The notes under the pieces are model-generated. The model saw nothing but the letters and a program-made list of their open reading frames with translations. It was not told the origin of the DNA and did not search any database. The translations under genes and the position numbers were made by a program. A stretch of DNA of 64,000 bases from contig JAFUMO010000068.1 of NCBI GenBank assembly GCA_017482565.1, positions 61,877-125,876 on the forward strand, given 5' to 3'. This stretch comes from Bacteroidales bacterium. Its GTDB lineage: Bacteria > Bacteroidota > Bacteroidia > Bacteroidales > UBA932. Below, piece by piece: positions 1 through 64,000 of the stretch (its first letter is position 1; the number at the start of each line of letters is the position of its first letter).

Positions 1-348
1 AGATGTGAAATTGCCAGGGCACTTGCCAAGGACCCTAAATTCATCCTTCTGGATGAGCCTTTTGCCGGTGTTGACCCGATTGCGGTGGAGGACATCCAGC
101 ATATAATTGCAAAGCTCAAGACAAAAAACATAGGCATCATCATCACAGATCACAATGTGCATGAGACACTGGCCATTACAGACAGGGCTTACCTCCTCTA
201 TGACGGAAATATCCTGGAGAGCGGCACACCTGAGCAGCTTGCAAACAACCCTGAGGTGAGGAAAAGGTACCTCGGGCAGAACTTTGAGCTCAGGAAGGCA
301 GTGCTCCGCAAAAGGGACGAGGATGAGGAACTTCCCTGCGGTAAATGA
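1..348 (+). CDS. lptB: LPS export ABC transporter ATP-binding protein LptB, C-terminal part
   Basis: The reading frame is open from the first base of the window, so only the last 115 residues are present. They contain the end of the ABC signature region, a Walker B stretch ([13 protein letters not shown]), the H-loop ([10 protein letters not shown]) and the usual LptB ending (YLGQNFEL). LptB is the cytoplasmic ATPase of the LptBFGC complex, which extracts lipopolysaccharide from the inner membrane. The spacing [12 protein letters not shown] and DHNVRET-like box are typical of LptB rather than of other ABC ATPases. An acidic/basic tail of about 15 residues follows the conserved end. The 5' part lies outside the window, so Walker A cannot be checked. 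Confidence 0.9.
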
Positions 349-414
349 TATGATTGGCAGCTCCCCTGCAAAAATTGAAAGCATGTGAAGTTTCCAGGCA
401 ACAAACTACAAGGC

Positions 415-1413
415 ATGAAGAGACATTTCATAATATTGGCAGCTGCACTCCTTGCAGCAATTGCAGTATCCTGCGGAACAAGAGGGCAGGAGCAGGTATA
501 TCCTGCAAGGCCTGCATACCTCCAGCCGGGAGATACTGTGGGCATTATGACAGTATCATCCCCTGTGACAGACCGTCCGGGAGAGACTGATACCCTTATA
601 GACATAGTAAAGTCTTGGGGCGTGAACGTGAAGCTTGGGGAGAATGTATTCAAGCTGGAAGCTCCTCCTTTCTCGGTAACGGACAAGGAGAGGGCAGAGG
701 AGTTCATGCGCATGATAAAGGATGACAACATAAAGGCCATAGTATTCTACAGGGGCGGTTATGGGGCCATAAGGACTTTGGAATATCTTGATTTTGAAGA
801 GATAAAGAAGCATCCCAAATGGATTGTTGGCTTCAGTGACGTCACTACTTACCACCTGGCCCTCCAGGGGGCGGGACTGGAGTCCATCCACGGCCCTATG
901 CTCAGTTCATACTGGCTCAAGAAGCGCCCGGATACCGCGGCACTCTCGGTAGGGGATGCCCTTTTTGGAAGGGTTGACGGATACCACATAAAGCCGCACC
1001 CTTACAATAGGCTGGGAGAGGCATCAGGCAAGATTGTGGGCGGCAACATGACCTTGATATCAATAGCTGAGGGCACACCATACGACATGCCTGTAGATGA
1101 CAACACCATCATCTTCATTGAGGAGATAGGGGAGAGCATGAATGCCATAGACGGCATGATGCAGCAGCTTAAGAAATCCGGCAAGCTGGCCAAGGCCAAG
1201 GCAGTGCTCGTAGGTAACTTCACCAACATAGATGACAAGGAAGACCCTTGGAACGTAACCCCTCAGGATCTCATCAAGAGGTATACAGACGAACTGCAGG
1301 TGCCTGTAGTGTTCGGCTTCCCTGCCGGCCACGGAAGGCCTCATCTTGCTATCTACATGGGACGCGAGGTGAAACTCTCCGTAAGGGCAGACGGAGTGGA
1401 CATCACTTTCTGA
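415..1413 (+). CDS. LD-carboxypeptidase (peptidase S66) lipoprotein
   Basis: 332 residues. ATG 415 is preferred over the GTG at 385 because it begins a clean lipoprotein signal (MKRHFIILAAALLAAIAVSC, lipobox Cys about residue 20). The S66 fold is clear: GYGAIRTLEYLDF, the nucleophile elbow GFSDVT (Ser about 141), the IEEIGE segment (Glu about 236) and the C-terminal AGHGRPH (His about 306), which together match the Ser-Glu-His triad. The family cleaves the L-Lys/DAP-D-Ala bond of murein tetrapeptides during recycling. Classical LdcA is cytoplasmic. This copy carries an export signal, so a periplasmic, membrane-anchored role is inferred. It is convergent with ispH. Confidence 0.88.
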   Translation: MKRHFIILAAALLAAIAVSCGTRGQEQVYPARPAYLQPGDTVGIMTVSSPVTDRPGETDTLIDIVKSWGVNVKLGENVFKLEAPPFSVTDKERAEEFMRMIKDDNIKAIVFYRGGYGAIRTLEYLDFEEIKKHPKWIVGFSDVTTYHLALQGAGLESIHGPMLSSYWLKKRPDTAALSVGDALFGRVDGYHIKPHPYNRLGEASGKIVGGNMTLISIAEGTPYDMPVDDNTIIFIEEIGESMNAIDGMMQQLKKSGKLAKAKAVLVGNFTNIDDKEDPWNVTPQDLIKRYTDELQVPVVFGFPAGHGRPHLAIYMGREVKLSVRADGVDITF

Positions 1414-1430
1414 AAATAAGGTTACCGCTT

Positions 1431-2297
1431 TTACATCTTCTTCAGATATTCAGCGGCGCCTTCCAGCTGCCATTTTGGGGTGGAGGTTGCACCGCATATA
1501 CCAACTGAATCCTCTTCGTTGAACCACGCAGGGTCTATCTGGCTGCGTGTCTGTATGTGATATGACCTTGGGTTTACAGATTTGCACAAATCATAGAGCA
1601 CCTTGCCGTTGGAACTCTCCTTTCCGCTGATGAACACAATTACAGAGTGCCTTTTTGCAAATGCCTCCAGGTTGGCATGTCTCTGGGCTACCTGCCTGCA
1701 GATAGAGTTATGCGCGGTAAAGTTTTCCAGTGATCCGCCTGCAGCAACAATCCTTTCACGGATGGCATCACAGATCTCCTCATATTCTTTAGGGTCTTTG
1801 GTTGTCTGTGAGAAAATCTGTATAGGCTTGGTGAAATCTATCTTTTCAAGGCTTCCAAAGCCATCTACAACTACGGCATCTCCGTTTACCTGCCCTACAA
1901 GGCCGTTTACCTCTGCATGTCCTATCTTTCCAAAAATTACAATCTGGCCGTTGTGCTTTGCGTATGTCTCCCTTATCCTGGCCTGCAGCTTGAGTACCAC
2001 AGGGCAGGTGCAGTCTATAAGGGTAATGTTGTTCGCTTTGGCAATGTAATAGGTTTGAGGCGGCTCGCCGTGGGCCCTTATGAGCACAGTTGTATCCGAG
2101 AGCTGCTTCATCCTCTCTATATCTATCACTTCAAGCCCAATCTTGTTGAGCCTGTCAAGTTCCGAGTTGTTGTGTACTATTGACCCCAGGGAGTACAATG
2201 CAGCACTCTCCTTAAGGCGGAATTCTGCCTTCTCCACGGCCCTGATAACTCCATAGCAGAAGCCTGATTCTTCATCTATCTCAATTGAAAGGCGCAT
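1431..2297 (-). CDS. ispH: 4-hydroxy-3-methylbut-2-enyl diphosphate reductase IspH
   Basis: 288 residues, close to the usual length. It catalyses the last step of the MEP isoprenoid pathway, reducing HMBPP to IPP and DMAPP with a [4Fe-4S] cluster. Cysteines that fit the cluster ligands are Cys14 (GFCYGV), Cys96/98 (IDCTCPVV) and Cys200 (NSICRQVAQR). The substrate-binding histidines lie in SIVHNN, RAHGEP and GKIGHAEVNG. It starts 3 nt after the stop of cmk, so the two form an operon on the minus strand. This cmk-ispH neighbourhood is common in bacteria. Confidence 0.96.
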   Translation of the reverse strand: MRLSIEIDEESGFCYGVIRAVEKAEFRLKESAALYSLGSIVHNNSELDRLNKIGLEVIDIERMKQLSDTTVLIRAHGEPPQTYYIAKANNITLIDCTCPVVLKLQARIRETYAKHNGQIVIFGKIGHAEVNGLVGQVNGDAVVVDGFGSLEKIDFTKPIQIFSQTTKDPKEYEEICDAIRERIVAAGGSLENFTAHNSICRQVAQRHANLEAFAKRHSVIVFISGKESSNGKVLYDLCKSVNPRSYHIQTRSQIDPAWFNEEDSVGICGATSTPKWQLEGAAEYLKKM

Positions 2298-2300
2298 AAT

Positions 2301-3005
2301 CTATCTCATCTGGAGCCCGAAACGCTCCAATAAAATCCTGTCCAACCATACAAACTGCTCGGGGATGCTCATATTACTGTTGTCCAGCAGTATGGCATCA
2401 TCGGCTTTCCTCAGGGGCGATACCTCACGGGTCTGGTCTATGTGGTCCCTCTCCTTAAGGTTCTTGAGCACATCATCATAACTCTCCTTGCCACCTGCCT
2501 CCTGTATCTCCTTGAAACGCCGTTGTGCCCTTACCTCAACTGCCGCTGTCATGAATATCTTGAGTTCTGCATTGGGAAATACTGAGGTCCCTATATCCCT
2601 TCCATCCATCACAACCCCCTTCTCCTGCCCTAAACTGCGGAGAATCTTGTCTATATATTCCCTTACAAATGGGAGCGCGGAAATCTTGCTCACCTTATTG
2701 GATATGTTGAGGGTCCTTATCTGTTTCTCTACACATGCATTGTTGAGCCATGTCTGAGACTTTCCGTCGGGACCGGGCCTGAAGGAAACCCTGTTTGCAC
2801 CAAGTGTCTGCTGCAACCCTTCCTCATCTATTTTGTTCTTATTGTCTATGAATCCGTTGGTATATGCAAAATAGGTTACGGCACGGTACATTGCTCCCGT
2901 ATCTACATAAACATATCCCAACCTTGCCGCTACCTGCTTTGCAAAGCTGCTTTTTCCTGTTGAGGAATGGCCGTCTATGGCTATGATAATTTTAGATTGT
3001 TCCAT
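2301..3005 (-). CDS. cmk: Cytidylate kinase
   Basis: 234 residues from the ATG at 3005. The longer frame upstream (to 3050) adds a non-conserved N-terminus that overlaps the promoter region. The P-loop GHSSTGKSS is at residues 12-20, followed by YVDTGAMYRAVT (CMP binding) and VMDGRDIGTSVFPNA, all diagnostic of bacterial Cmk. It phosphorylates CMP and dCMP with ATP in the cytoplasm. It is the first gene of a cmk-ispH pair and is divergent from the ppx-like gene. A -7 element ends only 5 nt before the start codon, so the mRNA may be leaderless. Confidence 0.96.
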   Translation of the reverse strand: MEQSKIIIAIDGHSSTGKSSFAKQVAARLGYVYVDTGAMYRAVTYFAYTNGFIDNKNKIDEEGLQQTLGANRVSFRPGPDGKSQTWLNNACVEKQIRTLNISNKVSKISALPFVREYIDKILRSLGQEKGVVMDGRDIGTSVFPNAELKIFMTAAVEVRAQRRFKEIQEAGGKESYDDVLKNLKERDHIDQTREVSPLRKADDAILLDNSNMSIPEQFVWLDRILLERFGLQMR

Positions 3006-3010
3006 AAGGG

Positions 3011-3018
3011 CAAAAGTA
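3011..3018 (-). promoter_or_regulatory. Bacteroidota -7 element of cmk
   Basis: Minus strand TACTTTTG matches TAnnTTTG exactly. It lies 5 nt upstream of the cmk ATG. No convincing TTTG box is seen at the -33 position. Confidence 0.55.
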
Positions 3019-3028
3019 CAAAAAAACT

Positions 3029-3036
3029 TATCTTTG
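3029..3036 (+). promoter_or_regulatory. Bacteroidota -7 element of the Ppx/GppA gene
   Basis: TATCTTTG matches TAnnTTTG and is 17 nt upstream of the ATG at 3054. The -33 box is weak. It is back-to-back with the cmk -7 element, leaving a 48-nt divergent promoter region. Confidence 0.5.
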
Positions 3037-3053
3037 TAAAAATATAACAAAGG

Positions 3054-4013
3054 ATGAGAGTTGCGGTTCTGGACTTGGGCACCAATGTCTTCAATATGAT
3101 TCTGGGGGAGTTCTCCAAAGAGGGTGGATGCAAAACAATAGCTGAATATAAATGTGCGGCCAAACTTGGTGCCGGCGGGCTTTCAAGCGGGCTCATTGCT
3201 CCTGTAGCCTTCCAGACGGCAACGGCTGCCCTTGAAAAGATAATGGAGGCAATAGAGGAGGCAGGCGGTGCGGATATGGTGATACCATATGCCACCTCTG
3301 CAGTGAGGGATGCCTCCAATGGCTTGGAATTTGCAGAATACCTCAATTCAAGGTTCGGCTTCAAGATAAGGATTATCCCAGGCGAGCGCGAGGCGGAGCT
3401 TATCTTCAAGGGTATTATGGAGAGTGTGGGACACCTCAGGGGGCCTCAAGGCAGATTCAGCAGCGGGGAGAACGCCCTTATGCTGGATATTGGAGGGGGA
3501 AGCAATGAGTTCATCATTACGGACGGGGCACAGATTCTATGGAAAAGGAGCTTCCCGATAGGTATGGCCCGCATGAGGGAGCAGTTCAACTACCAGGAGC
3601 CCCTTCCGGGGAAGGTGATTGGGGAGTTCCTGAAATTCAATGATAATGTGCTTGGGGAGCTTTGGGAGCAGGTGGAGAAGTACAGACCCTCAATATTCAT
3701 AGGCTCATCCGGCTCATTTGACACATTCAAGGACCTTATCTTCAACTGCGGATACAGGGAACTTCCGTCAATTGGGATAAAGGGTGAGGATTTGAAGGCG
3801 CTGAATGATGTACTTGTGGCTTCACTGGCCCATGAGAGGATAAAGATGCCCGGAATGTCCCCAATTAGGGTTGATTACATTGTACTGGCCTCCGTATTCA
3901 CGCAGTTTGTGCTGGAGAGGGTGAAGCCGGCAACAATATACCAGTCTTCCTATTCACTCAAGGAGGGGGGACTTAAAGAGGAATTTGAGAAATATAAAAA
4001 TGAACTTATATGA
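3054..4013 (+). CDS. Ppx/GppA family exopolyphosphatase-like protein
   Basis: 319 residues, about the length of the single-domain bacterial form. The N-terminal ASKHA phosphate loop VLDLGTNVFNM and the second loop MLDIGGGSNEF are characteristic of Ppx/GppA, as are YATSAVRDASN, the GEREAELIFKG segment and FPIGMARM. Family members remove terminal phosphate from polyphosphate or hydrolyse pppGpp. Substrate cannot be chosen from sequence. The C-terminal HD-like domain of long Ppx proteins is absent. The stop overlaps the ATG of the following response regulator (ATGA), so the two are translationally coupled. Confidence 0.88.
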   Translation: MRVAVLDLGTNVFNMILGEFSKEGGCKTIAEYKCAAKLGAGGLSSGLIAPVAFQTATAALEKIMEAIEEAGGADMVIPYATSAVRDASNGLEFAEYLNSRFGFKIRIIPGEREAELIFKGIMESVGHLRGPQGRFSSGENALMLDIGGGSNEFIITDGAQILWKRSFPIGMARMREQFNYQEPLPGKVIGEFLKFNDNVLGELWEQVEKYRPSIFIGSSGSFDTFKDLIFNCGYRELPSIGIKGEDLKALNDVLVASLAHERIKMPGMSPIRVDYIVLASVFTQFVLERVKPATIYQSSYSLKEGGLKEEFEKYKNELI

Positions 4014-5182
4014 AGATTTTGATTGTTGATGATGAGAAAAGCATCCGCTTTGCATTGAAGGACATTATTGAGTTTGAGGGGCACGAGGTTGCCTTGGCTG
4101 CAGACGGAAAGGAGGGGCTTGAAATGGCGCTTGCCACAAATTATGATGTGATTTTCTCAGATATAAAGATGCCGGGGATTGATGGTGTGGAACTGCTGGA
4201 GAAGCTTATGGATAACGGGGTTGAGGCTGCCGTTGTGATGATTTCGGGGCACGGCTCAATTGACACCGCCGTAGACTGCATAAAGAAGGGGGCATTTGAC
4301 TTTATCCAGAAGCCCCTGGACCTTAACCGCATACTCATTACATTGAAGAATGCAACAGACAAGACATCCCTTGTAAAGGAGACAAAGATTCTCAAGAAGA
4401 AGGTTGAGAAGGTTGCCGGGATACCGCAGATTGTGGGAGAGTCCCCTGCAATTGTGAGGATAAAGGAGATGATTGAGAGGGTGGCAGCAACTGATGCACG
4501 TGTGCTGGTTACCGGTTCCAACGGTACAGGCAAGGAGCTTGTGGCCCGCTGGCTGCATGAGAAGAGCAACAGAAAGAGCATGCCGTTTGTGGAGGTGAAT
4601 TGCGCCGCCATACCGGGTGAGCTTATAGAAAGTGAGCTGTTCGGCCATGTGAAAGGCTCATTTACAGGAGCCGTAAAGGACCATAAGGGGAAGTTTGAGC
4701 AGGCAGACGGAGGTACCCTGTTCCTGGATGAGATTGGGGACATGAGCCTGAGCGCTCAGGCAAAGGTGCTGAGGGTATTGCAGGAGAACAAGCTCAGCAG
4801 GGTTGGAAGCGACAAGGATATAAATGTAAAGGTGCGTGTGGTGGCTGCAACCAACAAGAACCTACTTGAGGAGATTGAGAAAGGGAATTTCCGTGAGGAC
4901 CTTTACCACAGGCTCAGCGTGATTGTGATTCATGTACCTGCCCTTGCAGAGCGTAAGGAGGATATTCCTCTGTTGGTTAACCACTTCATAGAGCAGATAT
5001 GCAGTGAAACCGGAGCTGCACCAAGGGGCATTGAACCTGAAGCCATTGAGGAGCTGCAGAAACATGCCTGGACCGGGAACATCCGCGAGCTGAGGAATGT
5101 GACCGAGCGTCTGCTGATTCTGGGCAACCAGACAATAACCAGGGAGGATGTGCAGATGTACGCCTCACCGCTATTCAGGTAG
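4010..5182 (+). CDS. Sigma-54-type (NtrC-like) response regulator lacking a DNA-binding domain
   Basis: 390 residues. The receiver domain (about 1-115) has acidic residues Asp7/Asp8, phospho-acceptor Asp51 (IFSDIKMPG) and Lys in FIQKPL. The AAA+ domain (about 140-375) has Walker A GSNGTGKE near 169, Walker B GGTLFLDEIGD and the sigma-54 contact loop written as GSFTGA at 216-221 instead of the usual GAFTGA. The protein ends shortly after the AAA+ lid (ELRNVTERLLIL), so the Fis-type HTH that normally follows is missing. It probably acts on sigma-54 RNA polymerase without its own site-specific DNA binding, or through a partner. The cognate kinase is unknown; the NtrY-like kinase at 23502 is a candidate by family only. 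Confidence 0.88.
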   Translation: MKILIVDDEKSIRFALKDIIEFEGHEVALAADGKEGLEMALATNYDVIFSDIKMPGIDGVELLEKLMDNGVEAAVVMISGHGSIDTAVDCIKKGAFDFIQKPLDLNRILITLKNATDKTSLVKETKILKKKVEKVAGIPQIVGESPAIVRIKEMIERVAATDARVLVTGSNGTGKELVARWLHEKSNRKSMPFVEVNCAAIPGELIESELFGHVKGSFTGAVKDHKGKFEQADGGTLFLDEIGDMSLSAQAKVLRVLQENKLSRVGSDKDINVKVRVVAATNKNLLEEIEKGNFREDLYHRLSVIVIHVPALAERKEDIPLLVNHFIEQICSETGAAPRGIEPEAIEELQKHAWTGNIRELRNVTERLLILGNQTITREDVQMYASPLFR

Positions 5183-5251
5183 TGCCGCCCAGCCTCAACG
5201 GCCTGTTGGCAATGAAGGAATACAATAAGAATAAATAATTTGAAAGTATAT

Positions 5252-5995
5252 ATGAGTACAACAGTTTTGATAAAGACCACTTTAGGTGACATTAAAGTTA
5301 AATTGTATGATGAGACACCCCAGCATAGGGACAATTTTATAAAACTTGTGAAGGAGGGCTACTACAACGGTACCCTTTTCCATAGGGTTATAAAGGATTT
5401 CATGATTCAGGGAGGTGATCCGGATTCAAAAGGTGCCCCTGCAGGCAAATCCCTTGGTACAGGCGGCCCAGGCTATACTGTTCCTGCTGAGATTGTATAC
5501 CCGCAACTGTTCCACAAGAGGGGAGCATTGGCTGCAGCAAGGCAGGGTGATGAGGTGAACCCGCAGAGGAATTCGTCGGGAAGCCAGTTCTATATTGCAT
5601 GGGGAGATGTATACACCGGCGGCAAGCTGGGGCAGATGGAGAAGCAGATGAACATGATGATGGAGCAGGAAATCTTCAACTCGTTGGCAGCAGAGCGCAA
5701 GGCCCAGATTATGGACCTGCGCCGCAACAGGGACCAGGCAGGGCTTATGGAGCTGCAGAACGAGCTGATTGCCCTTACCAAGGAGGAGGCCAAGAGGAGG
5801 GGCGGCTTCAAGTTCACACCCGAACAGAAGGAGGCATACAGCACAACAGGCGGTACACCTCATCTGGACAACCAGTACACAGTTTTTGGTGAGGTAATTG
5901 AAGGACTTGAGATTGTAGGTAAAATCCAGGAGTGTGCAACAGCCCACGGAGACAGGCCTAAAGAGGACATTTCAATGACAATGGAGCTGCTGTAG
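5252..5995 (+). CDS. Cyclophilin-type peptidyl-prolyl isomerase
   Basis: 247 residues from the ATG at 5252 (a TTG 12 nt earlier is less likely). It shows the cyclophilin core: LGDIKVKLYDETPQHRDNF, YNGTLFHRVIKDFMIQGGDP, the NSSGSQFYIA strand and TPHLDNQYTVFGEV near the end. An insertion of about 60 charged residues (roughly 130-195, rich in Met, Glu, Gln and Lys, predicted helical) splits the barrel between FYIAWG and the TPHLD segment. Similar inserted cyclophilins are common in Bacteroidales. No signal peptide is seen, so it is probably cytoplasmic. It ends 16 nt before the convergent transglutaminase gene. Confidence 0.9.
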   Translation: MSTTVLIKTTLGDIKVKLYDETPQHRDNFIKLVKEGYYNGTLFHRVIKDFMIQGGDPDSKGAPAGKSLGTGGPGYTVPAEIVYPQLFHKRGALAAARQGDEVNPQRNSSGSQFYIAWGDVYTGGKLGQMEKQMNMMMEQEIFNSLAAERKAQIMDLRRNRDQAGLMELQNELIALTKEEAKRRGGFKFTPEQKEAYSTTGGTPHLDNQYTVFGEVIEGLEIVGKIQECATAHGDRPKEDISMTMELL

Positions 5996-6011
5996 CAATT
6001 TTTTTTTACGT

Positions 6012-7436
6012 TTATAGGTACTCAACATTCATTCTGTAGCTCCAGCGGCCGAAGTAGAGGTTTTCGCCTCTCCATTCAACCTCGCCGCGCTGGAAATCTA
6101 CGGTTTCGCTGCGGAGGTGGTTCTTGGCAGGGAAGAAGTTGCCGGAGTAGTCTTCGTTTACATAGTATCTGTAACCGTCTATACCGCCGAGGTAGAAGTG
6201 GTATACATCGTCGTTTTCGTTAGGGACGAGGCCGAATGATACATCTACTGGTACCCAGCCGATTCCTTCAAAGTATGCCTGAGCCCAATCGTGGAGGTTG
6301 ATCTCTCCAGGGTGGAGCATCCAGCCGCTTTGCCATTTTGCAGGGATGCCGGCGTAGCGGGCCATGGTGATGAAGGTGAGGCCTACCTGGCCGCAGTCTC
6401 CGTGGTTGTTCTTGAGTACGTATGCTGGGATGTTGTCCAATGTTGCATATTCCCTGGCACTTGCCCAAGGGTATGTCTTGGCAATGTGGTCAAATATCTT
6501 CTGGGCCTTAACCAGCGGGTTGGTTTCCCCGGCAATGATGCTGTCGGTGAGGGCCTTTATTTCAGGGGTGAAGATTACATGGGTCTTGCGCTCTGCAGTG
6601 TATTTCTTGTAGAGCTCAGACTCTGTGTCGTATGGTTTCACATCCTCAGGGCCGAAGTTGAACCAGTGGTCTGCAATCTCAAGCTCCAGCTCATAGCCGA
6701 ACTTTATTGCACTGTCCTTTACTGCAGGGGCCTCCATGTAGATGCTCTTGTGCTCATATTCGTCGGGAGAAATGATATAATCCTTGTTGGTGGTAGAGAG
6801 GAGCTTTACATTGGTGCTCCTCTTGCTCTCCCTTGGGTAAGGCATCCATACGCGGATTATCTCCCCCTCAGGCACCTCGTTAGGTTTTACTGTGATTGAG
6901 TAGTTGATTTTGAACTTCTTAGGGGTGCTGAGGTTCTCTATCTTGTCTTTTGAGGTCTGGGCCACAACTGAAGGTATGTAGTCTGCAAGGAAAACATCCA
7001 GCTCATCTGACTGCCTTCCCTTCACGTCCCAATGGGCCTGCGCCTCCTTGCTGATCCTGAAGAGGTTCCTTGGAGCGTTCCAGAAATATTTCTTCACACC
7101 GTCTATCATCATGCACTCAAGGGCGCCGGTGCTCTCCCAATTTACAAGCTGCTCCTCAGTAACATCAGGGATAATGTTCTTGATATATGCCACAACGGTG
7201 GTATCATCCTTTGAGAAATCCTTGCGGATGCGGTTCATTGTCTGAACTTTGGCATCCAGATCCCAAATCTGCCCCGGAGTGAGCTCCTCAGTGGCAATCT
7301 TGAGCTTTATCATCTGCTCCGCTTGGGTAAAATTCCCCTTGGCAATAGCCTCATCTATGTTCTCGTCTGTGATTTTGGGCATCTGGCAGGCGTACACTGC
7401 AAACGCCAGAACTAAAAGTGCAAATAGTCTTTTCAT
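6012..7436 (-). CDS. Transglutaminase-like lipoprotein
   Basis: 474 residues with a short signal ending in a lipobox (FAVYAC, Cys about 17). The C-terminal half is a transglutaminase-like papain fold with Cys348 (HGDCGQV), His382 (NLHDWAQAYF) and Asp398 (VPVDVSFG), matching the Cys-His-Asp triad. The middle third (about 165-290) is a beta-rich domain beginning FKINYSITVKPNEVPEG, as in other Bacteroidota transglutaminase-domain proteins. The N-terminal 160 residues look helical. It is probably a peptidase acting on murein or surface protein outside the inner membrane; the substrate is unknown. Confidence 0.82.
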   Translation of the reverse strand: MKRLFALLVLAFAVYACQMPKITDENIDEAIAKGNFTQAEQMIKLKIATEELTPGQIWDLDAKVQTMNRIRKDFSKDDTTVVAYIKNIIPDVTEEQLVNWESTGALECMMIDGVKKYFWNAPRNLFRISKEAQAHWDVKGRQSDELDVFLADYIPSVVAQTSKDKIENLSTPKKFKINYSITVKPNEVPEGEIIRVWMPYPRESKRSTNVKLLSTTNKDYIISPDEYEHKSIYMEAPAVKDSAIKFGYELELEIADHWFNFGPEDVKPYDTESELYKKYTAERKTHVIFTPEIKALTDSIIAGETNPLVKAQKIFDHIAKTYPWASAREYATLDNIPAYVLKNNHGDCGQVGLTFITMARYAGIPAKWQSGWMLHPGEINLHDWAQAYFEGIGWVPVDVSFGLVPNENDDVYHFYLGGIDGYRYYVNEDYSGNFFPAKNHLRSETVDFQRGEVEWRGENLYFGRWSYRMNVEYL

Positions 7437-7541
7437 GGTGTTTTGGTTTTGTAGAGACTAAATTAGCAAAATGTACTGAGATTGGAGCAATAAATTGGGA
7501 AAAAGTGATAACATTAAAGATTGAACAAGGCGGAGTGGAAC

Positions 7542-7572
7542 TTGTTGTTATGGCAGAAAATTTGTAGATTTG
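7542..7572 (+). promoter_or_regulatory. Promoter of the DUF4160-DUF2442 pair
   Basis: A -33 TTG (7542-7544), a spacer of 20 nt and a -7 TAGATTTG (7565-7572) match the Bacteroidota consensus. The ATG is 20 nt downstream at 7593. Confidence 0.65.
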
Positions 7573-7592
7573 CTCAAAGTAATGTTTGTGCG

Positions 7593-7898
7593 ATGCCTAA
7601 GATATACGAATATTTTGGATTTGTTTTTTTCTTCTTCTCAAATGAGCATGAGCCTATTCATGTTCATGTTATGAAGAGTGGATATCAAACAGTGTTTGAA
7701 CTTATACTGATGGATGGTGAGTTGACCGATATTCGTACAAGGTCAGAGGGGGGTTATCCTCTCCTTAACGAGAAAGATGCAAAAACCGCAGAAGAATTTA
7801 TTAGAGCCTACTACAAAAATATAGTAGAAAAATGGATGAATTTTTTCGTCCTCAAAAAGAGAGTACGCTGTACACAAATAACTAAAAAGATAAAATAG
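7593..7898 (+). CDS. DUF4160 protein, putative toxin-antitoxin partner
   Basis: 101 residues from ATG 7593. This start begins the typical DUF4160 opening (MPKIYEYFG) and lies 20 nt below a good -7 element. The core motif NEHEPIHVHV is diagnostic of the family. A run of four Phe follows the opening. DUF4160 genes are regularly found beside DUF2442 genes, as here, and the pairs are suspected toxin-antitoxin modules; I know of no settled activity. The last 15 residues are basic and not conserved in the family as I recall it. Codon use is more AT-rich than the flanking core genes. Confidence 0.8.
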   Translation: MPKIYEYFGFVFFFFSNEHEPIHVHVMKSGYQTVFELILMDGELTDIRTRSEGGYPLLNEKDAKTAEEFIRAYYKNIVEKWMNFFVLKKRVRCTQITKKIK

Positions 7899-7925
7899 CA
7901 AGGTATTAAAGTAAAATAATATACA

Positions 7926-8183
7926 ATGGAAACCACAAGATTATATATAGTGCGTGCAGAATATGCTGGTGATGTGAGTCTTCACATATTCTTTAGTGAT
8001 GGCACGTCGCAAACCGTGGATTTCAAGCCATTTATCCTTGCACATCCACACCCTCAATATAACAGATATATTGAGCCTAAAAACTTCAAAAAATTCTCTA
8101 TTGAGCATGGAAATGTTGTTTGGGGTAAGAATTGGGACATGGTTTTCCCTATTGAACAGCTTTACAGAGGTATAGTTGCTTAG
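7926..8183 (+). CDS. DUF2442 protein
   Basis: 85 residues. It shows the DUF2442 layout: an N-terminal strand (LYIVRAEYAGD), a central FSDGTSQTVDFKPF and the C-terminal NVVWGKNWDMVFPIEQLY, where family members have a W-D motif followed by a short helix. It follows the DUF4160 gene by 27 nt on the same strand, with no intervening promoter, so the two are probably co-transcribed. DUF2442 is the partner usually proposed as antitoxin or regulator. Function is inferred only from association. Confidence 0.8.
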   Translation: METTRLYIVRAEYAGDVSLHIFFSDGTSQTVDFKPFILAHPHPQYNRYIEPKNFKKFSIEHGNVVWGKNWDMVFPIEQLYRGIVA

Positions 8184-8246
8184 TAGAATATAATCCTTCC
8201 AGGCATTATGTTCTTTTGTGTAAGTCTTGTAATATGAGGTATATAG

Positions 8247-8276
8247 AAAAAGATACTGGAATTCCAGTATCTTTTT
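8247..8276. terminator. Bidirectional intrinsic terminator
   Basis: A perfect 30-nt palindrome with A5 on the left and T5 on the right (core AGATACTGGAATTCCAGTAT). It lies between the convergent DUF2442 gene and the fimbrillin/beta-helix gene and can serve both strands. Confidence 0.85.
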
Positions 8277-8357
8277 CTGTTTTTTAAACTACTGTAAATA
8301 AGTTAGTTGTATAAAAGGACAACGTAAAAAGCTGTTATAGTATTGATACCATTACGG

Positions 8358-10319
8358 CTAATTAATATTTATCACTGTAGTGCCGTTAGGATAGGTTACA
8401 CTCTCGTTATTACCTATTTTTACCACAGCTTTACCATATGTATCATCGCTGTATGCAGCTGCGTTAGTGATTGTGCAGCCTGATACAGTTGCGTTGCCGG
8501 ATGCTACATACAAACCATGAGCGCCGTATGTACATTTGGCAGTAGCAGTCACATTAGTAAGAGTTGCAAACGAAACATCTACACTGATACCGCCCGAACC
8601 GGTAATAGTACTGCCTGTCATTGTCATATTTGACAAGAAATATCCGTGGATGGCATACCTATGCTGTGAATGCTGTTCATTATTGATGAAAGTCGAATTG
8701 AATGTTCCACCGTTTATTGTAGCGGTAACATTAGCATCAGCAACAGTTTTTCCTTCCAGTTTTGTAACCCCGGTATCACCCCAGTTTCTGAAACATACAG
8801 TATTAGAAGTTATGTTTGCACTCTCCATTGTTATCTGGTTCATATTACATACAGCAGCGCCATTGCTTCCATCACCTTCAAAAATAATTGTACCGTTCTT
8901 GATGGTCAGATTCGCTTTATTAATCAAACCGTATGAGATATTCCCTTTAATTGTAAGAGTCTTTCCACCCAGATCAAGTTCCAAATCATTTGAAATGGTA
9001 ATGGTTCCTGAAAGATTTACAGCGTCTGCCAATGTAACTGTTCCTCCTGCAGCGATTGCTTTGCTTAACTCGTATTCAGCAGGAGTCATTATTTTAACGC
9101 CCTCTGGAAGTGTACCGATATTTTCAAGATTACCGCCATTATTAATGATAATTGCACTACTTGTTGCGCCGTTTAGCTCAATACCCTTAAGGGTAGATCC
9201 GGCATTTACCTGAACATTACCTTGTTTTACAATTACTTTTTCAGCAGTTACACCGTTTCCAAGAATCAAGGTGTTCTCGGCGGTTGCTGCGGTTATTGAG
9301 GTGTAGGTTGTTGTTCCGCTGAGCTCAACTGTTGCTTGCGGAAGGTTTATATCCAAAGTCCTTGAAGTGCTTCCACCGTCAATAGCGATGTTTACATTGC
9401 CTGTGATTGTGGCACCGGATTCTTGGCTTACAGATAAGTCAGTAGCATCAGTACTGATAACCATATTCTTATTGTCATTGGCGCCCAATGATACTGTACC
9501 GCTTGTATAGGTAGTTGCAGAAGCGTTGGTATAGTAAATATAATTCTTTGCTGCAGTGAGTGCCTTAGGATAAATCAGGGTAAGGTCACTTTTACCTTCT
9601 CCTTTTGCCTTTATGGTCAAATCTGTGTAAGTGCCTGCAAAGATAGGGAAGTAAACAGTCTGGTCAGTACTTGTACCATTAAAGGTAATAGATTTGCTGT
9701 CTCCTGTTAAAGTGGCAGCAGGATCACCATTTGCATCCAAAGCAATTGAGTAGCTTCCCGACAGATTGCTTGTTGCAGATGACAACTCAATTGAGGTGTA
9801 TCCAGCAGGGATATTGCTTGTAGAAACTTTAACCAAAGAGCCCGCATTTTTGAATGCAAGGGCGGTGCCATTGGCTTTGGCAGCCATAGGTCCTACCTTT
9901 TCAGTTGAAGAGTAGGTGTAGGTGCTGCTTGTGCTGAGGCCTGATATTGTTCCATCTGAATATGTTGCACCCTCAGTATAAGGATATACCGCTGCAAGAA
10001 CGGTCGCATCAGCAGCCAGTTCAAAATCAGTATCTGCTTCAATGAATATTCCTTCAGTAGTTCCTTTACCGCTGTTCAATACGTATTGTACATTAGTTAC
10101 GGTGTTTCCTTGCTGTACAAATACAGATATCTTGTCATAGTTTTCCCACACTACAACATTGCCATTGGTGCCATCCTGCAATGTTGCTTTTGTGTCTGCA
10201 GCATTCTCTATTGTTGCCACAAGGGTCTCAAGGCCTGAACCTACAGGCATTGTCTCTTCTTTTTCACAACTGGTAAGGACCAATGCGAAAAGAGAAATTA
10301 TTGCAAGTAATTTCTTCAT
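8358..10319 (-). CDS. Fimbrillin-like lipoprotein with C-terminal right-handed beta-helix
   Basis: 653 residues. The signal MKKLLAIISLFALVLTSC ends in a lipobox. Residues about 20-270 resemble a fimbrillin/Mfa-like domain: an early TKAT cleavage-type motif, YDKISVF, LAAVYPY, ALAFKNAGSLVKV, IYYTNA. Residues about 275-400 are Thr/Gly-rich repeats (NVNIAIDGG, LILGNGV), and residues about 425-640 are a right-handed beta-helix (LDLGGKTLTIKGN, LTIKNGTIIFEGDGS, MTGSTITGSGGISV). It is expected to be surface exposed, either as a pilus-associated adhesin or a stalked surface protein. The gene is the second of an operon headed by a 39-residue peptide gene. Ligand unknown. Confidence 0.75.
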   Translation of the reverse strand: MKKLLAIISLFALVLTSCEKEETMPVGSGLETLVATIENAADTKATLQDGTNGNVVVWENYDKISVFVQQGNTVTNVQYVLNSGKGTTEGIFIEADTDFELAADATVLAAVYPYTEGATYSDGTISGLSTSSTYTYSSTEKVGPMAAKANGTALAFKNAGSLVKVSTSNIPAGYTSIELSSATSNLSGSYSIALDANGDPAATLTGDSKSITFNGTSTDQTVYFPIFAGTYTDLTIKAKGEGKSDLTLIYPKALTAAKNYIYYTNASATTYTSGTVSLGANDNKNMVISTDATDLSVSQESGATITGNVNIAIDGGSTSRTLDINLPQATVELSGTTTYTSITAATAENTLILGNGVTAEKVIVKQGNVQVNAGSTLKGIELNGATSSAIIINNGGNLENIGTLPEGVKIMTPAEYELSKAIAAGGTVTLADAVNLSGTITISNDLELDLGGKTLTIKGNISYGLINKANLTIKNGTIIFEGDGSNGAAVCNMNQITMESANITSNTVCFRNWGDTGVTKLEGKTVADANVTATINGGTFNSTFINNEQHSQHRYAIHGYFLSNMTMTGSTITGSGGISVDVSFATLTNVTATAKCTYGAHGLYVASGNATVSGCTITNAAAYSDDTYGKAVVKIGNNESVTYPNGTTVININ

Positions 10320-10358
10320 GATAAATTCAGTTTTGTTTGTTTTAGGTTAAGTGATCCG

Positions 10359-10478
10359 TTACCAGGCCTGCTCATTATAAGGCTCTGTGTTTGAAGTGTT
10401 GCTTGTAGCAAAACCTTTCTCTATATCTACCTCAATTATTTCAATTTGAGGAGACTCGTATAATTTCTTGTCTTCCAT
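10359..10478 (-). CDS. 39-residue Bacteroidota small protein upstream of the fimbrillin gene
   Basis: Starts ATG at 10478 and stops TAA at 10359. It opens MEDKKLYESPQIEIIEVDIE and ends in a Ser/Thr/Asn-rich tail finishing NEQAW. The pattern of a basic start, a Y-x-x-P motif, alternating Ile/Val/Glu and a short polar C-terminus matches a widespread class of tiny Bacteroidota proteins encoded beside surface lipoproteins; no function is known to me. It lies 39 nt upstream of the fimbrillin gene on the same strand and behind a good -7 element, which supports it being translated. It has no signal peptide or double-Gly leader. Confidence 0.72.
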   Translation of the reverse strand: MEDKKLYESPQIEIIEVDIEKGFATSNTSNTEPYNEQAW

Positions 10479-10547
10479 TGTAAATTATTGTTTATAGTTT
10501 GTTAATGAATTCTGCTTGCTTAGTGTGCTGTTCTTGCCCGTTAGGGG

Positions 10548-10555
10548 CAAAGATA
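10548..10555 (-). promoter_or_regulatory. -7 element of the 39-aa peptide/fimbrillin operon
   Basis: Minus strand TATCTTTG matches TAnnTTTG. It predicts a leader of about 65 nt before the ATG at 10478. No good -33 box was found. An inverted repeat (TTGCCC/GGGCAA, 10534-10550) overlaps the predicted start point. Confidence 0.55.
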
Positions 10556-10619
10556 ACTCAAGATGCAGAGTATTGCCGGGGTTTGGTGTAGTCAATACAG
10601 CTACATGTAGAATAAATGG

Positions 10620-10835
10620 CTACAGACTATGTTTGGAATTTATCTGTCGGGAATAGAGGGCGAAGAAATCTGTGTTGAGGATTTTGCAGATGCGTTCCAG
10701 CTCGTGGGTGTCTATGGAGCGTTTTGAGAAGATTTTGTACACATTGGTCCTGTGGCAGGAGAGCTCGGAGGCAAACCAAACTACGGTTTTCCCCTGCTCG
10801 TTGAGAGTCTCCTTTATAAGCTGCCCTATGTGCAT
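10620..10835 (-). CDS. Small XRE-type helix-turn-helix regulator
   Basis: 71 residues. The layout is that of a Cro/XRE HTH domain: an N-terminal helix (IGQLIKETLNEQG), helix 2 (VVWFASELSC), recognition helix (HRTNVYKIFSKRS) and two trailing helices (THELERICKILN). The tail is short and has no second domain. Such stand-alone HTH genes are common in Bacteroidota beside surface loci. The gene begins 45 nt downstream of the 3' end of the structured RNA at 10880-11192 on the same strand, and no separate promoter is visible between them. The fimbrillin operon lies next downstream. Confidence 0.8.
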   Translation of the reverse strand: MHIGQLIKETLNEQGKTVVWFASELSCHRTNVYKIFSKRSIDTHELERICKILNTDFFALYSRQINSKHSL

Positions 10836-10846
10836 TCTTTCCAGGT

Positions 10847-10869
10847 GTCTCCGGGGGCCCCCAGCCCGG
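10847..10869 (-). other. GC-rich stem-loop just before the HTH gene start
   Basis: CTCCGGG and CCCGGAG form a 7-bp GC-rich stem about 12 nt upstream of the HTH start codon. There is no T tract, so it is more likely to affect translation or RNA stability than termination. Confidence 0.45.
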
Positions 10870-10879
10870 AGCGGATAAA

Positions 10880-11192
10880 CAAAAAAGACGTGGGAGTCTT
10901 GTTTTGCTTATTCTACAATTCGGGCTCTAGCATTGCCTTAGGAAAGAATAAGCAACGCCAGTCAGCCCACGCCTGAGTGATATATAAACACACAACAGGA
11001 GAAAATGGATGTGTAAAACTGACTTTCAGTTACATGCATTTCCCCGGCCGTGCAAATAAATCACACAACGCAGACGCTTTTGTTGCCATAATCCCTTTCC
11101 TTTTGAATTTGCTAGATTCGAATTGTAGAGATTAACGCAAAAAACGCCTTTTCAATTATATGACTCCCGCCGCCCTATGGAGCCAACTGGAG
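10880..11192 (-). ncRNA. Structured RNA A, paralogue of RNA B (13372-13656)
   Basis: No credible protein is encoded in this stretch. It aligns along most of its length with 13372-13656 read on the opposite strand. Shared blocks include TTGCG-TAATCTCTA, GAATC-AGCAAATTC, GCGTCTGCGT and the 3' arm with TTGCTTAT, TGCT-GAGCCC, ATAAGCA and CCCACGTC. The 3' end folds as a long hairpin: outer stem from positions 10966-10974 with 10887-10894, inner stem TTGCTTATTCT/AGAATAAGCAA (11 bp perfect). A T6 tract follows at 10881-10886, as in an intrinsic terminator. A strong promoter lies just upstream. The central part carries a variable hairpin (AACTGA/TCAGTT). Sequence does not look like tmRNA, RNase P or SRP RNA; family unassigned. 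The HTH gene follows. Confidence 0.75.
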
Positions 11193-11197
11193 TTTAG

Positions 11198-11229
11198 CAA
11201 AAATAATGAGTATTTGTCTAAATTACAAA
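11198..11229 (-). promoter_or_regulatory. Promoter of structured RNA A
   Basis: Minus strand TTTG (11226-11229), exactly 20 nt, then TATTTTTG (11198-11205). It overlaps the divergent efp promoter, so the two transcripts start within about 60 bp of each other. Confidence 0.75.
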
Positions 11230-11244
11230 CTTGTACTATATTTG
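11213..11244 (+). promoter_or_regulatory. Promoter of efp
   Basis: TTTG (11213-11216), 20 nt, then TATATTTG (11237-11244), a full match to the Bacteroidota consensus. The efp ATG is 39 nt downstream of the -7 element. Confidence 0.75.
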
Positions 11245-11283
11245 CACCACTTTTGAAGAAATTATCAATTAGAGAAAATTTAT

Positions 11284-11850
11284 ATGGCAACTACTGCAGA
11301 TTTTAAGAACGGCTTGTTCTTCAATTACAACGGCAAACCTTGTCAGTTGATTTATTTCCAGCATGTGAAACCAGGTAAGGGTCCTGCTTTTGTAAAGACC
11401 AAATTCAGGAACCTTGAGAATGGTAAAATCCTTGAGAACACTTTCAGTGCAGGTGAGAAGATTGAGATCATCACTGTTGAGAGAAGGCCTTACCAGTTCC
11501 TTTACAAGGATGAGACAGGTTACAACTTCATGCACAATGAGACTTTTGAGCAGATCCACCTTGAGGAGGATTTCGTAGACAATGCAGACCTTATGAAAGA
11601 GGGCCAGTATGTAGAGATGATGTTCCTTGCAGATGAGGAGAGATGCCTTACTTGCGAGCTTCCACAGTTTGTTGAGCTTGAGGTTACCTACACCGAGCCT
11701 GCTGTTAAGGGTGATACAGCTTCTACCAACGCCCAGAAGGAGTGTACCCTTGAGACTGGTGCAAGAATCATGGTTCCTTTGTTCATCAACCAGGGTGAGA
11801 AGATCCGCGTTAAGGTTGAGGACAGAAGCTACGGTGAGCGCGTAAGGTAA
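11284..11850 (+). CDS. efp: Elongation factor P
   Basis: 188 residues, the standard three-domain length. EF-P binds between the P and E sites of the ribosome and relieves stalling at polyproline. The tip loop is HVKPGKGPAF with Lys32 at the position that is modified in many bacteria; whether it is modified here cannot be seen. The C-terminal OB domain is present (TGARIMVPLFINQGEKIRV, then the ending SYGERV). No genes for known EF-P modification enzymes are nearby. The gene has its own promoter and is followed by an intrinsic terminator, so it is probably monocistronic. Confidence 0.97.
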   Translation: MATTADFKNGLFFNYNGKPCQLIYFQHVKPGKGPAFVKTKFRNLENGKILENTFSAGEKIEIITVERRPYQFLYKDETGYNFMHNETFEQIHLEEDFVDNADLMKEGQYVEMMFLADEERCLTCELPQFVELEVTYTEPAVKGDTASTNAQKECTLETGARIMVPLFINQGEKIRVKVEDRSYGERVR

Positions 11851-11886
11851 TACCTGCTCTGCACGAGAGATTCAATAAATGACAAG

Positions 11887-11915
11887 TCCCCGCTGGAAAA
11901 TTTTTCTGGCGGGGA
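11887..11915 (+). terminator. Intrinsic terminator of efp
   Basis: TCCCCGC (11887-11893) pairs with GCGGGGA (11909-11915) and is followed by a T-rich stretch (TTATCTTTTAT). It lies between efp and the convergent ATPase gene. The arm sequence closely resembles that of the terminator at 47227-47256. Confidence 0.8.
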
Positions 11916-11931
11916 TTATCTTTTATATAAA

Positions 11932-13218
11932 TTACTGTATTGCATAGAGCGGAAGACAGGTCATCTGCCCCTGCTCTACATATGGCATCATGGAATATCT
12001 GATAGCATGAATATCAGGGTTCTGTTTCAGGAAATTGCTTAATGAGTTTGCCCTAACATTGCTCTCTGCCTTTACTTCTATAGGCAATAATTTTCCATCT
12101 CTTTGAATGATGAAATCTATCTCCAGTCTTGTTCCGTTATCAGGTTTATGGTAGAAAATGTTCTCTTCTCCGTTGCTTTTCATTTCGCCAAGGACAAACT
12201 GCTCTGTCATCCCCCCTTTATATTCAGTAAATATGTCGTTCTTGATAAGCACTTGTTTTGCCTCTGTTCCCACCATTGCTCCAAGAAGGCCAATATCAAG
12301 TGTAAATAATTTGAATGCAGAAGTATCCTCATATACTTTTAGTGGAAGTTTGCATTCTTTGCATAGAGGAACTTTGTAAACAAGGCCTGCATCTACAAGC
12401 CATTGTATGGCTATCTCAAAATCTTTAGCCCTTGCACCTTGCTTAAGGGAACCATAGATGAATTTTTTATTCTCCTTGAACAATTGTGAAGGCATAGTTT
12501 GCCATACAAGTCTGATTCTTGCAATCTGGTCTTTTGGAGCATGTTTGGAGAAATCTTTTTCATATCCCTTCAAGATGGCCTTCTGAACCTCCCTTACAGC
12601 CAATAGCCCATCTGTTTCTACAAACATCTTTACAGCCTCAGGCATACCGCCTACATAATAATATTGTCTGAGCAGATCTACATATTTTTCATGAATCAGA
12701 TTAGTGGTGGCATAATCTTTATCTTTGATTAGTTTATATGCTTCAGCCTCTCCTTTTGCAAGGAGAAACTCTTCAAAATTCAGGGGATAGACATTGATTT
12801 CGTCAACTTTGCCAACGGGATATGAAACATCTCTGTGTAGGGATATGCCCAATAATGATCCGGCAACGGCAATATGATATTCCGGTGCTTCCTCATAAAA
12901 ATATTTCAATGATTCAATTGCTTCAGGGATATCCTGAACTTCATCAAGGATAATAAGCGTATCTCCAGGGGTTATATCAATTCCTGACAAGGCCCTAAGC
13001 GCTCTGAGTATTCTTTCTGTATTGAAATCTTGAGAAAATATATCCTTCAGAACCTGATTCTTCCTACATACAAGGTATGCCACCTTGGCAAAGCATCTGT
13101 CTCCTAATTCTTGTAGAAGCCAAGTCTTGCCAACCTGCCTTGCTCCATTAAGGATGAGCGGTTTCCTCTCCTTTTTGTCTTTCCATTCAATAAGTTTTTG
13201 AAATACAATCCTTTCCAT
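11932..13218 (-). CDS. AAA ATPase with DUF4143-type C-terminal nuclease-like domain
   Basis: 428 residues from ATG 13218; the longer upstream frame overlaps the promoter. The N-terminal ATPase has Walker A GARQVGKT (25-32) and Walker B TLIILDEVQD, followed by a sensor-like VAGSLLGI. The C-terminal half matches DUF4143: the VGGMPEAVKMF motif and a PD-(D/E)XK-like ending with a Glu in TEQFVLGEM, an Asp in RLEIDFII and IEVKAE. The family is very common in Bacteroidota and has no firmly known role; cleavage activity is not established. Codon use is more AT-rich than that of efp. A -7 element is 36 nt upstream. Confidence 0.85.
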   Translation of the reverse strand: MERIVFQKLIEWKDKKERKPLILNGARQVGKTWLLQELGDRCFAKVAYLVCRKNQVLKDIFSQDFNTERILRALRALSGIDITPGDTLIILDEVQDIPEAIESLKYFYEEAPEYHIAVAGSLLGISLHRDVSYPVGKVDEINVYPLNFEEFLLAKGEAEAYKLIKDKDYATTNLIHEKYVDLLRQYYYVGGMPEAVKMFVETDGLLAVREVQKAILKGYEKDFSKHAPKDQIARIRLVWQTMPSQLFKENKKFIYGSLKQGARAKDFEIAIQWLVDAGLVYKVPLCKECKLPLKVYEDTSAFKLFTLDIGLLGAMVGTEAKQVLIKNDIFTEYKGGMTEQFVLGEMKSNGEENIFYHKPDNGTRLEIDFIIQRDGKLLPIEVKAESNVRANSLSNFLKQNPDIHAIRYSMMPYVEQGQMTCLPLYAIQ

Positions 13219-13254
13219 GTCTATTACTACATAAATTCGCAGATATTTTAATTG

Positions 13255-13262
13255 CAAAGATA
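13255..13262 (-). promoter_or_regulatory. -7 element of the DUF4143 ATPase gene
   Basis: Minus strand TATCTTTG matches TAnnTTTG and lies 36 nt from the ATG at 13218. No TTTG is seen at -33. Confidence 0.5.
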
Positions 13263-13334
13263 CATTTTTAAGCAGATAAGATAATGTGTCTGCTACATTT
13301 TTCTGCACATAAAACTTCTTTAAAATTATACAAT

Positions 13335-13366
13335 TTTGTCCAAAAAGAAAACTTTTATTACTTTTG
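13335..13366 (+). promoter_or_regulatory. Promoter of structured RNA B
   Basis: TTTG (13335-13338), exactly 20 nt, then TACTTTTG (13359-13366). It has the same architecture and spacing as the promoter of RNA A. It is the only convincing promoter I see upstream of the DUF3575 operon. Confidence 0.75.
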
Positions 13367-13371
13367 CACTG

Positions 13372-13656
13372 CTCCGGCCGGCTATGTTGGCTGGGGGTTA
13401 TATAGGGTACATAAAATAAGAGACGTTTTTGCGATAATCTCTATAATCCGAATCCAGCAAATTCGAGTCAGAAAGAGGTTCATGCAACAAGGCGTCTGCG
13501 TCTATAGATAGTAAGGTCATGGTAGCGGTCAGCCACATGGCCCTATTGCTATTTCCATTCTGACGTGGGCTGGCTGGAGTTGCTTATCCATTCTGAGAGG
13601 CCGTGCTGGAGCCCGGATTATTGGATAAGCAGGACAGATTCCCACGTCTTCTTTTT
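13372..13656 (+). ncRNA. Structured RNA B, paralogue of RNA A (10880-11192)
   Basis: About 285 nt from the predicted start to the T5 tract at 13652-13656. It aligns with RNA A read on the minus strand. The 3' hairpin has outer stem GACGTGGG (13562-13569) with CCCACGTC (13641-13648) and inner stem TTGCTTATCCA/TGGATAAGCA, with a conserved apical GGC...TGCTGGAGCCC. Compared with RNA A, paired positions change together (T-A to C-G and T-A to A-T in the inner stem; G.U to A-U in the outer stem), which supports a selected RNA fold. It ends 31-55 nt before the DUF3575 gene. It could be a free RNA or a long leader with conditional termination. Confidence 0.75.
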
Positions 13657-13710
13657 GTATTACCTGCTGTAGGGGAATTGCGGCAAATGAATACCTATGC
13701 TTCACACCTG

Positions 13711-15018
13711 ATGAAAAGGATTTTATTTGTCATGCTGATAATCTGCATATGTTCCAGAATGTATGCACAGCAGCCATATGAGGACAATAAACCTGTCTCA
13801 GACACCCTTGAGGTGTATTTCCACCAGGGCAGCTCCAGATGGGATCCGTCATACATGGGCAATGAGGGGCGCATGAGAGCCTTTGTGGAGAGATTCAGGG
13901 TCCTTACATCAGACAAGGTATTCAACAAGATTTCCAAGATACATATAGTTGCCGGCTGTTCACCTGAAGGATTATGGGAATACAACCAGCGCCTTTCAAA
14001 AAACAGGGCATCACGCATAAGGGGTGTCCTCAATGAGTACATCTCCCTTCCGGACACAATGATAGTGGAGAATGCTGTGGGCATCAATTGGGCCGAGCTT
14101 AAGAAGATGGTCCTTGCAGACCCAAATGTCCCATACAAGGAAGAGGTTCTTGAAAAGCTGGAGGCACCGGAGGTTGTAAAGAACGCCTACGGCAAGCTTG
14201 TGGAGGTAAGGAAGCTCCGCCTCATGTACCTCAGGGATGGCGAGCCTTGGAGATACATGTACAAGAAATTCTTCCCAACTCTCAGAAGCTTCAACCTCCT
14301 CATAGTGATAGAGTGGGAGAAGCTTGAGGCAGTGAAGCTGGAAGTAAAGAAAGAGGAGCAGCCCCCAATCCTGCCAATGGTCTCTTCTTTCTTCCCGATA
14401 GCCTATCCATATCAGCTCCCTCCTCCAATGGAATCGCAGCCGACCCGCAACCCATTCTACATGGGAGTAAAGACCAACCTGCTTTATGATGCAGTAGCAG
14501 TGCCGAATGCGGGAGTTGAGTTCTATCTGGGCAGTGATTGGTCAGTAACCGCCAACTGGATGTACGCATGGTGGAAACACGACATGAAGCACTGGTACTG
14601 GAGGGTATACGGCGGAGACCTCGGATTCAGGAAATGGTTCGGCAATGCAGCGCATGAGAAGCCCCTCACCGGGCACCATATAGGATTATACGGACAAATG
14701 TTCACCTACGATTTTGAGACCGGCGGACGCGGCTACATGGGCGGTGAACCGGGCGGCACAATGTGGGACCAGGCCCACTACGCAGGAGGTGTGGAATATG
14801 GCTATGCATTGCCTATAGGGAAGAGACTCAATTTGGATTTTGTGATAGGCATAGGCTATATGGGTGGCAAATACCATGAGTATCTGCCTGAGGATGACTG
14901 CTATGTATGGCAGGTGACCAAGGAGCGCCACTGGTTCGGCCCAACCAAGGCTGAAATCTCATTGGTATGGCTCTGGGGTCATGGCAATGTAAACAAAAGA
15001 AAAGGAGGCCGCAGATGA
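13711..15018 (+). CDS. DUF3575 outer-membrane/fimbrial-locus protein
   Basis: 435 residues from ATG 13711, which begins a clean signal peptide (MKRILFVMLIICICSRMYAQ). ATG 13687 is eight codons earlier and has a better purine-rich upstream site (AGGGGAA), so it is an alternative. The N-terminal half (about 25-200) resembles an OmpA-like peptidoglycan-binding fold (IHIVAGCSPEGLWEYNQRLS, RASRIRGVL). The C-terminal half is the DUF3575 beta-barrel-like domain (MGVKTNLLYDAVAVPNAGVE, then Trp/Tyr/Gly-rich strands). DUF3575 genes commonly start fimbrillin operons with DUF5119. Its stop overlaps the next ATG. Confidence 0.85.
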   Translation: MKRILFVMLIICICSRMYAQQPYEDNKPVSDTLEVYFHQGSSRWDPSYMGNEGRMRAFVERFRVLTSDKVFNKISKIHIVAGCSPEGLWEYNQRLSKNRASRIRGVLNEYISLPDTMIVENAVGINWAELKKMVLADPNVPYKEEVLEKLEAPEVVKNAYGKLVEVRKLRLMYLRDGEPWRYMYKKFFPTLRSFNLLIVIEWEKLEAVKLEVKKEEQPPILPMVSSFFPIAYPYQLPPPMESQPTRNPFYMGVKTNLLYDAVAVPNAGVEFYLGSDWSVTANWMYAWWKHDMKHWYWRVYGGDLGFRKWFGNAAHEKPLTGHHIGLYGQMFTYDFETGGRGYMGGEPGGTMWDQAHYAGGVEYGYALPIGKRLNLDFVIGIGYMGGKYHEYLPEDDCYVWQVTKERHWFGPTKAEISLVWLWGHGNVNKRKGGRR

Positions 15019-16031
15019 GAAATGCTGTACACATACTCCTTACCCTTCTGATGCTGGCTGCAATCTCCTGCACCCACAAGGAACTCTGTCTCCACCATCC
15101 GCATGAGGTAAAGCTGAAGGTGGAATTCAACTGGCAGAACGCTCCTGAGGCCAACCCGCAGGGTATGTGTGTCTTCTTCTATCCGGTGGAGGGGGGAGCG
15201 TATACAAGGATGGATTTCAAGGGAACCCAGGGCGGTTACATAGAACTGAGCGTTGGAAAGTACCACGTGCTCACATACAATAATGATACAGAGGTATCCC
15301 AGTTTGCCAACAGCCACGATTTCAAGACACATCTGGCCTATACCAGGGAAGGAAGTGTGCTGGAGCCTGTATTGGGGAACTCTGCAGCAAAGGCACCCCG
15401 TGCAGAGGGCTCAGAAGAAGAGAAAGTTGTAATCACCCCGGATATGATTTGGGGATGCACTGCATTTGATGTGGAGGTGACAGAAACCGGCATCTCATAC
15501 AACTGTGTGCCATTCATTTCCAAAGGGGACCCTGTAAACGTGCAGGTAGAAGAACATGTCATCACCCTTTATCCCGATGATTTGTTGTGCCACTACTCCT
15601 ACGAAATCCGCAACGTGCAGAACCTCAAGCACGCCACCCAGATGTGTGCCTCACTCAGCGGAATGTCCGGTGGAGCACTCCTCAGTACCCTGGAGCTGCT
15701 GAAGGAATGTGTAACCCTACCGTTGGAGGCTAAGATAAACAGAGAAACATCCACCATAACAGGCGAGTTCCTCACATTCGGACACCATCCTCAGAATGCA
15801 GCACCCCACAAGATGCTCCTCTACGTATGGATGGACGACGGCCAGAAGCTCTACTTCGGCTCAGACGATGAGGACTTTGATGTAACCACCCAGGTTCACT
15901 CCGCCCCCAATCCAAAAAGGGTACACCTGATAATAGACGGCCTTGACCTGCCAAAACCAATTGAAAACGGCAACGGCTACAAGCCTACTGTAGATGACTG
16001 GGAGAGTGTATACGAAGATGTGATAATGTAA
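15015..16031 (+). CDS. DUF5119 lipoprotein of the fimbrial operon
   Basis: 338 residues from ATG 15015, which overlaps the DUF3575 stop (ATGA), so translation is coupled. The lipobox is AAISC near residue 19. Early strands (HEVKLKVEFNW, GMCVFFYPVEGG, GKYHVLTYNNDTE) are typical of DUF5119/Mfa2-FimB-like anchors. The C-terminal part keeps the expected TGEFLTFGHHP and KRVHLIIDGLDLP strands and ends after a short acidic tail. By family and position it is likely the anchor or periplasmic assembly factor for the fimbrillins that follow. Which one it anchors is not known. Confidence 0.82.
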   Translation: MRNAVHILLTLLMLAAISCTHKELCLHHPHEVKLKVEFNWQNAPEANPQGMCVFFYPVEGGAYTRMDFKGTQGGYIELSVGKYHVLTYNNDTEVSQFANSHDFKTHLAYTREGSVLEPVLGNSAAKAPRAEGSEEEKVVITPDMIWGCTAFDVEVTETGISYNCVPFISKGDPVNVQVEEHVITLYPDDLLCHYSYEIRNVQNLKHATQMCASLSGMSGGALLSTLELLKECVTLPLEAKINRETSTITGEFLTFGHHPQNAAPHKMLLYVWMDDGQKLYFGSDDEDFDVTTQVHSAPNPKRVHLIIDGLDLPKPIENGNGYKPTVDDWESVYEDVIM

Positions 16032-16065
16032 ATTAAAACCAATTATAAATTTTAAATAACTTGTT

Positions 16066-17421
16066 ATGAAAAAACTATTTTTTGCAATGTTGGCGCTGGT
16101 AGCGTTGGCATCTTGCTCAAAAGACGAGGTTGTACAGCTCAACCAAGATGAAATCAAATTCAGCGTGGTGGCGGAGAATACAACTAAGGCTGCTAATGTC
16201 TATTGCCAGAATAATTTGATTAATAGCTTTAAAGTTTGGGCCGAGTATACTGAGGATGGGAGTAAATGGAGCAAATATTTTGGTCCTGAGACAATGACAA
16301 AGTCTGATGCAGGAGTGTGGGAGAGCACAGCTGCCCACTATTGGCCAGATCTTGGTACTGCTGATGATAATAAAACTTTGAGGTTTTATGCTGTGGCAGG
16401 AGCAACTAATGTAAATATAGTTAATGATGCAGATAATAGTGCATGGGCTGGTGAGGGTAAAGCTCCAATTATTAAAGATTTTACCCCAAATACTAATGTA
16501 GCTCTACAAGAGGATCTGTTGTATGCTGTAACAAATACAAAAGTAAATCCTACAAATGGTACTGAAACTTTGAATTTCAGACATGCGCTGTCTCAGATTG
16601 TTTTCAAGGCTAAAAACCAGAATCCTAACATTTATGTGGAGATATATGGAGTAAGTGTCTGCAATGTTGTGGGTACAAAAACATTTACTTTTAATCAAGC
16701 TGGAACGGAATCCCAATATATAGATCATCAGCAGAGTACTAATGTAACTATATCAAACCAAGGTGCTTGGAATTATACAGTTACAAACCAAACAACTCCT
16801 AAAGATAAAGGGACTGTCTCATATGAGGTTGATAGTGAAACAGCGTTGGCTGTACTCGATAAAATAGATGCAAACGATGTGACAAGGGATATTACAGCAC
16901 AAAATAATACAGGTAAAGAATATTGCTCAAATGCAATGCTTCTTTTGCCTCAGACAACAGATGCGTGGGAGCCTTCAACTCAGTGGCCAAGCCCAACTTA
17001 TGAAGAAAATGCGAATGATAATATTGTAAAGCAACCAGGTACCTATTTCTTGTTGAACTGTAAAATCTGGAATAAGAGTGGCAATTCTGTTGCCAAAGAC
17101 AATGGTGGCAATATTACAGATGTATTGTTGTGGGATAATCAAAAACTTAAGGATGGTAGTACAACAGAATACGAAGACCAGTTTATTGCAATCCCTCAGG
17201 CTGCAAATTGGGAGCAAGGCAAGAAATACACATATACATTCGTATTCACTACACAAGGTAATGGAGGCTATGATCCAGATCCAGATCTTCCAGATCCAGA
17301 TCCAGTACTTACTCCTATAGTTGTGAATGTAACTGTTGATGATTTTACAAATGGCACATCTACAGTTATAGATATGAATGCAACAGGTACTGGTAGCAGT
17401 ACTACAAGTGGTAAGATCTAA
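16066..17421 (+). CDS. Fimbrillin family lipoprotein
   Basis: 451 residues. The signal MKKLFFAMLALVALASC ends in a lipobox, then an acidic stretch leads to ENTTKA, a fimbrillin-type maturation site where an Arg/Lys-specific protease cuts in related pili. Fimbrillin-family landmarks follow: INSFKVWAEY, AAHYWPD, LRFYAVA, LNFRHALSQIVFKAK. The C-terminus has repeated Asp-Pro pairs (DPDPDLPDPDPV) and a Thr/Ser-rich end (about 400-451). It is the first structural subunit gene after DUF5119, so the main shaft or an accessory subunit. The gene is clearly more AT-rich than the two before it. A terminator-like hairpin follows. Confidence 0.85.
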   Translation: MKKLFFAMLALVALASCSKDEVVQLNQDEIKFSVVAENTTKAANVYCQNNLINSFKVWAEYTEDGSKWSKYFGPETMTKSDAGVWESTAAHYWPDLGTADDNKTLRFYAVAGATNVNIVNDADNSAWAGEGKAPIIKDFTPNTNVALQEDLLYAVTNTKVNPTNGTETLNFRHALSQIVFKAKNQNPNIYVEIYGVSVCNVVGTKTFTFNQAGTESQYIDHQQSTNVTISNQGAWNYTVTNQTTPKDKGTVSYEVDSETALAVLDKIDANDVTRDITAQNNTGKEYCSNAMLLLPQTTDAWEPSTQWPSPTYEENANDNIVKQPGTYFLLNCKIWNKSGNSVAKDNGGNITDVLLWDNQKLKDGSTTEYEDQFIAIPQAANWEQGKKYTYTFVFTTQGNGGYDPDPDLPDPDPVLTPIVVNVTVDDFTNGTSTVIDMNATGTGSSTTSGKI

Positions 17422-17463
17422 AGAGAGTTAGAATAGATAATAATTTATCAAGCAACTTTTAAG

Positions 17464-17502
17464 TCGGAAGGGGTTGAATGTCCCCTTCCGATTACTGATT
17501 TT
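17464..17502 (+). terminator. Intrinsic terminator within the fimbrial operon
   Basis: TCGGAAGGGG (17464-17473) pairs with CCCCTTCCGA (17482-17491); a T5 tract follows a few bases later. It lies between two genes on the same strand. It could lower expression of the downstream large fimbrillin relative to the upstream one. Confidence 0.75.
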
Positions 17503-17540
17503 TAATGATTCTTCCCCTGATAAAATAGCTGGATATAAAC

Positions 17541-20500
17541 ATGAAGAGGTACTTTTTTTGTCTTTTGGTTGTATTTGCGTCAATAGCATCCTGCGAAAAG
17601 GATGAAAATGTAGGTATGGGCCGAAAGTCCAAGTTTATAGGTTATGATATTTTACTATCAGATGATTTTAAGCTAGGTAAAACCAAAAGTGAAGAGACTG
17701 TCGGCGAATACAAAAAGGTCACCATTGATAAGTTTGAAGGGGAGTTAGGGGGAGAGTCTTTGTATCTGCATACAATTGAGCAGGAGTGGCAGCCTGATAC
17801 CCAGGCAACTAAGGGTGCTGTAATCTCCTCTCTTGCAGGTAAGGGGATGGGCGTTTCAGCATGGGTGTATAAAACAGATGCCTATGCAGGAGGCCAGTCC
17901 TATTTTTCAAATGATCAGCATTCGGTAGGCTCAGGCGCGGTAACAACCGGCCGCTACTGGCCACAACAGAAAGATGGCTGGAACTTCAGGTTCTATGCCT
18001 ATGCACCTGTTGATGCCCAAAATGGCGAGGTTTCAACTGAGGGGAGTGTATCCTATGTAAAGCTTCCAGATGCCTCAGAGTGGACCGGCGGTGTCCCTTC
18101 ATTCTCATATACAGTTCCATCAGATGTAACAAAACAGGCAGACCTGCTTGTAGCCTCAAGTGATGTGCAGAACTCTTCTGCTGATTACGGAACTTCAGTC
18201 CCAATGGACTTCGGGCATGCACTTACAGCGGTGCAGTTCAAGATTGCAGAAAGTGTCAAAAATTTTAAGTTGTACAGTATAAAACTTAGTGGCGTAAAGA
18301 ACAGCGGAACATACAAGTATGCTTTTACTGAGAATGGAGATGGAAATAATACTACACAGACTCATGATGGCGGGCAGTGGAGCGGCCAAAGCGGTTCCGG
18401 CGAATACTTGCTTGATTTCACCTCTGGAAAGCTGGATGAGTTGGATAAAAATGACATAGAAGAAGAAAAGAATTGTTTTTTGTGTCCTGGTGCTGTGGTT
18501 GAACTTAATGAAGATGAAAGCGGGTATGTCTTGTTCATGATGCCACAGGACCTGACTGTGGATGCAACTATTACAATGACAGGTTATGATGTGGAAAAAA
18601 ATGTTCCTGTAGAACTTACAGCATCAATAGGAGGTGATGGCAAGAGCTGGAAAAAAGGTCAGAGAGTTGTTTATATCCTTTCTGTTACAGATGTTTTTGT
18701 TGAGTATGTATTTGAGGTGGTAGAGTCAACATCGTTGCCGGATGATTATTATGATAATATGCACGAGGCCATTCCTGATACAAGAATAGTTCCTTTTTAT
18801 GGTCAATTGGACAGATCATTTAAGGTGAGAAGTTATAAAGCAACTATAAAAAGGGATGAAGTTACAATTAAGCCCTTGCCTTGGAATATTAAATCAACTA
18901 TCCCAAATTGGATTGACCGAATTTCAACAACAAGTGGCTTAGGTGGTACAACCGTTGAATATGTTGAAACAGTAGAATATGATGTGATTTCCCAGACTCC
19001 TATCTGCAGTTCTTTTGAAGGTACAAGTTCACATGAGAATATGAAGAACTTTAAATATGATAATGTATCCAAGTATGCGGCGTATGACCTGTCTATGGTT
19101 GGAGGTACCAGGAATACTGCAAACTGTTATATTGTAGATGCTCCAGGATACTATAAACTGCCATTGGTGTATGGTAATGCCATTACTAATGGAGATACGA
19201 ATGAATCGTCTTTTATGTATAGTGGAAGTTCCACATATTATAAGTACAATCAAGCAAAGTTGCAACCGTCAACATCAGAAACAGCGTATACAACTGCTAA
19301 TTACGATGTAATGCAGAATTTCCATAGCTATGCCGGTTCCGGTTATGAGATAAATAAGCCATGGATAACAGATGAGTGGGTTAATGTTAATGATATAAAA
19401 GCAGAGGTGGTTTGGCAGGATGAACCATGTCTGGTTACAGAGGCTGAGGTGGTAATAGAAGGTGACGGAAGACCATATTTGCGCTTTAGAGTTAGGGAGG
19501 ATTGTATATGCGAGGGGAATGCAGTGGTAGCTATAAAATTGAAAGAGACAGAGGGTGTAGAAAATGAATATGGACAGGGAACTATTTTTTGGAGCTGGCA
19601 TATATGGATTACTGATAAAGGCCAAACTGTTATGAAATTATCGAATAATCTGTTGGATAGTGATGGTGATGATGCTGTAAATCAGCATCAATTTGAACTG
19701 ATGAATGTTCCGCTTGGTTATTGTAATGCTGAAGAAAAGGTATATGAGCCAAGAATAGCACAATTGGAATTCAGCCAGTTTGAAGATGGTAGTGAAAGGG
19801 CGACTAAAGTATTTTCCATTACGCAGGTTGGTGATAACCCTTATACGGAACGGCATCCCGACAATATTGTATATTATCAGTTCGGAAGAAAAGATCCTAT
19901 TATTTCCGGATATCAACACCCGCTTAAAGGAGGCAATAACAAGCCTTATTACACAGAGCGAAGATTGAGATATTGCGAGGGATATGGTGGTGGGCGAGTG
20001 GGATTCAGCCAGCTCAGTGACTGGAACGACCCTGCATCTGCCGGGAAAAGAACCATACATACTATAGCAGATGGAATATTGCTGCCTGGACAAATGTTTG
20101 AGGCTCCACAAAAATTCCTCAGTACAGCAGATGCAAATGCCTCTTTAAGGATAAGACATTGGTATGATGACGCTCATTTGGCGGGAAATGAAGCAGTTAA
20201 TACTCCTGATGGTACAGGGTTCTATATAAATCTGTGGAATAATAAAAACAGCGACATGCCAATGTTTACATATAGCAAAAGTGCAACATCCAATGAGGTG
20301 TACGTGCAGCTGGATGGTATGGTACAACAAGGTATGGCCAAGACTATATATGATCCATCTCCTGCCGGGTATGAAGTGCCGGTTATAGATGCATTTGCCG
20401 GTCTGACATCAGGAGGATTGAATTATGAAGATGCAGTAACTTTCAATAATCAGTATAATCCTTCATTTTATACGGCCCCACACTTATATGCTCCAGAAGG

Positions 20501-20819
20501 TATAAGTTTTAAAGATGATACTGGCGCTGAGTTTAAAATAGGGGCATTTGGTTACAAGTCAGATGTAAATGGTACTATTATGCAGTACGGAATTTATGGA
20601 GGAGCTTTGACATCTAATCCAATCTGTGTTCAATGGTCTAATGATGATGAATCACAGAGTTGGTTAAATCCATATTTCCTGATAGGCTCATCAAGGTTGT
20701 ATTTTATAAGGTCAACCAATACTTTCTGGCCAATTGCATCAAGCAGTTTTGCACATGCTTTCCCTGTAATCCCTGCAAAGACAAGTGCAAACCCAATCTC
20801 ATCCCAATCAACTGAATAA
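17541..20819 (+). CDS. Large fimbrillin-like surface lipoprotein (putative tip adhesin)
   Basis: 1092 residues with lipobox ASIASC near residue 18. Residues about 70-400 are a fimbrillin/Mfa-like domain: TQATKGAVISS, WVYKTDAYAGG, RYWPQQKDGWNFRFYAYAP, PMDFGHALTAVQFKI, ending with VVYILSVTD. Residues about 480-800 contain ARNTANCYIV-like and RFRV strands (NTANCYIVDAPGYYKLPLVY) and IFWSWHIWITD. Residues about 800-1090 end with YDPSPAGYEVPV, a signature seen in many long Bacteroidota surface proteins downstream of fimbrillins. Size and position suggest a pilus-tip or accessory adhesin. A strong terminator follows. Confidence 0.8.
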   Translation: MKRYFFCLLVVFASIASCEKDENVGMGRKSKFIGYDILLSDDFKLGKTKSEETVGEYKKVTIDKFEGELGGESLYLHTIEQEWQPDTQATKGAVISSLAGKGMGVSAWVYKTDAYAGGQSYFSNDQHSVGSGAVTTGRYWPQQKDGWNFRFYAYAPVDAQNGEVSTEGSVSYVKLPDASEWTGGVPSFSYTVPSDVTKQADLLVASSDVQNSSADYGTSVPMDFGHALTAVQFKIAESVKNFKLYSIKLSGVKNSGTYKYAFTENGDGNNTTQTHDGGQWSGQSGSGEYLLDFTSGKLDELDKNDIEEEKNCFLCPGAVVELNEDESGYVLFMMPQDLTVDATITMTGYDVEKNVPVELTASIGGDGKSWKKGQRVVYILSVTDVFVEYVFEVVESTSLPDDYYDNMHEAIPDTRIVPFYGQLDRSFKVRSYKATIKRDEVTIKPLPWNIKSTIPNWIDRISTTSGLGGTTVEYVETVEYDVISQTPICSSFEGTSSHENMKNFKYDNVSKYAAYDLSMVGGTRNTANCYIVDAPGYYKLPLVYGNAITNGDTNESSFMYSGSSTYYKYNQAKLQPSTSETAYTTANYDVMQNFHSYAGSGYEINKPWITDEWVNVNDIKAEVVWQDEPCLVTEAEVVIEGDGRPYLRFRVREDCICEGNAVVAIKLKETEGVENEYGQGTIFWSWHIWITDKGQTVMKLSNNLLDSDGDDAVNQHQFELMNVPLGYCNAEEKVYEPRIAQLEFSQFEDGSERATKVFSITQVGDNPYTERHPDNIVYYQFGRKDPIISGYQHPLKGGNNKPYYTERRLRYCEGYGGGRVGFSQLSDWNDPASAGKRTIHTIADGILLPGQMFEAPQKFLSTADANASLRIRHWYDDAHLAGNEAVNTPDGTGFYINLWNNKNSDMPMFTYSKSATSNEVYVQLDGMVQQGMAKTIYDPSPAGYEVPVIDAFAGLTSGGLNYEDAVTFNNQYNPSFYTAPHLYAPEGISFKDDTGAEFKIGAFGYKSDVNGTIMQYGIYGGALTSNPICVQWSNDDESQSWLNPYFLIGSSRLYFIRSTNTFWPIASSSFAHAFPVIPAKTSANPISSQSTE

Positions 20820-20859
20820 CTCATTTACATGATTAACCTAAAATAACTTTTTTCTTAAT

Positions 20860-20896
20860 CCGCTGCATATGGCACCTGCCGTGTGCGGCGGTTTTT
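20860..20896 (+). terminator. Intrinsic terminator of the fimbrial operon
   Basis: CCGCTGCATATGGCA (20860-20874) pairs with TGCCGTGTGCGGCGG (20877-20891), including G.U pairs, and is followed by T5. It lies 40 nt after the stop of the large fimbrillin gene. Confidence 0.85.
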
Positions 20897-21018
20897 GGGG
20901 GGGGGAAGGGCTCTGTCGGGACATATTCTATGCTCCCTTGAGTCTCAAGCCATTGTTTTCTTCTTTTCCTACAATTCAACGGACAAAGTATATGTATTTA
21001 ATAAAAACTATGGATTTC

Positions 21019-21050
21019 TTGCACGAATGATAATTTTATTTGTACTTTTG
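21019..21050 (+). promoter_or_regulatory. Promoter of the DUF234-type ATPase gene
   Basis: TTG (21019-21021), 21 nt, then TACTTTTG (21043-21050). Predicted start point is about 21055, just before a set of palindromes. The stretch from the terminator at 20896 to here has no gene; a G9 run occupies 20897-20905. Confidence 0.65.
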
Positions 21051-21056
21051 CATCAT

Positions 21057-21087
21057 CGTAACCGCCGTTACGGTAATGTGCATTACG
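21057..21087 (+). promoter_or_regulatory. Tandem palindromes at the ATPase transcription start
   Basis: CGTAAC-CGCC-GTTACG (21057-21072) is followed at once by GTAATG-TG-CATTAC (21073-21086). Both sit between the -7 element and the ATG at 21103. They could be an operator or paired stem-loops in the leader. Confidence 0.5.
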
Positions 21088-21102
21088 ATAAAACTTATAG
21101 CT

Positions 21103-22428
21103 ATGAGATTTTTTGATAGAGAACAAGAGTTTGAAAAGCTTAGAGAAATTGAGGAATTGTCTCATGAGGTAGCCCAATTTACTATCATTACGGGAAGACG
21201 TCGTATTGGTAAGACAGAGATGGTCAAGAAGTTTTATGAGAATAAGACAATGTTATACTTTTTTGTTGCTCGTAAAGCAGAAGCCGATCTATGCGATATC
21301 TTCATTGACGAGATTTGTACTAAACTCAATTTACCCATGCTTGATAGCAAGGGAATGTCTTTTGCTGCCGTATTCAAATTCATTATGGAATTGTCTCAGA
21401 CTCAGCATATCAATCTTTTTATTGATGAGTTTCAGGATTTCTACAGGGTAAATCCATCTATCTATTCCGATATGCAAAACATATGGGATAGCTATAAAAA
21501 TAAGGCTCACATCAACCTGATTGTGGCAGGCTCTGTAAATGCCTTGATGAATAAGATTTTCAAGGATAAGAAGCAACCTCTTTTTGGGAGACAAACAGAA
21601 ACAATGCATGTCAGACCTTTTAAGCCTTCTGTCCTAAAAGAAATCATGTCTGAATATTGCCCTGGATATAAAAAGTCTGACTTGTTGGCTCTTTATACCC
21701 TGACTGGCGGTGTGGCTAAGTATGTTGAGTTGTTTATTGACAGAAAGAAGTTTACTGAGAAGAAGATGCTTGACATGTTCTTTGAGCGAGACTCTTATTT
21801 CTTGCCTGAGGGTAAAAATATGCTTGTAGATGAATTTGGCAAAGACTATGGTATCTACTTCTCAATACTTACACTCATTGCACAAGGTAGAAATACACGC
21901 AATGAATTGGAAAATGCTCTCAATATAAAAGAACTGTCTGGCTACTTGAAAAACCTAAGCGAGGAGTATGGTTTGATAAGTAAGATGCAACCTATCTACG
22001 AAAAGTCAAGCAATAAGAATGTGCATTATGCCATCAACGACCAGTTCCTGAAATTCTGGTTCCGTTTCATCTACAAATATATACACATCATTGAGGCTGG
22101 TGGTAATGACAGACTGAGAACGATAGTTGAGCGTGACTTTTCCACATTCAGCGGTAAATCTCTCGAAAGCTACTTTATTGAAGTAATGAAAGAGTCTGGT
22201 GAATATACCCGCCTTGGATACTGGCATGACCGCAAGGGAGAAAATGAAATAGACATAGTAGCCGAAGATGAATTGGAAAACAAGATAGAATTTATCGAAG
22301 TTAAGCGTCAAGAGAAGAACTTTGATAAAGCTGTATTAAGAGCCAAATCCGAGTTGTTCTTTAAAGCAGTTGGCACATTCAAGAACTATGAGTTTATTTA
22401 TAGAGGACTATCTATAGACAATATATAA
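21103..22428 (+). CDS. Archaeal-type AAA ATPase with DUF234 nuclease-like domain
   Basis: 441 residues from ATG 21103 (the frame is open further upstream but overlaps the promoter). Walker A GRRRIGKTEM is near residues 31-40; Walker B INLFIDEFQDF follows, then LIVAGSVNALM. The C-terminal DUF234 part includes FLKFWFRFIY and a PD-(D/E)XK-like set: Glu in LESYFIEVM, Asp in ENEIDIVAED and FIEVKRQ. The family is widespread in Bacteroidota and archaea; its function is not established. It is the second ATPase of this general design in the window (other at 11932). It is AT-rich compared with core genes, which suggests horizontal origin. It has its own promoter. Confidence 0.85.
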   Translation: MRFFDREQEFEKLREIEELSHEVAQFTIITGRRRIGKTEMVKKFYENKTMLYFFVARKAEADLCDIFIDEICTKLNLPMLDSKGMSFAAVFKFIMELSQTQHINLFIDEFQDFYRVNPSIYSDMQNIWDSYKNKAHINLIVAGSVNALMNKIFKDKKQPLFGRQTETMHVRPFKPSVLKEIMSEYCPGYKKSDLLALYTLTGGVAKYVELFIDRKKFTEKKMLDMFFERDSYFLPEGKNMLVDEFGKDYGIYFSILTLIAQGRNTRNELENALNIKELSGYLKNLSEEYGLISKMQPIYEKSSNKNVHYAINDQFLKFWFRFIYKYIHIIEAGGNDRLRTIVERDFSTFSGKSLESYFIEVMKESGEYTRLGYWHDRKGENEIDIVAEDELENKIEFIEVKRQEKNFDKAVLRAKSELFFKAVGTFKNYEFIYRGLSIDNI

Positions 22429-22463
22429 TTCGGTAAAAGCTGTTTATACCAATTACTGGTCAC

Positions 22464-22507
22464 TTCCTGCAATAGGGCCACTTGATGTGGCAGTTGAATT
22501 GCAGGAA
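22464..22507 (+). other. Long stem-loop downstream of the ATPase gene
   Basis: TTCCTGCAAT (22464-22473) pairs perfectly with ATTGCAGGAA (22498-22507), with a nested CCAC/GTGG hairpin inside. There is no T tract, so it is not a standard terminator; it may stop transcription by another route or stabilise a 3' end. The rest of 22429-22558 shows no gene. Confidence 0.5.
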
Positions 22508-22558
22508 CTCCAGAAATGCCACTTTGGCGCAAGGGCAGCTCCCCGGACCCGGGCCAGT

Positions 22559-22954
22559 TTACTCCCTCTCTATCCTCAGCTGCTGGATCTGGTTCCCTTT
22601 GTCCTGGGTCATCACAAAGAGGGTTACGCGGAATTTCTCACCGCCGGCGTTGAGGTTGCCTATGGCATAGGTGAGTGGGGCCTTGCCGCTCTTGTGTACT
22701 ATTGAGAAGGCTTTTGGGGTGTGGTTTACAAAGAAGTCCTTCATTATCTGGGTTGCCTGTACCTTGCTGCATGCGCTTACAGAGCCCAGTATGTCCAGTT
22801 CAAGGTTGTTTGCGAACCATGCCGAGAGCTTTTCAGAGTCTCCCATCTGCATATATTTCCCAATTGGTACAAATACATCTGCCTGTTGCTGCTGAGCGTA
22901 TGATGCCGTGAGGCATCCAAAGGCCAGCACTATCATGAGTATCAGTTTCTTCAT
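22559..22954 (-). CDS. DUF4783 secreted protein
   Basis: 131 residues from ATG 22954, which starts a signal peptide (MKKLILMIVLAFGCLTASYA). The mature part begins QQQQADVFVPIGKYMQMGDS and shows the DUF4783 pattern SEKLSAWFANNLELDILG, then MKDFFVNHTPKAF and the terminal QIQQLRIERE. The fold is predicted to be NTF2-like, a small ligand-binding cone. No catalytic residue is evident and no function is known. DUF4783 genes are found next to rlmH in Bacteroidales, as here (divergent). Confidence 0.85.
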   Translation of the reverse strand: MKKLILMIVLAFGCLTASYAQQQQADVFVPIGKYMQMGDSEKLSAWFANNLELDILGSVSACSKVQATQIMKDFFVNHTPKAFSIVHKSGKAPLTYAIGNLNAGGEKFRVTLFVMTQDKGNQIQQLRIERE

Positions 22955-22999
22955 TTCTTTCTGCGTGTTGTTTATGTTGTGCAAATAACGGCATTAAAC

Positions 23000-23030
23000 T
23001 TGCAAAAAACAAGCCATATTCCTACTTTTG
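23000..23030 (+). promoter_or_regulatory. Promoter of rlmH, with almost no leader
   Basis: TTG (23000-23002), 20 nt, then TACTTTTG (23023-23030). The rlmH ATG begins only 5 nt after the -7 element, so transcription should start at or next to the start codon. Confidence 0.65.
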
Positions 23031-23035
23031 TTTGT

Positions 23036-23509
23036 ATGAAGATTACATTATTGGTTGTTGGGAAGACTGCCTTTCCTTTTATAAATGAGGGTATAGCGTT
23101 GTATGAAAAACGTTTGGGACATTATGTGAATTATGCCCGGGTGGAGATTCCGGAGCTCAAGGGGGTGCAGGCCCTCAGCCAGGAGCAGATTAAGGAGAGG
23201 GAGGGTGAGCTTATTCTCAAGAATATAAGGAATACCGATGATGTTGTGCTTCTGGATGAGCGTGGAAGCATATTTTCATCCATTGAGTGGGCAAGGCACC
23301 TGGAGAAGAAGATGGTTTTTGAGGGGAAGGACATTGTATTTGTCATAGGTGGAGCCTATGGCTTTTCCCAGAAAGTGTACCAGAGGGCAAACAGCAGGAT
23401 TTCCCTCTCCAAGATGACATTTTCCCACCAGATAATCAGAGTGATTTTCCTTGAGCAGCTCTATAGGGCGTTTACTATCATAAAGGGGGAACCTTATCAT
23501 CATGAGTAG
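23036..23509 (+). CDS. rlmH: 23S rRNA (pseudouridine1915-N3)-methyltransferase RlmH
   Basis: 157 residues, the standard length. RlmH is a SPOUT methyltransferase that modifies pseudouridine 1915 in helix 69 of 23S rRNA using SAM. The SPOUT knot is clear: VVLLDERGS, FVIGGAYGFSQKV (SAM loop) and SKMTFSHQIIRVIFLEQLYRAF, ending GEPYHHE. ATG 23036 is chosen because it begins the conserved MKITLLVVGKT; upstream residues overlap the promoter. Its stop overlaps the following histidine kinase gene by 8 nt. Confidence 0.97.
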   Translation: MKITLLVVGKTAFPFINEGIALYEKRLGHYVNYARVEIPELKGVQALSQEQIKEREGELILKNIRNTDDVVLLDERGSIFSSIEWARHLEKKMVFEGKDIVFVIGGAYGFSQKVYQRANSRISLSKMTFSHQIIRVIFLEQLYRAFTIIKGEPYHHE

Positions 23510-26500
23510 CGTTTTGGGGAACATACGGGCATTCTACAGTATGGTGGTGCGGGGAATTCTCGGTGCTGCAAGGGCGCTTTTCAGGTACAGGAGTGCCGTG
23601 TTTCTCTCTCTTGCATTGTTTTTCCTGGCCATATCATATTTCGCAGTTCCGTCTGGGCAAGGATTGGAATCAGAGGTGGAGAGGATGGAGAAAAGGATCC
23701 ACAACAGGCAGCTTATCCTGCAGAAGTATGTGGATGCTGCCCTGGAAACTCCTGTGGAGGAATGGCTGGGATTTGATGATCTTCCCGATGACATGGTGAT
23801 TTACCGCTACAACGCAGATACCCTGCAGTCCTGGGCAGGCCAGTTCCCTGTGGCAAACGATGAGGTGGATGTCCTCACCTTGTGGTACAGGATAAAACAT
23901 CTGAACGGCAGAAGCCTATTCAGTGCCCCTCTGGCATATCTTACAGAGCAGGAGCAGTATGTGAACCTGGGTTCCGCATGGTATGTGGTGAAGGTTTACA
24001 GGATGGGGGAGGTAAAAGTGATTTCCGGCCTGCTCATAAAGACAGAGTACCTTTCAAACAATACCATACTTGCCAGCAAGATCAATCCTGCACTGAAAGT
24101 GAAGAGGAGGGTGATGCTCACCCCTGTAACATTTGATGAAGGCCTTGTGGTGAGGGGAGTGGGAGGCGGTGCCCTTTTCTCTGTGAGGGAGGATGTAACT
24201 TCATTCAACTCCGGAATGGCGGTTCCGCTCAAGTGGATGGCCATGCTGTTCCTGTGTCTTACATTTTATTCATATTTCTTCAACAGGCGCAATTTCAAGG
24301 CATTGCTGGTATATCTGGCCGGCCTTACAGGGGCCAGGTATCTCTGTTTCGGGCTGGCAACCAGCCTCAGGTATGATTCCCTGATGTTCTCCCCTAACCT
24401 GTATGCGGATGTGGGCATCTTCTCATCCTTCGGGAACTTCCTGCTCAATAATCTGTATGTCTCGCTGGTGGTGCTGGGTTTCTATCTCCTGAGAAAGAAG
24501 TTCATCTTGTTGTTCAGGCATTCCGGTGTATGGGGAAGGAGGGGCATTACGGCATTGCTGTGTCTGCTTCCCGTGTCCCTTGTACTTTATATTAACTATG
24601 CATTTACATCGCTTATAAATAACTCCAATATAGTCCTTGAGCTTTACAGGCTGCAGGAGATGAGCGTATATTCCATTATGGCATACGCTTCATTTGCGCT
24701 CCTGTTTGTTTCACTGCTCTTCTCGCTGCAGCTGCTCATGCCGGCGCTGCCGTTCATAAGACATAGCAGTGTACTTACCTCAAGATTCATTCTGATATAT
24801 GTCTCCCTCATCTCCATCTATACACTGGCAGTTGTGAGTCATCTGGGATTCAGGAAAGAGGTATCGGGAAGCAAGGTGTGGGCCAACAAACTGGCAGTGG
24901 AGAGGGATATCAGCCTGGAGCTGCAGCTGCGTTCCATTGAGGCCAAGCTCTCCAGGGATCCTGTTGTGGCTGCCATGATTTCATTGCCCCAGGAGAGGTA
25001 TAACCTTATACAGAACAGGATGGAGGAGCTGTACCTGAAAGGGGTGAGCCAGAAGTATGAGATAAGCATTACCATCTGCCGCCCCAATGATATGCTCATG
25101 GACAGCAAATGGCAGCAGCTGGTAGACTGCTCATCATATTATCAGGAGCTTCTGGAGTTTGGCGTTCCGTTGGCACCGGGTTCCAACTTCTTCTTCCTGA
25201 ACAACTACAACGGAAGGGTGAGCTACCTGGGTGTACTCAGATATAAAACCGGTGTGCAGGGGGAGATTACCATGTATATTGAGTTTGAATCGCGCTATAC
25301 AAAGGATGTGAGCGGATACACAGCGGTGCTGTTTGACTACAAGCCTTCAGATAACGTTAATATGCCAAGCGCATACTCATATGCAAAGTACATAGATAAT
25401 CGTCTGGTGATATATAAGGGTAACTATATTTATCCTATGGTTTGTAATCCGGATGATTACCAGTATGGGGCATCTGTAGTGAAGGAGGACAGGCATCTCC
25501 ATTTTGTAACCAGGGCAGACAATGACAATATCATAATCATCACAAGGGACAAGAGGAGCGTATACCCTTATATGGTGTCATTCTCGTACCTGATGCTGTT
25601 CTACTCCGGGCTGCTGTTCATATTCATCAGGGGGAGGCGTATAGGCAAGCAGGATATAAGGCTTAGGCTCCCTAAGAATTCGTTCAGGAGGAAGATTACC
25701 TACCTCATAACCATATCCCTTGTAGTGTCCCTCATCTGTATGGGATTGGGCAGCGTATGGTTCTGCATCAACTACTACAGGAGCAGCAACAGCCTGCAGA
25801 TGGAGGAGAGGCTGCAGACCGTGCAGTCCACCCTGTCAGACCTGTGCAAATATGCGGAGAGCTATAACCAGATAAATACTACCTCGGTGTTCCAGTCGCT
25901 TGAAAGGCTGGCCAAAAACACGCAGGCTACCATAAACCTATATGACCCTCACGGTAGGCTTGTCCGTTCAACACAGCCGGAACTGTTCGACCGCTACCTG
26001 CTGGCCTCAAGGATAAACCCGGAGGCCTATTACCAGCTGGTGAAGGAGAACAAGATGCAGGTTATCACCCAGGAGCAGCTGGGAGAGCTGAAGTACTCAT
26101 CCCTCTATGCCCCTATCTATAATGCAGAAGGGAAACTGGTGGCCATAGCCAACATTCCGTATTTCTCAAAGGGCTCGGATGTGGCGGGGGATGTCTCCAA
26201 CATTCTTGCGGCAATCATAAATGTTTATATCCTGCTGTTGCTGGCGGCAATCTTTGGTGGAACTGCCCTTGCCAACCAGCTCTCAAAGCCACTTGCCGAG
26301 ATTGGAAACAAGATGAAGCTGATAGATGTATCCAAGAAGACAGAGCATATCAACTACAAGAACAAGGATGAGTTGGGAGAGCTTGTAGGGGCGTACAACA
26401 AGATGGTTGATGACCTGGAGGAGAGTACCAGACGCCTGGCCCAGACAGAGAGGGAGCAGGCCTGGAGTGAGATGGCCCGCCAGATTGCTCACGAGATAAA

Positions 26501-27113
26501 GAATCCGCTTACCCCAATGCGCTTGAGCATACAGCACTTGATAAGGCTCAAGCAGAGAGGTGTAGATGGCTGGGAAGAGAAATTTGAGGAGGTGGCAAAT
26601 TCTATTCTGGAGCAGATAGATATCCTCTCGAATACCGCATCAGAGTTCTCAAGTTTTGCAAAGTTCTATTATGAGGAGAACAGCGCTATAGATCTGGCCG
26701 AGATGATAAATGACCAGCGCGTGTTCTTTGATACCAGGGACAATATCCGCTTCTCTTATGATTACTGCCACCGTGAGTGTATGGTATTTGCACGTAAGGG
26801 ACAGCTGATAAGGGTATTGGTGAACCTTGTTTCCAATGCCATCCAGGCCCTTGAAGATAGGGGAGGATATATCCGCATTACCCTGCGGGAGAATGATGGC
26901 AGCTATATAGTCTCTATAGAGGATAATGGCCCTGGAGTGAAGCCGGAAGATGAAAACAGGCTGTTCAAGCCTAACTTTACCACCAAGAGCAGCGGTACCG
27001 GCCTTGGTCTTGCCATCTGCCGCAACATTATAGAACAAAGCGGCGGCAAGATCACTTACCGTCGCTCCGAACTTGGTGGCGCCTGCTTCTCATTCAGCCT
27101 GCCAAAATACTGA
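23502..27113 (+). CDS. Large NtrY-like membrane sensor histidine kinase
   Basis: 1203 residues. About ten membrane helices are visible: one near 31-50, a cluster of six between about 245 and 450, one near 700, one near 740 and one near 920. Extracytoplasmic parts lie at about 55-240, 460-690 and 760-910. A HAMP-like segment (LSKPLAEIGNKMKLID) leads to the HisKA domain with the phospho-acceptor His about 997 (RQIAHEIKNPLTP) and a HATPase domain with NLVSNAIQAL, EDNGPGV and SSGTGLGLAICRN. The HEIKNPLTP box is typical of the NtrY subfamily. The partner regulator is not adjacent; the NtrC-like protein at 4010 is a family-based candidate. It overlaps rlmH by 8 nt. Confidence 0.88.
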   Translation: MSSVLGNIRAFYSMVVRGILGAARALFRYRSAVFLSLALFFLAISYFAVPSGQGLESEVERMEKRIHNRQLILQKYVDAALETPVEEWLGFDDLPDDMVIYRYNADTLQSWAGQFPVANDEVDVLTLWYRIKHLNGRSLFSAPLAYLTEQEQYVNLGSAWYVVKVYRMGEVKVISGLLIKTEYLSNNTILASKINPALKVKRRVMLTPVTFDEGLVVRGVGGGALFSVREDVTSFNSGMAVPLKWMAMLFLCLTFYSYFFNRRNFKALLVYLAGLTGARYLCFGLATSLRYDSLMFSPNLYADVGIFSSFGNFLLNNLYVSLVVLGFYLLRKKFILLFRHSGVWGRRGITALLCLLPVSLVLYINYAFTSLINNSNIVLELYRLQEMSVYSIMAYASFALLFVSLLFSLQLLMPALPFIRHSSVLTSRFILIYVSLISIYTLAVVSHLGFRKEVSGSKVWANKLAVERDISLELQLRSIEAKLSRDPVVAAMISLPQERYNLIQNRMEELYLKGVSQKYEISITICRPNDMLMDSKWQQLVDCSSYYQELLEFGVPLAPGSNFFFLNNYNGRVSYLGVLRYKTGVQGEITMYIEFESRYTKDVSGYTAVLFDYKPSDNVNMPSAYSYAKYIDNRLVIYKGNYIYPMVCNPDDYQYGASVVKEDRHLHFVTRADNDNIIIITRDKRSVYPYMVSFSYLMLFYSGLLFIFIRGRRIGKQDIRLRLPKNSFRRKITYLITISLVVSLICMGLGSVWFCINYYRSSNSLQMEERLQTVQSTLSDLCKYAESYNQINTTSVFQSLERLAKNTQATINLYDPHGRLVRSTQPELFDRYLLASRINPEAYYQLVKENKMQVITQEQLGELKYSSLYAPIYNAEGKLVAIANIPYFSKGSDVAGDVSNILAAIINVYILLLLAAIFGGTALANQLSKPLAEIGNKMKLIDVSKKTEHINYKNKDELGELVGAYNKMVDDLEESTRRLAQTEREQAWSEMARQIAHEIKNPLTPMRLSIQHLIRLKQRGVDGWEEKFEEVANSILEQIDILSNTASEFSSFAKFYYEENSAIDLAEMINDQRVFFDTRDNIRFSYDYCHRECMVFARKGQLIRVLVNLVSNAIQALEDRGGYIRITLRENDGSYIVSIEDNGPGVKPEDENRLFKPNFTTKSSGTGLGLAICRNIIEQSGGKITYRRSELGGACFSFSLPKY

Positions 27114-27118
27114 TTATC

Positions 27119-28432
27119 TTATTTCTGTCTCAGGAAGATCTGGATTGGAACTCCGTTGAAGTTGAAGTGCTGGCGGAGCCTGTTCTCCAGGAACCTCTTG
27201 TATGGTTCCCTGATGTACTGCGGCAGGTTGCAGAAGAATGCGAACGAAGGACTTGGGCTTGGAAGCTGGGTAATGTACTTTATCTTGATGTACTTGCCCT
27301 TCCATGCAGGAGGAGGGTAGTTCTCAATCTCCTCAAGCATTGCCTCGTTGAGCTGTGATGTAGGTATCTTGCGGGAGTAGTTCTCATACACTTCGGTTGC
27401 AGCCTTCAATACATCAAATATCCTCTGCTTGTTTATTACTGAGGTGAAGATGATTGGCACGTCAGTAAAAGGTGCTATCCTGGCAAGGATGTGCTCCTTG
27501 AACTTCTTCATTGTATTGTTGTCCTTCTCAATGGTATCCCATTTGTTCACTACAATCACAACACCCTTCTTGTTCCTCTGGATGAGGTTGTAGATGGCCA
27601 TGTCCTGTGCCTCCACACCGGCCTGGGCGTCAATCATGAGGATACATACATCCGAGTTCTCAATTGAGCGCACTGCACGCATCACCGAGTAGAACTCAAG
27701 GTCTTCCTTAACCTTGTTCTTTTTCCTCAGACCTGCAGTATCTATGAGCATGAAGTCATAACCGAACTTGTTGTATCTGGTTGCAATGGAATCCCTTGTT
27801 GTACCTGCTATGTTGGTTACAATGTTCCTCTCCTCTCCAAGGAGGGCGTTGGTCATTGAGGATTTGCCTACATTCGGCTTTCCTACAATGGTGATCCTCG
27901 GGATGCTTTCATCCTCGTGGTCTATCACAACATCATTGTTGTCGGGAAGAAGCTCGCATATCTTGTCCAGGAGGTCTCCTGTGCCTCCGCCGCTGGCTGC
28001 CGCTATGCAGTACGGCTCTCCAAGGCCAAGGGCATTGAATTCGTATGCTCCGTACATCTTGTCTCCGGTATCCACCTTGTTTACTGCAAGGATTACCGGC
28101 TTCCTGCTCCTGCGGAGAATTGATGCAATCTCAGAATCGTAATCGGTGATGCCGGTTGCAACCTCACACATGAAGAGGATTACATCCGCCTCCTCAATGG
28201 CCAGGGCTACCTGCCTGCGTATTTCTCCCTCAAAGATATCGTCCGAGTTGCTGGTGTAACCTCCTGTGTCTACAACGGAGAACTCCTTGCCGCACCACTC
28301 GCTCTTGCCGTAGTGGCGGTCTCTGGTAACTCCGGCGGTTTCATCAACAATGGCCTGTCTCATTCCTACCAGCCTGTTGAAAAGGGTTGATTTGCCTACG
28401 TTAGGCCTTCCTACAATTGCTACAATTCCCAT
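27119..28432 (-). CDS. der: Ribosome biogenesis GTPase Der (EngA)
   Basis: 437 residues with two tandem G domains and a C-terminal KH-like domain, the unique Der layout. G1 boxes are GRPNVGKST (about 8-16) and GKPNVGKSS (second domain); G3 boxes DTGG and DTAG; G4 boxes NKVD and NKWD. The C-terminal part ([37 protein letters not shown]) is conserved. Der acts in assembly of the 50S subunit. It ends 5 nt from the convergent histidine kinase gene with no terminator between them. A Cys-tailed membrane protein gene lies just upstream. Confidence 0.97.
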
Positions 28433-28450
28433 ATAAGTCTTTCTTTTAAG

Positions 28451-28693
28451 TTATTGGCACCCCATCCCGCAACTTCCGCAGTCTGAGGAGCAGTCTCCTC
28501 CCGTCCTCTGGCTTTTCTTTCCCCAGAGTTTCTTCTCTTCCATCTTTGCGCACTGGATTCCCCTCTTGCGCATCTCCTTGTTGTTTTCAATCTCCGTTTC
28601 AGGAAACTTTCCGTCTTTCCTGAAGATGATGTTGAAGCAGAGCCCTATCACGCAAAGCCCTACCAGAAAAATTGTAAATAGAAGCAGTTTCAT
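28451..28693 (-). CDS. Small membrane protein with cysteine-rich tail
   Basis: 80 residues. One N-terminal membrane helix (LLLFTIFLVGLCVIGLCFNI) is followed by a basic, charged middle (about 25-65) and a C-terminus with five cysteines in the pattern CSSDCGSCGMGC. The spacing could bind metal, but this is inference. Similar short proteins with one helix and a CxxCGxC-like end occur beside der or nadE genes in Bacteroidales; I do not know a function. It lies between nadE (12 nt) and der (18 nt) on the same strand, so probably co-transcribed. Confidence 0.72.
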   Translation of the reverse strand: MKLLLFTIFLVGLCVIGLCFNIIFRKDGKFPETEIENNKEMRKRGIQCAKMEEKKLWGKKSQRTGGDCSSDCGSCGMGCQ

Positions 28694-28705
28694 CTTTTTG
28701 TAAAA

Positions 28706-29548
28706 TTAGAGGAGCCATTTCTCCTTGAACGCAAGAGGCTTCTCGCTTATGTTCATTATAGGGGGTATCTGAGCCGCCTTGAATGAAGAACCCCTTTTCA
28801 ATTTTACAATTTTCTCTACAATTTGTTTGTCTGTACCCTGTGCAATTACCTCTTCAGGTGTCATTCCCCCTTCGTGCATTGCATATAGGGCAGCATCAAG
28901 CACAGAATAGTCAGGCAGTGAATCGCTGTCCTTCTGCCCCTCCCTCAGCTCTGCCGAAGGTGCCTTGGTTATTGTGGATGCAGGTATCACAACGCCGTTG
29001 CGGTTTATGTAGTGTGCAAGTTCATACACCTCGCATTTGTACAGGTCAGCTATTACCATTGCAGCACCGGCAAGGTCTCCGTAAAGTGTACCGTATCCCG
29101 TGCTCAGCTCGCTCTTGTTGGAGGTGTTGAGCAGCAGAGCCCCAAATTTGTTGGAATATGCCATAAGGAGGGTTCCCCTTATCCTGGCCTGGAGGTTCTC
29201 TTCAGCCACATTCCATTTGTTGTCCGGTCCAAAGACAGGTGCAAGCTCCTTCATGAACTTGTTGTAGATCTTTGCAATTGGTACAATGTGATATTCCATC
29301 CCCAGATTCTCGGCCAGATCAACCGCATCCTGCACGGAATGGAGGGTGGAGAACTCGCTGGGCATCATGAAGCCATGCACATTCTCTTTTCCCAGGGCCT
29401 CAACGGCCAATGCTGCAACAACAGCTGAATCTATTCCTCCCGACAGCCCAAGCACAACCTTGCCTGCGCCTGTAGAGCGTACAAATCCACGTAACCCTTC
29501 CACCAGTTTCTTGTGGACATCTTCTATAGTCAAATTTGGAGACAACAT
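28706..29548 (-). CDS. nadE: NH3-dependent NAD+ synthetase
   Basis: 280 residues with no glutaminase domain, so the ammonia-dependent form. It adenylates and amidates nicotinate adenine dinucleotide to NAD+. The ATP pyrophosphatase loop GLSGGIDSAVVAAL is at about 34-47. LLNTSNKSELSTGYGTLYGD and the C-terminal RGSSFKAAQIPP are characteristic. The N-terminal 20 residues are short, as expected for this class. It is first of a minus-strand run nadE - Cys-tail protein - der. A strong hairpin separates it from prs upstream. Confidence 0.95.
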   Translation of the reverse strand: MLSPNLTIEDVHKKLVEGLRGFVRSTGAGKVVLGLSGGIDSAVVAALAVEALGKENVHGFMMPSEFSTLHSVQDAVDLAENLGMEYHIVPIAKIYNKFMKELAPVFGPDNKWNVAEENLQARIRGTLLMAYSNKFGALLLNTSNKSELSTGYGTLYGDLAGAAMVIADLYKCEVYELAHYINRNGVVIPASTITKAPSAELREGQKDSDSLPDYSVLDAALYAMHEGGMTPEEVIAQGTDKQIVEKIVKLKRGSSFKAAQIPPIMNISEKPLAFKEKWLL

Positions 29549-29576
29549 GATATCTTACGTTTCTGCTTATTAAAAC

Positions 29577-29625
29577 TTATACTTGCCTTACCGCAGGCAT
29601 TACATTGGGCGGAAGGCAAGTATAA
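29577..29625 (-). terminator. Terminator-like hairpin after prs
   Basis: TTATACTTGCCTTACCGC (29577-29594) pairs with GCGGAAGGCAAGTATAA (29609-29625) with one bulged base. On the minus strand only a weak T tract (AGTTTTAAT) follows. It separates prs from nadE. Confidence 0.65.
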
Positions 29626-29642
29626 TATTTATTTACAAAGGT

Positions 29643-30593
29643 TTAGAATACAAATGAACCGCTGATTGAGGTGTCTGTGTAAACCTTGTTGATGATGTCG
29701 GCAAACAGGTCTGCAACAGAAATTACCTTAATCTTTGAGGTATCCTGGTCTTCCCTTGCCCTCAATGGAATGGTATCAGATACTACAAGCTCGTCAAGTT
29801 CAGAGTTTGCAATGTTCTCGTATGCGGCACCGCTCAATACAGGGTGGGTTGCAACGGCCCTTACGCTCAATGCGCCCTTCTCCTTGAGCATGTTGGCAGC
29901 CTTGCAGAGTGTACCTGCTGTGTCAACCATATCGTCAACGATAACCACGTTTCTTCCTTCAACATCGCCGATAGCTGTCATTGAACCCACAACGTTTGCC
30001 CTCTCCCTTGATTTGTGGCATACGATAAGCGGACAGCCCAGAATCCTTGAGTATGCGTTTGCCCTCTTTGCACCACCCATATCCGGAGCTGCAATTGAAA
30101 GGTTCTCAATGTTGAGTCCCCTGAGGTAGTTGAGGAACAGGCCGCTTGCGTATACGTGGTCGAATGGTACATCAAAGAAGCCCTGTATCTGGTCTGCATG
30201 GATGTCTGCGGTCATTACGCGGTCACATCCTGCAGCTGTAAGCATGTTTGCAACAAGTTTTGCACCGATAGAAACTCTTGGGCGGTCTTTCCTGTCCTGT
30301 CTTGCCCAGCCGAAGTAAGGCATTACTGCAACAACCTTGTAGGCTGAAGCCCTCTTGGCTGCATCAATCATAAGGAGCAGCTCAAACAGGTTCTCAACAG
30401 GTGGGAAAGTTGACTGTACAATGAATACGGTTGCACCCCTTACGCTCTCGTCAAACGCAGGCTGGAACTCACCGTCGCTGAAAACTGTAACTACAGATTT
30501 TCCCAAATCCAGTTTCAAAGATTTTGCAATTTTCTCGGCAAGATACTGTGAACCCCTGCAAGAGAAGATTTTAATCACGTGATTATGATCCAT
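29643..30593 (-). CDS. prs: Ribose-phosphate pyrophosphokinase
   Basis: 316 residues, standard class I length. The enzyme makes PRPP from ribose 5-phosphate and ATP, feeding nucleotide, His and Trp synthesis. Motifs: FSDGEFQ near 39, the Mg/ATP region YFGWARQDRKDRPR, the ADIHADQIQGFF loop, and the PRPP-binding loop VIVDDMVDTAGTL. It starts 4 nt after the end of engB on the same strand, so the two form an operon. Confidence 0.97.
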   Translation of the reverse strand: MDHNHVIKIFSCRGSQYLAEKIAKSLKLDLGKSVVTVFSDGEFQPAFDESVRGATVFIVQSTFPPVENLFELLLMIDAAKRASAYKVVAVMPYFGWARQDRKDRPRVSIGAKLVANMLTAAGCDRVMTADIHADQIQGFFDVPFDHVYASGLFLNYLRGLNIENLSIAAPDMGGAKRANAYSRILGCPLIVCHKSRERANVVGSMTAIGDVEGRNVVIVDDMVDTAGTLCKAANMLKEKGALSVRAVATHPVLSGAAYENIANSELDELVVSDTIPLRAREDQDTSKIKVISVADLFADIINKVYTDTSISGSFVF

Positions 30594-30597
30594 AATT

Positions 30598-31194
30598 CTA
30601 TAGTGTATTTAAGATTGTTTGTATGTATTCAAGCACCTCTTCCCTTCCGGTATTCTTTTCAGATGAGGTTACAAATACAGGAGGAAGCTCTTCCCAGTAA
30701 TTGAGCAGTTCCTTCTTGTTTGCCTCAATCTGCTTTGCAAGTGCATCCTTGCCAAGCTTGTCTGCCTTTGTGAAGATGATTGAGAAGGGAATTCCTGCAG
30801 CCCCCAGGCTCAGGAGGAATTCCAGGTCTATCTTCTGGATATCGTGCCTGCTGTCCAGCAGCACGAAGAGCAGAACCATCTCCTCCGATTCATTGATGAA
30901 GTTGTTTATCATTGTGTGCAGCTTCACCCTTGCCGTCTGGGAGATTTTTGCGTATCCGTATCCCGGAAGGTCTACAAGATACCAGGAATCGTTTATGAGA
31001 AAATGGTTTACAAGAAGAGTCTTGCCGGGTGTTGAAGATGTCTTGGCCAGTCCCTTGTGGTTGCACAGGGAGTTTATAAGTGAGGATTTTCCAACATTGG
31101 ACCTCCCGATGAATGCGAACTCGGGGTGCTTGGCTTTGGGTTTGTCCTTCAGTTTTTGGCTGCTGCCGGCAAAAACGGCCTTTGTTATTTTCAT
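30598..31194 (-). CDS. engB: Ribosome biogenesis GTPase YihA/YsxC (EngB)
   Basis: 198 residues from ATG 31194. The longer frame upstream would overlap the divergent xseA start. Boxes: FIGRSNVGKSSLIN (G1), SSTPGKT (G2), VDLPGYGYAKIS (G3, diagnostic of EngB) and TKADKL (G4). EngB helps assemble the large ribosomal subunit. It is followed directly by prs. It is divergent from xseA with about 70 nt between start codons; no full promoter consensus was found there. Confidence 0.96.
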   Translation of the reverse strand: MKITKAVFAGSSQKLKDKPKAKHPEFAFIGRSNVGKSSLINSLCNHKGLAKTSSTPGKTLLVNHFLINDSWYLVDLPGYGYAKISQTARVKLHTMINNFINESEEMVLLFVLLDSRHDIQKIDLEFLLSLGAAGIPFSIIFTKADKLGKDALAKQIEANKKELLNYWEELPPVFVTSSEKNTGREEVLEYIQTILNTL

Positions 31195-31264
31195 AGTATG
31201 TTCCGGTATCAGAATACAAATGTACAATAATTTTTTGTATCTTGTGCGAAAAAGAGAGAAGAGA

Positions 31265-32446
31265 ATGGATGAGAAGATATCCTTGCTGGAACTGCAGCAG
31301 ATGATAAAAAGGGGTGTTGAGGCGAGTGTTCCTGCAACGGTTTGGGTCACAGCCGAAATAGGGGAGGTGAACAGTCATGTGAGCGGCCATTGCTATCTGG
31401 AGCTGATAGGCCATAAGGAGGGGGAGAGGGGTGTTGCGGCCAAGGCAAGGGCCACAATCTGGAGCAATACGTGGAGGATGCTCCGCCCGTTTTTTGAGAA
31501 TGCTGCCGGAGTGAAGCTCTCCAAGGGGCTGAGCGTGCTCTTGAAGGTTCAGGCGGCATTTTCCCCTGTGTACGGGCTTTCACTCAATGTGCTGGATATA
31601 GACCCCTCATATACTGTGGGTGAGCTGGAGCTGAAGAGGCAGCAGACGATAAAGCGCCTTGAAAGGGAGGGATGTATGGAGATGAACCCCTCCCTGGAGT
31701 TGAAGATGCTCCCACGGAGGCTTGCCGTGGTTTCTTCCCCTACTGCTGCCGGCTACAGGGATTTCATGGAACACCTGCATGGGAATGAGTATGGTTTCAA
31801 GTTCTTTACGGAACTGTTCCCTGCTCAGATGCAGGGTGAGGAGGCCCCTGTTTCCATTGTGGCTGCCCTGGATGTGGTTGCAGGCAGGGAGGATGAGTTT
31901 GATGCGGTGGTGGTCATAAGGGGCGGAGGTGCTGCAATGGACCTTGTATGCTTTGATGATTATGAGCTGGCCGTGAACATTGCCCAGTTCCCCATTCCGG
32001 TAATCACCGGAATAGGCCATGACCACGATTTTCATGTTGCTGATATGGTGGCACACACCTGGTTGAAGACCCCTACGGCGGTTGCAGATTTTTTTGTTGA
32101 TATTTTTGTGCAGCAGGAACAATATGTGATGCATCTTTTTCAAAGAATTTCACTAACTTTATCACAGAAAATCACATCTGAGAGACATAGGCTTTCTGCC
32201 TTGCAGGATTCGTTGAAGAGCGGTGCAGCGGAGTTGGTTTCGCAAGGGCGCAGGAGGTTGGAAATGCTTGAGTTGCGTATTAAGGGGGCAGACCCTGCCA
32301 GGATTCTTGGCAAGGGGTTTGCCATTGTTGCGGTTGAAGGGGAAAGGGCTTCGGCTGCGGATGTGGCGCCCGGGAAGCGGATGAAGCTGGTACTGCGGGA
32401 CGGTGCGGTTGAGTTCATTGTGGGGGAGGTGCTGGAGAGGAGATGA
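31265..32446 (+). CDS. xseA: Exodeoxyribonuclease VII large subunit
   Basis: 393 residues, shorter than the E. coli protein (about 456). The N-terminal OB fold (VWVTAEIGEVNSHVSGHCYL) and the catalytic core (RLAVVSSPTAAGYRDFMEHL, VVIRGGGAAMDLVCFDDYEL, IGHDHDFHVADMVAHTWLKT) are intact. The coiled-coil middle is reduced, and the C-terminal GADPARILGKGFAIV segment is present. ExoVII degrades single-stranded DNA into oligonucleotides. ATG 31265 is chosen because it opens MDEKISLLEL; the frame stays open far upstream, antisense to engB, but shows no homology there. Start of the plus-strand xseA-xseB-glgB series. Confidence 0.95.
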   Translation: MDEKISLLELQQMIKRGVEASVPATVWVTAEIGEVNSHVSGHCYLELIGHKEGERGVAAKARATIWSNTWRMLRPFFENAAGVKLSKGLSVLLKVQAAFSPVYGLSLNVLDIDPSYTVGELELKRQQTIKRLEREGCMEMNPSLELKMLPRRLAVVSSPTAAGYRDFMEHLHGNEYGFKFFTELFPAQMQGEEAPVSIVAALDVVAGREDEFDAVVVIRGGGAAMDLVCFDDYELAVNIAQFPIPVITGIGHDHDFHVADMVAHTWLKTPTAVADFFVDIFVQQEQYVMHLFQRISLTLSQKITSERHRLSALQDSLKSGAAELVSQGRRRLEMLELRIKGADPARILGKGFAIVAVEGERASAADVAPGKRMKLVLRDGAVEFIVGEVLERR

Positions 32447-32546
32447 TGAATGAGGTTCCTCTGGAGGCAGTAAGGGCAGCGGAGGCGGCTTAAGGGGAAG
32501 TTCCGGTGGAGGAGATGTGATTTTTTATCGGGAAGAAAAAGGATTT

Positions 32547-32738
32547 ATGGAAAAGAAGATGACATATGAAGAGGCACTGGACAGGCTGGAGAAGCTTGTT
32601 GCGGTGATTGAGTCTCCGGATGCCGCAATTGCGGGGGTGGAGAAGGAGCTTAAGGAGGCCATGGAACTGCTTGAGTTCTGCAGGAAGGAACTTGACGGTT
32701 ACGAAAAGGATTTTGACAAGATAATAAACAGACGATAG
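32547..32738 (+). CDS. xseB: Exodeoxyribonuclease VII small subunit
   Basis: 63 residues from ATG 32547. The family pattern MTYEEALDRLEKLVAVIESP followed by an amphipathic helix (EKELKEAMELLEFCRKELDG) is clear. XseB binds XseA to form active ExoVII. In most species the two genes overlap; here a gap of 100 nt separates them, and its DNA is rich in GGN codons. It is 2 nt from glgB, so glgB is probably read from the same transcript. Confidence 0.9.
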   Translation: MEKKMTYEEALDRLEKLVAVIESPDAAIAGVEKELKEAMELLEFCRKELDGYEKDFDKIINRR

Positions 32739-32740
32739 CT

Positions 32741-34720
32741 ATGATTTACGATCACGACATCTATTTGGAGCCGTTCTGTAAGGCAATCAGGGGGCGGCAC
32801 GAGAGGCTGCTCATAAGGAAAGGTGAGATTGGCGGTTTTGGCAAGAGGCTTGCCGATGCTATAAACAACCATCTTTTTTATGGTGTGCACAGGGAGGGTG
32901 ACCGTTGGGTGTTCAGGGAATGGGCGCCAAATGCCACCTCAATTTATCTGAAGGGGGATTTCAATAACTGGGAGATTTCTCCGGGCTACAGGATGACCAG
33001 CAAGGGGAACGGAGTGTGGGAGCTTGTGCTTCCAAAGGGGAGCGTGAAACATGGCGATCTGTTCAAGCTGCATGTCTTCTGGAACGGAGGAGACGGGGAG
33101 AGGCTCCCTTCCTATGCAACAAGGTGTGTGCAGGATGCCGGTACAAAGCTTTTCTCCGCTCAGGTGTGGGCCCCTTCAAGGCAGTACAAATGGAAACACC
33201 CAAGGGTTCCCAAGGTGGAGAATCCGCTCATATATGAGACACATATAGGTATGGCAGGTGAGGAGCCTGCCGTTGCTACATTCAGGGAGTTTACAAGGAA
33301 TGTCCTTCCGAGGATAGCAAAACTGGGGTACAACACAGTGCAGATTATGGCGCTGCAGGAGCACCCTTATTACGGCTCGTTCGGTTACCAGGTTTCAAAT
33401 TTCTTTGCCTTGAGTTCCCGTTTCGGCACCCCTGAGGAGTTCAAGGAGCTGGTGGACAAGGCTCACAAGCTGGGCCTGGCGGTGATTATGGATATTGTAC
33501 ACTCCCACGCCGTGAAGAATGAACTTGAGGGGCTGAGCAACTTTGACGGCACCAGGACCCTCTATTTCCATGACGGTGACAAGGGAGACCACCCTGCATG
33601 GGGGACAAGGTGCTTTGATTACGGCAAGGATGAGACATTATACTTCCTCCTCTCCAACTGCAAGTACTGGATGGAGGAGTATAATCTGGACGGCTTCCGC
33701 TTTGATGGCATAACCAGTATGCTCTACTGGGACCACGGCCTGGGGAGGGCCTTCTGCGGGTATGAGGATTACTTCAATGCCAATGTGGATGTGGATGCCC
33801 TTGTATATCTGGGTCTTGCAAATGAACTTATAAAGGAGATACACCCCGATGCCTTCACAATAGCCGAGGATATGAGCGGAATGCCGGGGCTTGCGGCACC
33901 CGTAACGGAAGGGGGCTGGGGCTTTGACTACAGGATGAGCATGGGTGTCCCCGACAGCTGGATAAAATGGATCAAGGAGGTTCCCGACGAGAAATGGAAT
34001 GTATGTGACATGTGGTGGCAGCTCACCAACAAGAGGGCAGATGAGAAGACAGTGAGCTATGCCGAGTGCCACGATCAGGCCATGGTGGGGGACAAGACAA
34101 TCATCTTCAGGCTGATGGATGCCCTCATGTACACCCATATGGACCTTGGCATGCAGAGCCTTGAGGTTGACAGGGCAATTGCCCTCCACAAGATGATCAG
34201 ACTCGTGACCATTGCCACTGCAGGCAACGGATACCTCAACTTCATGGGCAATGAGTTCGGCCACCCTGAGTGGATAGATTTTCCGAGGGAGGGGAACAAC
34301 TGGTCACATGCATACGCAAGGAGGCAGTGGAGCCTGGCAGACAGCCCGTTCCTCAGGTACGGCAAACTGCTGGCGTTTGACAAAAGGATGATATGCCTGT
34401 TCAGAGAGAACAATCTGCTTGCCTCTCCTCCGGTTTCAATCTACAACGATGAGCCTAAGCAGGTAATGGTGATGGAGAGGGGCGGGTATGTGTTTGTGTT
34501 CAACTTCAGCCCTGATGAATCTTACCGGGATTACAGGATAAATATCTTTGGCGGCGAGTATACAATGGCCCTGGATACGGACTGGAAAGAATTCAACGGA
34601 TTTGAGAGGAACCGCAGAAAAACCGTCCATTATACGCAGGAGGATACCCAGGGCACGTTTTTGACCCTATATCTCCCTGCAAGGAGTGCGTTTGTCCTTA
34701 AACGCAAATTAGTTAAATAA
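32741..34720 (+). CDS. glgB: 1,4-alpha-glucan branching enzyme (GH13)
   Basis: 659 residues. An N-terminal CBM48 (WVFREWAPNATSIYLKGDFN) precedes the GH13 barrel. Catalytic residues can be placed: nucleophile Asp322 (GFRFDGI), acid/base Glu376 (IAEDMSG) and Asp445 (AECHDQA). The stretch GNEFGHPEWIDFPREGN is a branching-enzyme signature. A C-terminal all-beta domain begins near 560. The enzyme makes alpha-1,6 branches in glycogen. It heads the glycogen locus and is tightly linked to xseB (2 nt), so the locus is probably transcribed from upstream of xseA. Confidence 0.93.
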   Translation: MIYDHDIYLEPFCKAIRGRHERLLIRKGEIGGFGKRLADAINNHLFYGVHREGDRWVFREWAPNATSIYLKGDFNNWEISPGYRMTSKGNGVWELVLPKGSVKHGDLFKLHVFWNGGDGERLPSYATRCVQDAGTKLFSAQVWAPSRQYKWKHPRVPKVENPLIYETHIGMAGEEPAVATFREFTRNVLPRIAKLGYNTVQIMALQEHPYYGSFGYQVSNFFALSSRFGTPEEFKELVDKAHKLGLAVIMDIVHSHAVKNELEGLSNFDGTRTLYFHDGDKGDHPAWGTRCFDYGKDETLYFLLSNCKYWMEEYNLDGFRFDGITSMLYWDHGLGRAFCGYEDYFNANVDVDALVYLGLANELIKEIHPDAFTIAEDMSGMPGLAAPVTEGGWGFDYRMSMGVPDSWIKWIKEVPDEKWNVCDMWWQLTNKRADEKTVSYAECHDQAMVGDKTIIFRLMDALMYTHMDLGMQSLEVDRAIALHKMIRLVTIATAGNGYLNFMGNEFGHPEWIDFPREGNNWSHAYARRQWSLADSPFLRYGKLLAFDKRMICLFRENNLLASPPVSIYNDEPKQVMVMERGGYVFVFNFSPDESYRDYRINIFGGEYTMALDTDWKEFNGFERNRRKTVHYTQEDTQGTFLTLYLPARSAFVLKRKLVK

Positions 34721-34762
34721 AAATATTTGTTGTAATTTCGCGCGCAAAATATCTACACAATA

Positions 34763-36691
34763 ATGGCATACTTGGAATTTAATAAAGAGGAGCTGGTAAA
34801 CCTTGAGTATTCTTTGGAACGCGAGATTCTGCTCAGCAACAGGGCAGGAGGCTATGTGAACACTACCATTGTAGGCTGCAATACCAGAAAATACCACGGA
34901 TTGCTGGTTGTTCCCATTGAAAACTTCGGAGGAGACAAGCATATCCTTCTTTCAACTTTACATGAGTCATTGATACAGCATGGCCAGAGCTTCAACCTGG
35001 GCATCACATCTTACGGCGATGTCTATGAGCCAAGGGGCCACAAGTACATCATTGACTTTGAGATGGACTATGCCTCAACAATCACTTACAGGGTTGGCGG
35101 CATGAAGTTCAGCAAGACAATCATGTTCTTGAGGGATACAGAAGAGGTGCTTGTCAAATATACGCTGCTTGAGGCCCATTCCCCAACAACATTGAGGATA
35201 AAGCCGTTCCTTGCATACAGGAACATACATGCCCTCACAGCTGCAAACACCAATGCAAATACAAGATATACAGCTGTTGACAACGGCGTGGCGTTCAATA
35301 TGTACGAAGGCTTCCCTACACTTAACCTTCAGCTGAACAAGAAGAATGAGTGGATTGCCTCACCTGACTGGTACAAGGGAATCGTATACAAGGAGGAGAG
35401 CAGGAGAGGGTTCAACAGCAAGGAGGACCTATTTGTTCCAGGTTACTTTGAACTCCCTATCAAGAAAGGCGAGAGCATTATCCTTTCAGCCTCTACAGGC
35501 AATGCAGTGCCTTCAAAATCTCTCAAGACAAGGTTTGAGAAAGAGGTGCTGAAGAGGGACAACACCAGAAACAACTATGAGGCCTGCATGAAGCTTGCAG
35601 CAGGCCAGTTCCTTATCAAGCATGCCGGTGAGTACAGCGTATGCTCGGGCTACTCTTGGGACTATGAGAGCCTGAGGGAGTCTTTCATAGCACTTCCGGG
35701 CCTCACCCTCTACAACGACGGTGATACCGAGAGATTCGAGAAGGTGATGGACAGCACAATCAGGCGCCACAGCAACAACATGCTCCAGGAGTCTGAGTGT
35801 CCCGACAGCGGGTTGTGGTTCATACGCGCAATCCAGCAGTATGTAGACTTTGGTGCGGATGCCTCTGCCGTATGGAAGAAATACGGCAAGATGATGGTTG
35901 ATGTGATTGAGTCATTCCTGGGCAACTGGAGGACAAGTGTGAAGCTTCATGAGAACGGCCTTCTTTGGGCACAGAAGTACGGCGTAGCGCTTACCTGGAT
36001 GAACACATATGTAGATGGCAGGCCGGTAAGCGAGAGACCTGGCTATCAGGTTGAGGTTAATGCGTTGTGGTACAATGCGCTATGCTTTGTGAGGGATCTT
36101 GACCTCAAGTTCGGCAAGGGCAAGCTCGTACAGAAGACAGACAATATAATAGGTAAGATAAGGGAGAATTACATGAGGGTATTCTGGAGTGAGGAGAGGA
36201 ACCATCTTGCAGATTATGTGGATGAGCATGGCCAGAACATCTTCACCCGTCCTAACCAGCTGATGGCATGCTGCGTTAAATATTCACCGCTTGATGACGA
36301 GACCAAGATGGCGGTCCTTACAGCTGTAAAGAAGGAGCTCCTGACAGTAAGGGGCATAAGGTCATTGTCTCCCAAGAACCCTCTCTACAGGGGTGTTTAC
36401 GAAGGCGACCAGGGCAGCAGGGACATCGCACACTTCAACGGATGTGCATTCCCTTGGCTCCTTACACCTTATATAGAGGCTACACTTGCACTTACAGGCA
36501 AGGGCTTTGTTAAGAAGGCAAAGGAGATGCTCAATGCATTTGAGGAGGATATGGCAATCCACGGCATAGGCTCTGTTGCCGAAATTTATGACGGAGACCC
36601 ATCACACAGGCCTCACGGATGTATCTCTTCTGCAATAAGCGTGGCAGAGATAGTAAGGGGAAAGAGCATGTTGAACAGAATAAAAAAGTAA
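34763..36691 (+). CDS. Glycogen debranching enzyme (amylo-alpha-1,6-glucosidase type)
   Basis: 642 residues. The N-terminal domain (EREILLSNRAGGYVNTTIVG, NTRKYHGLLVV) and the C-terminal (alpha/alpha)6 barrel typical of the GDE family are present: ECPDSGLWFIRAIQQYVDFG, VEVNALWYNALCFVRDLD, GDQGSRDIAHFNGCAFPWLL and a terminal SIAEIYDGD-like segment (GSVAEIYDGDPSHRPHGC). The enzyme hydrolyses alpha-1,6-linked glucose at branch points. It is separated from glgB by 42 nt and from the next glycosyltransferase by 4 nt. It has no signal peptide, so it acts in the cytoplasm. Confidence 0.92.
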   Translation: MAYLEFNKEELVNLEYSLEREILLSNRAGGYVNTTIVGCNTRKYHGLLVVPIENFGGDKHILLSTLHESLIQHGQSFNLGITSYGDVYEPRGHKYIIDFEMDYASTITYRVGGMKFSKTIMFLRDTEEVLVKYTLLEAHSPTTLRIKPFLAYRNIHALTAANTNANTRYTAVDNGVAFNMYEGFPTLNLQLNKKNEWIASPDWYKGIVYKEESRRGFNSKEDLFVPGYFELPIKKGESIILSASTGNAVPSKSLKTRFEKEVLKRDNTRNNYEACMKLAAGQFLIKHAGEYSVCSGYSWDYESLRESFIALPGLTLYNDGDTERFEKVMDSTIRRHSNNMLQESECPDSGLWFIRAIQQYVDFGADASAVWKKYGKMMVDVIESFLGNWRTSVKLHENGLLWAQKYGVALTWMNTYVDGRPVSERPGYQVEVNALWYNALCFVRDLDLKFGKGKLVQKTDNIIGKIRENYMRVFWSEERNHLADYVDEHGQNIFTRPNQLMACCVKYSPLDDETKMAVLTAVKKELLTVRGIRSLSPKNPLYRGVYEGDQGSRDIAHFNGCAFPWLLTPYIEATLALTGKGFVKKAKEMLNAFEEDMAIHGIGSVAEIYDGDPSHRPHGCISSAISVAEIVRGKSMLNRIKK

Positions 36692-36695
36692 AGAG

Positions 36696-38015
36696 ATGAA
36701 AGTATTAATGTTCGGTTGGGAGTTCCCTCCACATATTGCAGGTGGTTTGGGTACTGCATGTTACGGACTTACAAAAGGTCTGGCTAAACATGATGTTGAG
36801 GTTCTGTTTGTAATGCCTTCCGCATCCGGTGATGAGGATGAGAGTGCCGTAAAGATCATCAATGCAAGTGACATATCAATTGCAGAGGTCTGGGGAAAGA
36901 CAGACATCAGCAGGCTTGAGAGTTTTTTGGAGAAGGTGAGCTTCTTCAAGGTTTCGTCGGGATTGGTGCCATACATTGATCCTGAGATGTTCTCTTCAAT
37001 GGTAGAGGGCACTGAGAAGCGCAACCGCTATGAGGAGTATGAGCAGTTCAAGATCCACTTCGGCGGCAAATATAAGTTCTCAGGAAAATATGGTGCAAAC
37101 CTTATGGAGGAGGTGCAGAGGTATGCAATGGTTGCCAGCGCAATTGCACTTGAGAACGATTTTGATGTTATCCATGCGCATGACTGGCTTACATATGCTG
37201 CCGGTATAGCAGCAAAGAAGATTTCAGGGAAGCCGCTTGTTATTCATGTGCATGCAACCTCATTTGACCGCGCGAGCGACAACGCAATTGACCCGCGCGT
37301 ATTTGCACTTGAGAAGATGGGTATGGAGGCTGCAGACAAGATTATGGCTGTAAGTAACCTTACCAGAAATATAGTTATCAACAAATACGGCATTGACCCA
37401 TCAAAGGTTGTGGCTGTACACAACGCTGTTGACTTCAACGAGTTCAAGCAGATGGAGGTGAAGAGGGGAGTTGATGACAAGATTGTAACTTTCCTTGGCC
37501 GTATCACATATCAGAAAGGTCCTGAGTATTTCATTGAGGCTGCCAACAAGGTGCTCAAGAAATGCCCTAATGTGAGGTTTGTAATGGCCGGTAACGGTGA
37601 CCTCATGAACAGGTCCATCAGGCGTGTGGCAAAACTTGGCATTGCAGACAAGTTCCACTTTACAGGTTTCCTCCGCGGAGATGATGTAAAGAAGATGTTT
37701 GCATATTCTGATGTGTATATAATGCCTTCCGTTTCAGAGCCATTTGGTATTTCACCGCTTGAGGCCATGAAATCAAACGTGCCTAGCATCATTTCAAAGC
37801 AGTCCGGTGTGGCTGAGGTTCTCAGCTATGCGATCAAGACCGATTTCTGGGACATTGACGCAATGGCAGATGCAATCTATGGCCTGCTCAATTATCCTGC
37901 CCTTGCCTCAATGAGTGCAAGATGCGGTGTTGAGGAGGTGAACAACCTCAAATGGGAGAATGCTGCACTCAAGATGATTGACGTTTACCAGGACGCCATT
38001 GATAACTTAAAGTAA
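36696..38015 (+). CDS. GT4-family glycosyltransferase of the glycogen locus
   Basis: 439 residues, two Rossmann-like halves (GT-B). The N-terminus MKVLMFGWEFPPHIAGGLGT carries the Gly-Gly-Leu-Gly loop of GT4/GT5 enzymes; DVIHAHDWLTY and the C-terminal nucleotide-sugar box SVSEPFGISPLEAMKSNVPS (two Glu seven apart) are present. In Bacteroidales this gene type sits between the debranching enzyme and a GH57 amylase and is often annotated as glycogen synthase-like. Its donor and acceptor are not known from sequence. An unusual insertion (about 75-140, with YEEYEQFKIHFGGKYKFSGK) lies in the N-terminal half. Confidence 0.88.
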   Translation: MKVLMFGWEFPPHIAGGLGTACYGLTKGLAKHDVEVLFVMPSASGDEDESAVKIINASDISIAEVWGKTDISRLESFLEKVSFFKVSSGLVPYIDPEMFSSMVEGTEKRNRYEEYEQFKIHFGGKYKFSGKYGANLMEEVQRYAMVASAIALENDFDVIHAHDWLTYAAGIAAKKISGKPLVIHVHATSFDRASDNAIDPRVFALEKMGMEAADKIMAVSNLTRNIVINKYGIDPSKVVAVHNAVDFNEFKQMEVKRGVDDKIVTFLGRITYQKGPEYFIEAANKVLKKCPNVRFVMAGNGDLMNRSIRRVAKLGIADKFHFTGFLRGDDVKKMFAYSDVYIMPSVSEPFGISPLEAMKSNVPSIISKQSGVAEVLSYAIKTDFWDIDAMADAIYGLLNYPALASMSARCGVEEVNNLKWENAALKMIDVYQDAIDNLK

Positions 38016-38038
38016 GAAACGAATAAAATTTGATATAT

Positions 38039-39232
38039 ATGGAAAAGTCACTCTGTCTTTATTTTCAGGTGCATCAGCCCGACAGGCTAAGATTGTACAG
38101 ATTCTTTGATATAGGCAATGATTCTCAGTATTTTGATGAGTTTGCCAACAGAACCATACTCAAAAGGATAGCACAGCGCTGCTACCTCCCTATGAATGAG
38201 CTTATCTATGAGCTTATCCAGAAGCATGGCAAAGACTTCAAGGTTGCATTCTCAATTTCAGGTGCGGCTCTTGAGCAGTTTGAGCAGTATGCTCCGGAGG
38301 TTCTTGAGAGTTTCAAGAAGCTTGCTTCAACAAAATGCGTTGAGTTCCTTGCAGAGACTTATTCACACAGTCTTGCATCATTGAAGTCTGAGAAGGAGTT
38401 CAAGAATCAGGTTAAGCAGCATGCTGCTGCAATCAAGAAGCACTTCGGTATCAAGCCAAAGACTTTCAGGAATACTGAGCTCATCTACTCTGATGTGATT
38501 GGTGAGGCTGTTGCTGAGATGGGCTACAATACAATGCTTACTGAGGGTGCAAGGCACATCCTAGGCTGGAAGAGCCCTAATTTCCTATACACAAACGCAA
38601 TCAATCCTAAGCTGAAGCTTCTCCTGAAGAACTTCAACCTCAGTGATGACATTGCTTTCAGGTTTGGAGGCAACAACATGACAAGTGACCAGTATGCAGG
38701 ATGGCTTGCAGAGTCTGCAAGGGAGGCAGACATAATCAACCTGTTCATGGATTATGAGACATTCGGAGAGCATCAGAGTGCAGCTACCGGTATTTTTGAG
38801 TTCATGAGGGCATTGCCTGAGGCTGTGCTTGCAAATACAGAACTCAAATTCTGTACTCCTGCCGAGGCAGCCGTGAAGCACCAGCCTGTTGCACCTCTTC
38901 ATGTTCCGTATGCAATTTCATGGGCAGATGAGGAGAGGGATACAAGTGCATGGTTGGGTAACGAGCTCCAGAACGAGGCATTTGAGAAGCTGTACTCTTT
39001 GGAGAAGGGTGTAATGGCAACCAAGGATGAGGAGATCATTGCAGATTTCCGCAAGTTGCAGGAGAGTGACCACTTCTACTATATGTGTACAAAATTTTTC
39101 TCGGACGGTGCAGTACACAAGTACTTCAACCCATACGATACACCATATGAGGCGTTCATCAACTATATGAATGTATTAAGCGATTTCGCCTTGAGGGTGG
39201 AGAAAAAAAATAACAAGCCTAAGAAGAAATAA
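38039..39232 (+). CDS. GH57 alpha-amylase-like glycoside hydrolase
   Basis: 397 residues from ATG 38039. The five GH57 regions can be traced: YFQVHQPDRL (region 1), GAALEQFEQYAPEV (2), FRNTELIYS with the nucleophile Glu147 (3), LFMDYETFGEHQ with the acid/base Asp238 (4) and the C-terminal helical region (5). Family members act on alpha-1,4-glucans or transfer glucan chains. Given its place in the glycogen locus, a cytoplasmic maltodextrin/glycogen role is inferred. The C-terminus is Lys/Asn-rich. A long hairpin without a T tract follows. Confidence 0.9.
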   Translation: MEKSLCLYFQVHQPDRLRLYRFFDIGNDSQYFDEFANRTILKRIAQRCYLPMNELIYELIQKHGKDFKVAFSISGAALEQFEQYAPEVLESFKKLASTKCVEFLAETYSHSLASLKSEKEFKNQVKQHAAAIKKHFGIKPKTFRNTELIYSDVIGEAVAEMGYNTMLTEGARHILGWKSPNFLYTNAINPKLKLLLKNFNLSDDIAFRFGGNNMTSDQYAGWLAESAREADIINLFMDYETFGEHQSAATGIFEFMRALPEAVLANTELKFCTPAEAAVKHQPVAPLHVPYAISWADEERDTSAWLGNELQNEAFEKLYSLEKGVMATKDEEIIADFRKLQESDHFYYMCTKFFSDGAVHKYFNPYDTPYEAFINYMNVLSDFALRVEKKNNKPKKK

Positions 39233-39261
39233 TTTTACAAACAAATAGAAATAAGTGAGTG

Positions 39262-39307
39262 AAATTTGGCTCAAAGGGACAGGATTTTGCCCCTTTGAGT
39301 CAAATTT
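39262..39307 (+). other. 17-bp stem-loop between the GH57 gene and the synthase/phosphorylase fusion gene
   Basis: AAATTTGGCTCAAAGGG (39262-39278) pairs with CCCTTTGAGTCAAATTT (39291-39307) with a single G.U pair and a 12-nt loop. No T tract follows on either strand. It may be an RNA processing or stability element that separates expression of the two parts of the locus. Confidence 0.6.
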
Positions 39308-39332
39308 GAGTTAAAAAAGAGAAGTAAGAAGA

Positions 39333-42300
39333 ATGGTAATTGAGAAAGTAAACAAACCCGATTATCTCTTTGAAACGAGCTGGGAGGTGTGCAATAAAGT
39401 GGGTGGAATCCATACAGTTGTAGCCACCAAGGCACTCAAGTTGTCCGGGAGCTACGGCAGGAACCATATCATGATTGGTCCTGATGTGTGGATGGACGAG
39501 AGCCGGAACCCGGAGTTTGCTGAGGATCCTATCCTTTTCAGGGTATGGAGACAGCAGGCCGCTTCAGAGGGATTGAGAGTTAGAGTGGGAAGATGGAATG
39601 TACCAGGAAGTCCGGTAGCCATTTTGGTTGACTTTACCACGTTCGTTTCCAGAAAGGACGAGATTTTTGCAGAGATGTGGAGGAATTTCGGGCTGGATTC
39701 ATTGAGCGGCCAGTGGGATTATGTGGAGTCTGCCCTGTTCGGTTACGCTTCAGGTAAAGTAATTGAGAGCTTTGTCAACTTCAACCTCCAGCCACACCAC
39801 AAGGTGGTAGCCCAGTTCCATGAGTGGATGACAGGTGCCGGAGTGCTCTATCTCAAGAGCAAGAACATTGCAGTAGGTACAGTGTTCACTACACATGCTA
39901 CAGTTGTGGGAAGGTGTCTTGCCTGCAACAACCTGCCTCTGTATGATTCATTGGAGCATGTGAATGCTGATGAAAAGGCAAGGCAGTTCAATGTTACTGC
40001 AAAGCACTCTCTGGAGAAGACAGCTGCCCATAATGCGGATGTGTTCACTACTGTAAGTGACATTACTGCGGCAGAATGCAGACAATTTATCGGGAAGGAG
40101 GCTGATATCATCACTCCTAATGGCTTTGACAACAGTATTGTACCTCAGGGTGAGGAATTTGACAGCAGCAGGGGTGCGGCCCGCAAGAGACTGCTGGAGG
40201 TTGCCTCTGCCATGCACGGTGTTGAGTATGGACCTGATACTGTAATTGTTGGCATTGGCGGCAGATACGAGTACAAGAACAAGGGACTGGATGTGTTCCT
40301 TGATGCCCTTGGCAGGATAAAGAGTTCAGGCAAGGGAAACAGGATCCTTGCATTCCTTATGATTCCGGCATGGAGCAACGGCCCCGACAAGGAGCTTGTC
40401 CTCAAGCTGAAGGGTGAAGGTAATCCCGCTTACATTACAAATTCAACCCATTACCTGGTGGAGCCCGAGTATGATGCAGTTTCAGGCAAGATGAGGTATT
40501 TTGGATTCAATGCACAGCAGGATAATATTGGTGTTGTGTTTGTTCCGAGCTACCTTAACGGTAATGACGGTATCTTCAACATGAAGTACTATGATCTCCT
40601 TATAGGTATGGATCTTACTGTATTCCCTTCATATTATGAGCCTTGGGGATACACACCGCTTGAGTCCCTGGCATTTGGGGTACCAACTGTGACCACAACA
40701 TTGGCAGGATTCGGCTTGTGGGTGAAGGATTATTATAAGGGGGAACATCCTGGCATTGAGGTTATAGAGAGGAACGATTCTAACTATGATGCTGTGGTTG
40801 GGAACGTGATGCAGAGGATACTGGCTGTTGCGGCCCTTCCTGAGACTGGGAAGAAGGCTTATAGCGTGAATGCCAAGGAGGTTTCAGAAATAGCCCTTTG
40901 GGACAATAATGTTAAATATTATGTGGAGGCATACGCAACTGCTCTTGATAAGGTTGTAGAGCGTAATGGTGCTTTCCCTCAAATTAAAGAAACTAAGAAT
41001 ATGACTTATCAGAAATACAAAGTGAATACTCCGGAGTGGAAGACCCTCCTTATAAACAAGGATCTTCCTGCAAAATTGAAACACCTTGATACCATCTCAA
41101 AGAACTTGTGGTGGTGCTGGAACCAGGATGCCATTGAGCTCTTCAAGATGGTTGACCTTGAGTTGTGGCAGATTGCAAACGGTAACCCTATTGCAATGTT
41201 GGATATGGTTGACCTCAAGAGATATAAGGAGCTTGCTTCGGATGAGGCTTTCCTTTCAAAGCTTGATTCGGTATACAAGAGTTTCAAGAAATATATGGAG
41301 GGCAAGTCAAAGCCTACCACTCCTCAGATTTCATATTTCTGTATGGAGTACGGTCTTGACACTTCATTGAAGATCTACTCTGGCGGCTTGGGTATCCTTG
41401 CAGGTGACTACCTGAAGGAGGCAAGCGACATGAATGTGAACATGAATGCTGTAGGTTTCCTTTATAAATACGGCTACTTTACCCAGCAGCTTTCATCTCA
41501 GGGAGAGCAGGTTGCAACATATGATCCTCAGGATTTCACCAAGACACCTGCAATTCCTGTAATGGATGCAAACAACAACTGGGTTACAATTTCAGTTGCA
41601 TTCCCTGGCAGGAATATCTATGCAAGGGTATGGAAGGTGGCTGTAGGCCGCATTGACCTCTATCTCCTGGATTCAGACATTGACCAGAACCTTCCTGAGG
41701 ACAGATGCGTTACCCACCAGCTTTATGGTGGTGACTGGGAGAACCGTCTTAAACAGGAACTTCTCCTCGGTATTGGAGGTATCAGGGCTCTGAGAGCTTT
41801 GGGCATTGATTCAGAGGTTTACCACTGCAATGAAGGCCACGCTGCATTTATCGGCCTTGAGAGGTTGAGGGAGTACGTTCAGGACAAAGGGCTTTCATTC
41901 TCTGAGGCTCTGGAGGTTGTAAGGGCTTCTTCACTATATACTACACATACTCCGGTTGCTGCCGGCCATGATGCGTTCTCTGAGGATATGATGAGGACGT
42001 ACATTTCACACTATCCTGGCAGGTTGAACATAGACTGGACAACCCTTATGTCCCTTGGAAAGATTGATCCATACAACCAGGGCGAGAAGTTCTCAATGAG
42101 TAACCTTGCTGCAAACTTGAGCCAGGAGGTTAATGGTGTGAGCTGGCTGCACGGTAAGGTGAGCCAGGATATCCTTGGCAACTTGTGGCCCGGATACCTT
42201 CCTGAGGAGCTTCACGTAAGCTATGTTACCAATGGTGTACACTATCCTACCTGGACAGCCCCTGAGTGGAAAGAGGTTCATGCAGAGGTGTTCGGTGAGG

Positions 42301-43565
42301 AGTTCAAGACACACCACTATGACAAGAGCTGCTTCAACGGTATCAGGAAAGTTGCAGACGAGAAGATATGGGAGATAAGGAAGACCCTCAAGACCAAGCT
42401 TATTGACAAGGTTAAGGAGGTGATTTCAAATCCTTCAGCTGCAAACCACTACTCTCCTGCACAGATTGTGAAGATTAAGGAGACCTTGAGGGATGATATC
42501 CTTACAATTGGTTTTGCAAGGCGTTTTGCAACTTACAAGAGGGCACATCTGTTGTTCAGGAACCTCGACAGGCTCAATGAGATTGTGAACAATCCAGAGC
42601 ATCCTGTACAGTTCCTGTTTGCAGGTAAGGCACACCCTGCCGACAAACCCGGCCAGGACCTCATCAAACATATAGTTGAGGTTTCCAAGATGCCTCAGTT
42701 CATAGGAAAGATTGTATTTGTACCTAACTATGACATTACAATTGCAAAACACCTTGTACAGGGTGTTGATATCTGGATGAATACCCCTACCAGACCTCTT
42801 GAGGCTTCAGGTACTTCAGGAGAGAAGGCTGTGATGAACGGTGTAATGCACTTCTCCGTGCTTGACGGATGGTGGGTTGAAGGTTACAAGGAGGGTGCCG
42901 GCTGGATGCTCCCTATGGAGAGGTCTTACGACAACCAGGGCTTCCAGGATGAGCTTGATGCAGCAACAATCTACAACATCATTGAGGGTGAGATTGCCCC
43001 TATGTATTACGACAAGGATGAGAAGGGCATTTCAAGCCCTTGGATTGAGACCATCAAGAACTGTGTTGCTAATGTTGCATGCAACTTCACTACAAACAGG
43101 ATGATGGAGGATTATATAAGGAAATATTATCTGCCGCTTGCAAAGAGGTCTTCAAAGATTGTTGCAAAGGATTATGCACTTGCAAAGGATATTGCAGACT
43201 GGAAGAAGAAGATGCGCAGGGAGTGGCCTATGATTGAGGTGCTTTCATCTACAAATGTAGACAACATCTCAGGTGCCCTGCTTCTGAACAACGAGTACAG
43301 GGCAGAGATGACACTTTCTGTTGGTGAGATTGACCCTCAGGATATTGGAATTGAGATTCTTCTTGCAGAGCCTAACAAGAAAGGCAAGCTCTGCATCAAG
43401 GAGATCTTTGAGTACAAGCTGAAGGAGAGCAAGGATGGCAAGGCTACCTACAGGTGCAAGATTGTCCCTGACAAGACAGGTGCGTACCAGACAGCTGTAA
43501 GGATGTATGCCAAGAACAAGCAGCTTCCGCATAGACAAGATTTTGAGTTGGTAAGATGGTTGTAG
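39333..43565 (+). CDS. Fusion of GT3-type glycogen synthase and GT35 alpha-glucan phosphorylase
   Basis: 1410 residues. Residues about 1-550 match GT3 (eukaryote-like) glycogen synthase: YLFETSWEVCNKVGGIHTVV at the start, QFHEWMTGAGVLYLK, and FPSYYEPWGYTPLESLAFGV as the sugar-nucleotide site. An internal Met at residue 557 (MTYQKYKVNTPEW) begins a region that looks like a former separate start. Residues about 560-1400 are a short-type glucan phosphorylase: ISYFCMEYGLDTSLKIYSGG, VYHCNEGHAAF, THTPVAAGHD, and LEASGTSGEKAVMNG with the PLP lysine at about 1165. One polypeptide thus holds chain-building and chain-degrading activities. It overlaps ribF by 10 nt. Confidence 0.92.
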   Translation: MVIEKVNKPDYLFETSWEVCNKVGGIHTVVATKALKLSGSYGRNHIMIGPDVWMDESRNPEFAEDPILFRVWRQQAASEGLRVRVGRWNVPGSPVAILVDFTTFVSRKDEIFAEMWRNFGLDSLSGQWDYVESALFGYASGKVIESFVNFNLQPHHKVVAQFHEWMTGAGVLYLKSKNIAVGTVFTTHATVVGRCLACNNLPLYDSLEHVNADEKARQFNVTAKHSLEKTAAHNADVFTTVSDITAAECRQFIGKEADIITPNGFDNSIVPQGEEFDSSRGAARKRLLEVASAMHGVEYGPDTVIVGIGGRYEYKNKGLDVFLDALGRIKSSGKGNRILAFLMIPAWSNGPDKELVLKLKGEGNPAYITNSTHYLVEPEYDAVSGKMRYFGFNAQQDNIGVVFVPSYLNGNDGIFNMKYYDLLIGMDLTVFPSYYEPWGYTPLESLAFGVPTVTTTLAGFGLWVKDYYKGEHPGIEVIERNDSNYDAVVGNVMQRILAVAALPETGKKAYSVNAKEVSEIALWDNNVKYYVEAYATALDKVVERNGAFPQIKETKNMTYQKYKVNTPEWKTLLINKDLPAKLKHLDTISKNLWWCWNQDAIELFKMVDLELWQIANGNPIAMLDMVDLKRYKELASDEAFLSKLDSVYKSFKKYMEGKSKPTTPQISYFCMEYGLDTSLKIYSGGLGILAGDYLKEASDMNVNMNAVGFLYKYGYFTQQLSSQGEQVATYDPQDFTKTPAIPVMDANNNWVTISVAFPGRNIYARVWKVAVGRIDLYLLDSDIDQNLPEDRCVTHQLYGGDWENRLKQELLLGIGGIRALRALGIDSEVYHCNEGHAAFIGLERLREYVQDKGLSFSEALEVVRASSLYTTHTPVAAGHDAFSEDMMRTYISHYPGRLNIDWTTLMSLGKIDPYNQGEKFSMSNLAANLSQEVNGVSWLHGKVSQDILGNLWPGYLPEELHVSYVTNGVHYPTWTAPEWKEVHAEVFGEEFKTHHYDKSCFNGIRKVADEKIWEIRKTLKTKLIDKVKEVISNPSAANHYSPAQIVKIKETLRDDILTIGFARRFATYKRAHLLFRNLDRLNEIVNNPEHPVQFLFAGKAHPADKPGQDLIKHIVEVSKMPQFIGKIVFVPNYDITIAKHLVQGVDIWMNTPTRPLEASGTSGEKAVMNGVMHFSVLDGWWVEGYKEGAGWMLPMERSYDNQGFQDELDAATIYNIIEGEIAPMYYDKDEKGISSPWIETIKNCVANVACNFTTNRMMEDYIRKYYLPLAKRSSKIVAKDYALAKDIADWKKKMRREWPMIEVLSSTNVDNISGALLLNNEYRAEMTLSVGEIDPQDIGIEILLAEPNKKGKLCIKEIFEYKLKESKDGKATYRCKIVPDKTGAYQTAVRMYAKNKQLPHRQDFELVRWL

Positions 43566-44464
43566 CAGCAACAGGTTTCTTTGACGGCGTACATAAAGGA
43601 CACAAAAAGGTTCTTTCTCTCCTGCGCAGCATGGCGGAGCAGGAGGGGAAGAAAAGTGCGGTCATAACTTTCTGGCCTCATCCCAGGAATGTATTGCAGC
43701 AGCAGGCGTACAGCCTGAGGCTCCTCACTTCCCTTGATGAGAAGAAGGCTCTTGTAAAGGGTATGGGGGTGAACAAGTTCATCACCATACCTTTCTGCAA
43801 GGAGTTCAGCCGCAACACTACAAGGGAGTTCCTGAAGGATTACCTGAAGGACAAGTACGGGGTTTCAACCCTCATTATAGGCTATGACCACCGTTTCGGC
43901 CATGATAAGGTCTCTCATGAGGAGATGATTGCAATGGCGGCGGAAATGGGGATAAGGGTGCTGAAGGTTGATGAGTTCGTGCAGGACAACAATGTGATAA
44001 GCTCAACCAAGATACGCAATCTGCTGCAGGCCGGCAATGTGGAGCAGGCAAATGAGTTCCTGGGCTACCGGTACGGTCTCAAGGGGGTTGTGGTTTCAGG
44101 CCAGAAGGTGGGGAGGACAATAGGTTTCCCTACTGCCAACATGAAGCTCTATGAGCCGCTGAAGATGATCCCTGCAGACGGGGTGTACAGTGTGTTTGTG
44201 GAGGTGTTGGGAAAGGTATATATAGGCATCTGCAACATTGGTACCCGCCCTACCGTTGGGGAGAGCAATGAGAGGACAATAGAGACCCATATACTTGGTT
44301 TCAACGAGGATATTTATGGCCTCGATATCAAGCTGGAGTTTGTGGGAAGGATAAGGCCGGAGCAGAAGTTCCCTTCACTTGATGCCCTGAAGGAGCAGCT
44401 GGAGAAGGACAAGGCATTTGCCTATAGCCTCCTTAAAGACAGTATTGTGAAGAAACTCAGATAA
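43556..44464 (+). CDS. ribF: Bifunctional riboflavin kinase / FMN adenylyltransferase
   Basis: 302 residues. The N-terminal nucleotidyltransferase has GFFDGVHKGHKKVL (residues about 7-20, HxGH-type site is KGH) and the ISSTKIR box; the C-terminal kinase has GRTIGFPTANM and GICNIGTRPTVG. It makes FMN and FAD from riboflavin. The usual 10-15 residues before the first strand are missing, because the gene starts inside the end of the preceding fusion gene (10-nt overlap); an upstream start is not available in frame without deeper overlap. Confidence 0.94.
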   Translation: MVVAATGFFDGVHKGHKKVLSLLRSMAEQEGKKSAVITFWPHPRNVLQQQAYSLRLLTSLDEKKALVKGMGVNKFITIPFCKEFSRNTTREFLKDYLKDKYGVSTLIIGYDHRFGHDKVSHEEMIAMAAEMGIRVLKVDEFVQDNNVISSTKIRNLLQAGNVEQANEFLGYRYGLKGVVVSGQKVGRTIGFPTANMKLYEPLKMIPADGVYSVFVEVLGKVYIGICNIGTRPTVGESNERTIETHILGFNEDIYGLDIKLEFVGRIRPEQKFPSLDALKEQLEKDKAFAYSLLKDSIVKKLR

Positions 44465-44475
44465 AAAAGGATATA

Positions 44476-45069
44476 ATGAACAGGCTGGATTCGGATCTGA
44501 TGGGCCTATTGCTGGCCATACTCACCTTTGCACTCCCTGCCGTTTCCGCCCTTTTTGAGAAACGGAGGAAGGAGAAGCGGAGGAAGGATGCCTCTGCCCA
44601 TGAGAGGACCGGCGGGCAGTATCCCGAAGATGATTCCCCTTTTGCCTTCCCTGATAATCCCTCTTGCCAGGAGGGGCCGGAAGATGCTCCAATTGGGCAG
44701 ATGCCCCGGCAGCCGGAGGAGGATGAGAGGGCAAGAGAGATTGAGGAGCTCTTTGAGGTGCTTCTCGGGATGCAGAAGAAGCCTGCACAGGAGGAGCCTG
44801 TGCTTGAGGAACCGGTGGTGACGCATAAGGAACCTGAGGTTCCGCAGGGGCAGCTGCAGCCGTCAGTGCCTCAGGAGGAGATTTTTGAAGAGGCGGTTCC
44901 GGCTTCTGTAGAGGCTGCACATGCAGCGGACCTGCAGCAGCAGATGGGCGCGGAGTCCGGAGCGGATGTTCCGGCTGCAAGGAAAAGCCTGAAGGAGAGA
45001 TTGAAGGAACATCCTGAGGATATGGTTCTTTTTGCTGAGATTATGAAGCCAAAGTTCAAGGAATTTTAG
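44476..45069 (+). CDS. Unknown single-span membrane protein with acidic proline-rich middle
   Basis: 197 residues. One membrane helix (LMGLLLAILTFALPAVSALF, about 8-27) is followed by a basic cluster (EKRRKEKRRKD), a low-complexity Pro/Glu/Gln region (about 40-160) and a conserved-looking end (SLKERLKEHPEDMVLFAEIM, then KPKFKEF). The last segment suggests a short interaction motif. The protein is probably anchored in the inner membrane with its long part in the cytoplasm. I do not recognise a named family. It lies 11 nt after ribF and before greA, whose promoter begins about 20 nt beyond its stop. Confidence 0.7.
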   Translation: MNRLDSDLMGLLLAILTFALPAVSALFEKRRKEKRRKDASAHERTGGQYPEDDSPFAFPDNPSCQEGPEDAPIGQMPRQPEEDERAREIEELFEVLLGMQKKPAQEEPVLEEPVVTHKEPEVPQGQLQPSVPQEEIFEEAVPASVEAAHAADLQQQMGAESGADVPAARKSLKERLKEHPEDMVLFAEIMKPKFKEF

Positions 45070-45090
45070 TGTAAATAATATTTTTATTAT

Positions 45091-45098
45091 TATCTTTG
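45091..45098 (+). promoter_or_regulatory. -7 element of greA
   Basis: TATCTTTG matches TAnnTTTG. The predicted start near 45103 gives a leader of about 45-50 nt that contains the hairpin at 45113-45140. The -33 box is weak. Confidence 0.6.
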
Positions 45099-45112
45099 CA
45101 AAAGAGGAAGGG

Positions 45113-45140
45113 TCCCGAATTCATCGGGATTCTTTTTAAT
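45113..45140 (+). terminator. Terminator-like attenuator in the greA leader
   Basis: TCCCGA (45113-45118), 5-nt loop ATTCA, TCGGGA (45124-45129), then TTCTTTTTAATTTTT. It lies between the greA promoter and the start codon, so transcription ending here would make an RNA of about 35-40 nt and reduce greA expression. It could also serve the upstream gene. Confidence 0.7.
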
Positions 45141-45152
45141 TTTTATATGATT

Positions 45153-45629
45153 ATGTCAGGTAAGGTACATTATTTTACAGAGGAAGGTCTGGAGAAAGTG
45201 AAGGCTGAATTGGCCCACATGATTTCCGTTGAGAGGCCTGCCATTTCAAAGGCCATCGCTGAGGCCAGGGACAAGGGTGATTTGTCCGAGAATGCGGAGT
45301 ATGATGCAGCAAGGGAGGCTCAGGGTCTTTTGGAGCTCAAGATTTCCCAATTGCAGGATATCATTGCAAATGCACGTGTGATTGATGAGTCAAAAATCAA
45401 TACAGACCAGGTTCAGCTGTTGAACAAGGTGAAGATCAAGAACCTTGCAAACGGTGCCCTCATGGAGTATACCATTGTGGGTGAGAGCGAGGCTAACCTC
45501 AAGGAGGGCAAGCTGGCTGCACAGACACCTATAGGCAAGGCTCTTATAGGTAAGAAGAAAGGTGAGGTTGTGGAGGTTACAGTTCCAAGCGGCGTCATCA
45601 AGTTTGAAATTGTTGACATTTCAATCTAA
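45153..45629 (+). CDS. greA: Transcription elongation factor GreA
   Basis: 158 residues from ATG 45153; ATG 45147 two codons earlier (Met-Ile-Met) is equally possible. The N-terminal coiled coil (YFTEEGLEKVKAELAHM through LLELKISQLQDIIANARVID) carries the tip acidic motif in DLSENAEYDAA (Asp and Glu used for RNA cleavage). The C-terminal FKBP-like domain (YTIVGESEANLKEGKLAAQT, then GKALIGKKKGEVVEV) is intact. GreA rescues backtracked RNA polymerase. A terminator-like hairpin in the leader suggests attenuation, as known for E. coli greA. HIT follows after 6 nt. Confidence 0.96.
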   Translation: MSGKVHYFTEEGLEKVKAELAHMISVERPAISKAIAEARDKGDLSENAEYDAAREAQGLLELKISQLQDIIANARVIDESKINTDQVQLLNKVKIKNLANGALMEYTIVGESEANLKEGKLAAQTPIGKALIGKKKGEVVEVTVPSGVIKFEIVDISI

Positions 45630-45635
45630 GGTGCC

Positions 45636-46037
45636 ATGGCTTCAATCTTTACGAGAATTGTAAACGGTGAGATTCCTTCGTACAAGGTTGCGGAGGATGA
45701 GAACTATTATGCTTTTCTGGATATCAATCCTTTGGCAAAGGGTCATACCCTTGTGATTCCAAAGATGGAGGAGGATTATATCTTCAACCTCCCTGCAGAG
45801 ACATACGCAGGCTTGTGGAATTTTGCCAACAAGGTGGCAAGGGCCATTGACATTGCTGTGCCATGCAAGAGGGTGGGTGTTGCCGTACTTGGCATGGAGG
45901 TGCCTCACGCACATATCCATCTTGTACCCCTGCAGAGCGAGCAGGACCTTGATTTCAGGAAGGAGAAGGCTGCCCTTACCAAAGAGGAGTTCATCCAGGT
46001 TGCAGAGAATATTTCAAAAGCTTTTACAACATTATAG
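45636..46037 (+). CDS. HIT family nucleotide hydrolase/transferase
   Basis: 133 residues. The histidine triad is VPHAHIHLVPL with His91, His93 and His95. FTRIVNGEIPSYKVAED and LDINPLAKGHTLVIPK are typical of the Hint/HinT branch. Hint proteins hydrolyse purine nucleoside phosphoramidates; the biological substrate is unknown. It lies 6 nt after greA and 3 nt before the thioredoxin-fold lipoprotein gene, so the three are probably one transcript. Confidence 0.93.
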   Translation: MASIFTRIVNGEIPSYKVAEDENYYAFLDINPLAKGHTLVIPKMEEDYIFNLPAETYAGLWNFANKVARAIDIAVPCKRVGVAVLGMEVPHAHIHLVPLQSEQDLDFRKEKAALTKEEFIQVAENISKAFTTL

Positions 46038-46040
46038 TAT

Positions 46041-47198
46041 ATGATAAGAAGAACTGTTTTGATGGGATTGGCTGCACTTATGGCGGTATCTTGTTCAAAG
46101 AGCAACACTGCTGTTGTCAATGCCCGGATAGAGGGGGCTGCCAATAAGGATTTGGTGGTTTCACAGCTGGCTGTAAACCAGATTAAGTTTGTGGATTCAG
46201 TTAAGACAGATGCTTCAGGGAACCTGAAGAGCACAATAACCCTACAGAGCGATGCGCCCGATTTCTATTATCTGTCATACAATGGCAAGAGACTCGCTTC
46301 ACTTATCCTAAAGCCGGGTGACAAGGTGAACGTTACAGTTGATACCCTTGGAAAGGGGCTTGCAATTGAGGGCTCGGAGGAGTCTGTGCTGCTCCAGAAA
46401 TACAATGAGATGCTTGCAGCTGCAGTTGCTGAGTTTGATGCATTGTCTGTAAAGCTTGCAGACGCATCACAGGCCGGTGACAGGGAGGCTGTACAGCAGT
46501 ACAATTCTCAGATGGGCAAGGTGTTCGTAAGGCACAAGCAGAACATGATAAGGAATGTGATGCAGAATCCGTATGCTTTTGCAAACATCCAGGCACTTTA
46601 CCAGACATTTGTACAAGGGCTTCCAGTATTTGGTTCAGAGAATGACCATATGCTTGTGCAGAGGGTTCATGACTCGCTCCAGACAGTATATCCAGGTTCT
46701 GTATACCTGAAATCACTCCAGGAGCAGGTGGCTTCGGCAAAGGCGGCAATTGCATTTGCAGAGAAGCTTTCAAATGCACAGGAGACATCATTCCCCAATA
46801 TCTCCCTTCCCGACATAAATGCGAAGAATGTGGAGCTTGCATCACTTGAGGGCAAACCGTTCATCCTCATGTTCTGGGCTTCAACTGATGTGAACCATAA
46901 GATGTTCAACAACGACCTTCTTGATATCTACAGGAAGTACAGCAAATCAGGGCTTGAGATTTACCAGGTGGCAGTAGATACAGACAAGACAGCATGGGCA
47001 ACTGCAGTGAAGGAGCAGAACCTCCCTTGGATAAGCGTATGCGATGGCAAGGGTGCGGCATCGCCGGCACTTGCTACCTACAACATCTACAGCGTTCCGT
47101 CAATCTTTGTTTTTGACCGCAAAGGTGATATAGTTGCAAGCCAGGGACTCTTCTCAAAGGCTGCTCTTGAGGATGCAGTACGCAAGGCAGTAAGATAA
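46041..47198 (+). CDS. Thioredoxin-fold (TlpA-like) lipoprotein lacking the CXXC motif
   Basis: 385 residues with lipobox LMAVSC near residue 18. The N-terminal part (about 20-120) resembles DUF4369: ARIEGAANKDLVVSQL, SLILKPGDKVNVTVDTLG. The middle (about 120-240) is helical. The C-terminal part (about 255-385) is a TlpA/AhpC-like thioredoxin fold: PNISLPDINAKNVELASLEG, FILMFWASTDVNHKMF, YNIYSVPSIFVFDRKGDIV. Where active members have WCxxC, this protein has Trp279-Ala-Ser-Thr-Asp-Val, and it contains no other pair of cysteines in the domain. It is therefore unlikely to be a dithiol oxidoreductase and may act in binding. Confidence 0.85.
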   Translation: MIRRTVLMGLAALMAVSCSKSNTAVVNARIEGAANKDLVVSQLAVNQIKFVDSVKTDASGNLKSTITLQSDAPDFYYLSYNGKRLASLILKPGDKVNVTVDTLGKGLAIEGSEESVLLQKYNEMLAAAVAEFDALSVKLADASQAGDREAVQQYNSQMGKVFVRHKQNMIRNVMQNPYAFANIQALYQTFVQGLPVFGSENDHMLVQRVHDSLQTVYPGSVYLKSLQEQVASAKAAIAFAEKLSNAQETSFPNISLPDINAKNVELASLEGKPFILMFWASTDVNHKMFNNDLLDIYRKYSKSGLEIYQVAVDTDKTAWATAVKEQNLPWISVCDGKGAASPALATYNIYSVPSIFVFDRKGDIVASQGLFSKAALEDAVRKAVR

Positions 47199-47226
47199 TA
47201 CGGACAAGGTAACCATACAATGACAC

Positions 47227-47262
47227 AATCCCCGCCAAAGCTTTCTGGCGGGGATTCGTTGT
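47227..47262 (+). terminator. Intrinsic terminator of the greA-HIT-TlpA series
   Basis: AATCCCCGCCA (47227-47237) pairs with TGGCGGGGATT (47246-47256), followed by CGTTGTTTT. The arms resemble the efp terminator at 11887. The remaining bases up to tsaB show no gene. Confidence 0.8.
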
Positions 47263-47344
47263 TTTCCTGGAGGAGTCCGGTAGTGCACAGTTTCATGCAC
47301 ATGACGAGGTCCGGTATCCTTGAGCCATCTCCGGGCGGTGTGGC

Positions 47345-48046
47345 TTACAACAGCTTCTTTGGCTTGCCGGCAATGAAGTCTTTCAGGTAGAAGGGCTCAA
47401 AGTACGCGCTGTCCTCAAATTCGCCTGCCTCAAGCTTCCGGGCAGCAATTATCCTCATGCCGGCAGCGTGAGGCTCCTGTGGTGCAAAATATGCGTTGGG
47501 GTTTCCTGCAACCAGTTCCCTGAACTTATCCGCACCGTTTCCTGTGAAGAGGACCGGGCCTGCTGCAAGCTCGGCTGCATAGCTGTTCCCATCAAGGATT
47601 TTGGCCTCAACCGGGGTAAGCTGCTCCCCCTTGCTGTTGAAGTTTGCGGTATATACCTCCATCCTCCTGGCATCAATCATAGGTACAATCAGGAAATCCC
47701 CTTCACCCTGGTAAAGCTTGTTGTTGTCCAGGGCCATCCTGGCAATGGTGGCGAGTGTGCATACAGAGATGAGCGGCTTGCCGGCCCCGTAGCACAGCCC
47801 TTTTGCACATGATACCCCAACCCTCAGGCCGGTGTATGATCCGGGACCCTTGCTTACTGCAACTGCGCTGCAGCTGTCCATATTGAGGCCGTTTTCCTCA
47901 AGGATATCGCATATATATCCGGCAAGGAGGGTGGCATGTGCTTTTGGCTGGTTTATGTATTTTTCAGCCACAATCTCCTTTCCTCTGGCCAATGCCACAG
48001 AGCATGAGTCCGTTGCTGTCTCTATCAGTAAAATGTATTTTTCCAT
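47345..48046 (-). CDS. tsaB: tRNA threonylcarbamoyladenosine biosynthesis protein TsaB
   Basis: 233 residues. The ASKHA opening ILLIETATDSCSVALARG, VSKGPGSYTGLRVGVSCAKG and ARRMEVYTA are diagnostic of TsaB. TsaB supports TsaD and TsaE in making the t6A37 modification of ANN-decoding tRNAs. It is the last gene of the minus-strand series and starts 3 nt after the stop of the HlyD/MacA-like gene. Its link to export genes may be only positional. Confidence 0.95.
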   Translation of the reverse strand: MEKYILLIETATDSCSVALARGKEIVAEKYINQPKAHATLLAGYICDILEENGLNMDSCSAVAVSKGPGSYTGLRVGVSCAKGLCYGAGKPLISVCTLATIARMALDNNKLYQGEGDFLIVPMIDARRMEVYTANFNSKGEQLTPVEAKILDGNSYAAELAAGPVLFTGNGADKFRELVAGNPNAYFAPQEPHAAGMRIIAARKLEAGEFEDSAYFEPFYLKDFIAGKPKKLL

Positions 48047-48049
48047 AAA

Positions 48050-49285
48050 CTAATCTTTTTTCACTGTTACAAGTGAGCCGTTCCTGAGGTCCTTGCTTAT
48101 TGCGCTGTATGGTGCAGTAACAATCATGCAGCTGTCGGGAAGCCCTCCTGTAACCTCTATATTTGTCATGTCCTGAATTCCTGTTGTAATCTGCCTCACC
48201 TCCACCTTGTTTGTGGCAGGGTCCAGTACAAATACCTGCTGTACCACCTCTTTTGTGGCATCCAGGCTGTCAACAATCCCTTTCCTGGTGGTAATGGCCT
48301 GGAGCGGTATTGTCTGTATATTCTCCTTCTTCTCTGTCTGGATGGCTACTGAGGCGCTCATGCCTGGTCTGAAAGGGATAGGGGTGTTTTCCAGCAGATC
48401 GCTGTACGAAGAGGGGAGGATGAGCACCTTTACCTCAAAATTGGTGACCTGGTCTGCACTTATGGCTGTACCGGAGTTCTTGGATGAATTTGCAACCTGG
48501 GTCACAACCCCCTTGAACTTGCGTCCGGGATAGGCATCAACCTCAATTGTTGCTGTATCCCTGGCATCCAGGCGGATAATGTCTATCTCGTTCACATCCA
48601 CCAGAACCTCCATCTGGCTGAGGTCTGCAATTCTGAGCATCTCAGTACCTGCCATCTGGGTGGTTCCCACAACCCTCTCTCCAATCTCCACGCTCAACTT
48701 GGAGATTGTACCTGTCATAGGGGCATATATATTGGTCTTTACCAGATTCTCTTCAGCTTCTTTCAGCGATGCCTCGGCGCTCTTTACGTTATATTCCGCA
48801 GCTTTCAGCTGGCTTTTGGCTATCCGGTATTCTGCCAGGGACTTCTCGTAGTCTGCCTGTGAGATTGTCTTCTTCCCGAACAGCAGTACGTTCCTTTCGT
48901 GTGAAAGCTCAATCTGCCTTAGCGATGCCTCCTGCTGCAGGTATTGTGCCTTCATGGAGTTGAGTGATGCCTCAGCCCTCTCCTTGGCAGAGATGTATAC
49001 ATCCTGCTTTATCTGAAGCAAGAGGTCTCCCTTCTCCACAATATCCCCCTCCCGACAGTTAAGCCTGATTATCTCGCCTGATACATCGGGGCTTATCTTT
49101 ACCTCGGTGACAGGCTGTATTTTTCCGTTTGCCGGGATTGATTCAATGATTGTACCTCTCTGTGGAGGTTTTGCAGTAACCTCAAGCCCTTTGCTGCCAT
49201 TGTTCTTCCCTACTATTATAAGCAGTACGATTACAGCTGCAGCTGCAATGAGAATAAATTTCCTGTTGTTCTTTTTGGAAGCCAT
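48050..49285 (-). CDS. HlyD/MacA-like periplasmic adaptor protein
   Basis: 411 residues. An N-terminal membrane anchor (FILIAAAAVIVLLIIVG) is followed by a split biotinyl-lipoyl domain (VSGEIIRLNCREGDIVEKGD and YAPMTGTISKLSVEIGERVV), a helical hairpin (about 100-195) and beta-barrel domains (PFRPGMSASVAIQT). This is the layout of MacA-type adaptors that bridge an inner-membrane ABC transporter and TolC. No MacB-type gene is next to it; the nearest transporter is the C39-peptidase ABC gene upstream at 51180. It lies 12 nt after tolC and 3 nt before tsaB. Confidence 0.9.
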   Translation of the reverse strand: MASKKNNRKFILIAAAAVIVLLIIVGKNNGSKGLEVTAKPPQRGTIIESIPANGKIQPVTEVKISPDVSGEIIRLNCREGDIVEKGDLLLQIKQDVYISAKERAEASLNSMKAQYLQQEASLRQIELSHERNVLLFGKKTISQADYEKSLAEYRIAKSQLKAAEYNVKSAEASLKEAEENLVKTNIYAPMTGTISKLSVEIGERVVGTTQMAGTEMLRIADLSQMEVLVDVNEIDIIRLDARDTATIEVDAYPGRKFKGVVTQVANSSKNSGTAISADQVTNFEVKVLILPSSYSDLLENTPIPFRPGMSASVAIQTEKKENIQTIPLQAITTRKGIVDSLDATKEVVQQVFVLDPATNKVEVRQITTGIQDMTNIEVTGGLPDSCMIVTAPYSAISKDLRNGSLVTVKKD

Positions 49286-49297
49286 ATCTGTGCCTTG

Positions 49298-50623
49298 TTA
49301 AAGTGTAAGGGGAATGTTCCTATAATAATCCAGTATCTTCAGCTGGAAGATGTACTGGTATTTGTTCTGCAGATATTCAGATTCTGCCTTGTAGAGGTTT
49401 GCCATTGCAACCGTATAGTCTGTACCGTTGAGGATTCCAAGGTTAAACTTCTCCTTTGTGTATCCGGCCGATTCCCTTGCGGAAATGAGGTTCTCCCTGG
49501 CGGCATTCATCTTTTCATAGCCGGAAAGGGCCTCATTGCAGGCCTGCTGTATCTCTTTCCTCAGGTTCTGCCTCTGTATGCGCAGGTCAATCTCAGAACT
49601 CTTTACATTCAGGCGGGCATTTCTTATGGCGGCATTGTTTTTCCAGCTGTTGAAGATAGGGATGCTCAGACCGAATCCCATTGAAGGGTTGCGGTTGTTG
49701 TCAAACTGGGTGAAGAACGGGGTTGGCTGGTTGTCGCTGTAATAAGTACCGTATCCTGCACTGAAAGATATTGTAGGAAGTGCTGCCCCCTTCTGTATAC
49801 GGTACTGCAGCTCGCTGTTCTCCAGGGCAAGTTCCGCACTCCTTATGGCCGGGAGCCCCAAAGCCCCGGCAAAAATCTCCTCCTCATCATAATTTTCAGG
49901 ATCCGGTATGGTACCGCCTGCTTCAGGGGCTTCAATGTCAAAACTTTCAATATTATCAATATCAAGTAGTTGGGCCAGATTTATCATGTTGGTCCTCAGG
50001 TTGTTCCTGGCTGCAACCACCTGCACCTTTTCACTGGCAAGCTGTGCCTGTACCTCCAGGAGCGAGCTGTAGGGCTGGCTTCCGGCATCCACAAGCGCCC
50101 TGGTCCTCTCTACCTGTGCCTCCACGCTGTTGCAGCTTTCAAGTGCGCTCTTCTCCATCTCCCTACACAGCATTACCTGAAGGAATGCCTGCACAATTTG
50201 TATTGAAATTTCATCCTTCAGCTTCTCCACATTGCTTCCTGCCAGTTCCAGCTGCACCTTGCTGCTCTTTATGTTGTTCTGCTTGCGCATCCCCTCAAAA
50301 AGCGGTACGGAGGCTGAGAAGTTGAGTGATGTGCTTTGCGAGAGCTTGTTCTCAATGATTTCAAGGTCGTTCAGGTTTACCGAACGTCCCCAGCTCATGT
50401 TGTGGTTCATTGAGGCATTCATAGTGGGGAGGTACTCCAGCCTGGCTGAAGTGAGGTTGTTGCCGGCCTGCTCAACCGCAATTGCCTGCCGTCTTACCTG
50501 CAGGTTATGCTCACGGGCATGGCTGATGCACTTTTCCAGAGTCCATTTCTCCTGTGAAAAGGCTGTGCAGGCCAGAAATATGGCCATTACAAGCAATGAT
50601 GTGTGGTGTCCGAAATTCTTCAT
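49298..50623 (-). CDS. TolC family outer-membrane efflux protein
   Basis: 441 residues from ATG 50623. A signal peptide (MKNFGHHTSLLVMAIFLACT, then AFSQ) precedes two TolC repeats, each with long helices (WTLEKCISHAREHNLQVRRQ, NNLTSARLEYLPTMNASMNH, and in the second half SAELALENSELQYRIQKGAA, FGLSIPIFNSWKNNAAIRNA). It forms a trimeric outer-membrane channel. A -7 element is only 15 nt upstream of the start, so it can be expressed apart from the peptide genes before it. The HlyD/MacA-like adaptor follows directly. Confidence 0.92.
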   Translation of the reverse strand: MKNFGHHTSLLVMAIFLACTAFSQEKWTLEKCISHAREHNLQVRRQAIAVEQAGNNLTSARLEYLPTMNASMNHNMSWGRSVNLNDLEIIENKLSQSTSLNFSASVPLFEGMRKQNNIKSSKVQLELAGSNVEKLKDEISIQIVQAFLQVMLCREMEKSALESCNSVEAQVERTRALVDAGSQPYSSLLEVQAQLASEKVQVVAARNNLRTNMINLAQLLDIDNIESFDIEAPEAGGTIPDPENYDEEEIFAGALGLPAIRSAELALENSELQYRIQKGAALPTISFSAGYGTYYSDNQPTPFFTQFDNNRNPSMGFGLSIPIFNSWKNNAAIRNARLNVKSSEIDLRIQRQNLRKEIQQACNEALSGYEKMNAARENLISARESAGYTKEKFNLGILNGTDYTVAMANLYKAESEYLQNKYQYIFQLKILDYYRNIPLTL

Positions 50624-50638
50624 ATTGCGCTCAAGCAA

Positions 50639-50646
50639 CAAAGTTA
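50639..50646 (-). promoter_or_regulatory. -7 element upstream of the TolC gene
   Basis: Minus strand TAACTTTG matches TAnnTTTG and lies 15 nt before the ATG at 50623. No -33 TTTG is correctly spaced. The stretch 50647-50777 has no gene. Confidence 0.5.
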
Positions 50647-50777
50647 TACAAATATTGTTAATGAGGGCAGTAAGGAGGGGAAATTTTGAAGCACAAGCCC
50701 GGATCCACCCCTCCAGACTCCCTCATCCTGCAATGACGCAAACAAATTCCGTTCCCGGATTATTCATGCCGCTGAAG

Positions 50778-50951
50778 CTACAGCGCAGCCGGGTTGAAGA
50801 ACATTTTCCTGAACTGGTTTGCCATGTAGATCATCTTTGCTATTGTGCCTATGCACTCAGCTATGAACTCAACAAGCCTGGCTGTCTCCTCGTTCTTGCC
50901 TCCATATATGGCGGAGGCCTGTCTGATGTCAATTTCAATGAAATTTCCCAT
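50778..50951 (-). CDS. Putative secreted peptide 2 with double-glycine leader
   Basis: 57 residues. The leader MGNFIEIDIRQASAIYGG (18 residues) ends in Gly-Gly, with hydrophobic residues at -4 (Ile) and -12 (Ile) as in C39-peptidase substrates. The predicted mature peptide is 39 residues, starts KNEETARLVEF and ends FNPAAL; it is amphipathic, carries one Cys and an A-x-x-x-G segment, and has balanced charges. An AGGAGG site lies about 7 nt before the ATG, an unusually strong Shine-Dalgarno for this genome. It follows peptide 1 by 11 nt. I do not recognise a family; it may be one half of a two-peptide bacteriocin or a signal. Confidence 0.72.
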   Translation of the reverse strand: MGNFIEIDIRQASAIYGGKNEETARLVEFIAECIGTIAKMIYMANQFRKMFFNPAAL

Positions 50952-50962
50952 GATATCCCCTC

Positions 50963-51154
50963 CTATAAGTTTTTCCAGCCCCTTTTGAGCCCGTTCCAGA
51001 TCTCTTCCCTGTACTCCTTGATGAAGGCTACAGCCTTTTGTACATAGTCCCAGAAGTTGTCCAGGAATGCTACGGCAACACCGCCCCTTACAATTGACAT
51101 TTCCTGACGGCTGATTTCCACCAGACCGCTGCAATCACTTTTTATCCGTTTCAT
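50963..51154 (-). CDS. Putative secreted peptide 1 with double-glycine leader
   Basis: 63 residues. The leader is 25 residues and ends ISRQEMSIVRGG, which fits the consensus for C39 substrates: hydrophobic at -12 (Ile), Ser at -11, Glu at -8, Met at -7, Val at -4, Gly-Gly at -2/-1. The predicted mature peptide has 38 residues, begins VAVAFLDNFWDYVQKAV and ends GLKRGWKNL; it is aromatic-rich, amphipathic, free of Cys and contains a GxxxG motif. It starts 25 nt after the stop of the C39 ABC transporter gene. Role inferred: bacteriocin-like or signalling peptide exported by that transporter. Confidence 0.78.
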   Translation of the reverse strand: MKRIKSDCSGLVEISRQEMSIVRGGVAVAFLDNFWDYVQKAVAFIKEYREEIWNGLKRGWKNL

Positions 51155-51179
51155 AAATCATGTTTTAAATTTCCTGCCG

Positions 51180-53336
51180 TCAAGTGCTACGCAGGTTACC
51201 ACTTCCGGTGGGAGTGTGGCCGCACCCCTCCCGGCCTATATCAACAACGTTGTCTGCAATTGTACCGTTATCCCTTTTGTGGGAAATGAAAATTATTGTC
51301 TTTCCGGCATCCCTGAGCCCCACCAGGGCCTCCAGCACGCACTTTTCACTTTCAGGGTCCAGGGAGGAGGTGGCCTCATCTAGGATATATATCCTGGGAT
51401 TCCTGTAGATTGCCCTTGCCATGGCAATTTTCTGGCATTCTCCTCCCGACAGGCTGCATCCTCCACTACCGGCTCTGGTAAGGAGCCCCTGAGGGAATCT
51501 TTCTGCCATATCCATCATCTTCAGCCTGCCACATATTTCCAGGACTTTCCCTATATCAGGCTCATCCTCCCCAAGGGTGATGTTGTCAAGTATGGTAGCA
51601 TTGAACAGGGCTGCTCTCTGTGGTACATACCCTATCATGCTCCTCCACCGGGATGTATTGAGGCGGCTGATGTCAATTCCGGAGTATCTTATGGTTCCCG
51701 TGCCGGGAGTGTGGTCTTTCAGTATCAGTGAGGCCACCGTGCTCTTTCCGCATCCGCTACCGCCCCTGAGTAGGGTAATCTTTCCCCTGGGGGCGGTGAA
51801 GGATAAGCCGTGCAGGAGCTCTTCCCTCCCCGGATACCGGAAATGTACCCCTTCAACCACAATGTCCCCGTCCAGGCTGTCAGGAGATATTGCGGCAGAG
51901 GTTGTCCCTGCTCTGTCTGCTCCGGCATATCCTGCTCCATCTTCGTCGGGAAGGGAAAGAATTTCAAATATCCTGCTGCAGGAGACAGAGGTCCTTGCAA
52001 TCATTTCATTTGTCCTTATGAGGTCATCTACAGGAACCGTAAAGAAAGAGCATAGGGAGTAGAACCCCACCAGTTCACCTATACTCATCTCTCCCCTGAG
52101 GAGGGCGGCGGAACCGGCGGTTAGGATGATGCAGAGCAGTATCCTTGATATCCCCTGTACCGATGTGGAGAAGAGGTTCACGGCATCGGCGCAGCGGTTG
52201 AGGCTCTCCGCCATCCCCACATAGCTCCGTTCCATCTTTCCGGCGGCAAGACGGTATGCCCCGTAGTGTCTTATACAACCCTGGGTGGAGACCAGTTCCA
52301 GCAGGTCTGTCTGGAATGCGGCGCCGGAGGCGGCAACCTGCCTGCTGTATTTCCTGTTCATGTGCCCGGCTATTCTGTAGAGTGCGTAATATGCCGGGAG
52401 TGCCAGTGTGATGATGATTGAAAGCCTAGTGTTGTAGCAGTACATCACAGCCAGAGCCCCAATAATTGTAATCAGGCTGGTGAATATCCCTATGGTTCCC
52501 CCTGTAATGAATGAGCGGATGTGGTGTATGTCCTCAATCCTGGAGGATATCTCGCCTGCCTGGAAACTGCTGAAGAACCCTGCTGGGAGCCTGAGCAGCT
52601 TCTCCATATAGCTGCATGTGAGGGTGGTCTCAACCTTCAGGCTGCACCTTATGAGGTATCTTGTGGTACAGTAGCCTATATAGAGTGAGGCAAAGGTGAG
52701 AGAGAAGAGCAGCAGCGCAAGGAATATGACAGCTGCGGCGTTTCCCTGAGGGATCACCTTGTCTATTGTCTGCTGCAGCAGGAATGTGGTGCTTATACCG
52801 GCTGCCGTACAGGCCATTGAGCCGGCAGCTGCAAGCGCCAGTTCTTTCCGGTTAGCCCGGGCGAGTTCCCATAGTGCCGCTGCAGATGAAGCTGTGCCAT
52901 CATCTGCAGCCTTTACGGTAAAGCTTGGAGTGACAGCAATGATGTATCCTGTCCATATTGCGGCAAAATCACTTTTCTTCATCTTCTTCATCTCCCCTCC
53001 GGCCGGGTCCATCACTTCCAGCATATCTTTTCCCACACGGTATACCACAATGAAATGGAGGAGCCCATCCTTATCCATGGTATGGGCAATTGCCGGAACA
53101 GGGATGCTGCTTATGGATGAGGGCTCCTTGCCGGGGGATCTGTACCCCTTCGCATCCAGTCCAAGCCGGGACGCCCCGTCTATGATTCCCTGTATGGTGA
53201 TTCCGTCTGGAGTACAGCCGCAAAGGAGCCGTGTGCGGGCAATGGAGGCCCTTATCCCGTAAAATGCTGCTACGGAGACAAGGCAGGCAGCCCCACAGTC
53301 ATATCTGTAATGCTGGCGTATCTTTACATTCTTCAT
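51180..53336 (-). CDS. C39-peptidase-containing ABC transporter for double-glycine peptides
   Basis: 718 residues from ATG 53336. The N-terminal C39 domain (about 1-135) has the oxyanion Gln8, catalytic Cys14 (HYRYDCGAACL), His94 (LLHFIVVY) and Asp110 (VMDPAGG). A six-helix membrane domain (about 175-440) follows, then an ATPase with Walker A RGGSGCGKST, signature LSGGE, Walker B IYILDEATSSLD and H-loop FISHKRD. Such proteins cut after Gly-Gly and export the peptide. Two candidate substrates follow directly. Its ATG overlaps the stop of the 51-residue membrane peptide gene (ATGA), so translation is coupled. The DNA appears more GC-rich than its neighbours. Confidence 0.93.
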   Translation of the reverse strand: MKNVKIRQHYRYDCGAACLVSVAAFYGIRASIARTRLLCGCTPDGITIQGIIDGASRLGLDAKGYRSPGKEPSSISSIPVPAIAHTMDKDGLLHFIVVYRVGKDMLEVMDPAGGEMKKMKKSDFAAIWTGYIIAVTPSFTVKAADDGTASSAAALWELARANRKELALAAAGSMACTAAGISTTFLLQQTIDKVIPQGNAAAVIFLALLLFSLTFASLYIGYCTTRYLIRCSLKVETTLTCSYMEKLLRLPAGFFSSFQAGEISSRIEDIHHIRSFITGGTIGIFTSLITIIGALAVMYCYNTRLSIIITLALPAYYALYRIAGHMNRKYSRQVAASGAAFQTDLLELVSTQGCIRHYGAYRLAAGKMERSYVGMAESLNRCADAVNLFSTSVQGISRILLCIILTAGSAALLRGEMSIGELVGFYSLCSFFTVPVDDLIRTNEMIARTSVSCSRIFEILSLPDEDGAGYAGADRAGTTSAAISPDSLDGDIVVEGVHFRYPGREELLHGLSFTAPRGKITLLRGGSGCGKSTVASLILKDHTPGTGTIRYSGIDISRLNTSRWRSMIGYVPQRAALFNATILDNITLGEDEPDIGKVLEICGRLKMMDMAERFPQGLLTRAGSGGCSLSGGECQKIAMARAIYRNPRIYILDEATSSLDPESEKCVLEALVGLRDAGKTIIFISHKRDNGTIADNVVDIGREGCGHTPTGSGNLRST

Positions 53337-53488
53337 GGCAGTATGGGTATTATGAAGAGTGAGACAATGCACAGCACGGCGGCAAGAACCAGCATGAATA
53401 TGAATGTGGCATCCCCGTGGCGGGTAGGTAGGAGTATCCTTTGGGGGGATTCTCCAAGCTGTTGCAGTGATGGTGTGTTTTCAGTCAT
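53333..53488 (-). CDS. 51-residue single-span membrane peptide coupled to the C39 transporter
   Basis: ATG at 53488, TGA at 53335-53333. The protein has a polar start (MTENTPSLQQLGESPQRILL) and one membrane helix (ATFIFMLVLAAVLCIVSLFI) close to its end (PILP). An AAGGAG Shine-Dalgarno lies about 8 nt before the ATG, and the stop overlaps the transporter ATG, so expression as a unit is likely. It could be an immunity peptide, a transporter accessory subunit, or a remnant of an HlyD-type protein's N-terminus, which in Bacteroidota peptide exporters has a similar polar-then-helix shape. No family recognised. Confidence 0.68.
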   Translation of the reverse strand: MTENTPSLQQLGESPQRILLPTRHGDATFIFMLVLAAVLCIVSLFIIPILP

Positions 53489-53544
53489 ATCCGGTCTCCT
53501 TTTTCCACAAATTTGGAAAGCGGAAACGGATTATGCCAGGTTTT

Positions 53545-53559
53545 GGGTAAAATTTACCC
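53545..53559. promoter_or_regulatory. Perfect 15-bp palindrome upstream of the peptide-export operon
   Basis: GGGTAAAATTTACCC (arms GGGTAAA/TTTACCC about a central A) lies 57 nt before the 51-aa gene. Read on the minus strand it contains TAAATTTT, one mismatch from the -7 consensus. It looks like an operator. The gap is only 82 nt, so it could also affect the end of cvpA. Confidence 0.5.
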
Positions 53560-53570
53560 TGCGAATTCCG

Positions 53571-54074
53571 TTATGAAAAAATTTTTTGAAGAAACGGAAA
53601 AATATTGCGGTGGAAATGCTCCAGGAAGGCATATCCCTTTGAGCCGCTGAAAACATCCCCGGGTATGATGTGCAGCATTGAGTTTAGGTAATTGACAAGA
53701 TACGCGGCAATGCTGAGGAGAATTATGGCCTTGAGCGCGCCAAATAGGAAACCCAGAAGGCGGTTAAGCCACCCCAGCATGGTTAGCTTTACTATCCCTT
53801 CAATCCCCTTCCCGATAAAATGGGTGAGTATTACAACAATGATGAAGATTGCCGCAAAGGTTACAATATGAAGGGTATTCTGAGCTATGGTGAGGGAGAG
53901 GAGCTCCCTGGCTTCGGCAGAAAGCCATGCGGAGAACTTGAATGCACACCATACCCCCAGCAGCAGGGATACAATGCTTACAATTTGTCTTACAAATCCC
54001 TTGAAAATTCCCCATATGGCTGAGGCCAGTATGATTACAAGTATGGTTATGTCCAGCAATCCTATGTTCTCCAT
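53571..54074 (-). CDS. cvpA: CvpA family membrane protein
   Basis: 167 residues, four predicted helices: LLDITILVIILASAIWGIFK, IVSIVSLLLGVWCAF, TLHIVTFAAIFIIVVILTHF and LGFLFGALKAIILLSIAAYL. The order and the Gly-Phe-Val-Arg-Gln motif (KGFVRQIVS) are those of CvpA. CvpA is named for a role in colicin V production in E. coli, but it is a widespread envelope protein. Its closeness to a peptide exporter is probably coincidental. A -7 element lies 13 nt before the ATG. Confidence 0.9.
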   Translation of the reverse strand: MENIGLLDITILVIILASAIWGIFKGFVRQIVSIVSLLLGVWCAFKFSAWLSAEARELLSLTIAQNTLHIVTFAAIFIIVVILTHFIGKGIEGIVKLTMLGWLNRLLGFLFGALKAIILLSIAAYLVNYLNSMLHIIPGDVFSGSKGYAFLEHFHRNIFPFLQKIFS

Positions 54075-54087
54075 CTCTTTTTTTTGT

Positions 54088-54095
54088 CAAAAGTA
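54088..54095 (-). promoter_or_regulatory. -7 element of cvpA
   Basis: Minus strand TACTTTTG, exact match to TAnnTTTG, 13 nt before the ATG at 54074. Confidence 0.5.
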
Positions 54096-54138
54096 AGCTT
54101 TTTTATCCTATTGGAATCATATGGAGTAAAACTTTTGT

Positions 54139-54146
54139 TAATTTTG
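54139..54146 (+). promoter_or_regulatory. -7 element of the GDPD-like gene
   Basis: TAATTTTG matches TAnnTTTG and ends 4 nt before the ATG at 54151, implying a leaderless or near-leaderless mRNA. The -33 box is poorly spaced. Confidence 0.45.
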
Positions 54147-54150
54147 GAGC

Positions 54151-54897
54151 ATGTGCAGGATTTTGAACAGAACAGTTTTGGCAGCCCTTTTTGCCGCTGT
54201 GGCGGTGCTGCTCTTCTTTGTGTGTGCTGCATGGGAGGATATGGGGGATTATCCCCAGAAGATATGGCTCCACAGGTGCAATTCAATTGAGAAGCTTAAT
54301 GAGATGGCGGATATGTACCCAAACGTAGAGGTGGATGTGGTGTATAGGGGAGATGGGGTGCTGGATGTTACCCATGACCTGGATACAACCTTCAATCTGG
54401 ATGTGGAGGAGTTCTTCAGGCATTATGCCTCCAATGAGGGGAGGATGTGGCTGGATGTGAAGAATCTGCACGGCGGCAACAGGGATTCCGTCCTGGCGGG
54501 GCTTGTGTCACTTACCCGGGAGTATGGGGTCGCCAGGGAGAGGCTTATTGTTGAGTCACGGGAATGGAGGCAGCTTGAGGCCTTTACCAGAGCCGGGTTC
54601 TACACCTCCTGGTATGTCCCTTTTGGCAAACCGAATAGGCTGGATGAGAGGGAGAAGGAAGAGTGCATTGATGCAATTGAGGATGTTGCAGGGAGCGGTT
54701 GTGTAAGGGCTGTGTCATTCCCGTACTGGTGGTATGATGAGATAAGTGATGATATGGATGCTCCGGTGGATCTGCTCACATGGAAACACAGGAGCAGCCA
54801 GTTTTTGTTCCTGCTGTCGGGAGAAGGGAAGAGGATGCTTGCAGACCCTAGGCTGAAGGTGGTGCTTGTGAAGGATAAGGGTGATTTTCACAGATAG
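54151..54897 (+). CDS. Membrane-anchored GDPD-like TIM-barrel protein
   Basis: 248 residues. An N-terminal helix (TVLAALFAAVAVLLFFVCAA) could be an anchor or uncleaved signal. The following sequence has the spacing of glycerophosphodiester phosphodiesterases: His41-Arg42 (IWLHRCNS), Glu60-x-Asp62 (NVEVDVVY) and His75-Asp76 (LDVTHDLD). Later strands (MWLDVKNLHGG, LIVESREWRQLEAF) also fit a GDPD-type barrel. The protein is at the short end of the family and the usual HRG loop reads HRC, so activity and substrate are uncertain. It stands between cvpA (divergent) and ileS. Confidence 0.68.
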   Translation: MCRILNRTVLAALFAAVAVLLFFVCAAWEDMGDYPQKIWLHRCNSIEKLNEMADMYPNVEVDVVYRGDGVLDVTHDLDTTFNLDVEEFFRHYASNEGRMWLDVKNLHGGNRDSVLAGLVSLTREYGVARERLIVESREWRQLEAFTRAGFYTSWYVPFGKPNRLDEREKEECIDAIEDVAGSGCVRAVSFPYWWYDEISDDMDAPVDLLTWKHRSSQFLFLLSGEGKRMLADPRLKVVLVKDKGDFHR

Positions 54898-54934
54898 TTT
54901 GTCCTTGAAATTCTTATTAATCGGTTTTTCGTAT

Positions 54935-54942
54935 TATCTTTG
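54935..54942 (+). promoter_or_regulatory. -7 element of ileS
   Basis: TATCTTTG matches TAnnTTTG, 27 nt before the ATG at 54970. No clear -33 TTTG. Confidence 0.55.
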
Positions 54943-54969
54943 CGGATTAAAATTTAAAAAATCTCAAAA

Positions 54970-57900
54970 ATGGGTTTCGCGGAATATAAAAATCTAGATT
55001 TAACAGAGATAAATCGCAGTGTATTGGAGAAATGGAAGGCAGAGAAATGCTTTGAGAATACCCTCAAGGCAAGGGAAGGCGCCAAAAAGTTTGTGTTTTT
55101 TGAGGGCCCCCCTTCAGCAAACGGAATGCCCGGCATACACCATGTAATGGCAAGGGCCATAAAGGATGCTTTCTGCAGGTTCAAGACGCAGAGCGGATAC
55201 CTTGTACAGAGGAAAGCCGGTTGGGATACACATGGACTTCCTGTTGAACTGGGTGTGGAGAAGATGCTTGGCATCACCAAGGAGGATATAGGGAAGAAGA
55301 TATCTGTTGATGACTATAATAGTGCCTGCCGCAAGGAGGTGATGAAATATACAAAGGAGTGGGTTTCACTTACTGAGAGGATAGGTTATTGGGTGGATAT
55401 GGACAATCCGTACATCACATACGATAATAAGTATATTGAGACCCTCTGGTACCTGCTCAAGGATATCTATGGCAAGGGGCTGCTTTATAAGGGTTATACA
55501 ATCCAGCCTTATTCGCCTGCTGCAGGTACAGGCTTGAGCTCGCACGAGCTTAACCAGCCGGGCTGCTACAGGGATGTTAAGGATACAACTTGTGTGGCAC
55601 AGTTCAGAATCAGGGAGCCTAAAGCTGAGATGGCGCAGTGGGGTACCCCTTATTTCCTTGCATGGACAACTACCCCTTGGACATTGCCTTCAAATGTGGC
55701 GCTTTGTGTGGGCCCTAAGATTGAGTATGTTGCAGTACAGACATATAATGCATATACCGGTGAAAAGATGACAGCGGTGCTTGCAAAGCCGCTCCTTTAT
55801 TCTCACTTCAACAAGAAGGCGGAGGAGATTGCGCTTGAGGATTATAAGCCTGGTGACAAGCTTGTTCCTTTCAAGGTTGTGGCTGAGTACAAGGGGCCTG
55901 AACTTGTAGGTATGGAGTATGAGCAGCTGATTCCTTGGGTGAAGCCTGTTTCAGTTGACGAGAAGGGCAAGTGGCAGGATGCTTCAGACAAGGCATTCCG
56001 CATTATCCCTGGTGATTATGTTACAACCGAGGACGGTACCGGTATAGTGCATATTGCACCTACATTCGGTGCTGATGATGCCTTTGTGGCACGTGCTGCC
56101 GGCATCCCTTCATTGTTCATGATCAACAAGGCCGGTGAGACCCGCCCTATGGTTGACCTTACAGGTAAGTTCTACCTGATGGAGGAGCTTGATGAGGAGT
56201 TTGTGAAGGACTGCATTGATGTGGAGCTTTACAAGGAGTACGAGGGAAGATGGGTTAAGAATGCATACGACCCTAAGTTTACAGTAAACAAGGTTTATGA
56301 CGAGAAGGCAGCTTCTGCAGCCGAGAATCTGGATATCTGTATCTGCCTTATGCTCAAGGGGGCAAACAAGGCATTCAAGATTGAGAAGCATACCCACAAC
56401 TATCCTCATTGCTGGAGGACAGACAAGCCGATATTGTACTATCCGCTGGATTCATGGTTCATCAGGAGCACTGCGGTGCAGGATGAACTGATTGCCTTGA
56501 ACAAGACCATAAACTGGAAGCCTGAGAGTACAGGTACGGGCCGTTTCGGCAAATGGCTGGAGAACCTCCAGGACTGGAACCTTTCAAGGAGCCGCTACTG
56601 GGGTACACCGCTCCCTATCTGGAGGACAGAGGACAAGAAGGAGGAGATGTGCATAGGTTCCGCCCAGGAGCTGTACAATGAACTTGAGAAGTCTGTGGCT
56701 GCAGGTTTCATGGCTTCAAACCCATTGAAGGACAAAGGATTTGTTCCTGGCGATTTCTCTAAGGAGAATTATGGGAAGATTGACCTCCACAGGCCATATG
56801 TGGATGGATATATACTTGTTTCACCAAGCGGCAAGCCTATGAAGCGTGAGCTTGACCTCATTGACGTATGGTTTGATTCAGGCGCAATGCCGTTTGCACA
56901 GGAGGGGCTTGAGAACCTTGGGAAGCCTGAGTTCGGCCAGACAGCTGACTTCATTGCTGAGGGTGTTGACCAGACCCGCGGATGGTTCTTCACACTCCAC
57001 GCAATCTCTACAATGGTGAACAGGCGTGTTGCATACAAGACAGTGCTTTCAAACGGACTTGTGCTTGACAAGGACGGAAACAAGATGAGCAAGAGGTTGG
57101 GCAATGCGGTTGACCCGTTCAAGGCCCTTGACCAGTACGGAGCCGATTCACTCAGGTGGTACATGCTCACAAATGCACAGCCTTGGGATAACCTGAAGTT
57201 TGATTTTGCCGGTGTGGATGAGGTGAAGAGGAAATTCTTTGGTACCCTGTACAACACTTATTCATTCTTTGCGTTGTATGCAAACGTTGACGGTTTTGAC
57301 AACAAGGCACCTCAGGTACCTGTGGAGAAGAGGCCTGAGATTGACCGTTGGGTGATCTCATATCTGAACACCCTCATAAAGGAGGTAAAGGAGTGCTATG
57401 AGAACTATGATGTTACCACAGCGGGCCGCAAGATTCAGGATTTTGTGTGTGACCATTTGAGCAACTGGTATGTAAGGCTCAACAGGAAGCGTTTCTGGGG
57501 CGGTTCAATGAGTGAAGACAAGCTTGCTGCCTACCAGACACTGTATTCTTGCCTTGAGACAGTTGCAGTGCTTGCCGCTCCTATTGCGCCGTTCTTCATG
57601 GAGAGGCTTTTCCTCGACCTGAACGCCGTTTCAGGAATGCATGCGGAGAACTCAGTACACCTTGTGCTTATGCCGGAGGTTGATGAGAGCTGCATTGACA
57701 AGGATCTTGAGGAGAGGATGGCACTTGCTCAGATCAGCACTTCAATGGTGCTGGCGCTGAGGAAGAAGGTGAACATAAAGGTAAGGCAGCCTCTTGCAAA
57801 GATCATCATCCCTGTCCTTGATTCAAGGATACAGGAGCAGCTTGAGAAGGTGAAGAATCTTGTGTTGAATGAGATTAATGTGAAGGAGGTGGAGTTCATT

Positions 57901-58458
57901 ACAAATACTGAGGGATTGATCACCAAGAAGATCAAGCCTAACTTCAAGACTTTGGGCAAGAAGTACGGCAAGATGATGAAGGATATTGCAGCTGCTTTCG
58001 GCCAGTTTACCCAGAGTGACATTTCAAAGATTGAGATGGCAGGCACATATGCCTTTGCTTTGCCTGCAGGTGAGGTTGTGCTTGAGCCTGGTGACTATGA
58101 CATCACTTCAGAGGATATGCCAGGATGGCTTGTTGCAACTGAAGGCAAGCTTACCGTGGCACTGGACATTACCATTACAGATTCGCTCAGGAAGGAGGGT
58201 GTGGCCCGTGAGCTTATCAACAGGATCCAGAATCTGAGGAAGGAGAAGAATTTTGAGATAACGGACAGGGTTGAGGTGAAGATTGCAAGACGCGATGATG
58301 TTGCGGAATCCCTTGCGGAGTTTGCCGGATATGTGTGTGAGCAGACCTTGTGTGAGAACATCCAGCTTGTGGATTCGCTTGATGCTGCTGATGAAGTTGA
58401 GTGGGGTAATGACGAAGTGTTGCAAGTGTCAATTAAATTAGTAAATTTGTCACTTTAA
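54970..58458 (+). CDS. ileS: Isoleucyl-tRNA synthetase
   Basis: 1162 residues, the long type found in Bacteroidota. The HIGH motif appears in FEGPPSANGMPGIHHVMARA, followed by KAGWDTHGLPVELGVE. The CP1 editing domain contains SWTTTPWTLPSN-like AWTTTPWTLPSNVAL and GTGIVHIAPTFGADD. DQTRGWFFTLHAIS precedes the KMSKR loop (about residue 705). A C-terminal anticodon-binding domain and long extension follow (DDITSEDMPGW-like segment, KEGVARELINRIQNLRKEKN), consistent with the eukaryote-like clade that lacks the C-terminal zinc finger. Charges tRNA-Ile. It is followed 11 nt later by the DksA-like gene. Confidence 0.97.
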   Translation: MGFAEYKNLDLTEINRSVLEKWKAEKCFENTLKAREGAKKFVFFEGPPSANGMPGIHHVMARAIKDAFCRFKTQSGYLVQRKAGWDTHGLPVELGVEKMLGITKEDIGKKISVDDYNSACRKEVMKYTKEWVSLTERIGYWVDMDNPYITYDNKYIETLWYLLKDIYGKGLLYKGYTIQPYSPAAGTGLSSHELNQPGCYRDVKDTTCVAQFRIREPKAEMAQWGTPYFLAWTTTPWTLPSNVALCVGPKIEYVAVQTYNAYTGEKMTAVLAKPLLYSHFNKKAEEIALEDYKPGDKLVPFKVVAEYKGPELVGMEYEQLIPWVKPVSVDEKGKWQDASDKAFRIIPGDYVTTEDGTGIVHIAPTFGADDAFVARAAGIPSLFMINKAGETRPMVDLTGKFYLMEELDEEFVKDCIDVELYKEYEGRWVKNAYDPKFTVNKVYDEKAASAAENLDICICLMLKGANKAFKIEKHTHNYPHCWRTDKPILYYPLDSWFIRSTAVQDELIALNKTINWKPESTGTGRFGKWLENLQDWNLSRSRYWGTPLPIWRTEDKKEEMCIGSAQELYNELEKSVAAGFMASNPLKDKGFVPGDFSKENYGKIDLHRPYVDGYILVSPSGKPMKRELDLIDVWFDSGAMPFAQEGLENLGKPEFGQTADFIAEGVDQTRGWFFTLHAISTMVNRRVAYKTVLSNGLVLDKDGNKMSKRLGNAVDPFKALDQYGADSLRWYMLTNAQPWDNLKFDFAGVDEVKRKFFGTLYNTYSFFALYANVDGFDNKAPQVPVEKRPEIDRWVISYLNTLIKEVKECYENYDVTTAGRKIQDFVCDHLSNWYVRLNRKRFWGGSMSEDKLAAYQTLYSCLETVAVLAAPIAPFFMERLFLDLNAVSGMHAENSVHLVLMPEVDESCIDKDLEERMALAQISTSMVLALRKKVNIKVRQPLAKIIIPVLDSRIQEQLEKVKNLVLNEINVKEVEFITNTEGLITKKIKPNFKTLGKKYGKMMKDIAAAFGQFTQSDISKIEMAGTYAFALPAGEVVLEPGDYDITSEDMPGWLVATEGKLTVALDITITDSLRKEGVARELINRIQNLRKEKNFEITDRVEVKIARRDDVAESLAEFAGYVCEQTLCENIQLVDSLDAADEVEWGNDEVLQVSIKLVNLSL

Positions 58459-58469
58459 ACCAAATAGTT

Positions 58470-58847
58470 ATGAGTACAGAGAAAGTAAGGTACAGCGATG
58501 CTGAGTTGCAGGAGTTCAAGGAACTGATCCTACAGAAGCTTGAGACTGCAAGGAAGGATTATGAAGAGTTGAGGGCAGCCATCACCCACAGCGCCAGCAA
58601 TGGCGTTGAGGACACTTCCCCTACATTCAAGGTTCTTGAAGAGGGCGCATCTTCGCTTTCAAAAGAGGAGTCAGGCCAGCTTGCACAGAGACAGTTCAAG
58701 TTTATTCAGTCTTTGGAGGCAGCTCTGATAAGGATTGAGAACAAGACTTATGGCGTTTGCAGGGAGACCGGCAAGCTTATCCCTAAGGAGAGGCTTATGC
58801 TTGTTCCTCATGCAACCCTAAGTGTAGAGGCTAAAAATAAGAGGTGA
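58470..58847 (+). CDS. DksA/TraR-like protein with degenerate zinc finger
   Basis: 125 residues. A helical hairpin (about 8-85, DAELQEFKELILQKLETARK onwards) precedes the region that in DksA holds a C4 zinc finger: here YGVCRETGKLIPKERLMLVP then HATLSVEAKNK. Only the first Cys remains; the other three ligands read Thr, Ser and Ala. Such degenerate members are common in Bacteroidota. Whether it binds the RNA polymerase secondary channel is inferred from the fold only. The gene is between ileS (11 nt) and lspA (3 nt), so one operon. Confidence 0.85.
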   Translation: MSTEKVRYSDAELQEFKELILQKLETARKDYEELRAAITHSASNGVEDTSPTFKVLEEGASSLSKEESGQLAQRQFKFIQSLEAALIRIENKTYGVCRETGKLIPKERLMLVPHATLSVEAKNKR

Positions 58848-58850
58848 TTT

Positions 58851-59477
58851 ATGAGGCTTTCCAAAGGCAACCTTGTCTCTATTCTGGTAGTCCTGCTCCT
58901 TGTGGCAGACCAGGCCATAAAGTTTGCTGTAAAGCTTAACATGACGATAGGGGAGAGCATTCCCGTTTTCGGCAGCTGGTTCCAGATATGTTTCATTGAG
59001 AATAATGGGATGGCTTTCGGGATGCAGTTTGGAGGATCAATAGGGAAACTGGCATTGAGCCTCTTCAGGGTTGTGCTCATTGGGGCAATCATATTTTATC
59101 TCAGAAAATTGCTGAAAAGGGCGGAAACTCCCACAGGGGTACTTGTGGGGATTTCGCTCATTTTGGTAGGTGCCATAGGAAATGTACTGGACTGCCTCTT
59201 CTATGGGGAAATCTTCAGTGAGTCAACCTACACCAGGGTGGCGGAGCTTTTCCCTGAAGGAGGTGGATATGCAGGTTTCCTGTACGGAAAGGTTGTGGAT
59301 ATGTTCTACTTCCCGATAATTGACACCACATGGCCAGACTGGGTCCCATGGTACGGAGGTGAGCAATTCATCTTCTTCAGGCCCATCTTCAATTTTGCGG
59401 ATGCATGCATCTCTGTATCCGTTATCTATATGCTCATTTTCCAGAGGAAATTTTTTGCAGCAGAAGAGAAGAAATGA
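58851..59477 (+). CDS. lspA: Lipoprotein signal peptidase II
   Basis: 208 residues, longer than the E. coli protein because of a soluble insertion typical of Bacteroidota (about 120-155). Four membrane helices are visible. Catalytic aspartates are Asp114 (GNVLDCLFYG) and Asp184 (FNFADACISV). The conserved NMTIGESIPVFGSWFQICFI and ENNGMAFGMQ segments are present. LspA removes signal peptides from the many lipoproteins encoded here and elsewhere. A strong intrinsic terminator follows. Confidence 0.96.
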   Translation: MRLSKGNLVSILVVLLLVADQAIKFAVKLNMTIGESIPVFGSWFQICFIENNGMAFGMQFGGSIGKLALSLFRVVLIGAIIFYLRKLLKRAETPTGVLVGISLILVGAIGNVLDCLFYGEIFSESTYTRVAELFPEGGGYAGFLYGKVVDMFYFPIIDTTWPDWVPWYGGEQFIFFRPIFNFADACISVSVIYMLIFQRKFFAAEEKK

Positions 59478-59539
59478 TTGGGCCTGCCACCTGTATGCAG
59501 GAAATTCAGGTTGTAGCGTCATTGCATGGAACAAATATG

Positions 59540-59571
59540 AAACCCGCGGATCCACTCCGCGGGTTTCTTGT
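59540..59571 (+). terminator. Intrinsic terminator after lspA
   Basis: AAACCCGCGG (59540-59549), 7-nt loop, CCGCGGGTTT (59557-59566), then CTTGTT. The stem is a perfect 10 bp. It lies between lspA and the convergent sigma factor gene and could work in both directions. Confidence 0.88.
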
Positions 59572-59587
59572 TGGGTAACTGGTTATT

Positions 59588-60079
59588 TCACTTCTTTATC
59601 TTTTCTATAAGTTTCTGTCGGGAAAAATGAATTCTGCTCTTTACTGTTCCCAGGTGGAGGCCAAGCTCATCTGCAATCTCCTGGTACTTGTAGCCGCTGT
59701 CATGCATCTGGAAAGGAATCCTGAATTCCGGCTCCAGTGAATTTACCATTGCGGTAAGTTCCCTGAAGTTATAGTCACTTTCAGGGCTGGTTTCAGCCGG
59801 GCGGCTGTTGATTACAAATTCCTGCACATCCTTGTTGAATATAGCCTGTTTCTTCACCCTTCTCCTGTAATCATTGATGAAAGTATTCTTCATGATTGTG
59901 TACATCCAGGCCTTGATGTTTGTCTGCTCATCAAATTTGTCCTGATTGTAAAGAGCCTTGAAATAAGTTTCTTGAACCAAGTCCTTTGCGTCGTCCATGT
60001 TGGCAGTAAGACTATACGCGTATCTGGTAAGACTAGGCTCCAGGTTAATAATCTCGCTGTCGAATTTTGAATTACCCAT
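59588..60079 (-). CDS. ECF-type RNA polymerase sigma factor
   Basis: 163 residues. Region 2 (LTRYAYSLTANMDDAKDLVQ, ETYFKAL, IKAWMYTIMKNTFINDYRRR) and region 4 (LEPEFRIPFQMHDSGYKYQE, IADELGLHLGTVKSRIHFSR) are joined by a linker with an unusual Ser/Pro/Glu stretch. This is the layout of ECF sigma factors of Bacteroidota. No anti-sigma gene is next to it: the neighbours are lspA (convergent) and an OmpR-type regulator (divergent). It may be one of the constitutively active, anti-sigma-free members common in this phylum. Confidence 0.92.
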   Translation of the reverse strand: MGNSKFDSEIINLEPSLTRYAYSLTANMDDAKDLVQETYFKALYNQDKFDEQTNIKAWMYTIMKNTFINDYRRRVKKQAIFNKDVQEFVINSRPAETSPESDYNFRELTAMVNSLEPEFRIPFQMHDSGYKYQEIADELGLHLGTVKSRIHFSRQKLIEKIKK

Positions 60080-60317
60080 AAATCCCTAAGATTATTAGTT
60101 TGATTAACCCTGAACAGTATGGATTGTTCAGTGCTAATCTGAATAAATTTTAGTTGTTTGTAAGTGTGGTCCAGCTTTCCGAGAGCGAAATTAGCAATTG
60201 AAAGAATTAATGTGATTAACATAAAATTTAGTTATTGTTAAGATTTGATGACTTATTTCAGAATTGTTTCAGATTTTAGTCTTTTCTTTGCATAAAGAAA
60301 CTTCAACCGGCCCTTAT

Positions 60318-60992
60318 ATGAAAATACTAATTGTTGAAGATGAGCCTTCAATGCGGGAACTGATAAAGGAATCACTTGAGAAGGAGCGTTTTGTGGTGGA
60401 AACAGCGGGAGATATATCAACAGCTGTGCAGAAAGCGGGTACATACAATTATGACTGTATCCTCCTGGATGTAATGCTTCCGGATGGCAGCGGCCTCAAG
60501 TTCCTTGAGCAGCTTAAGAGAATGCGGAAAAGGGAGAATGTGATAATAATTTCGGCAAAGGATTCATTGGAAGACAAGGTGTTGGGGCTTGATTTGGGGG
60601 CAGATGACTACCTCCCCAAGCCTTTCCACCTGGCAGAATTGAATGCAAGGGTAAAGAGTCTCCTCAGGAGGAGGCATAGGGATGGGGAACATGCAGTTAC
60701 TGTAGGGAATGTCACTCTTTTTCCCGATAATTTCCGTGTTGAAGTGGATGGAAACCCATTGGAGCTGAGCAGGAAGGAGTATGATATACTGCACCATTTC
60801 ATGAACAGGCCGGGCAGGATGGTAAGCAAGGGTGCGCTTGCTGAATCTGTATGGGGCGATCATATTGACCAGGCAGACAATTTTGATTTTATATATGCCC
60901 AGATGAAGAATCTGAGGAAGAAACTCTCGGAGGCAGGGGCATCCATTGAGGTTAAGGCTGTATATGGCCTTGGATATAAACTTGTTGAATAA
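60318..60992 (+). CDS. OmpR/PhoB-family response regulator
   Basis: 224 residues from ATG 60318. The receiver domain has Glu7/Asp8, phospho-acceptor Asp51 (ILLDVMLPD) and Lys in LPKPFHLAEL. The C-terminal winged helix (FRVEVDGNPLELSRKEYDIL, VWGDHIDQADNFDFIYAQMK, YGLGYKLV) is typical of OmpR types. The partner kinase begins 12 nt downstream. About 240 nt of non-coding DNA separate it from the divergent sigma gene; a near-consensus -7 (TTTCTTTG) lies about 26 nt upstream of the start. Confidence 0.95.
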   Translation: MKILIVEDEPSMRELIKESLEKERFVVETAGDISTAVQKAGTYNYDCILLDVMLPDGSGLKFLEQLKRMRKRENVIIISAKDSLEDKVLGLDLGADDYLPKPFHLAELNARVKSLLRRRHRDGEHAVTVGNVTLFPDNFRVEVDGNPLELSRKEYDILHHFMNRPGRMVSKGALAESVWGDHIDQADNFDFIYAQMKNLRKKLSEAGASIEVKAVYGLGYKLVE

Positions 60993-61004
60993 GACTGCAG
61001 CACC

Positions 61005-62276
61005 ATGAATTTGTTCTATAAGGTATTCCTGAGACTTGCCCTTGGGGCAGTGCCCGTGCTGGCGGTGTGGGCATTCTTTTTCCATTATTTCATGATGGAT
61101 GAGGTTACGGATGAGATTGATGATTCTCTGGAGGACTATTCGGAAATGATAATTACCCGTTCCCTGGCAGGTGAGGCACTTCCATCTAACGACAGCGGTT
61201 CCAATAACCAGTATTTCCTGAAGGAGGTAAGTGAGAATTATGCAAGTTCACACCCTGCAATCTCCTATAGGGATTCTATGGTATATATTGTGGGGAAAAA
61301 GGAAACCGAGCCTGCAAGGATTCTTACAACGCTTTTCAGGGACTCGGAGGGAAAGTGCTATAAGCTGGAGGTATCGGTTCCTGCCATTGAGAGGTCTGAT
61401 CTTGGGGAATCCATTTTGTGGCTTATTGTGTGGCTGTATGCGGCGCTGCTGGCGGCATTCCTGCTCATAAATGTTGTTGTGTTCAAGAAAAGCATGCAGC
61501 CGCTGTATTCACTTCTGGCGTGGCTGGAGAACAACAGCCTTGGAAACAGGAAGGAGGAACTGGCAATAGAAACTGACACGCAGGAGTTCCGCAAGCTGAA
61601 TGATGCGGTGAGGGAGTATTCCAACCATAGCGAAGCATTATTCCAGCAGCAGAAGCAGTTTATAGGAAATGCATCACATGAGATACAGACCCCAATAGCT
61701 GTGAGCATAAACAGGCTGGAGATGCTTATGGAGGATGAATCGCTCGGTGAGAGGCAGATGGAGGAGCTGTACAAGTGTATAAGGGGCCTTGAATCTGTAT
61801 CAAGACTGAACAGGACCCTGCTTATGCTTTCCAAAATTGAAAATAACCAATATGAAGAGATCTCTGAGGTTGAATTTAATCCGCTGGTGGAGAAATATGC
61901 TGGAGACTTCAAGGAAGTATATGCTGCCAAGGGGATGGGAATCTCAATCAGGGAAGAGGGCAGATGTGTGGTAAGGATGAATGCCGTACTTGCAGGTGTG
62001 CTTGTTGCCAACCTCCTGAAAAATGCATTCGTACATGGGGCCGCTGGCGGAGAGATAAAGGTAGATGTGGGTGTGGATGGCTTTATTGTGGGCAATACGG
62101 CTGAGGATGGCCCTCTGAACGCCAATCTGATATTCGAAAGGTTCTGGCATGGGGAGGGGAAGAGTGATTCCACCGGTCTGGGGCTTCCTATGGTTGAAAC
62201 AATATGCAGGCACTCCTCTCTGACAATTACATATTGTTTTGGGGAGGGAATGCACTGGTTTGCTGTCGGGAAATGA
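61005..62276 (+). CDS. Membrane sensor histidine kinase, partner of the upstream regulator
   Basis: 423 residues. Two membrane helices (about 8-28 and 142-162) flank a periplasmic sensor domain (about 30-140). HisKA has the phospho-acceptor His225 (IGNASHEIQTPIA). The HATPase domain has an N box (NLLKNAFVHGA), a weak G1 box (VGNTAEDGPLN) and a clear F/G2 region (IFERFWHGEG, STGLGLPMVETIC). It is 12 nt from the regulator gene and 100 nt from the PepSY-like gene. In Bacteroidota such systems with PepSY-like partners are frequent; the signal is unknown. Confidence 0.93.
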   Translation: MNLFYKVFLRLALGAVPVLAVWAFFFHYFMMDEVTDEIDDSLEDYSEMIITRSLAGEALPSNDSGSNNQYFLKEVSENYASSHPAISYRDSMVYIVGKKETEPARILTTLFRDSEGKCYKLEVSVPAIERSDLGESILWLIVWLYAALLAAFLLINVVVFKKSMQPLYSLLAWLENNSLGNRKEELAIETDTQEFRKLNDAVREYSNHSEALFQQQKQFIGNASHEIQTPIAVSINRLEMLMEDESLGERQMEELYKCIRGLESVSRLNRTLLMLSKIENNQYEEISEVEFNPLVEKYAGDFKEVYAAKGMGISIREEGRCVVRMNAVLAGVLVANLLKNAFVHGAAGGEIKVDVGVDGFIVGNTAEDGPLNANLIFERFWHGEGKSDSTGLGLPMVETICRHSSLTITYCFGEGMHWFAVGK

Positions 62277-62378
62277 AATTTTCCCGTTTTTTTTTGTAAT
62301 ATGGGCATTAATTCAGATTCTTTTCAGTTTTATGCTTCACCTTTGTATCAAGTTAATGAATAAAAAAGGTTTTAGATT

Positions 62379-62813
62379 ATGAAAAAGGTTTTGATGGCAG
62401 TTATTGGTTTGGTTGTTGCAATTCCCCTCTTTGCAGATGATGACAAGCCAATTTCGGTTGATAAGATGCCGGCTGCTGCACAGGAATTTATCAACAGACA
62501 CTTTGGGGGGCTTCAGGTTGCAGTTGCAAAGCAGGAGGGGACACTCCTTCTTAAGAACTATGATGTGATATTTACAAATGGGGACAAGGTGGAATTTGAC
62601 AGGAAGGGGATGTGGACAAACCTGGACTGTAAATATGGGAAAGTTCCTGCAGCAGTTATCCCGCAAAAAATTGCATATTACATAACAAGTAAGTATCCCG
62701 GTGTGGAGGTGCTGCAGATAGAGAAGGAAGACAGGAGATATGAGGTTGAGCTGTCAAACAGGGTTGACCTTACATTCAACAGCTCAATGGAATTGACAGA
62801 TATTGATTACTGA
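62379..62813 (+). CDS. PepSY-like (DUF2874) periplasmic protein
   Basis: 144 residues with a signal peptide (MKKVLMAVIGLVVAIPLFAD). The mature part shows two DUF2874/PepSY-like repeats: PAAAQEFINRHFGG followed by NYDVIFTNGDKVEFDRKGMW, and PQKIAYYITSKYPGVEVLQI followed by YEVELSNRVDLTFNSSMELT. The fold resembles inhibitor/binding modules of the BLIP type. It lies downstream of a two-component system, a recurring arrangement in this phylum, which suggests that it is a target or sensor accessory of that system. Function is not known. Confidence 0.85.
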   Translation: MKKVLMAVIGLVVAIPLFADDDKPISVDKMPAAAQEFINRHFGGLQVAVAKQEGTLLLKNYDVIFTNGDKVEFDRKGMWTNLDCKYGKVPAAVIPQKIAYYITSKYPGVEVLQIEKEDRRYEVELSNRVDLTFNSSMELTDIDY

Positions 62814-62832
62814 TATTAAAAAAGCATTGGAT

Positions 62833-63321
62833 ATGAAAAAGAATCTCGTTTGGGTACTTTTGGTTGTCCTGGGCTGGACAATGGGTACAAGTTGTGAAAA
62901 AGATGATGATATAAGGAGAATAGGGGCAGAGTTCTCACAAGCTCTGAATTCAAGATACCCCGAAGCGGTGATGGCAGAATGGGAGAGGAAAAGCGGCTAT
63001 TATGTTGCAGAATTCTATGCAGAAGGCCAGGAGCTGAAGGTATGGTACAACAGGAATGCAGAATGGTGCATGACTGAAACAGACCTTGGCAGAGGGATAT
63101 CCGGCCTCCCTCAGGCAGTATCTGATGCGTTTACAGCCAGCGCATACGGAGATTGGGCCATTGATGATATTGACAAATATGAGAGGCCGGGAGAGATATT
63201 CTACCTGATAGAGGTGGAGAAGAGGGGTGAAAGGGACAGGGACCTCTATTATTCACCTTCCGGAATGCTTCTGAAAGATGACTATGACAGGGGAGACGTG
63301 AATCCTACAATAAAATTCTAA
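62833..63321 (+). CDS. PepSY-like lipoprotein
   Basis: 162 residues from ATG 62833, which starts a lipoprotein signal (MKKNLVWVLLVVLGWTMGTS followed by Cys). The mature part has the same strand/helix plan as the preceding gene: FSQALNSRYPEAVMAEWERK, YYVAEFYAEGQELKVWYNRN, LPQAVSDAFTASAYGDWAID and EIFYLIEVEKRGERDRDLYY, so two PepSY-like repeats. It is 19 nt after its neighbour and is probably co-transcribed with it. Role unknown. A tRNA gene follows. Confidence 0.82.
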   Translation: MKKNLVWVLLVVLGWTMGTSCEKDDDIRRIGAEFSQALNSRYPEAVMAEWERKSGYYVAEFYAEGQELKVWYNRNAEWCMTETDLGRGISGLPQAVSDAFTASAYGDWAIDDIDKYERPGEIFYLIEVEKRGERDRDLYYSPSGMLLKDDYDRGDVNPTIKF

Positions 63322-63339
63322 AAAAATACTCCTTATTTA

Positions 63340-63370
63340 TTTGGAGAAATAAAATTTATTCCTACCTTTG
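63340..63370 (+). promoter_or_regulatory. Promoter of tRNA-Ser
   Basis: TTTG (63340-63343), 19 nt, then TACCTTTG (63363-63370), close to the ideal Bacteroidota promoter. The tRNA begins 27 nt after the -7 element. Confidence 0.72.
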
Positions 63371-63397
63371 CAATCCCAAAGCAAAAGCGGAGGAATT

Positions 63398-63482
63398 GGA
63401 GAGGTGGCAGAGTGGTCGATTGCGGCGGTCTTGAAAACCGTTAATCTGAGAGGATCCGGGGGTTCGAATCCCTCCCTCTCCG
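63398..63482 (+). tRNA. tRNA-Ser (anticodon UGA)
   Basis: The acceptor stem GGAGAGG/CCTCTCC is perfect, with discriminator G at 63482. The anticodon stem GCGGT/ACCGT holds loop CTTGAAA, so the anticodon is UGA (reads UCA, serine). The long variable arm expected for tRNA-Ser is present, and the T arm is GGGGG-TTCGAAT-CCCTC. The full 3' CCA is not encoded (GCA follows). Confidence 0.97.
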
Positions 63483-63485
63483 CAG

Positions 63486-63523
63486 AAAAGAGGAAGTTAC
63501 AACACAAGTGACTTCCTCTTTTT
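63486..63523 (+). terminator. Intrinsic terminator of tRNA-Ser
   Basis: AAAAGAGGAAGT (63486-63497) pairs with ACTTCCTCTTTT (63511-63522) and ends in T5. It lies 3 nt beyond the tRNA. The stretch from here to 63704 has no gene; TATCTTCG at 63645-63652 is a weak -7 candidate for the next gene. Confidence 0.85.
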
Positions 63524-63704
63524 CAATATAATAAGTCGCTAACGGTTTGAGTTTCAAAACATCGGGGAGCAAGTTGAAGCAGAAGAACGATTGGAATAAA
63601 TTGTAATCATAGCATCGTAAGGTACAAGTTTGCGATATTCTCATTATCTTCGCAGTGAAGACAGCGGAATGTAATTTGTGCTGATGCTTATAAAAGGTTG
63701 GTAT

Positions 63705-64000
63705 ATGGATAAGAGAAAGCAGGACATAGCTTATTTCATTTCCTTCTGTATAGAGCAGTACAAGAATGAAAAAGGGATCAGCGGTAGCGAGGCGATGGCT
63801 TTGTTGTCAGAGTATGGCGTGCTGGAATACCTGTCAGAGCATTGGAAAATATTGCATACGCAGAGTCGTCAGTGGATTATCGAAGACATTGATGAATTTA
63901 TAAGAACGAGAAATGAAGAACATGTATGGAGCTCTTCTGCGGATGCAGTTTGTAGAAGCACAGGAGGTGACGCTATGAATCTGACCATCACTCAAGAGAA
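63705..64000 (+). CDS. DUF3791 protein, 3' end outside window
   Basis: Opens MDKRKQDIAYFISFCIEQYK and continues through ISGSEAMALLSEYGVLEYLS to LHTQSRQWIIEDIDEFI, the DUF3791 signature. Family members are usually about 70-80 residues, but here the frame stays open for at least 98 codons past the window edge (SSSADAVCRSTGG, then a Met). DUF3791 genes often precede a DUF3990 gene in suspected toxin-antitoxin modules, which is where I would look next. Either the protein has a longer tail or two genes are fused in frame. Confidence 0.7.
   Translation, partial: MDKRKQDIAYFISFCIEQYKNEKGISGSEAMALLSEYGVLEYLSEHWKILHTQSRQWIIEDIDEFIRTRNEEHVWSSSADAVCRSTGGDAMNLTITQE

Follow-up and report, generated by a model that had tools for sequence, protein, structure and literature searches.

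A conserved pair of double-glycine-leader peptides with GxxxG-type motifs encoded beside a C39-peptidase ABC transporter in a family of Bacteroidales

Introduction

Two-peptide systems built on GxxxG motifs are known mainly from Gram-positive bacteria, whose clusters, according to excerpts of PMC6957408, hold a dedicated immunity protein with transmembrane segments. Within the Bacteroidales, the bacteroidetocins set a precedent for toxins that are linked to a transporter of the PCAT type (C39 peptidase, ABC membrane domain and ATPase) and come without an immunity gene; as far as the excerpted text of PMC6671954 goes, their loci lack an immunity protein, and on plates the producers are self-inhibiting. 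A first-pass annotation of the DNA studied here had credited bacteroidetocins with an N-terminal YGN-type motif, which is mistaken, the same excerpts stating that YGNGVXC is lacking. A survey of Bacteroidales RiPPs found PCATs and GG-peptides alongside modification enzymes (PMC10352776, in excerpt), and the Hungate1000 survey, in its excerpted part, gives lanthipeptides only for a Cryptobacteroides strain. In the open-licence literature, we found no report of a two-peptide GG/GxxxG system of Bacteroidota.

Here, we describe two small genes, P1 and P2, that follow a PCAT gene on the minus strand of a 64-kb window (the whole stretch of DNA analyzed) from a Bacteroidales genome (G000; 2.1 Mb, 70 contigs, 89% complete). 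Most of the related species examined carry the same gene set at the same chromosomal spot, suggesting that its function is old and built in.

Results

Organization of the locus

In the order of transcription, the minus strand reads cvpA, a 51-aa ORF with one hydrophobic stretch (one-TM ORF), PCAT, P1, P2, a TolC-like gene, a MacA/RND-type adaptor gene, and a TsaB-like gene (Table 1). P1 starts 25 nt past the PCAT stop codon and P2 11 nt past P1. The TolC- and MacA-type genes 3′ of P2 had been absent from the earlier account. A simple pattern scan for a Bacteroidetes-type promoter gave no match at the locus, and sigma-70-like and terminator-like scans of it returned no more than shuffled sequences did.

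Table 1. Features of the locus, in the order of transcription
Feature	Position in window	Strand	Remarks
cvpA	54074-53571	-	Pfam Colicin_V
51-aa ORF, one hydrophobic stretch	53333..53488	-	PCAT start overlaps its end; unmentioned in the first-pass annotation
PCAT, 718 aa: C39 peptidase, ABC membrane domain, ATPase	51180..53336	-	Pfam; catalytic columns
P1 precursor, 63 aa: leader 25 aa (..IVRGG), mature part 38 aa	50963..51154	-	GLKRGW near C-terminus
P2 precursor, 57 aa: leader 18 aa (..AIYGG), mature part 39 aa	50778..50951	-	AECIG
TolC-like outer-membrane channel, ATG start	49298..50626	-	Pfam OEP 1e-55; 151-nt gap after P2
MacA/RND-type periplasmic adaptor	48050..49285	-	NCBIfam RND_mfp over cut-off; MacA model below cut-off
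TsaB-like gene	48046-47345	-	Pfam TsaD domain

The transporter had been annotated as a complete C39 transporter with Cys14, His94, and Asp110, and our searches bear this out. Pfam ABC_membrane, Peptidase_C39, and ABC_tran each score over their cut-offs, and the catalytic residues, along with Gln8 ahead of the cysteine, hold across 51 PCAT orthologues (Gln in 50 plus one gap, Cys in 50 plus one gap, His in 51, Asp in 51). Residues are counted from MKNV; the listed ORF begins at a GTG further upstream. The closest solved structures (4ry2 and others, E 2e-90) are labelled ABC-type bacteriocin transporter. With its C39 domain carrying Cys-His-Asp, its ABC membrane domain, and its ATPase, the protein is a PCAT. 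A Pfam search of the window's genome yielded one C39 domain, which makes the adjacent P1 and P2 its likely cargo.

Conservation across genus and family

A search of 61 genomes found PCAT in 34 of the 36 other genomes of the genus, with identities of 33-55% in 33 of them and of 29% in G035, where the match lacks the first 81 residues. The two exceptions, G001 and G010, do have ABC matches, but these are non-C39. They are also the only genomes of the genus without a match to the P2 profile, which finds one place each in 37/39. All genus loci that we fetched share the gene order, with the P1/P2 pair between PCAT and tolC. G010 lacks PCAT, P1, and P2, and its cvpA leads straight into tolC-macA-tsaB; G001 (L183) lacks the entire block, tolC and macA included, and its cvpA adjoins tsaB. 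Sister species that differ in this way, some having the block and some not, offer a clean natural experiment.

The first-pass annotation had suggested looking for the same transporter plus paired ORFs in other Bacteroidales. We indeed found them in the genus and 11 further genera of one family, at a conserved place, ileS-cvpA-[PCAT-P1-P2]-tolC-macA-tsaB. Among 20 loci picked from the 11 other genera, PCAT is present in 20/20, ileS and cvpA lie upstream in 18/20, tolC downstream in 19/20, and macA downstream in 18/20; the exceptions are a rearranged locus (L126), one on a short contig (L139), and one with PCAT and the peptides but without tolC and macA (L130). Taken together, L130 and G010, which has TolC and MacA without PCAT-P1-P2, show that adaptor and channel are not strictly tied to the module. 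TolC and MacA are missing along with the block in G001 and in G063, which counts in favor of the mechanism proposed below.

In the family sample of 398 genomes, matches at E up to 0.1, a threshold that lets in chance matches, were obtained in 153 genomes for the P1 profile and in 169 for the P2 profile; Pfam C39 matched 220. At E up to 8.7e-6, 135 genomes have a P1 match, and 127 of them also have a listed P2 match. The conservation of the two ORFs, on which the first-pass annotation had made its proposal depend, is borne out by these genomes: P1 precedes P2 on the same strand, with the profile matches 6-90 nt apart, in 127/127 genomes with both listed. The P1 and P2 profiles had no convincing match in the large genus g26, whose genome G063 (L169) reads cvpA-tsaB. 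In an order-wide sample, the P2 profile matched 4/295 genomes, namely, the window's own, two belonging to further genera of this family, and a fourth with a weak match in a 355-aa frame.

Leaders and motifs of P1 and P2

As annotated initially, both small genes next to PCAT encode Gly-Gly leaders with hydrophobic residues at positions -4 and -12, followed by mature parts of 38 and 39 residues. The P1 leader ends in ..ISRQEMSIVRGG (I-12, E-8, V-4) and its mature part contains GLKRG; the P2 leader ends in ..IDIRQASAIYGG (I-12, I-4) and its mature part contains AECIG. Searched against Pfam and NCBIfam, as had been proposed, the window's P1 and P2 gave nothing above any cut-off, and their best subthreshold matches are unrelated or very weak (TrmB for P2, 0.015; a CTB-family bacteriocin for P1, 0.17).

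For a family-wide view, the best P1 and P2 profile match was taken among the small ORFs after PCAT in 60 loci. By this choice, both were recovered in 58/60; of the other two loci, L168 stops at a contig edge and L139 has one ORF for both profiles. Leaving out these two and the near-copy L051, we aligned 57 loci. The leader Gly-Gly is present in 57/57 but is partly set by our trimming rule and so is not independent evidence. In mature P1, the columns kept in at least 85% of loci, bearing in mind that choosing ORFs by profile favors conserved motifs, are Tyr48 (52), Gly55 (57), and Gly59 (53, with Ala in 4). The only such column in mature P2 is Gly35 (57), and every row has Gly (41) or Ala (16) four residues ahead of it. 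That is, the best-kept feature of the mature peptides in the 57 loci is the pairing motif, Gxxx[G/A] in P1 and [G/A]xxxG in P2.

Comparison with shuffled sequences leads to the same picture. Any GxxxG occurs in 53/57 mature P1 sequences (shuffled mean 14.2, maximum 22) and in 41/57 mature P2 sequences (shuffled mean 11.2, maximum 19), while the 18-residue hydrophobic moment exceeds the shuffled mean in 57/57 P1 and 56/57 P2 sequences (mean z 2.33 and 1.90). Motifs and amphipathicity are thus beyond chance, and the initial description of amphipathic mature parts with GxxxG in P1 and AxxxG in P2 extends to the 57 loci as GxxxG and [GA]xxxG. The median mature length is 40 residues for P1 and 44 for P2, with median net charges of +2 and +3; at least two cysteines occur in 2/57 P1 and 0/57 P2 sequences.

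Among family members, P1 gave stray weak matches to ComC (one member, 3e-5), BlpC (one, 4e-4), and lactococcin G-beta (one, 0.035), and P2 one to Bacteriocin_IIc (0.05). Scattered as they are, these similarities point to peptide pheromones and bacteriocins.

Inheritance and selection

We mapped the presence of the PCAT locus on a FastTree phylogeny of IleS with 71 tips, chosen since their loci had been fetched (53 with and 18 without the locus). The duplicate L146 and short IleS rows were dropped before this count, and two labels were recoded by hand: L158 to absent, its match covering the ABC part only, and L150 to present, its PCAT lying just outside the stretch, in L168. The distribution needs five changes, in our reading a single gain and four losses (G339; G345 with G063; G010; G001). 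In Mantel tests against IleS distances over 51 loci, r was 0.79 for PCAT, 0.81 for TsaB, 0.75 for CvpA, 0.74 for MacA, and 0.72 for TolC, with 0/2000 permutations as high for each gene. By this tree and these distances, inheritance of the block has been vertical across 12 genera. A tblastn search of P1 and P2 against plasmid and phage records found no match at E 0.01.

Median omega was 0.158 for P1, 0.136 for P2, 0.125 for PCAT, 0.06 for TolC and MacA, and 0.05 for IleS, as estimated from 18 chosen close pairs, 14 of them usable and not independent of each other. Some individual pairs gave P1 values as high as 0.40-0.76, based on small counts. P1 and P2 are under purifying, not diversifying, selection, and they evolve faster than their housekeeping neighbors. 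Purifying selection, the conservation of the pair, and the P1-P2 order in 127/127 genomes led us to reject chance ORFs.

Immunity candidates and a P1-like anchored protein

No ORF family was kept in all loci examined that could represent a linked immunity gene. A small hydrophobic ORF ahead of PCAT, corresponding to the one-TM ORF of the window, occurs in 31/59 loci and may be an accessory or immunity protein where present. We rejected it as a universal immunity gene on this count and given its absence from the close relatives L032-L035, which have a gap of 120-150 nt there. As for the idea that it is the N-terminal stump of an HlyD adaptor, it shows no clear similarity to the full HlyD-type ORFs of L064 and L070.

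In G000 and the five genomes closest to it, the P1 profile also had weak second matches (positions 39-61; E 0.002-0.012). These represent an unlinked protein of 48-50 aa that lacks a GG leader, has a single hydrophobic stretch, and carries the tail EYWPxIVEGFNRGW; we infer for it a topology with the positive N-terminus inside and the tail in the periplasm. In an hhalign comparison, its last 27 residues align with the P1 end (probability 94.5%, E 8e-8, a single comparison), and profiles of this anchored protein in turn match P1 tails of other genera. Whether W or L follows GxxxG agrees between P1 and the anchored protein by clade, which may be plain ancestry.

Counting matches at E up to 3.1e-5, plus G034 at 0.002, the anchored protein is present in 32/39 genomes of the genus (missing from G008, G010, G014, G025, G029, G030, and G035), and it adjoins a divergent hydF (Pfam HydF domains) in 18/35 loci, which are 17 distinct places, L219 and L239 being one. 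G010, which lost PCAT-P1-P2, is without the anchored protein; G001, which lost the block, retains it. The hydF gene lacks it as a neighbor in G335 and G340, both with the PCAT system, and likewise in the PCAT-less G010, G339, G345 (whose hydF match is weak and split), and G063. Genome-wide searches outside the genus gave no convincing match in 7 genomes without PCAT, nor in the majority of 13-14 genomes that carry it, whose best matches were often P1 itself. Co-occurrence thus weakly links the anchored protein to the system, inside this genus only. With no convincing match in most PCAT-bearing genomes of other genera, it could serve at most part of the family, and on these findings we rejected it as obligate immunity for the family as a whole.

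From its likeness to P1, we regard the anchored protein as a candidate decoy-type immunity or partner protein. The periplasmic tail of this one-TM protein, with the GxxxGW/L of P1, might capture P2 at the membrane and so confer immunity by decoy pairing. The wider idea, of an ancestral class IIb-type core system of this Bacteroidales family whose producers are protected, at least in the genus, by an unlinked anchored mimic of P1, is speculative and rather unlikely; if the anchored protein did protect the producer, this would be a new, easily tested kind of bacteriocin immunity.

Discussion

Proposed mechanism and alternatives

We infer that the C39 domain of PCAT would cut the leaders of P1 and P2 after Gly-Gly and its ABC part export the mature peptides, which the MacA-type adaptor and TolC-type channel, going by their families and gene order, would carry over the outer membrane. 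The mature peptides are predicted to be short amphipathic helices that pair via GxxxG in P1 and [GA]xxxG in P2, and together they might act as one two-component membrane-active factor. Most likely, they would serve to antagonize relatives in class IIb-like fashion, a core trait retained on the chromosome, with self-protection presumably provided by a changed target or an unlinked protein rather than by a linked immunity gene. That P1 and P2 form an exported, processed pair is very probable in our estimation, and pairing through GxxxG is probable. Antagonism is a different matter. Weapons are not usually inherited vertically or found in nearly all members of a genus, as this block is, and no immunity gene is linked in all members, unlike in Gram-positive two-peptide bacteriocins; both count against it. 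Indeed, a core, vertical setting would be no less suited to a signal or a self-directed factor, so that we give antagonism, rather than signal or matrix, only about an even chance. The explanation as a whole, a PCAT cargo pair with GxxxG pairing and antagonism of relatives, could equally prove right or wrong; the promoter scan without a match at the locus also speaks against it.

A core peptide signal or kin-recognition pair, targeting same-lineage cells via an unlinked receptor, is a possible but less likely function. It would fit near-universality in the genus (37/39) with one listed P2 copy per genome, vertical inheritance (r 0.79 between IleS and PCAT), purifying selection, and the stray ComC and BlpC matches of one member each; however, these matches may stem from the shared leader, and a receptor or regulator was not found in the conserved block. 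To our knowledge, GxxxG pairing is typical of membrane-active peptides and not of known pheromones, which also counts against a signal. PCATs can export unlinked cargo, and P1 and P2 might then be chance or decayed ORFs with the real cargo encoded elsewhere, yet a pair conserved in 58/60 loci with omega of about 0.15 makes this highly improbable. A structural role, with the pair forming surface matrix or envelope material, has precedents in the GG-motif proteins EbfG1-4 of Synechococcus elongatus, which are needed for biofilm and accompany the C39 transporter PteB (PMC4997328, in excerpt), and in the two-protein Cdz system of Caulobacter, which forms surface aggregates through glycine zippers (excerpts of PMC5380434). 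Mature P1 and P2, with single GxxxG motifs and many charges, are not long hydrophobic glycine zippers, and we hold such a role to be unlikely.

Comparison with known systems

The transporter shares its C39-ABC architecture over nearly the whole length with PCAT1 and ComA (PDB 4ry2, 8hf4), which differ in being Gram-positive and in having other cargo. As for the ComC/BlpC pheromones, one of 24 P1 members was weakly matched, and the conserved block contains no kinase. With the cyanobacterial EbfG/PteB system, as excerpted from PMC4997328, the locus has in common small GG-motif proteins and export by a C39 transporter in a Gram-negative cell; that system differs in its four proteins and biofilm function, and no pairing motif is reported in those excerpts. 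Caulobacter CdzC/CdzD (excerpts of PMC5380434) are likewise Gram-negative, consist of two small proteins, use type I secretion, and carry GxxxG-type motifs, but they have extended glycine zippers and an immunity gene, CdzI, and are often horizontally acquired; in P1 and P2, only a single motif is conserved, with no extended GxxxGxxxG zipper. Bacteroidetocins share the Bacteroidales host, the PCAT, the GG leader, and, in the loci described in the excerpts of PMC6671954, the lack of an immunity gene. They are, however, single peptides with at least two cysteines, and their cluster includes a 5-TM protein and a thiol oxidoreductase; here, we find two peptides, few cysteines, and no such 5-TM protein/thiol oxidoreductase set.

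The closest likeness is to the class IIb bacteriocins of Gram-positive bacteria, such as lactococcin G and the plantaricins, which also have two adjacent double-glycine-leader precursors, whose mature forms each carry a GxxxG or GxxxG-like motif (here, in 57 loci). Our locus differs from theirs in having a TolC/MacA-type route, no linked regulator, and no linked immunity gene common to all members; it is a vertically inherited core locus, to go by its phylogeny, and has no usable sequence similarity to them. Curated bacteriocin models gave no match over cut-off for the window's peptides and stray weak matches only for family members, and, in part since none matches, we do not claim membership in class IIb, while predicting that the system works like it. 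Of the class IIb-like character proposed at the outset, the build thus stands (a pair, GG leaders, and motifs), given that the pairing motif is the best-kept feature of the mature peptides, whereas the usual bacteriocin setting does not, inheritance being vertical and no immunity gene being linked in all members. A pair kept vertically at a fixed place across a bacterial family represents a two-peptide bacteriocin build parted from its usual mobile, immunity-linked setting.

A P1-like tail also occurs away from the transporter block. A small protein with one transmembrane segment, whose gene is unlinked to that of the C39-peptidase ABC transporter (PCAT), resembles the end of P1 in its last 27 residues, and is present in 32 of the 39 genomes of the genus. 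Its gene frequently has hydF as divergent neighbour. At the start of PCAT itself lies another one-segment ORF; hydrophobic ORFs occur at related places in many relatives, where a motif resembling SPEW or SPQW often precedes the transmembrane segment.

Small one-transmembrane-segment proteins and their positions
Feature	Location	Strand
P1-like protein, unlinked to PCAT block	G000 (window's own genome), contig C60:29559-29702 (loci L184, L193)	
P1-like protein in relatives	loci L190-L201, L208, L214, L220-L238	
51-aa ORF overlapping PCAT start	window 53333-53488	-

In the relative G035 (L065), the PCAT ORF has a C39 domain without its first part (C39 match just E 7e-6), and P1 and P2 are still there. 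In the relative G010, which has lost PCAT-P1-P2, one ORF that by eye appears ATPase-like and one that appears recombinase-like lie between cvpA and ileS (L117, about 8265-11143). G030 (L068) and G015 (L069) carry an additional, unrelated PCAT, whose neighbours are an ORF judged radical-SAM-like by eye and a GG-leader precursor whose core is Cys-rich.

Elsewhere in the window, a single 1410-aa ORF (39333-43565, + strand) appears by eye to fuse a glycogen/starch-synthase-like part to an alpha-glucan-phosphorylase-like part.

Good Shine-Dalgarno matches are rare in the phylum of this organism. Directly ahead of the P2 start, AGGAGGGG (window 50955-50970, - strand) provides an unusually good one for that phylum.
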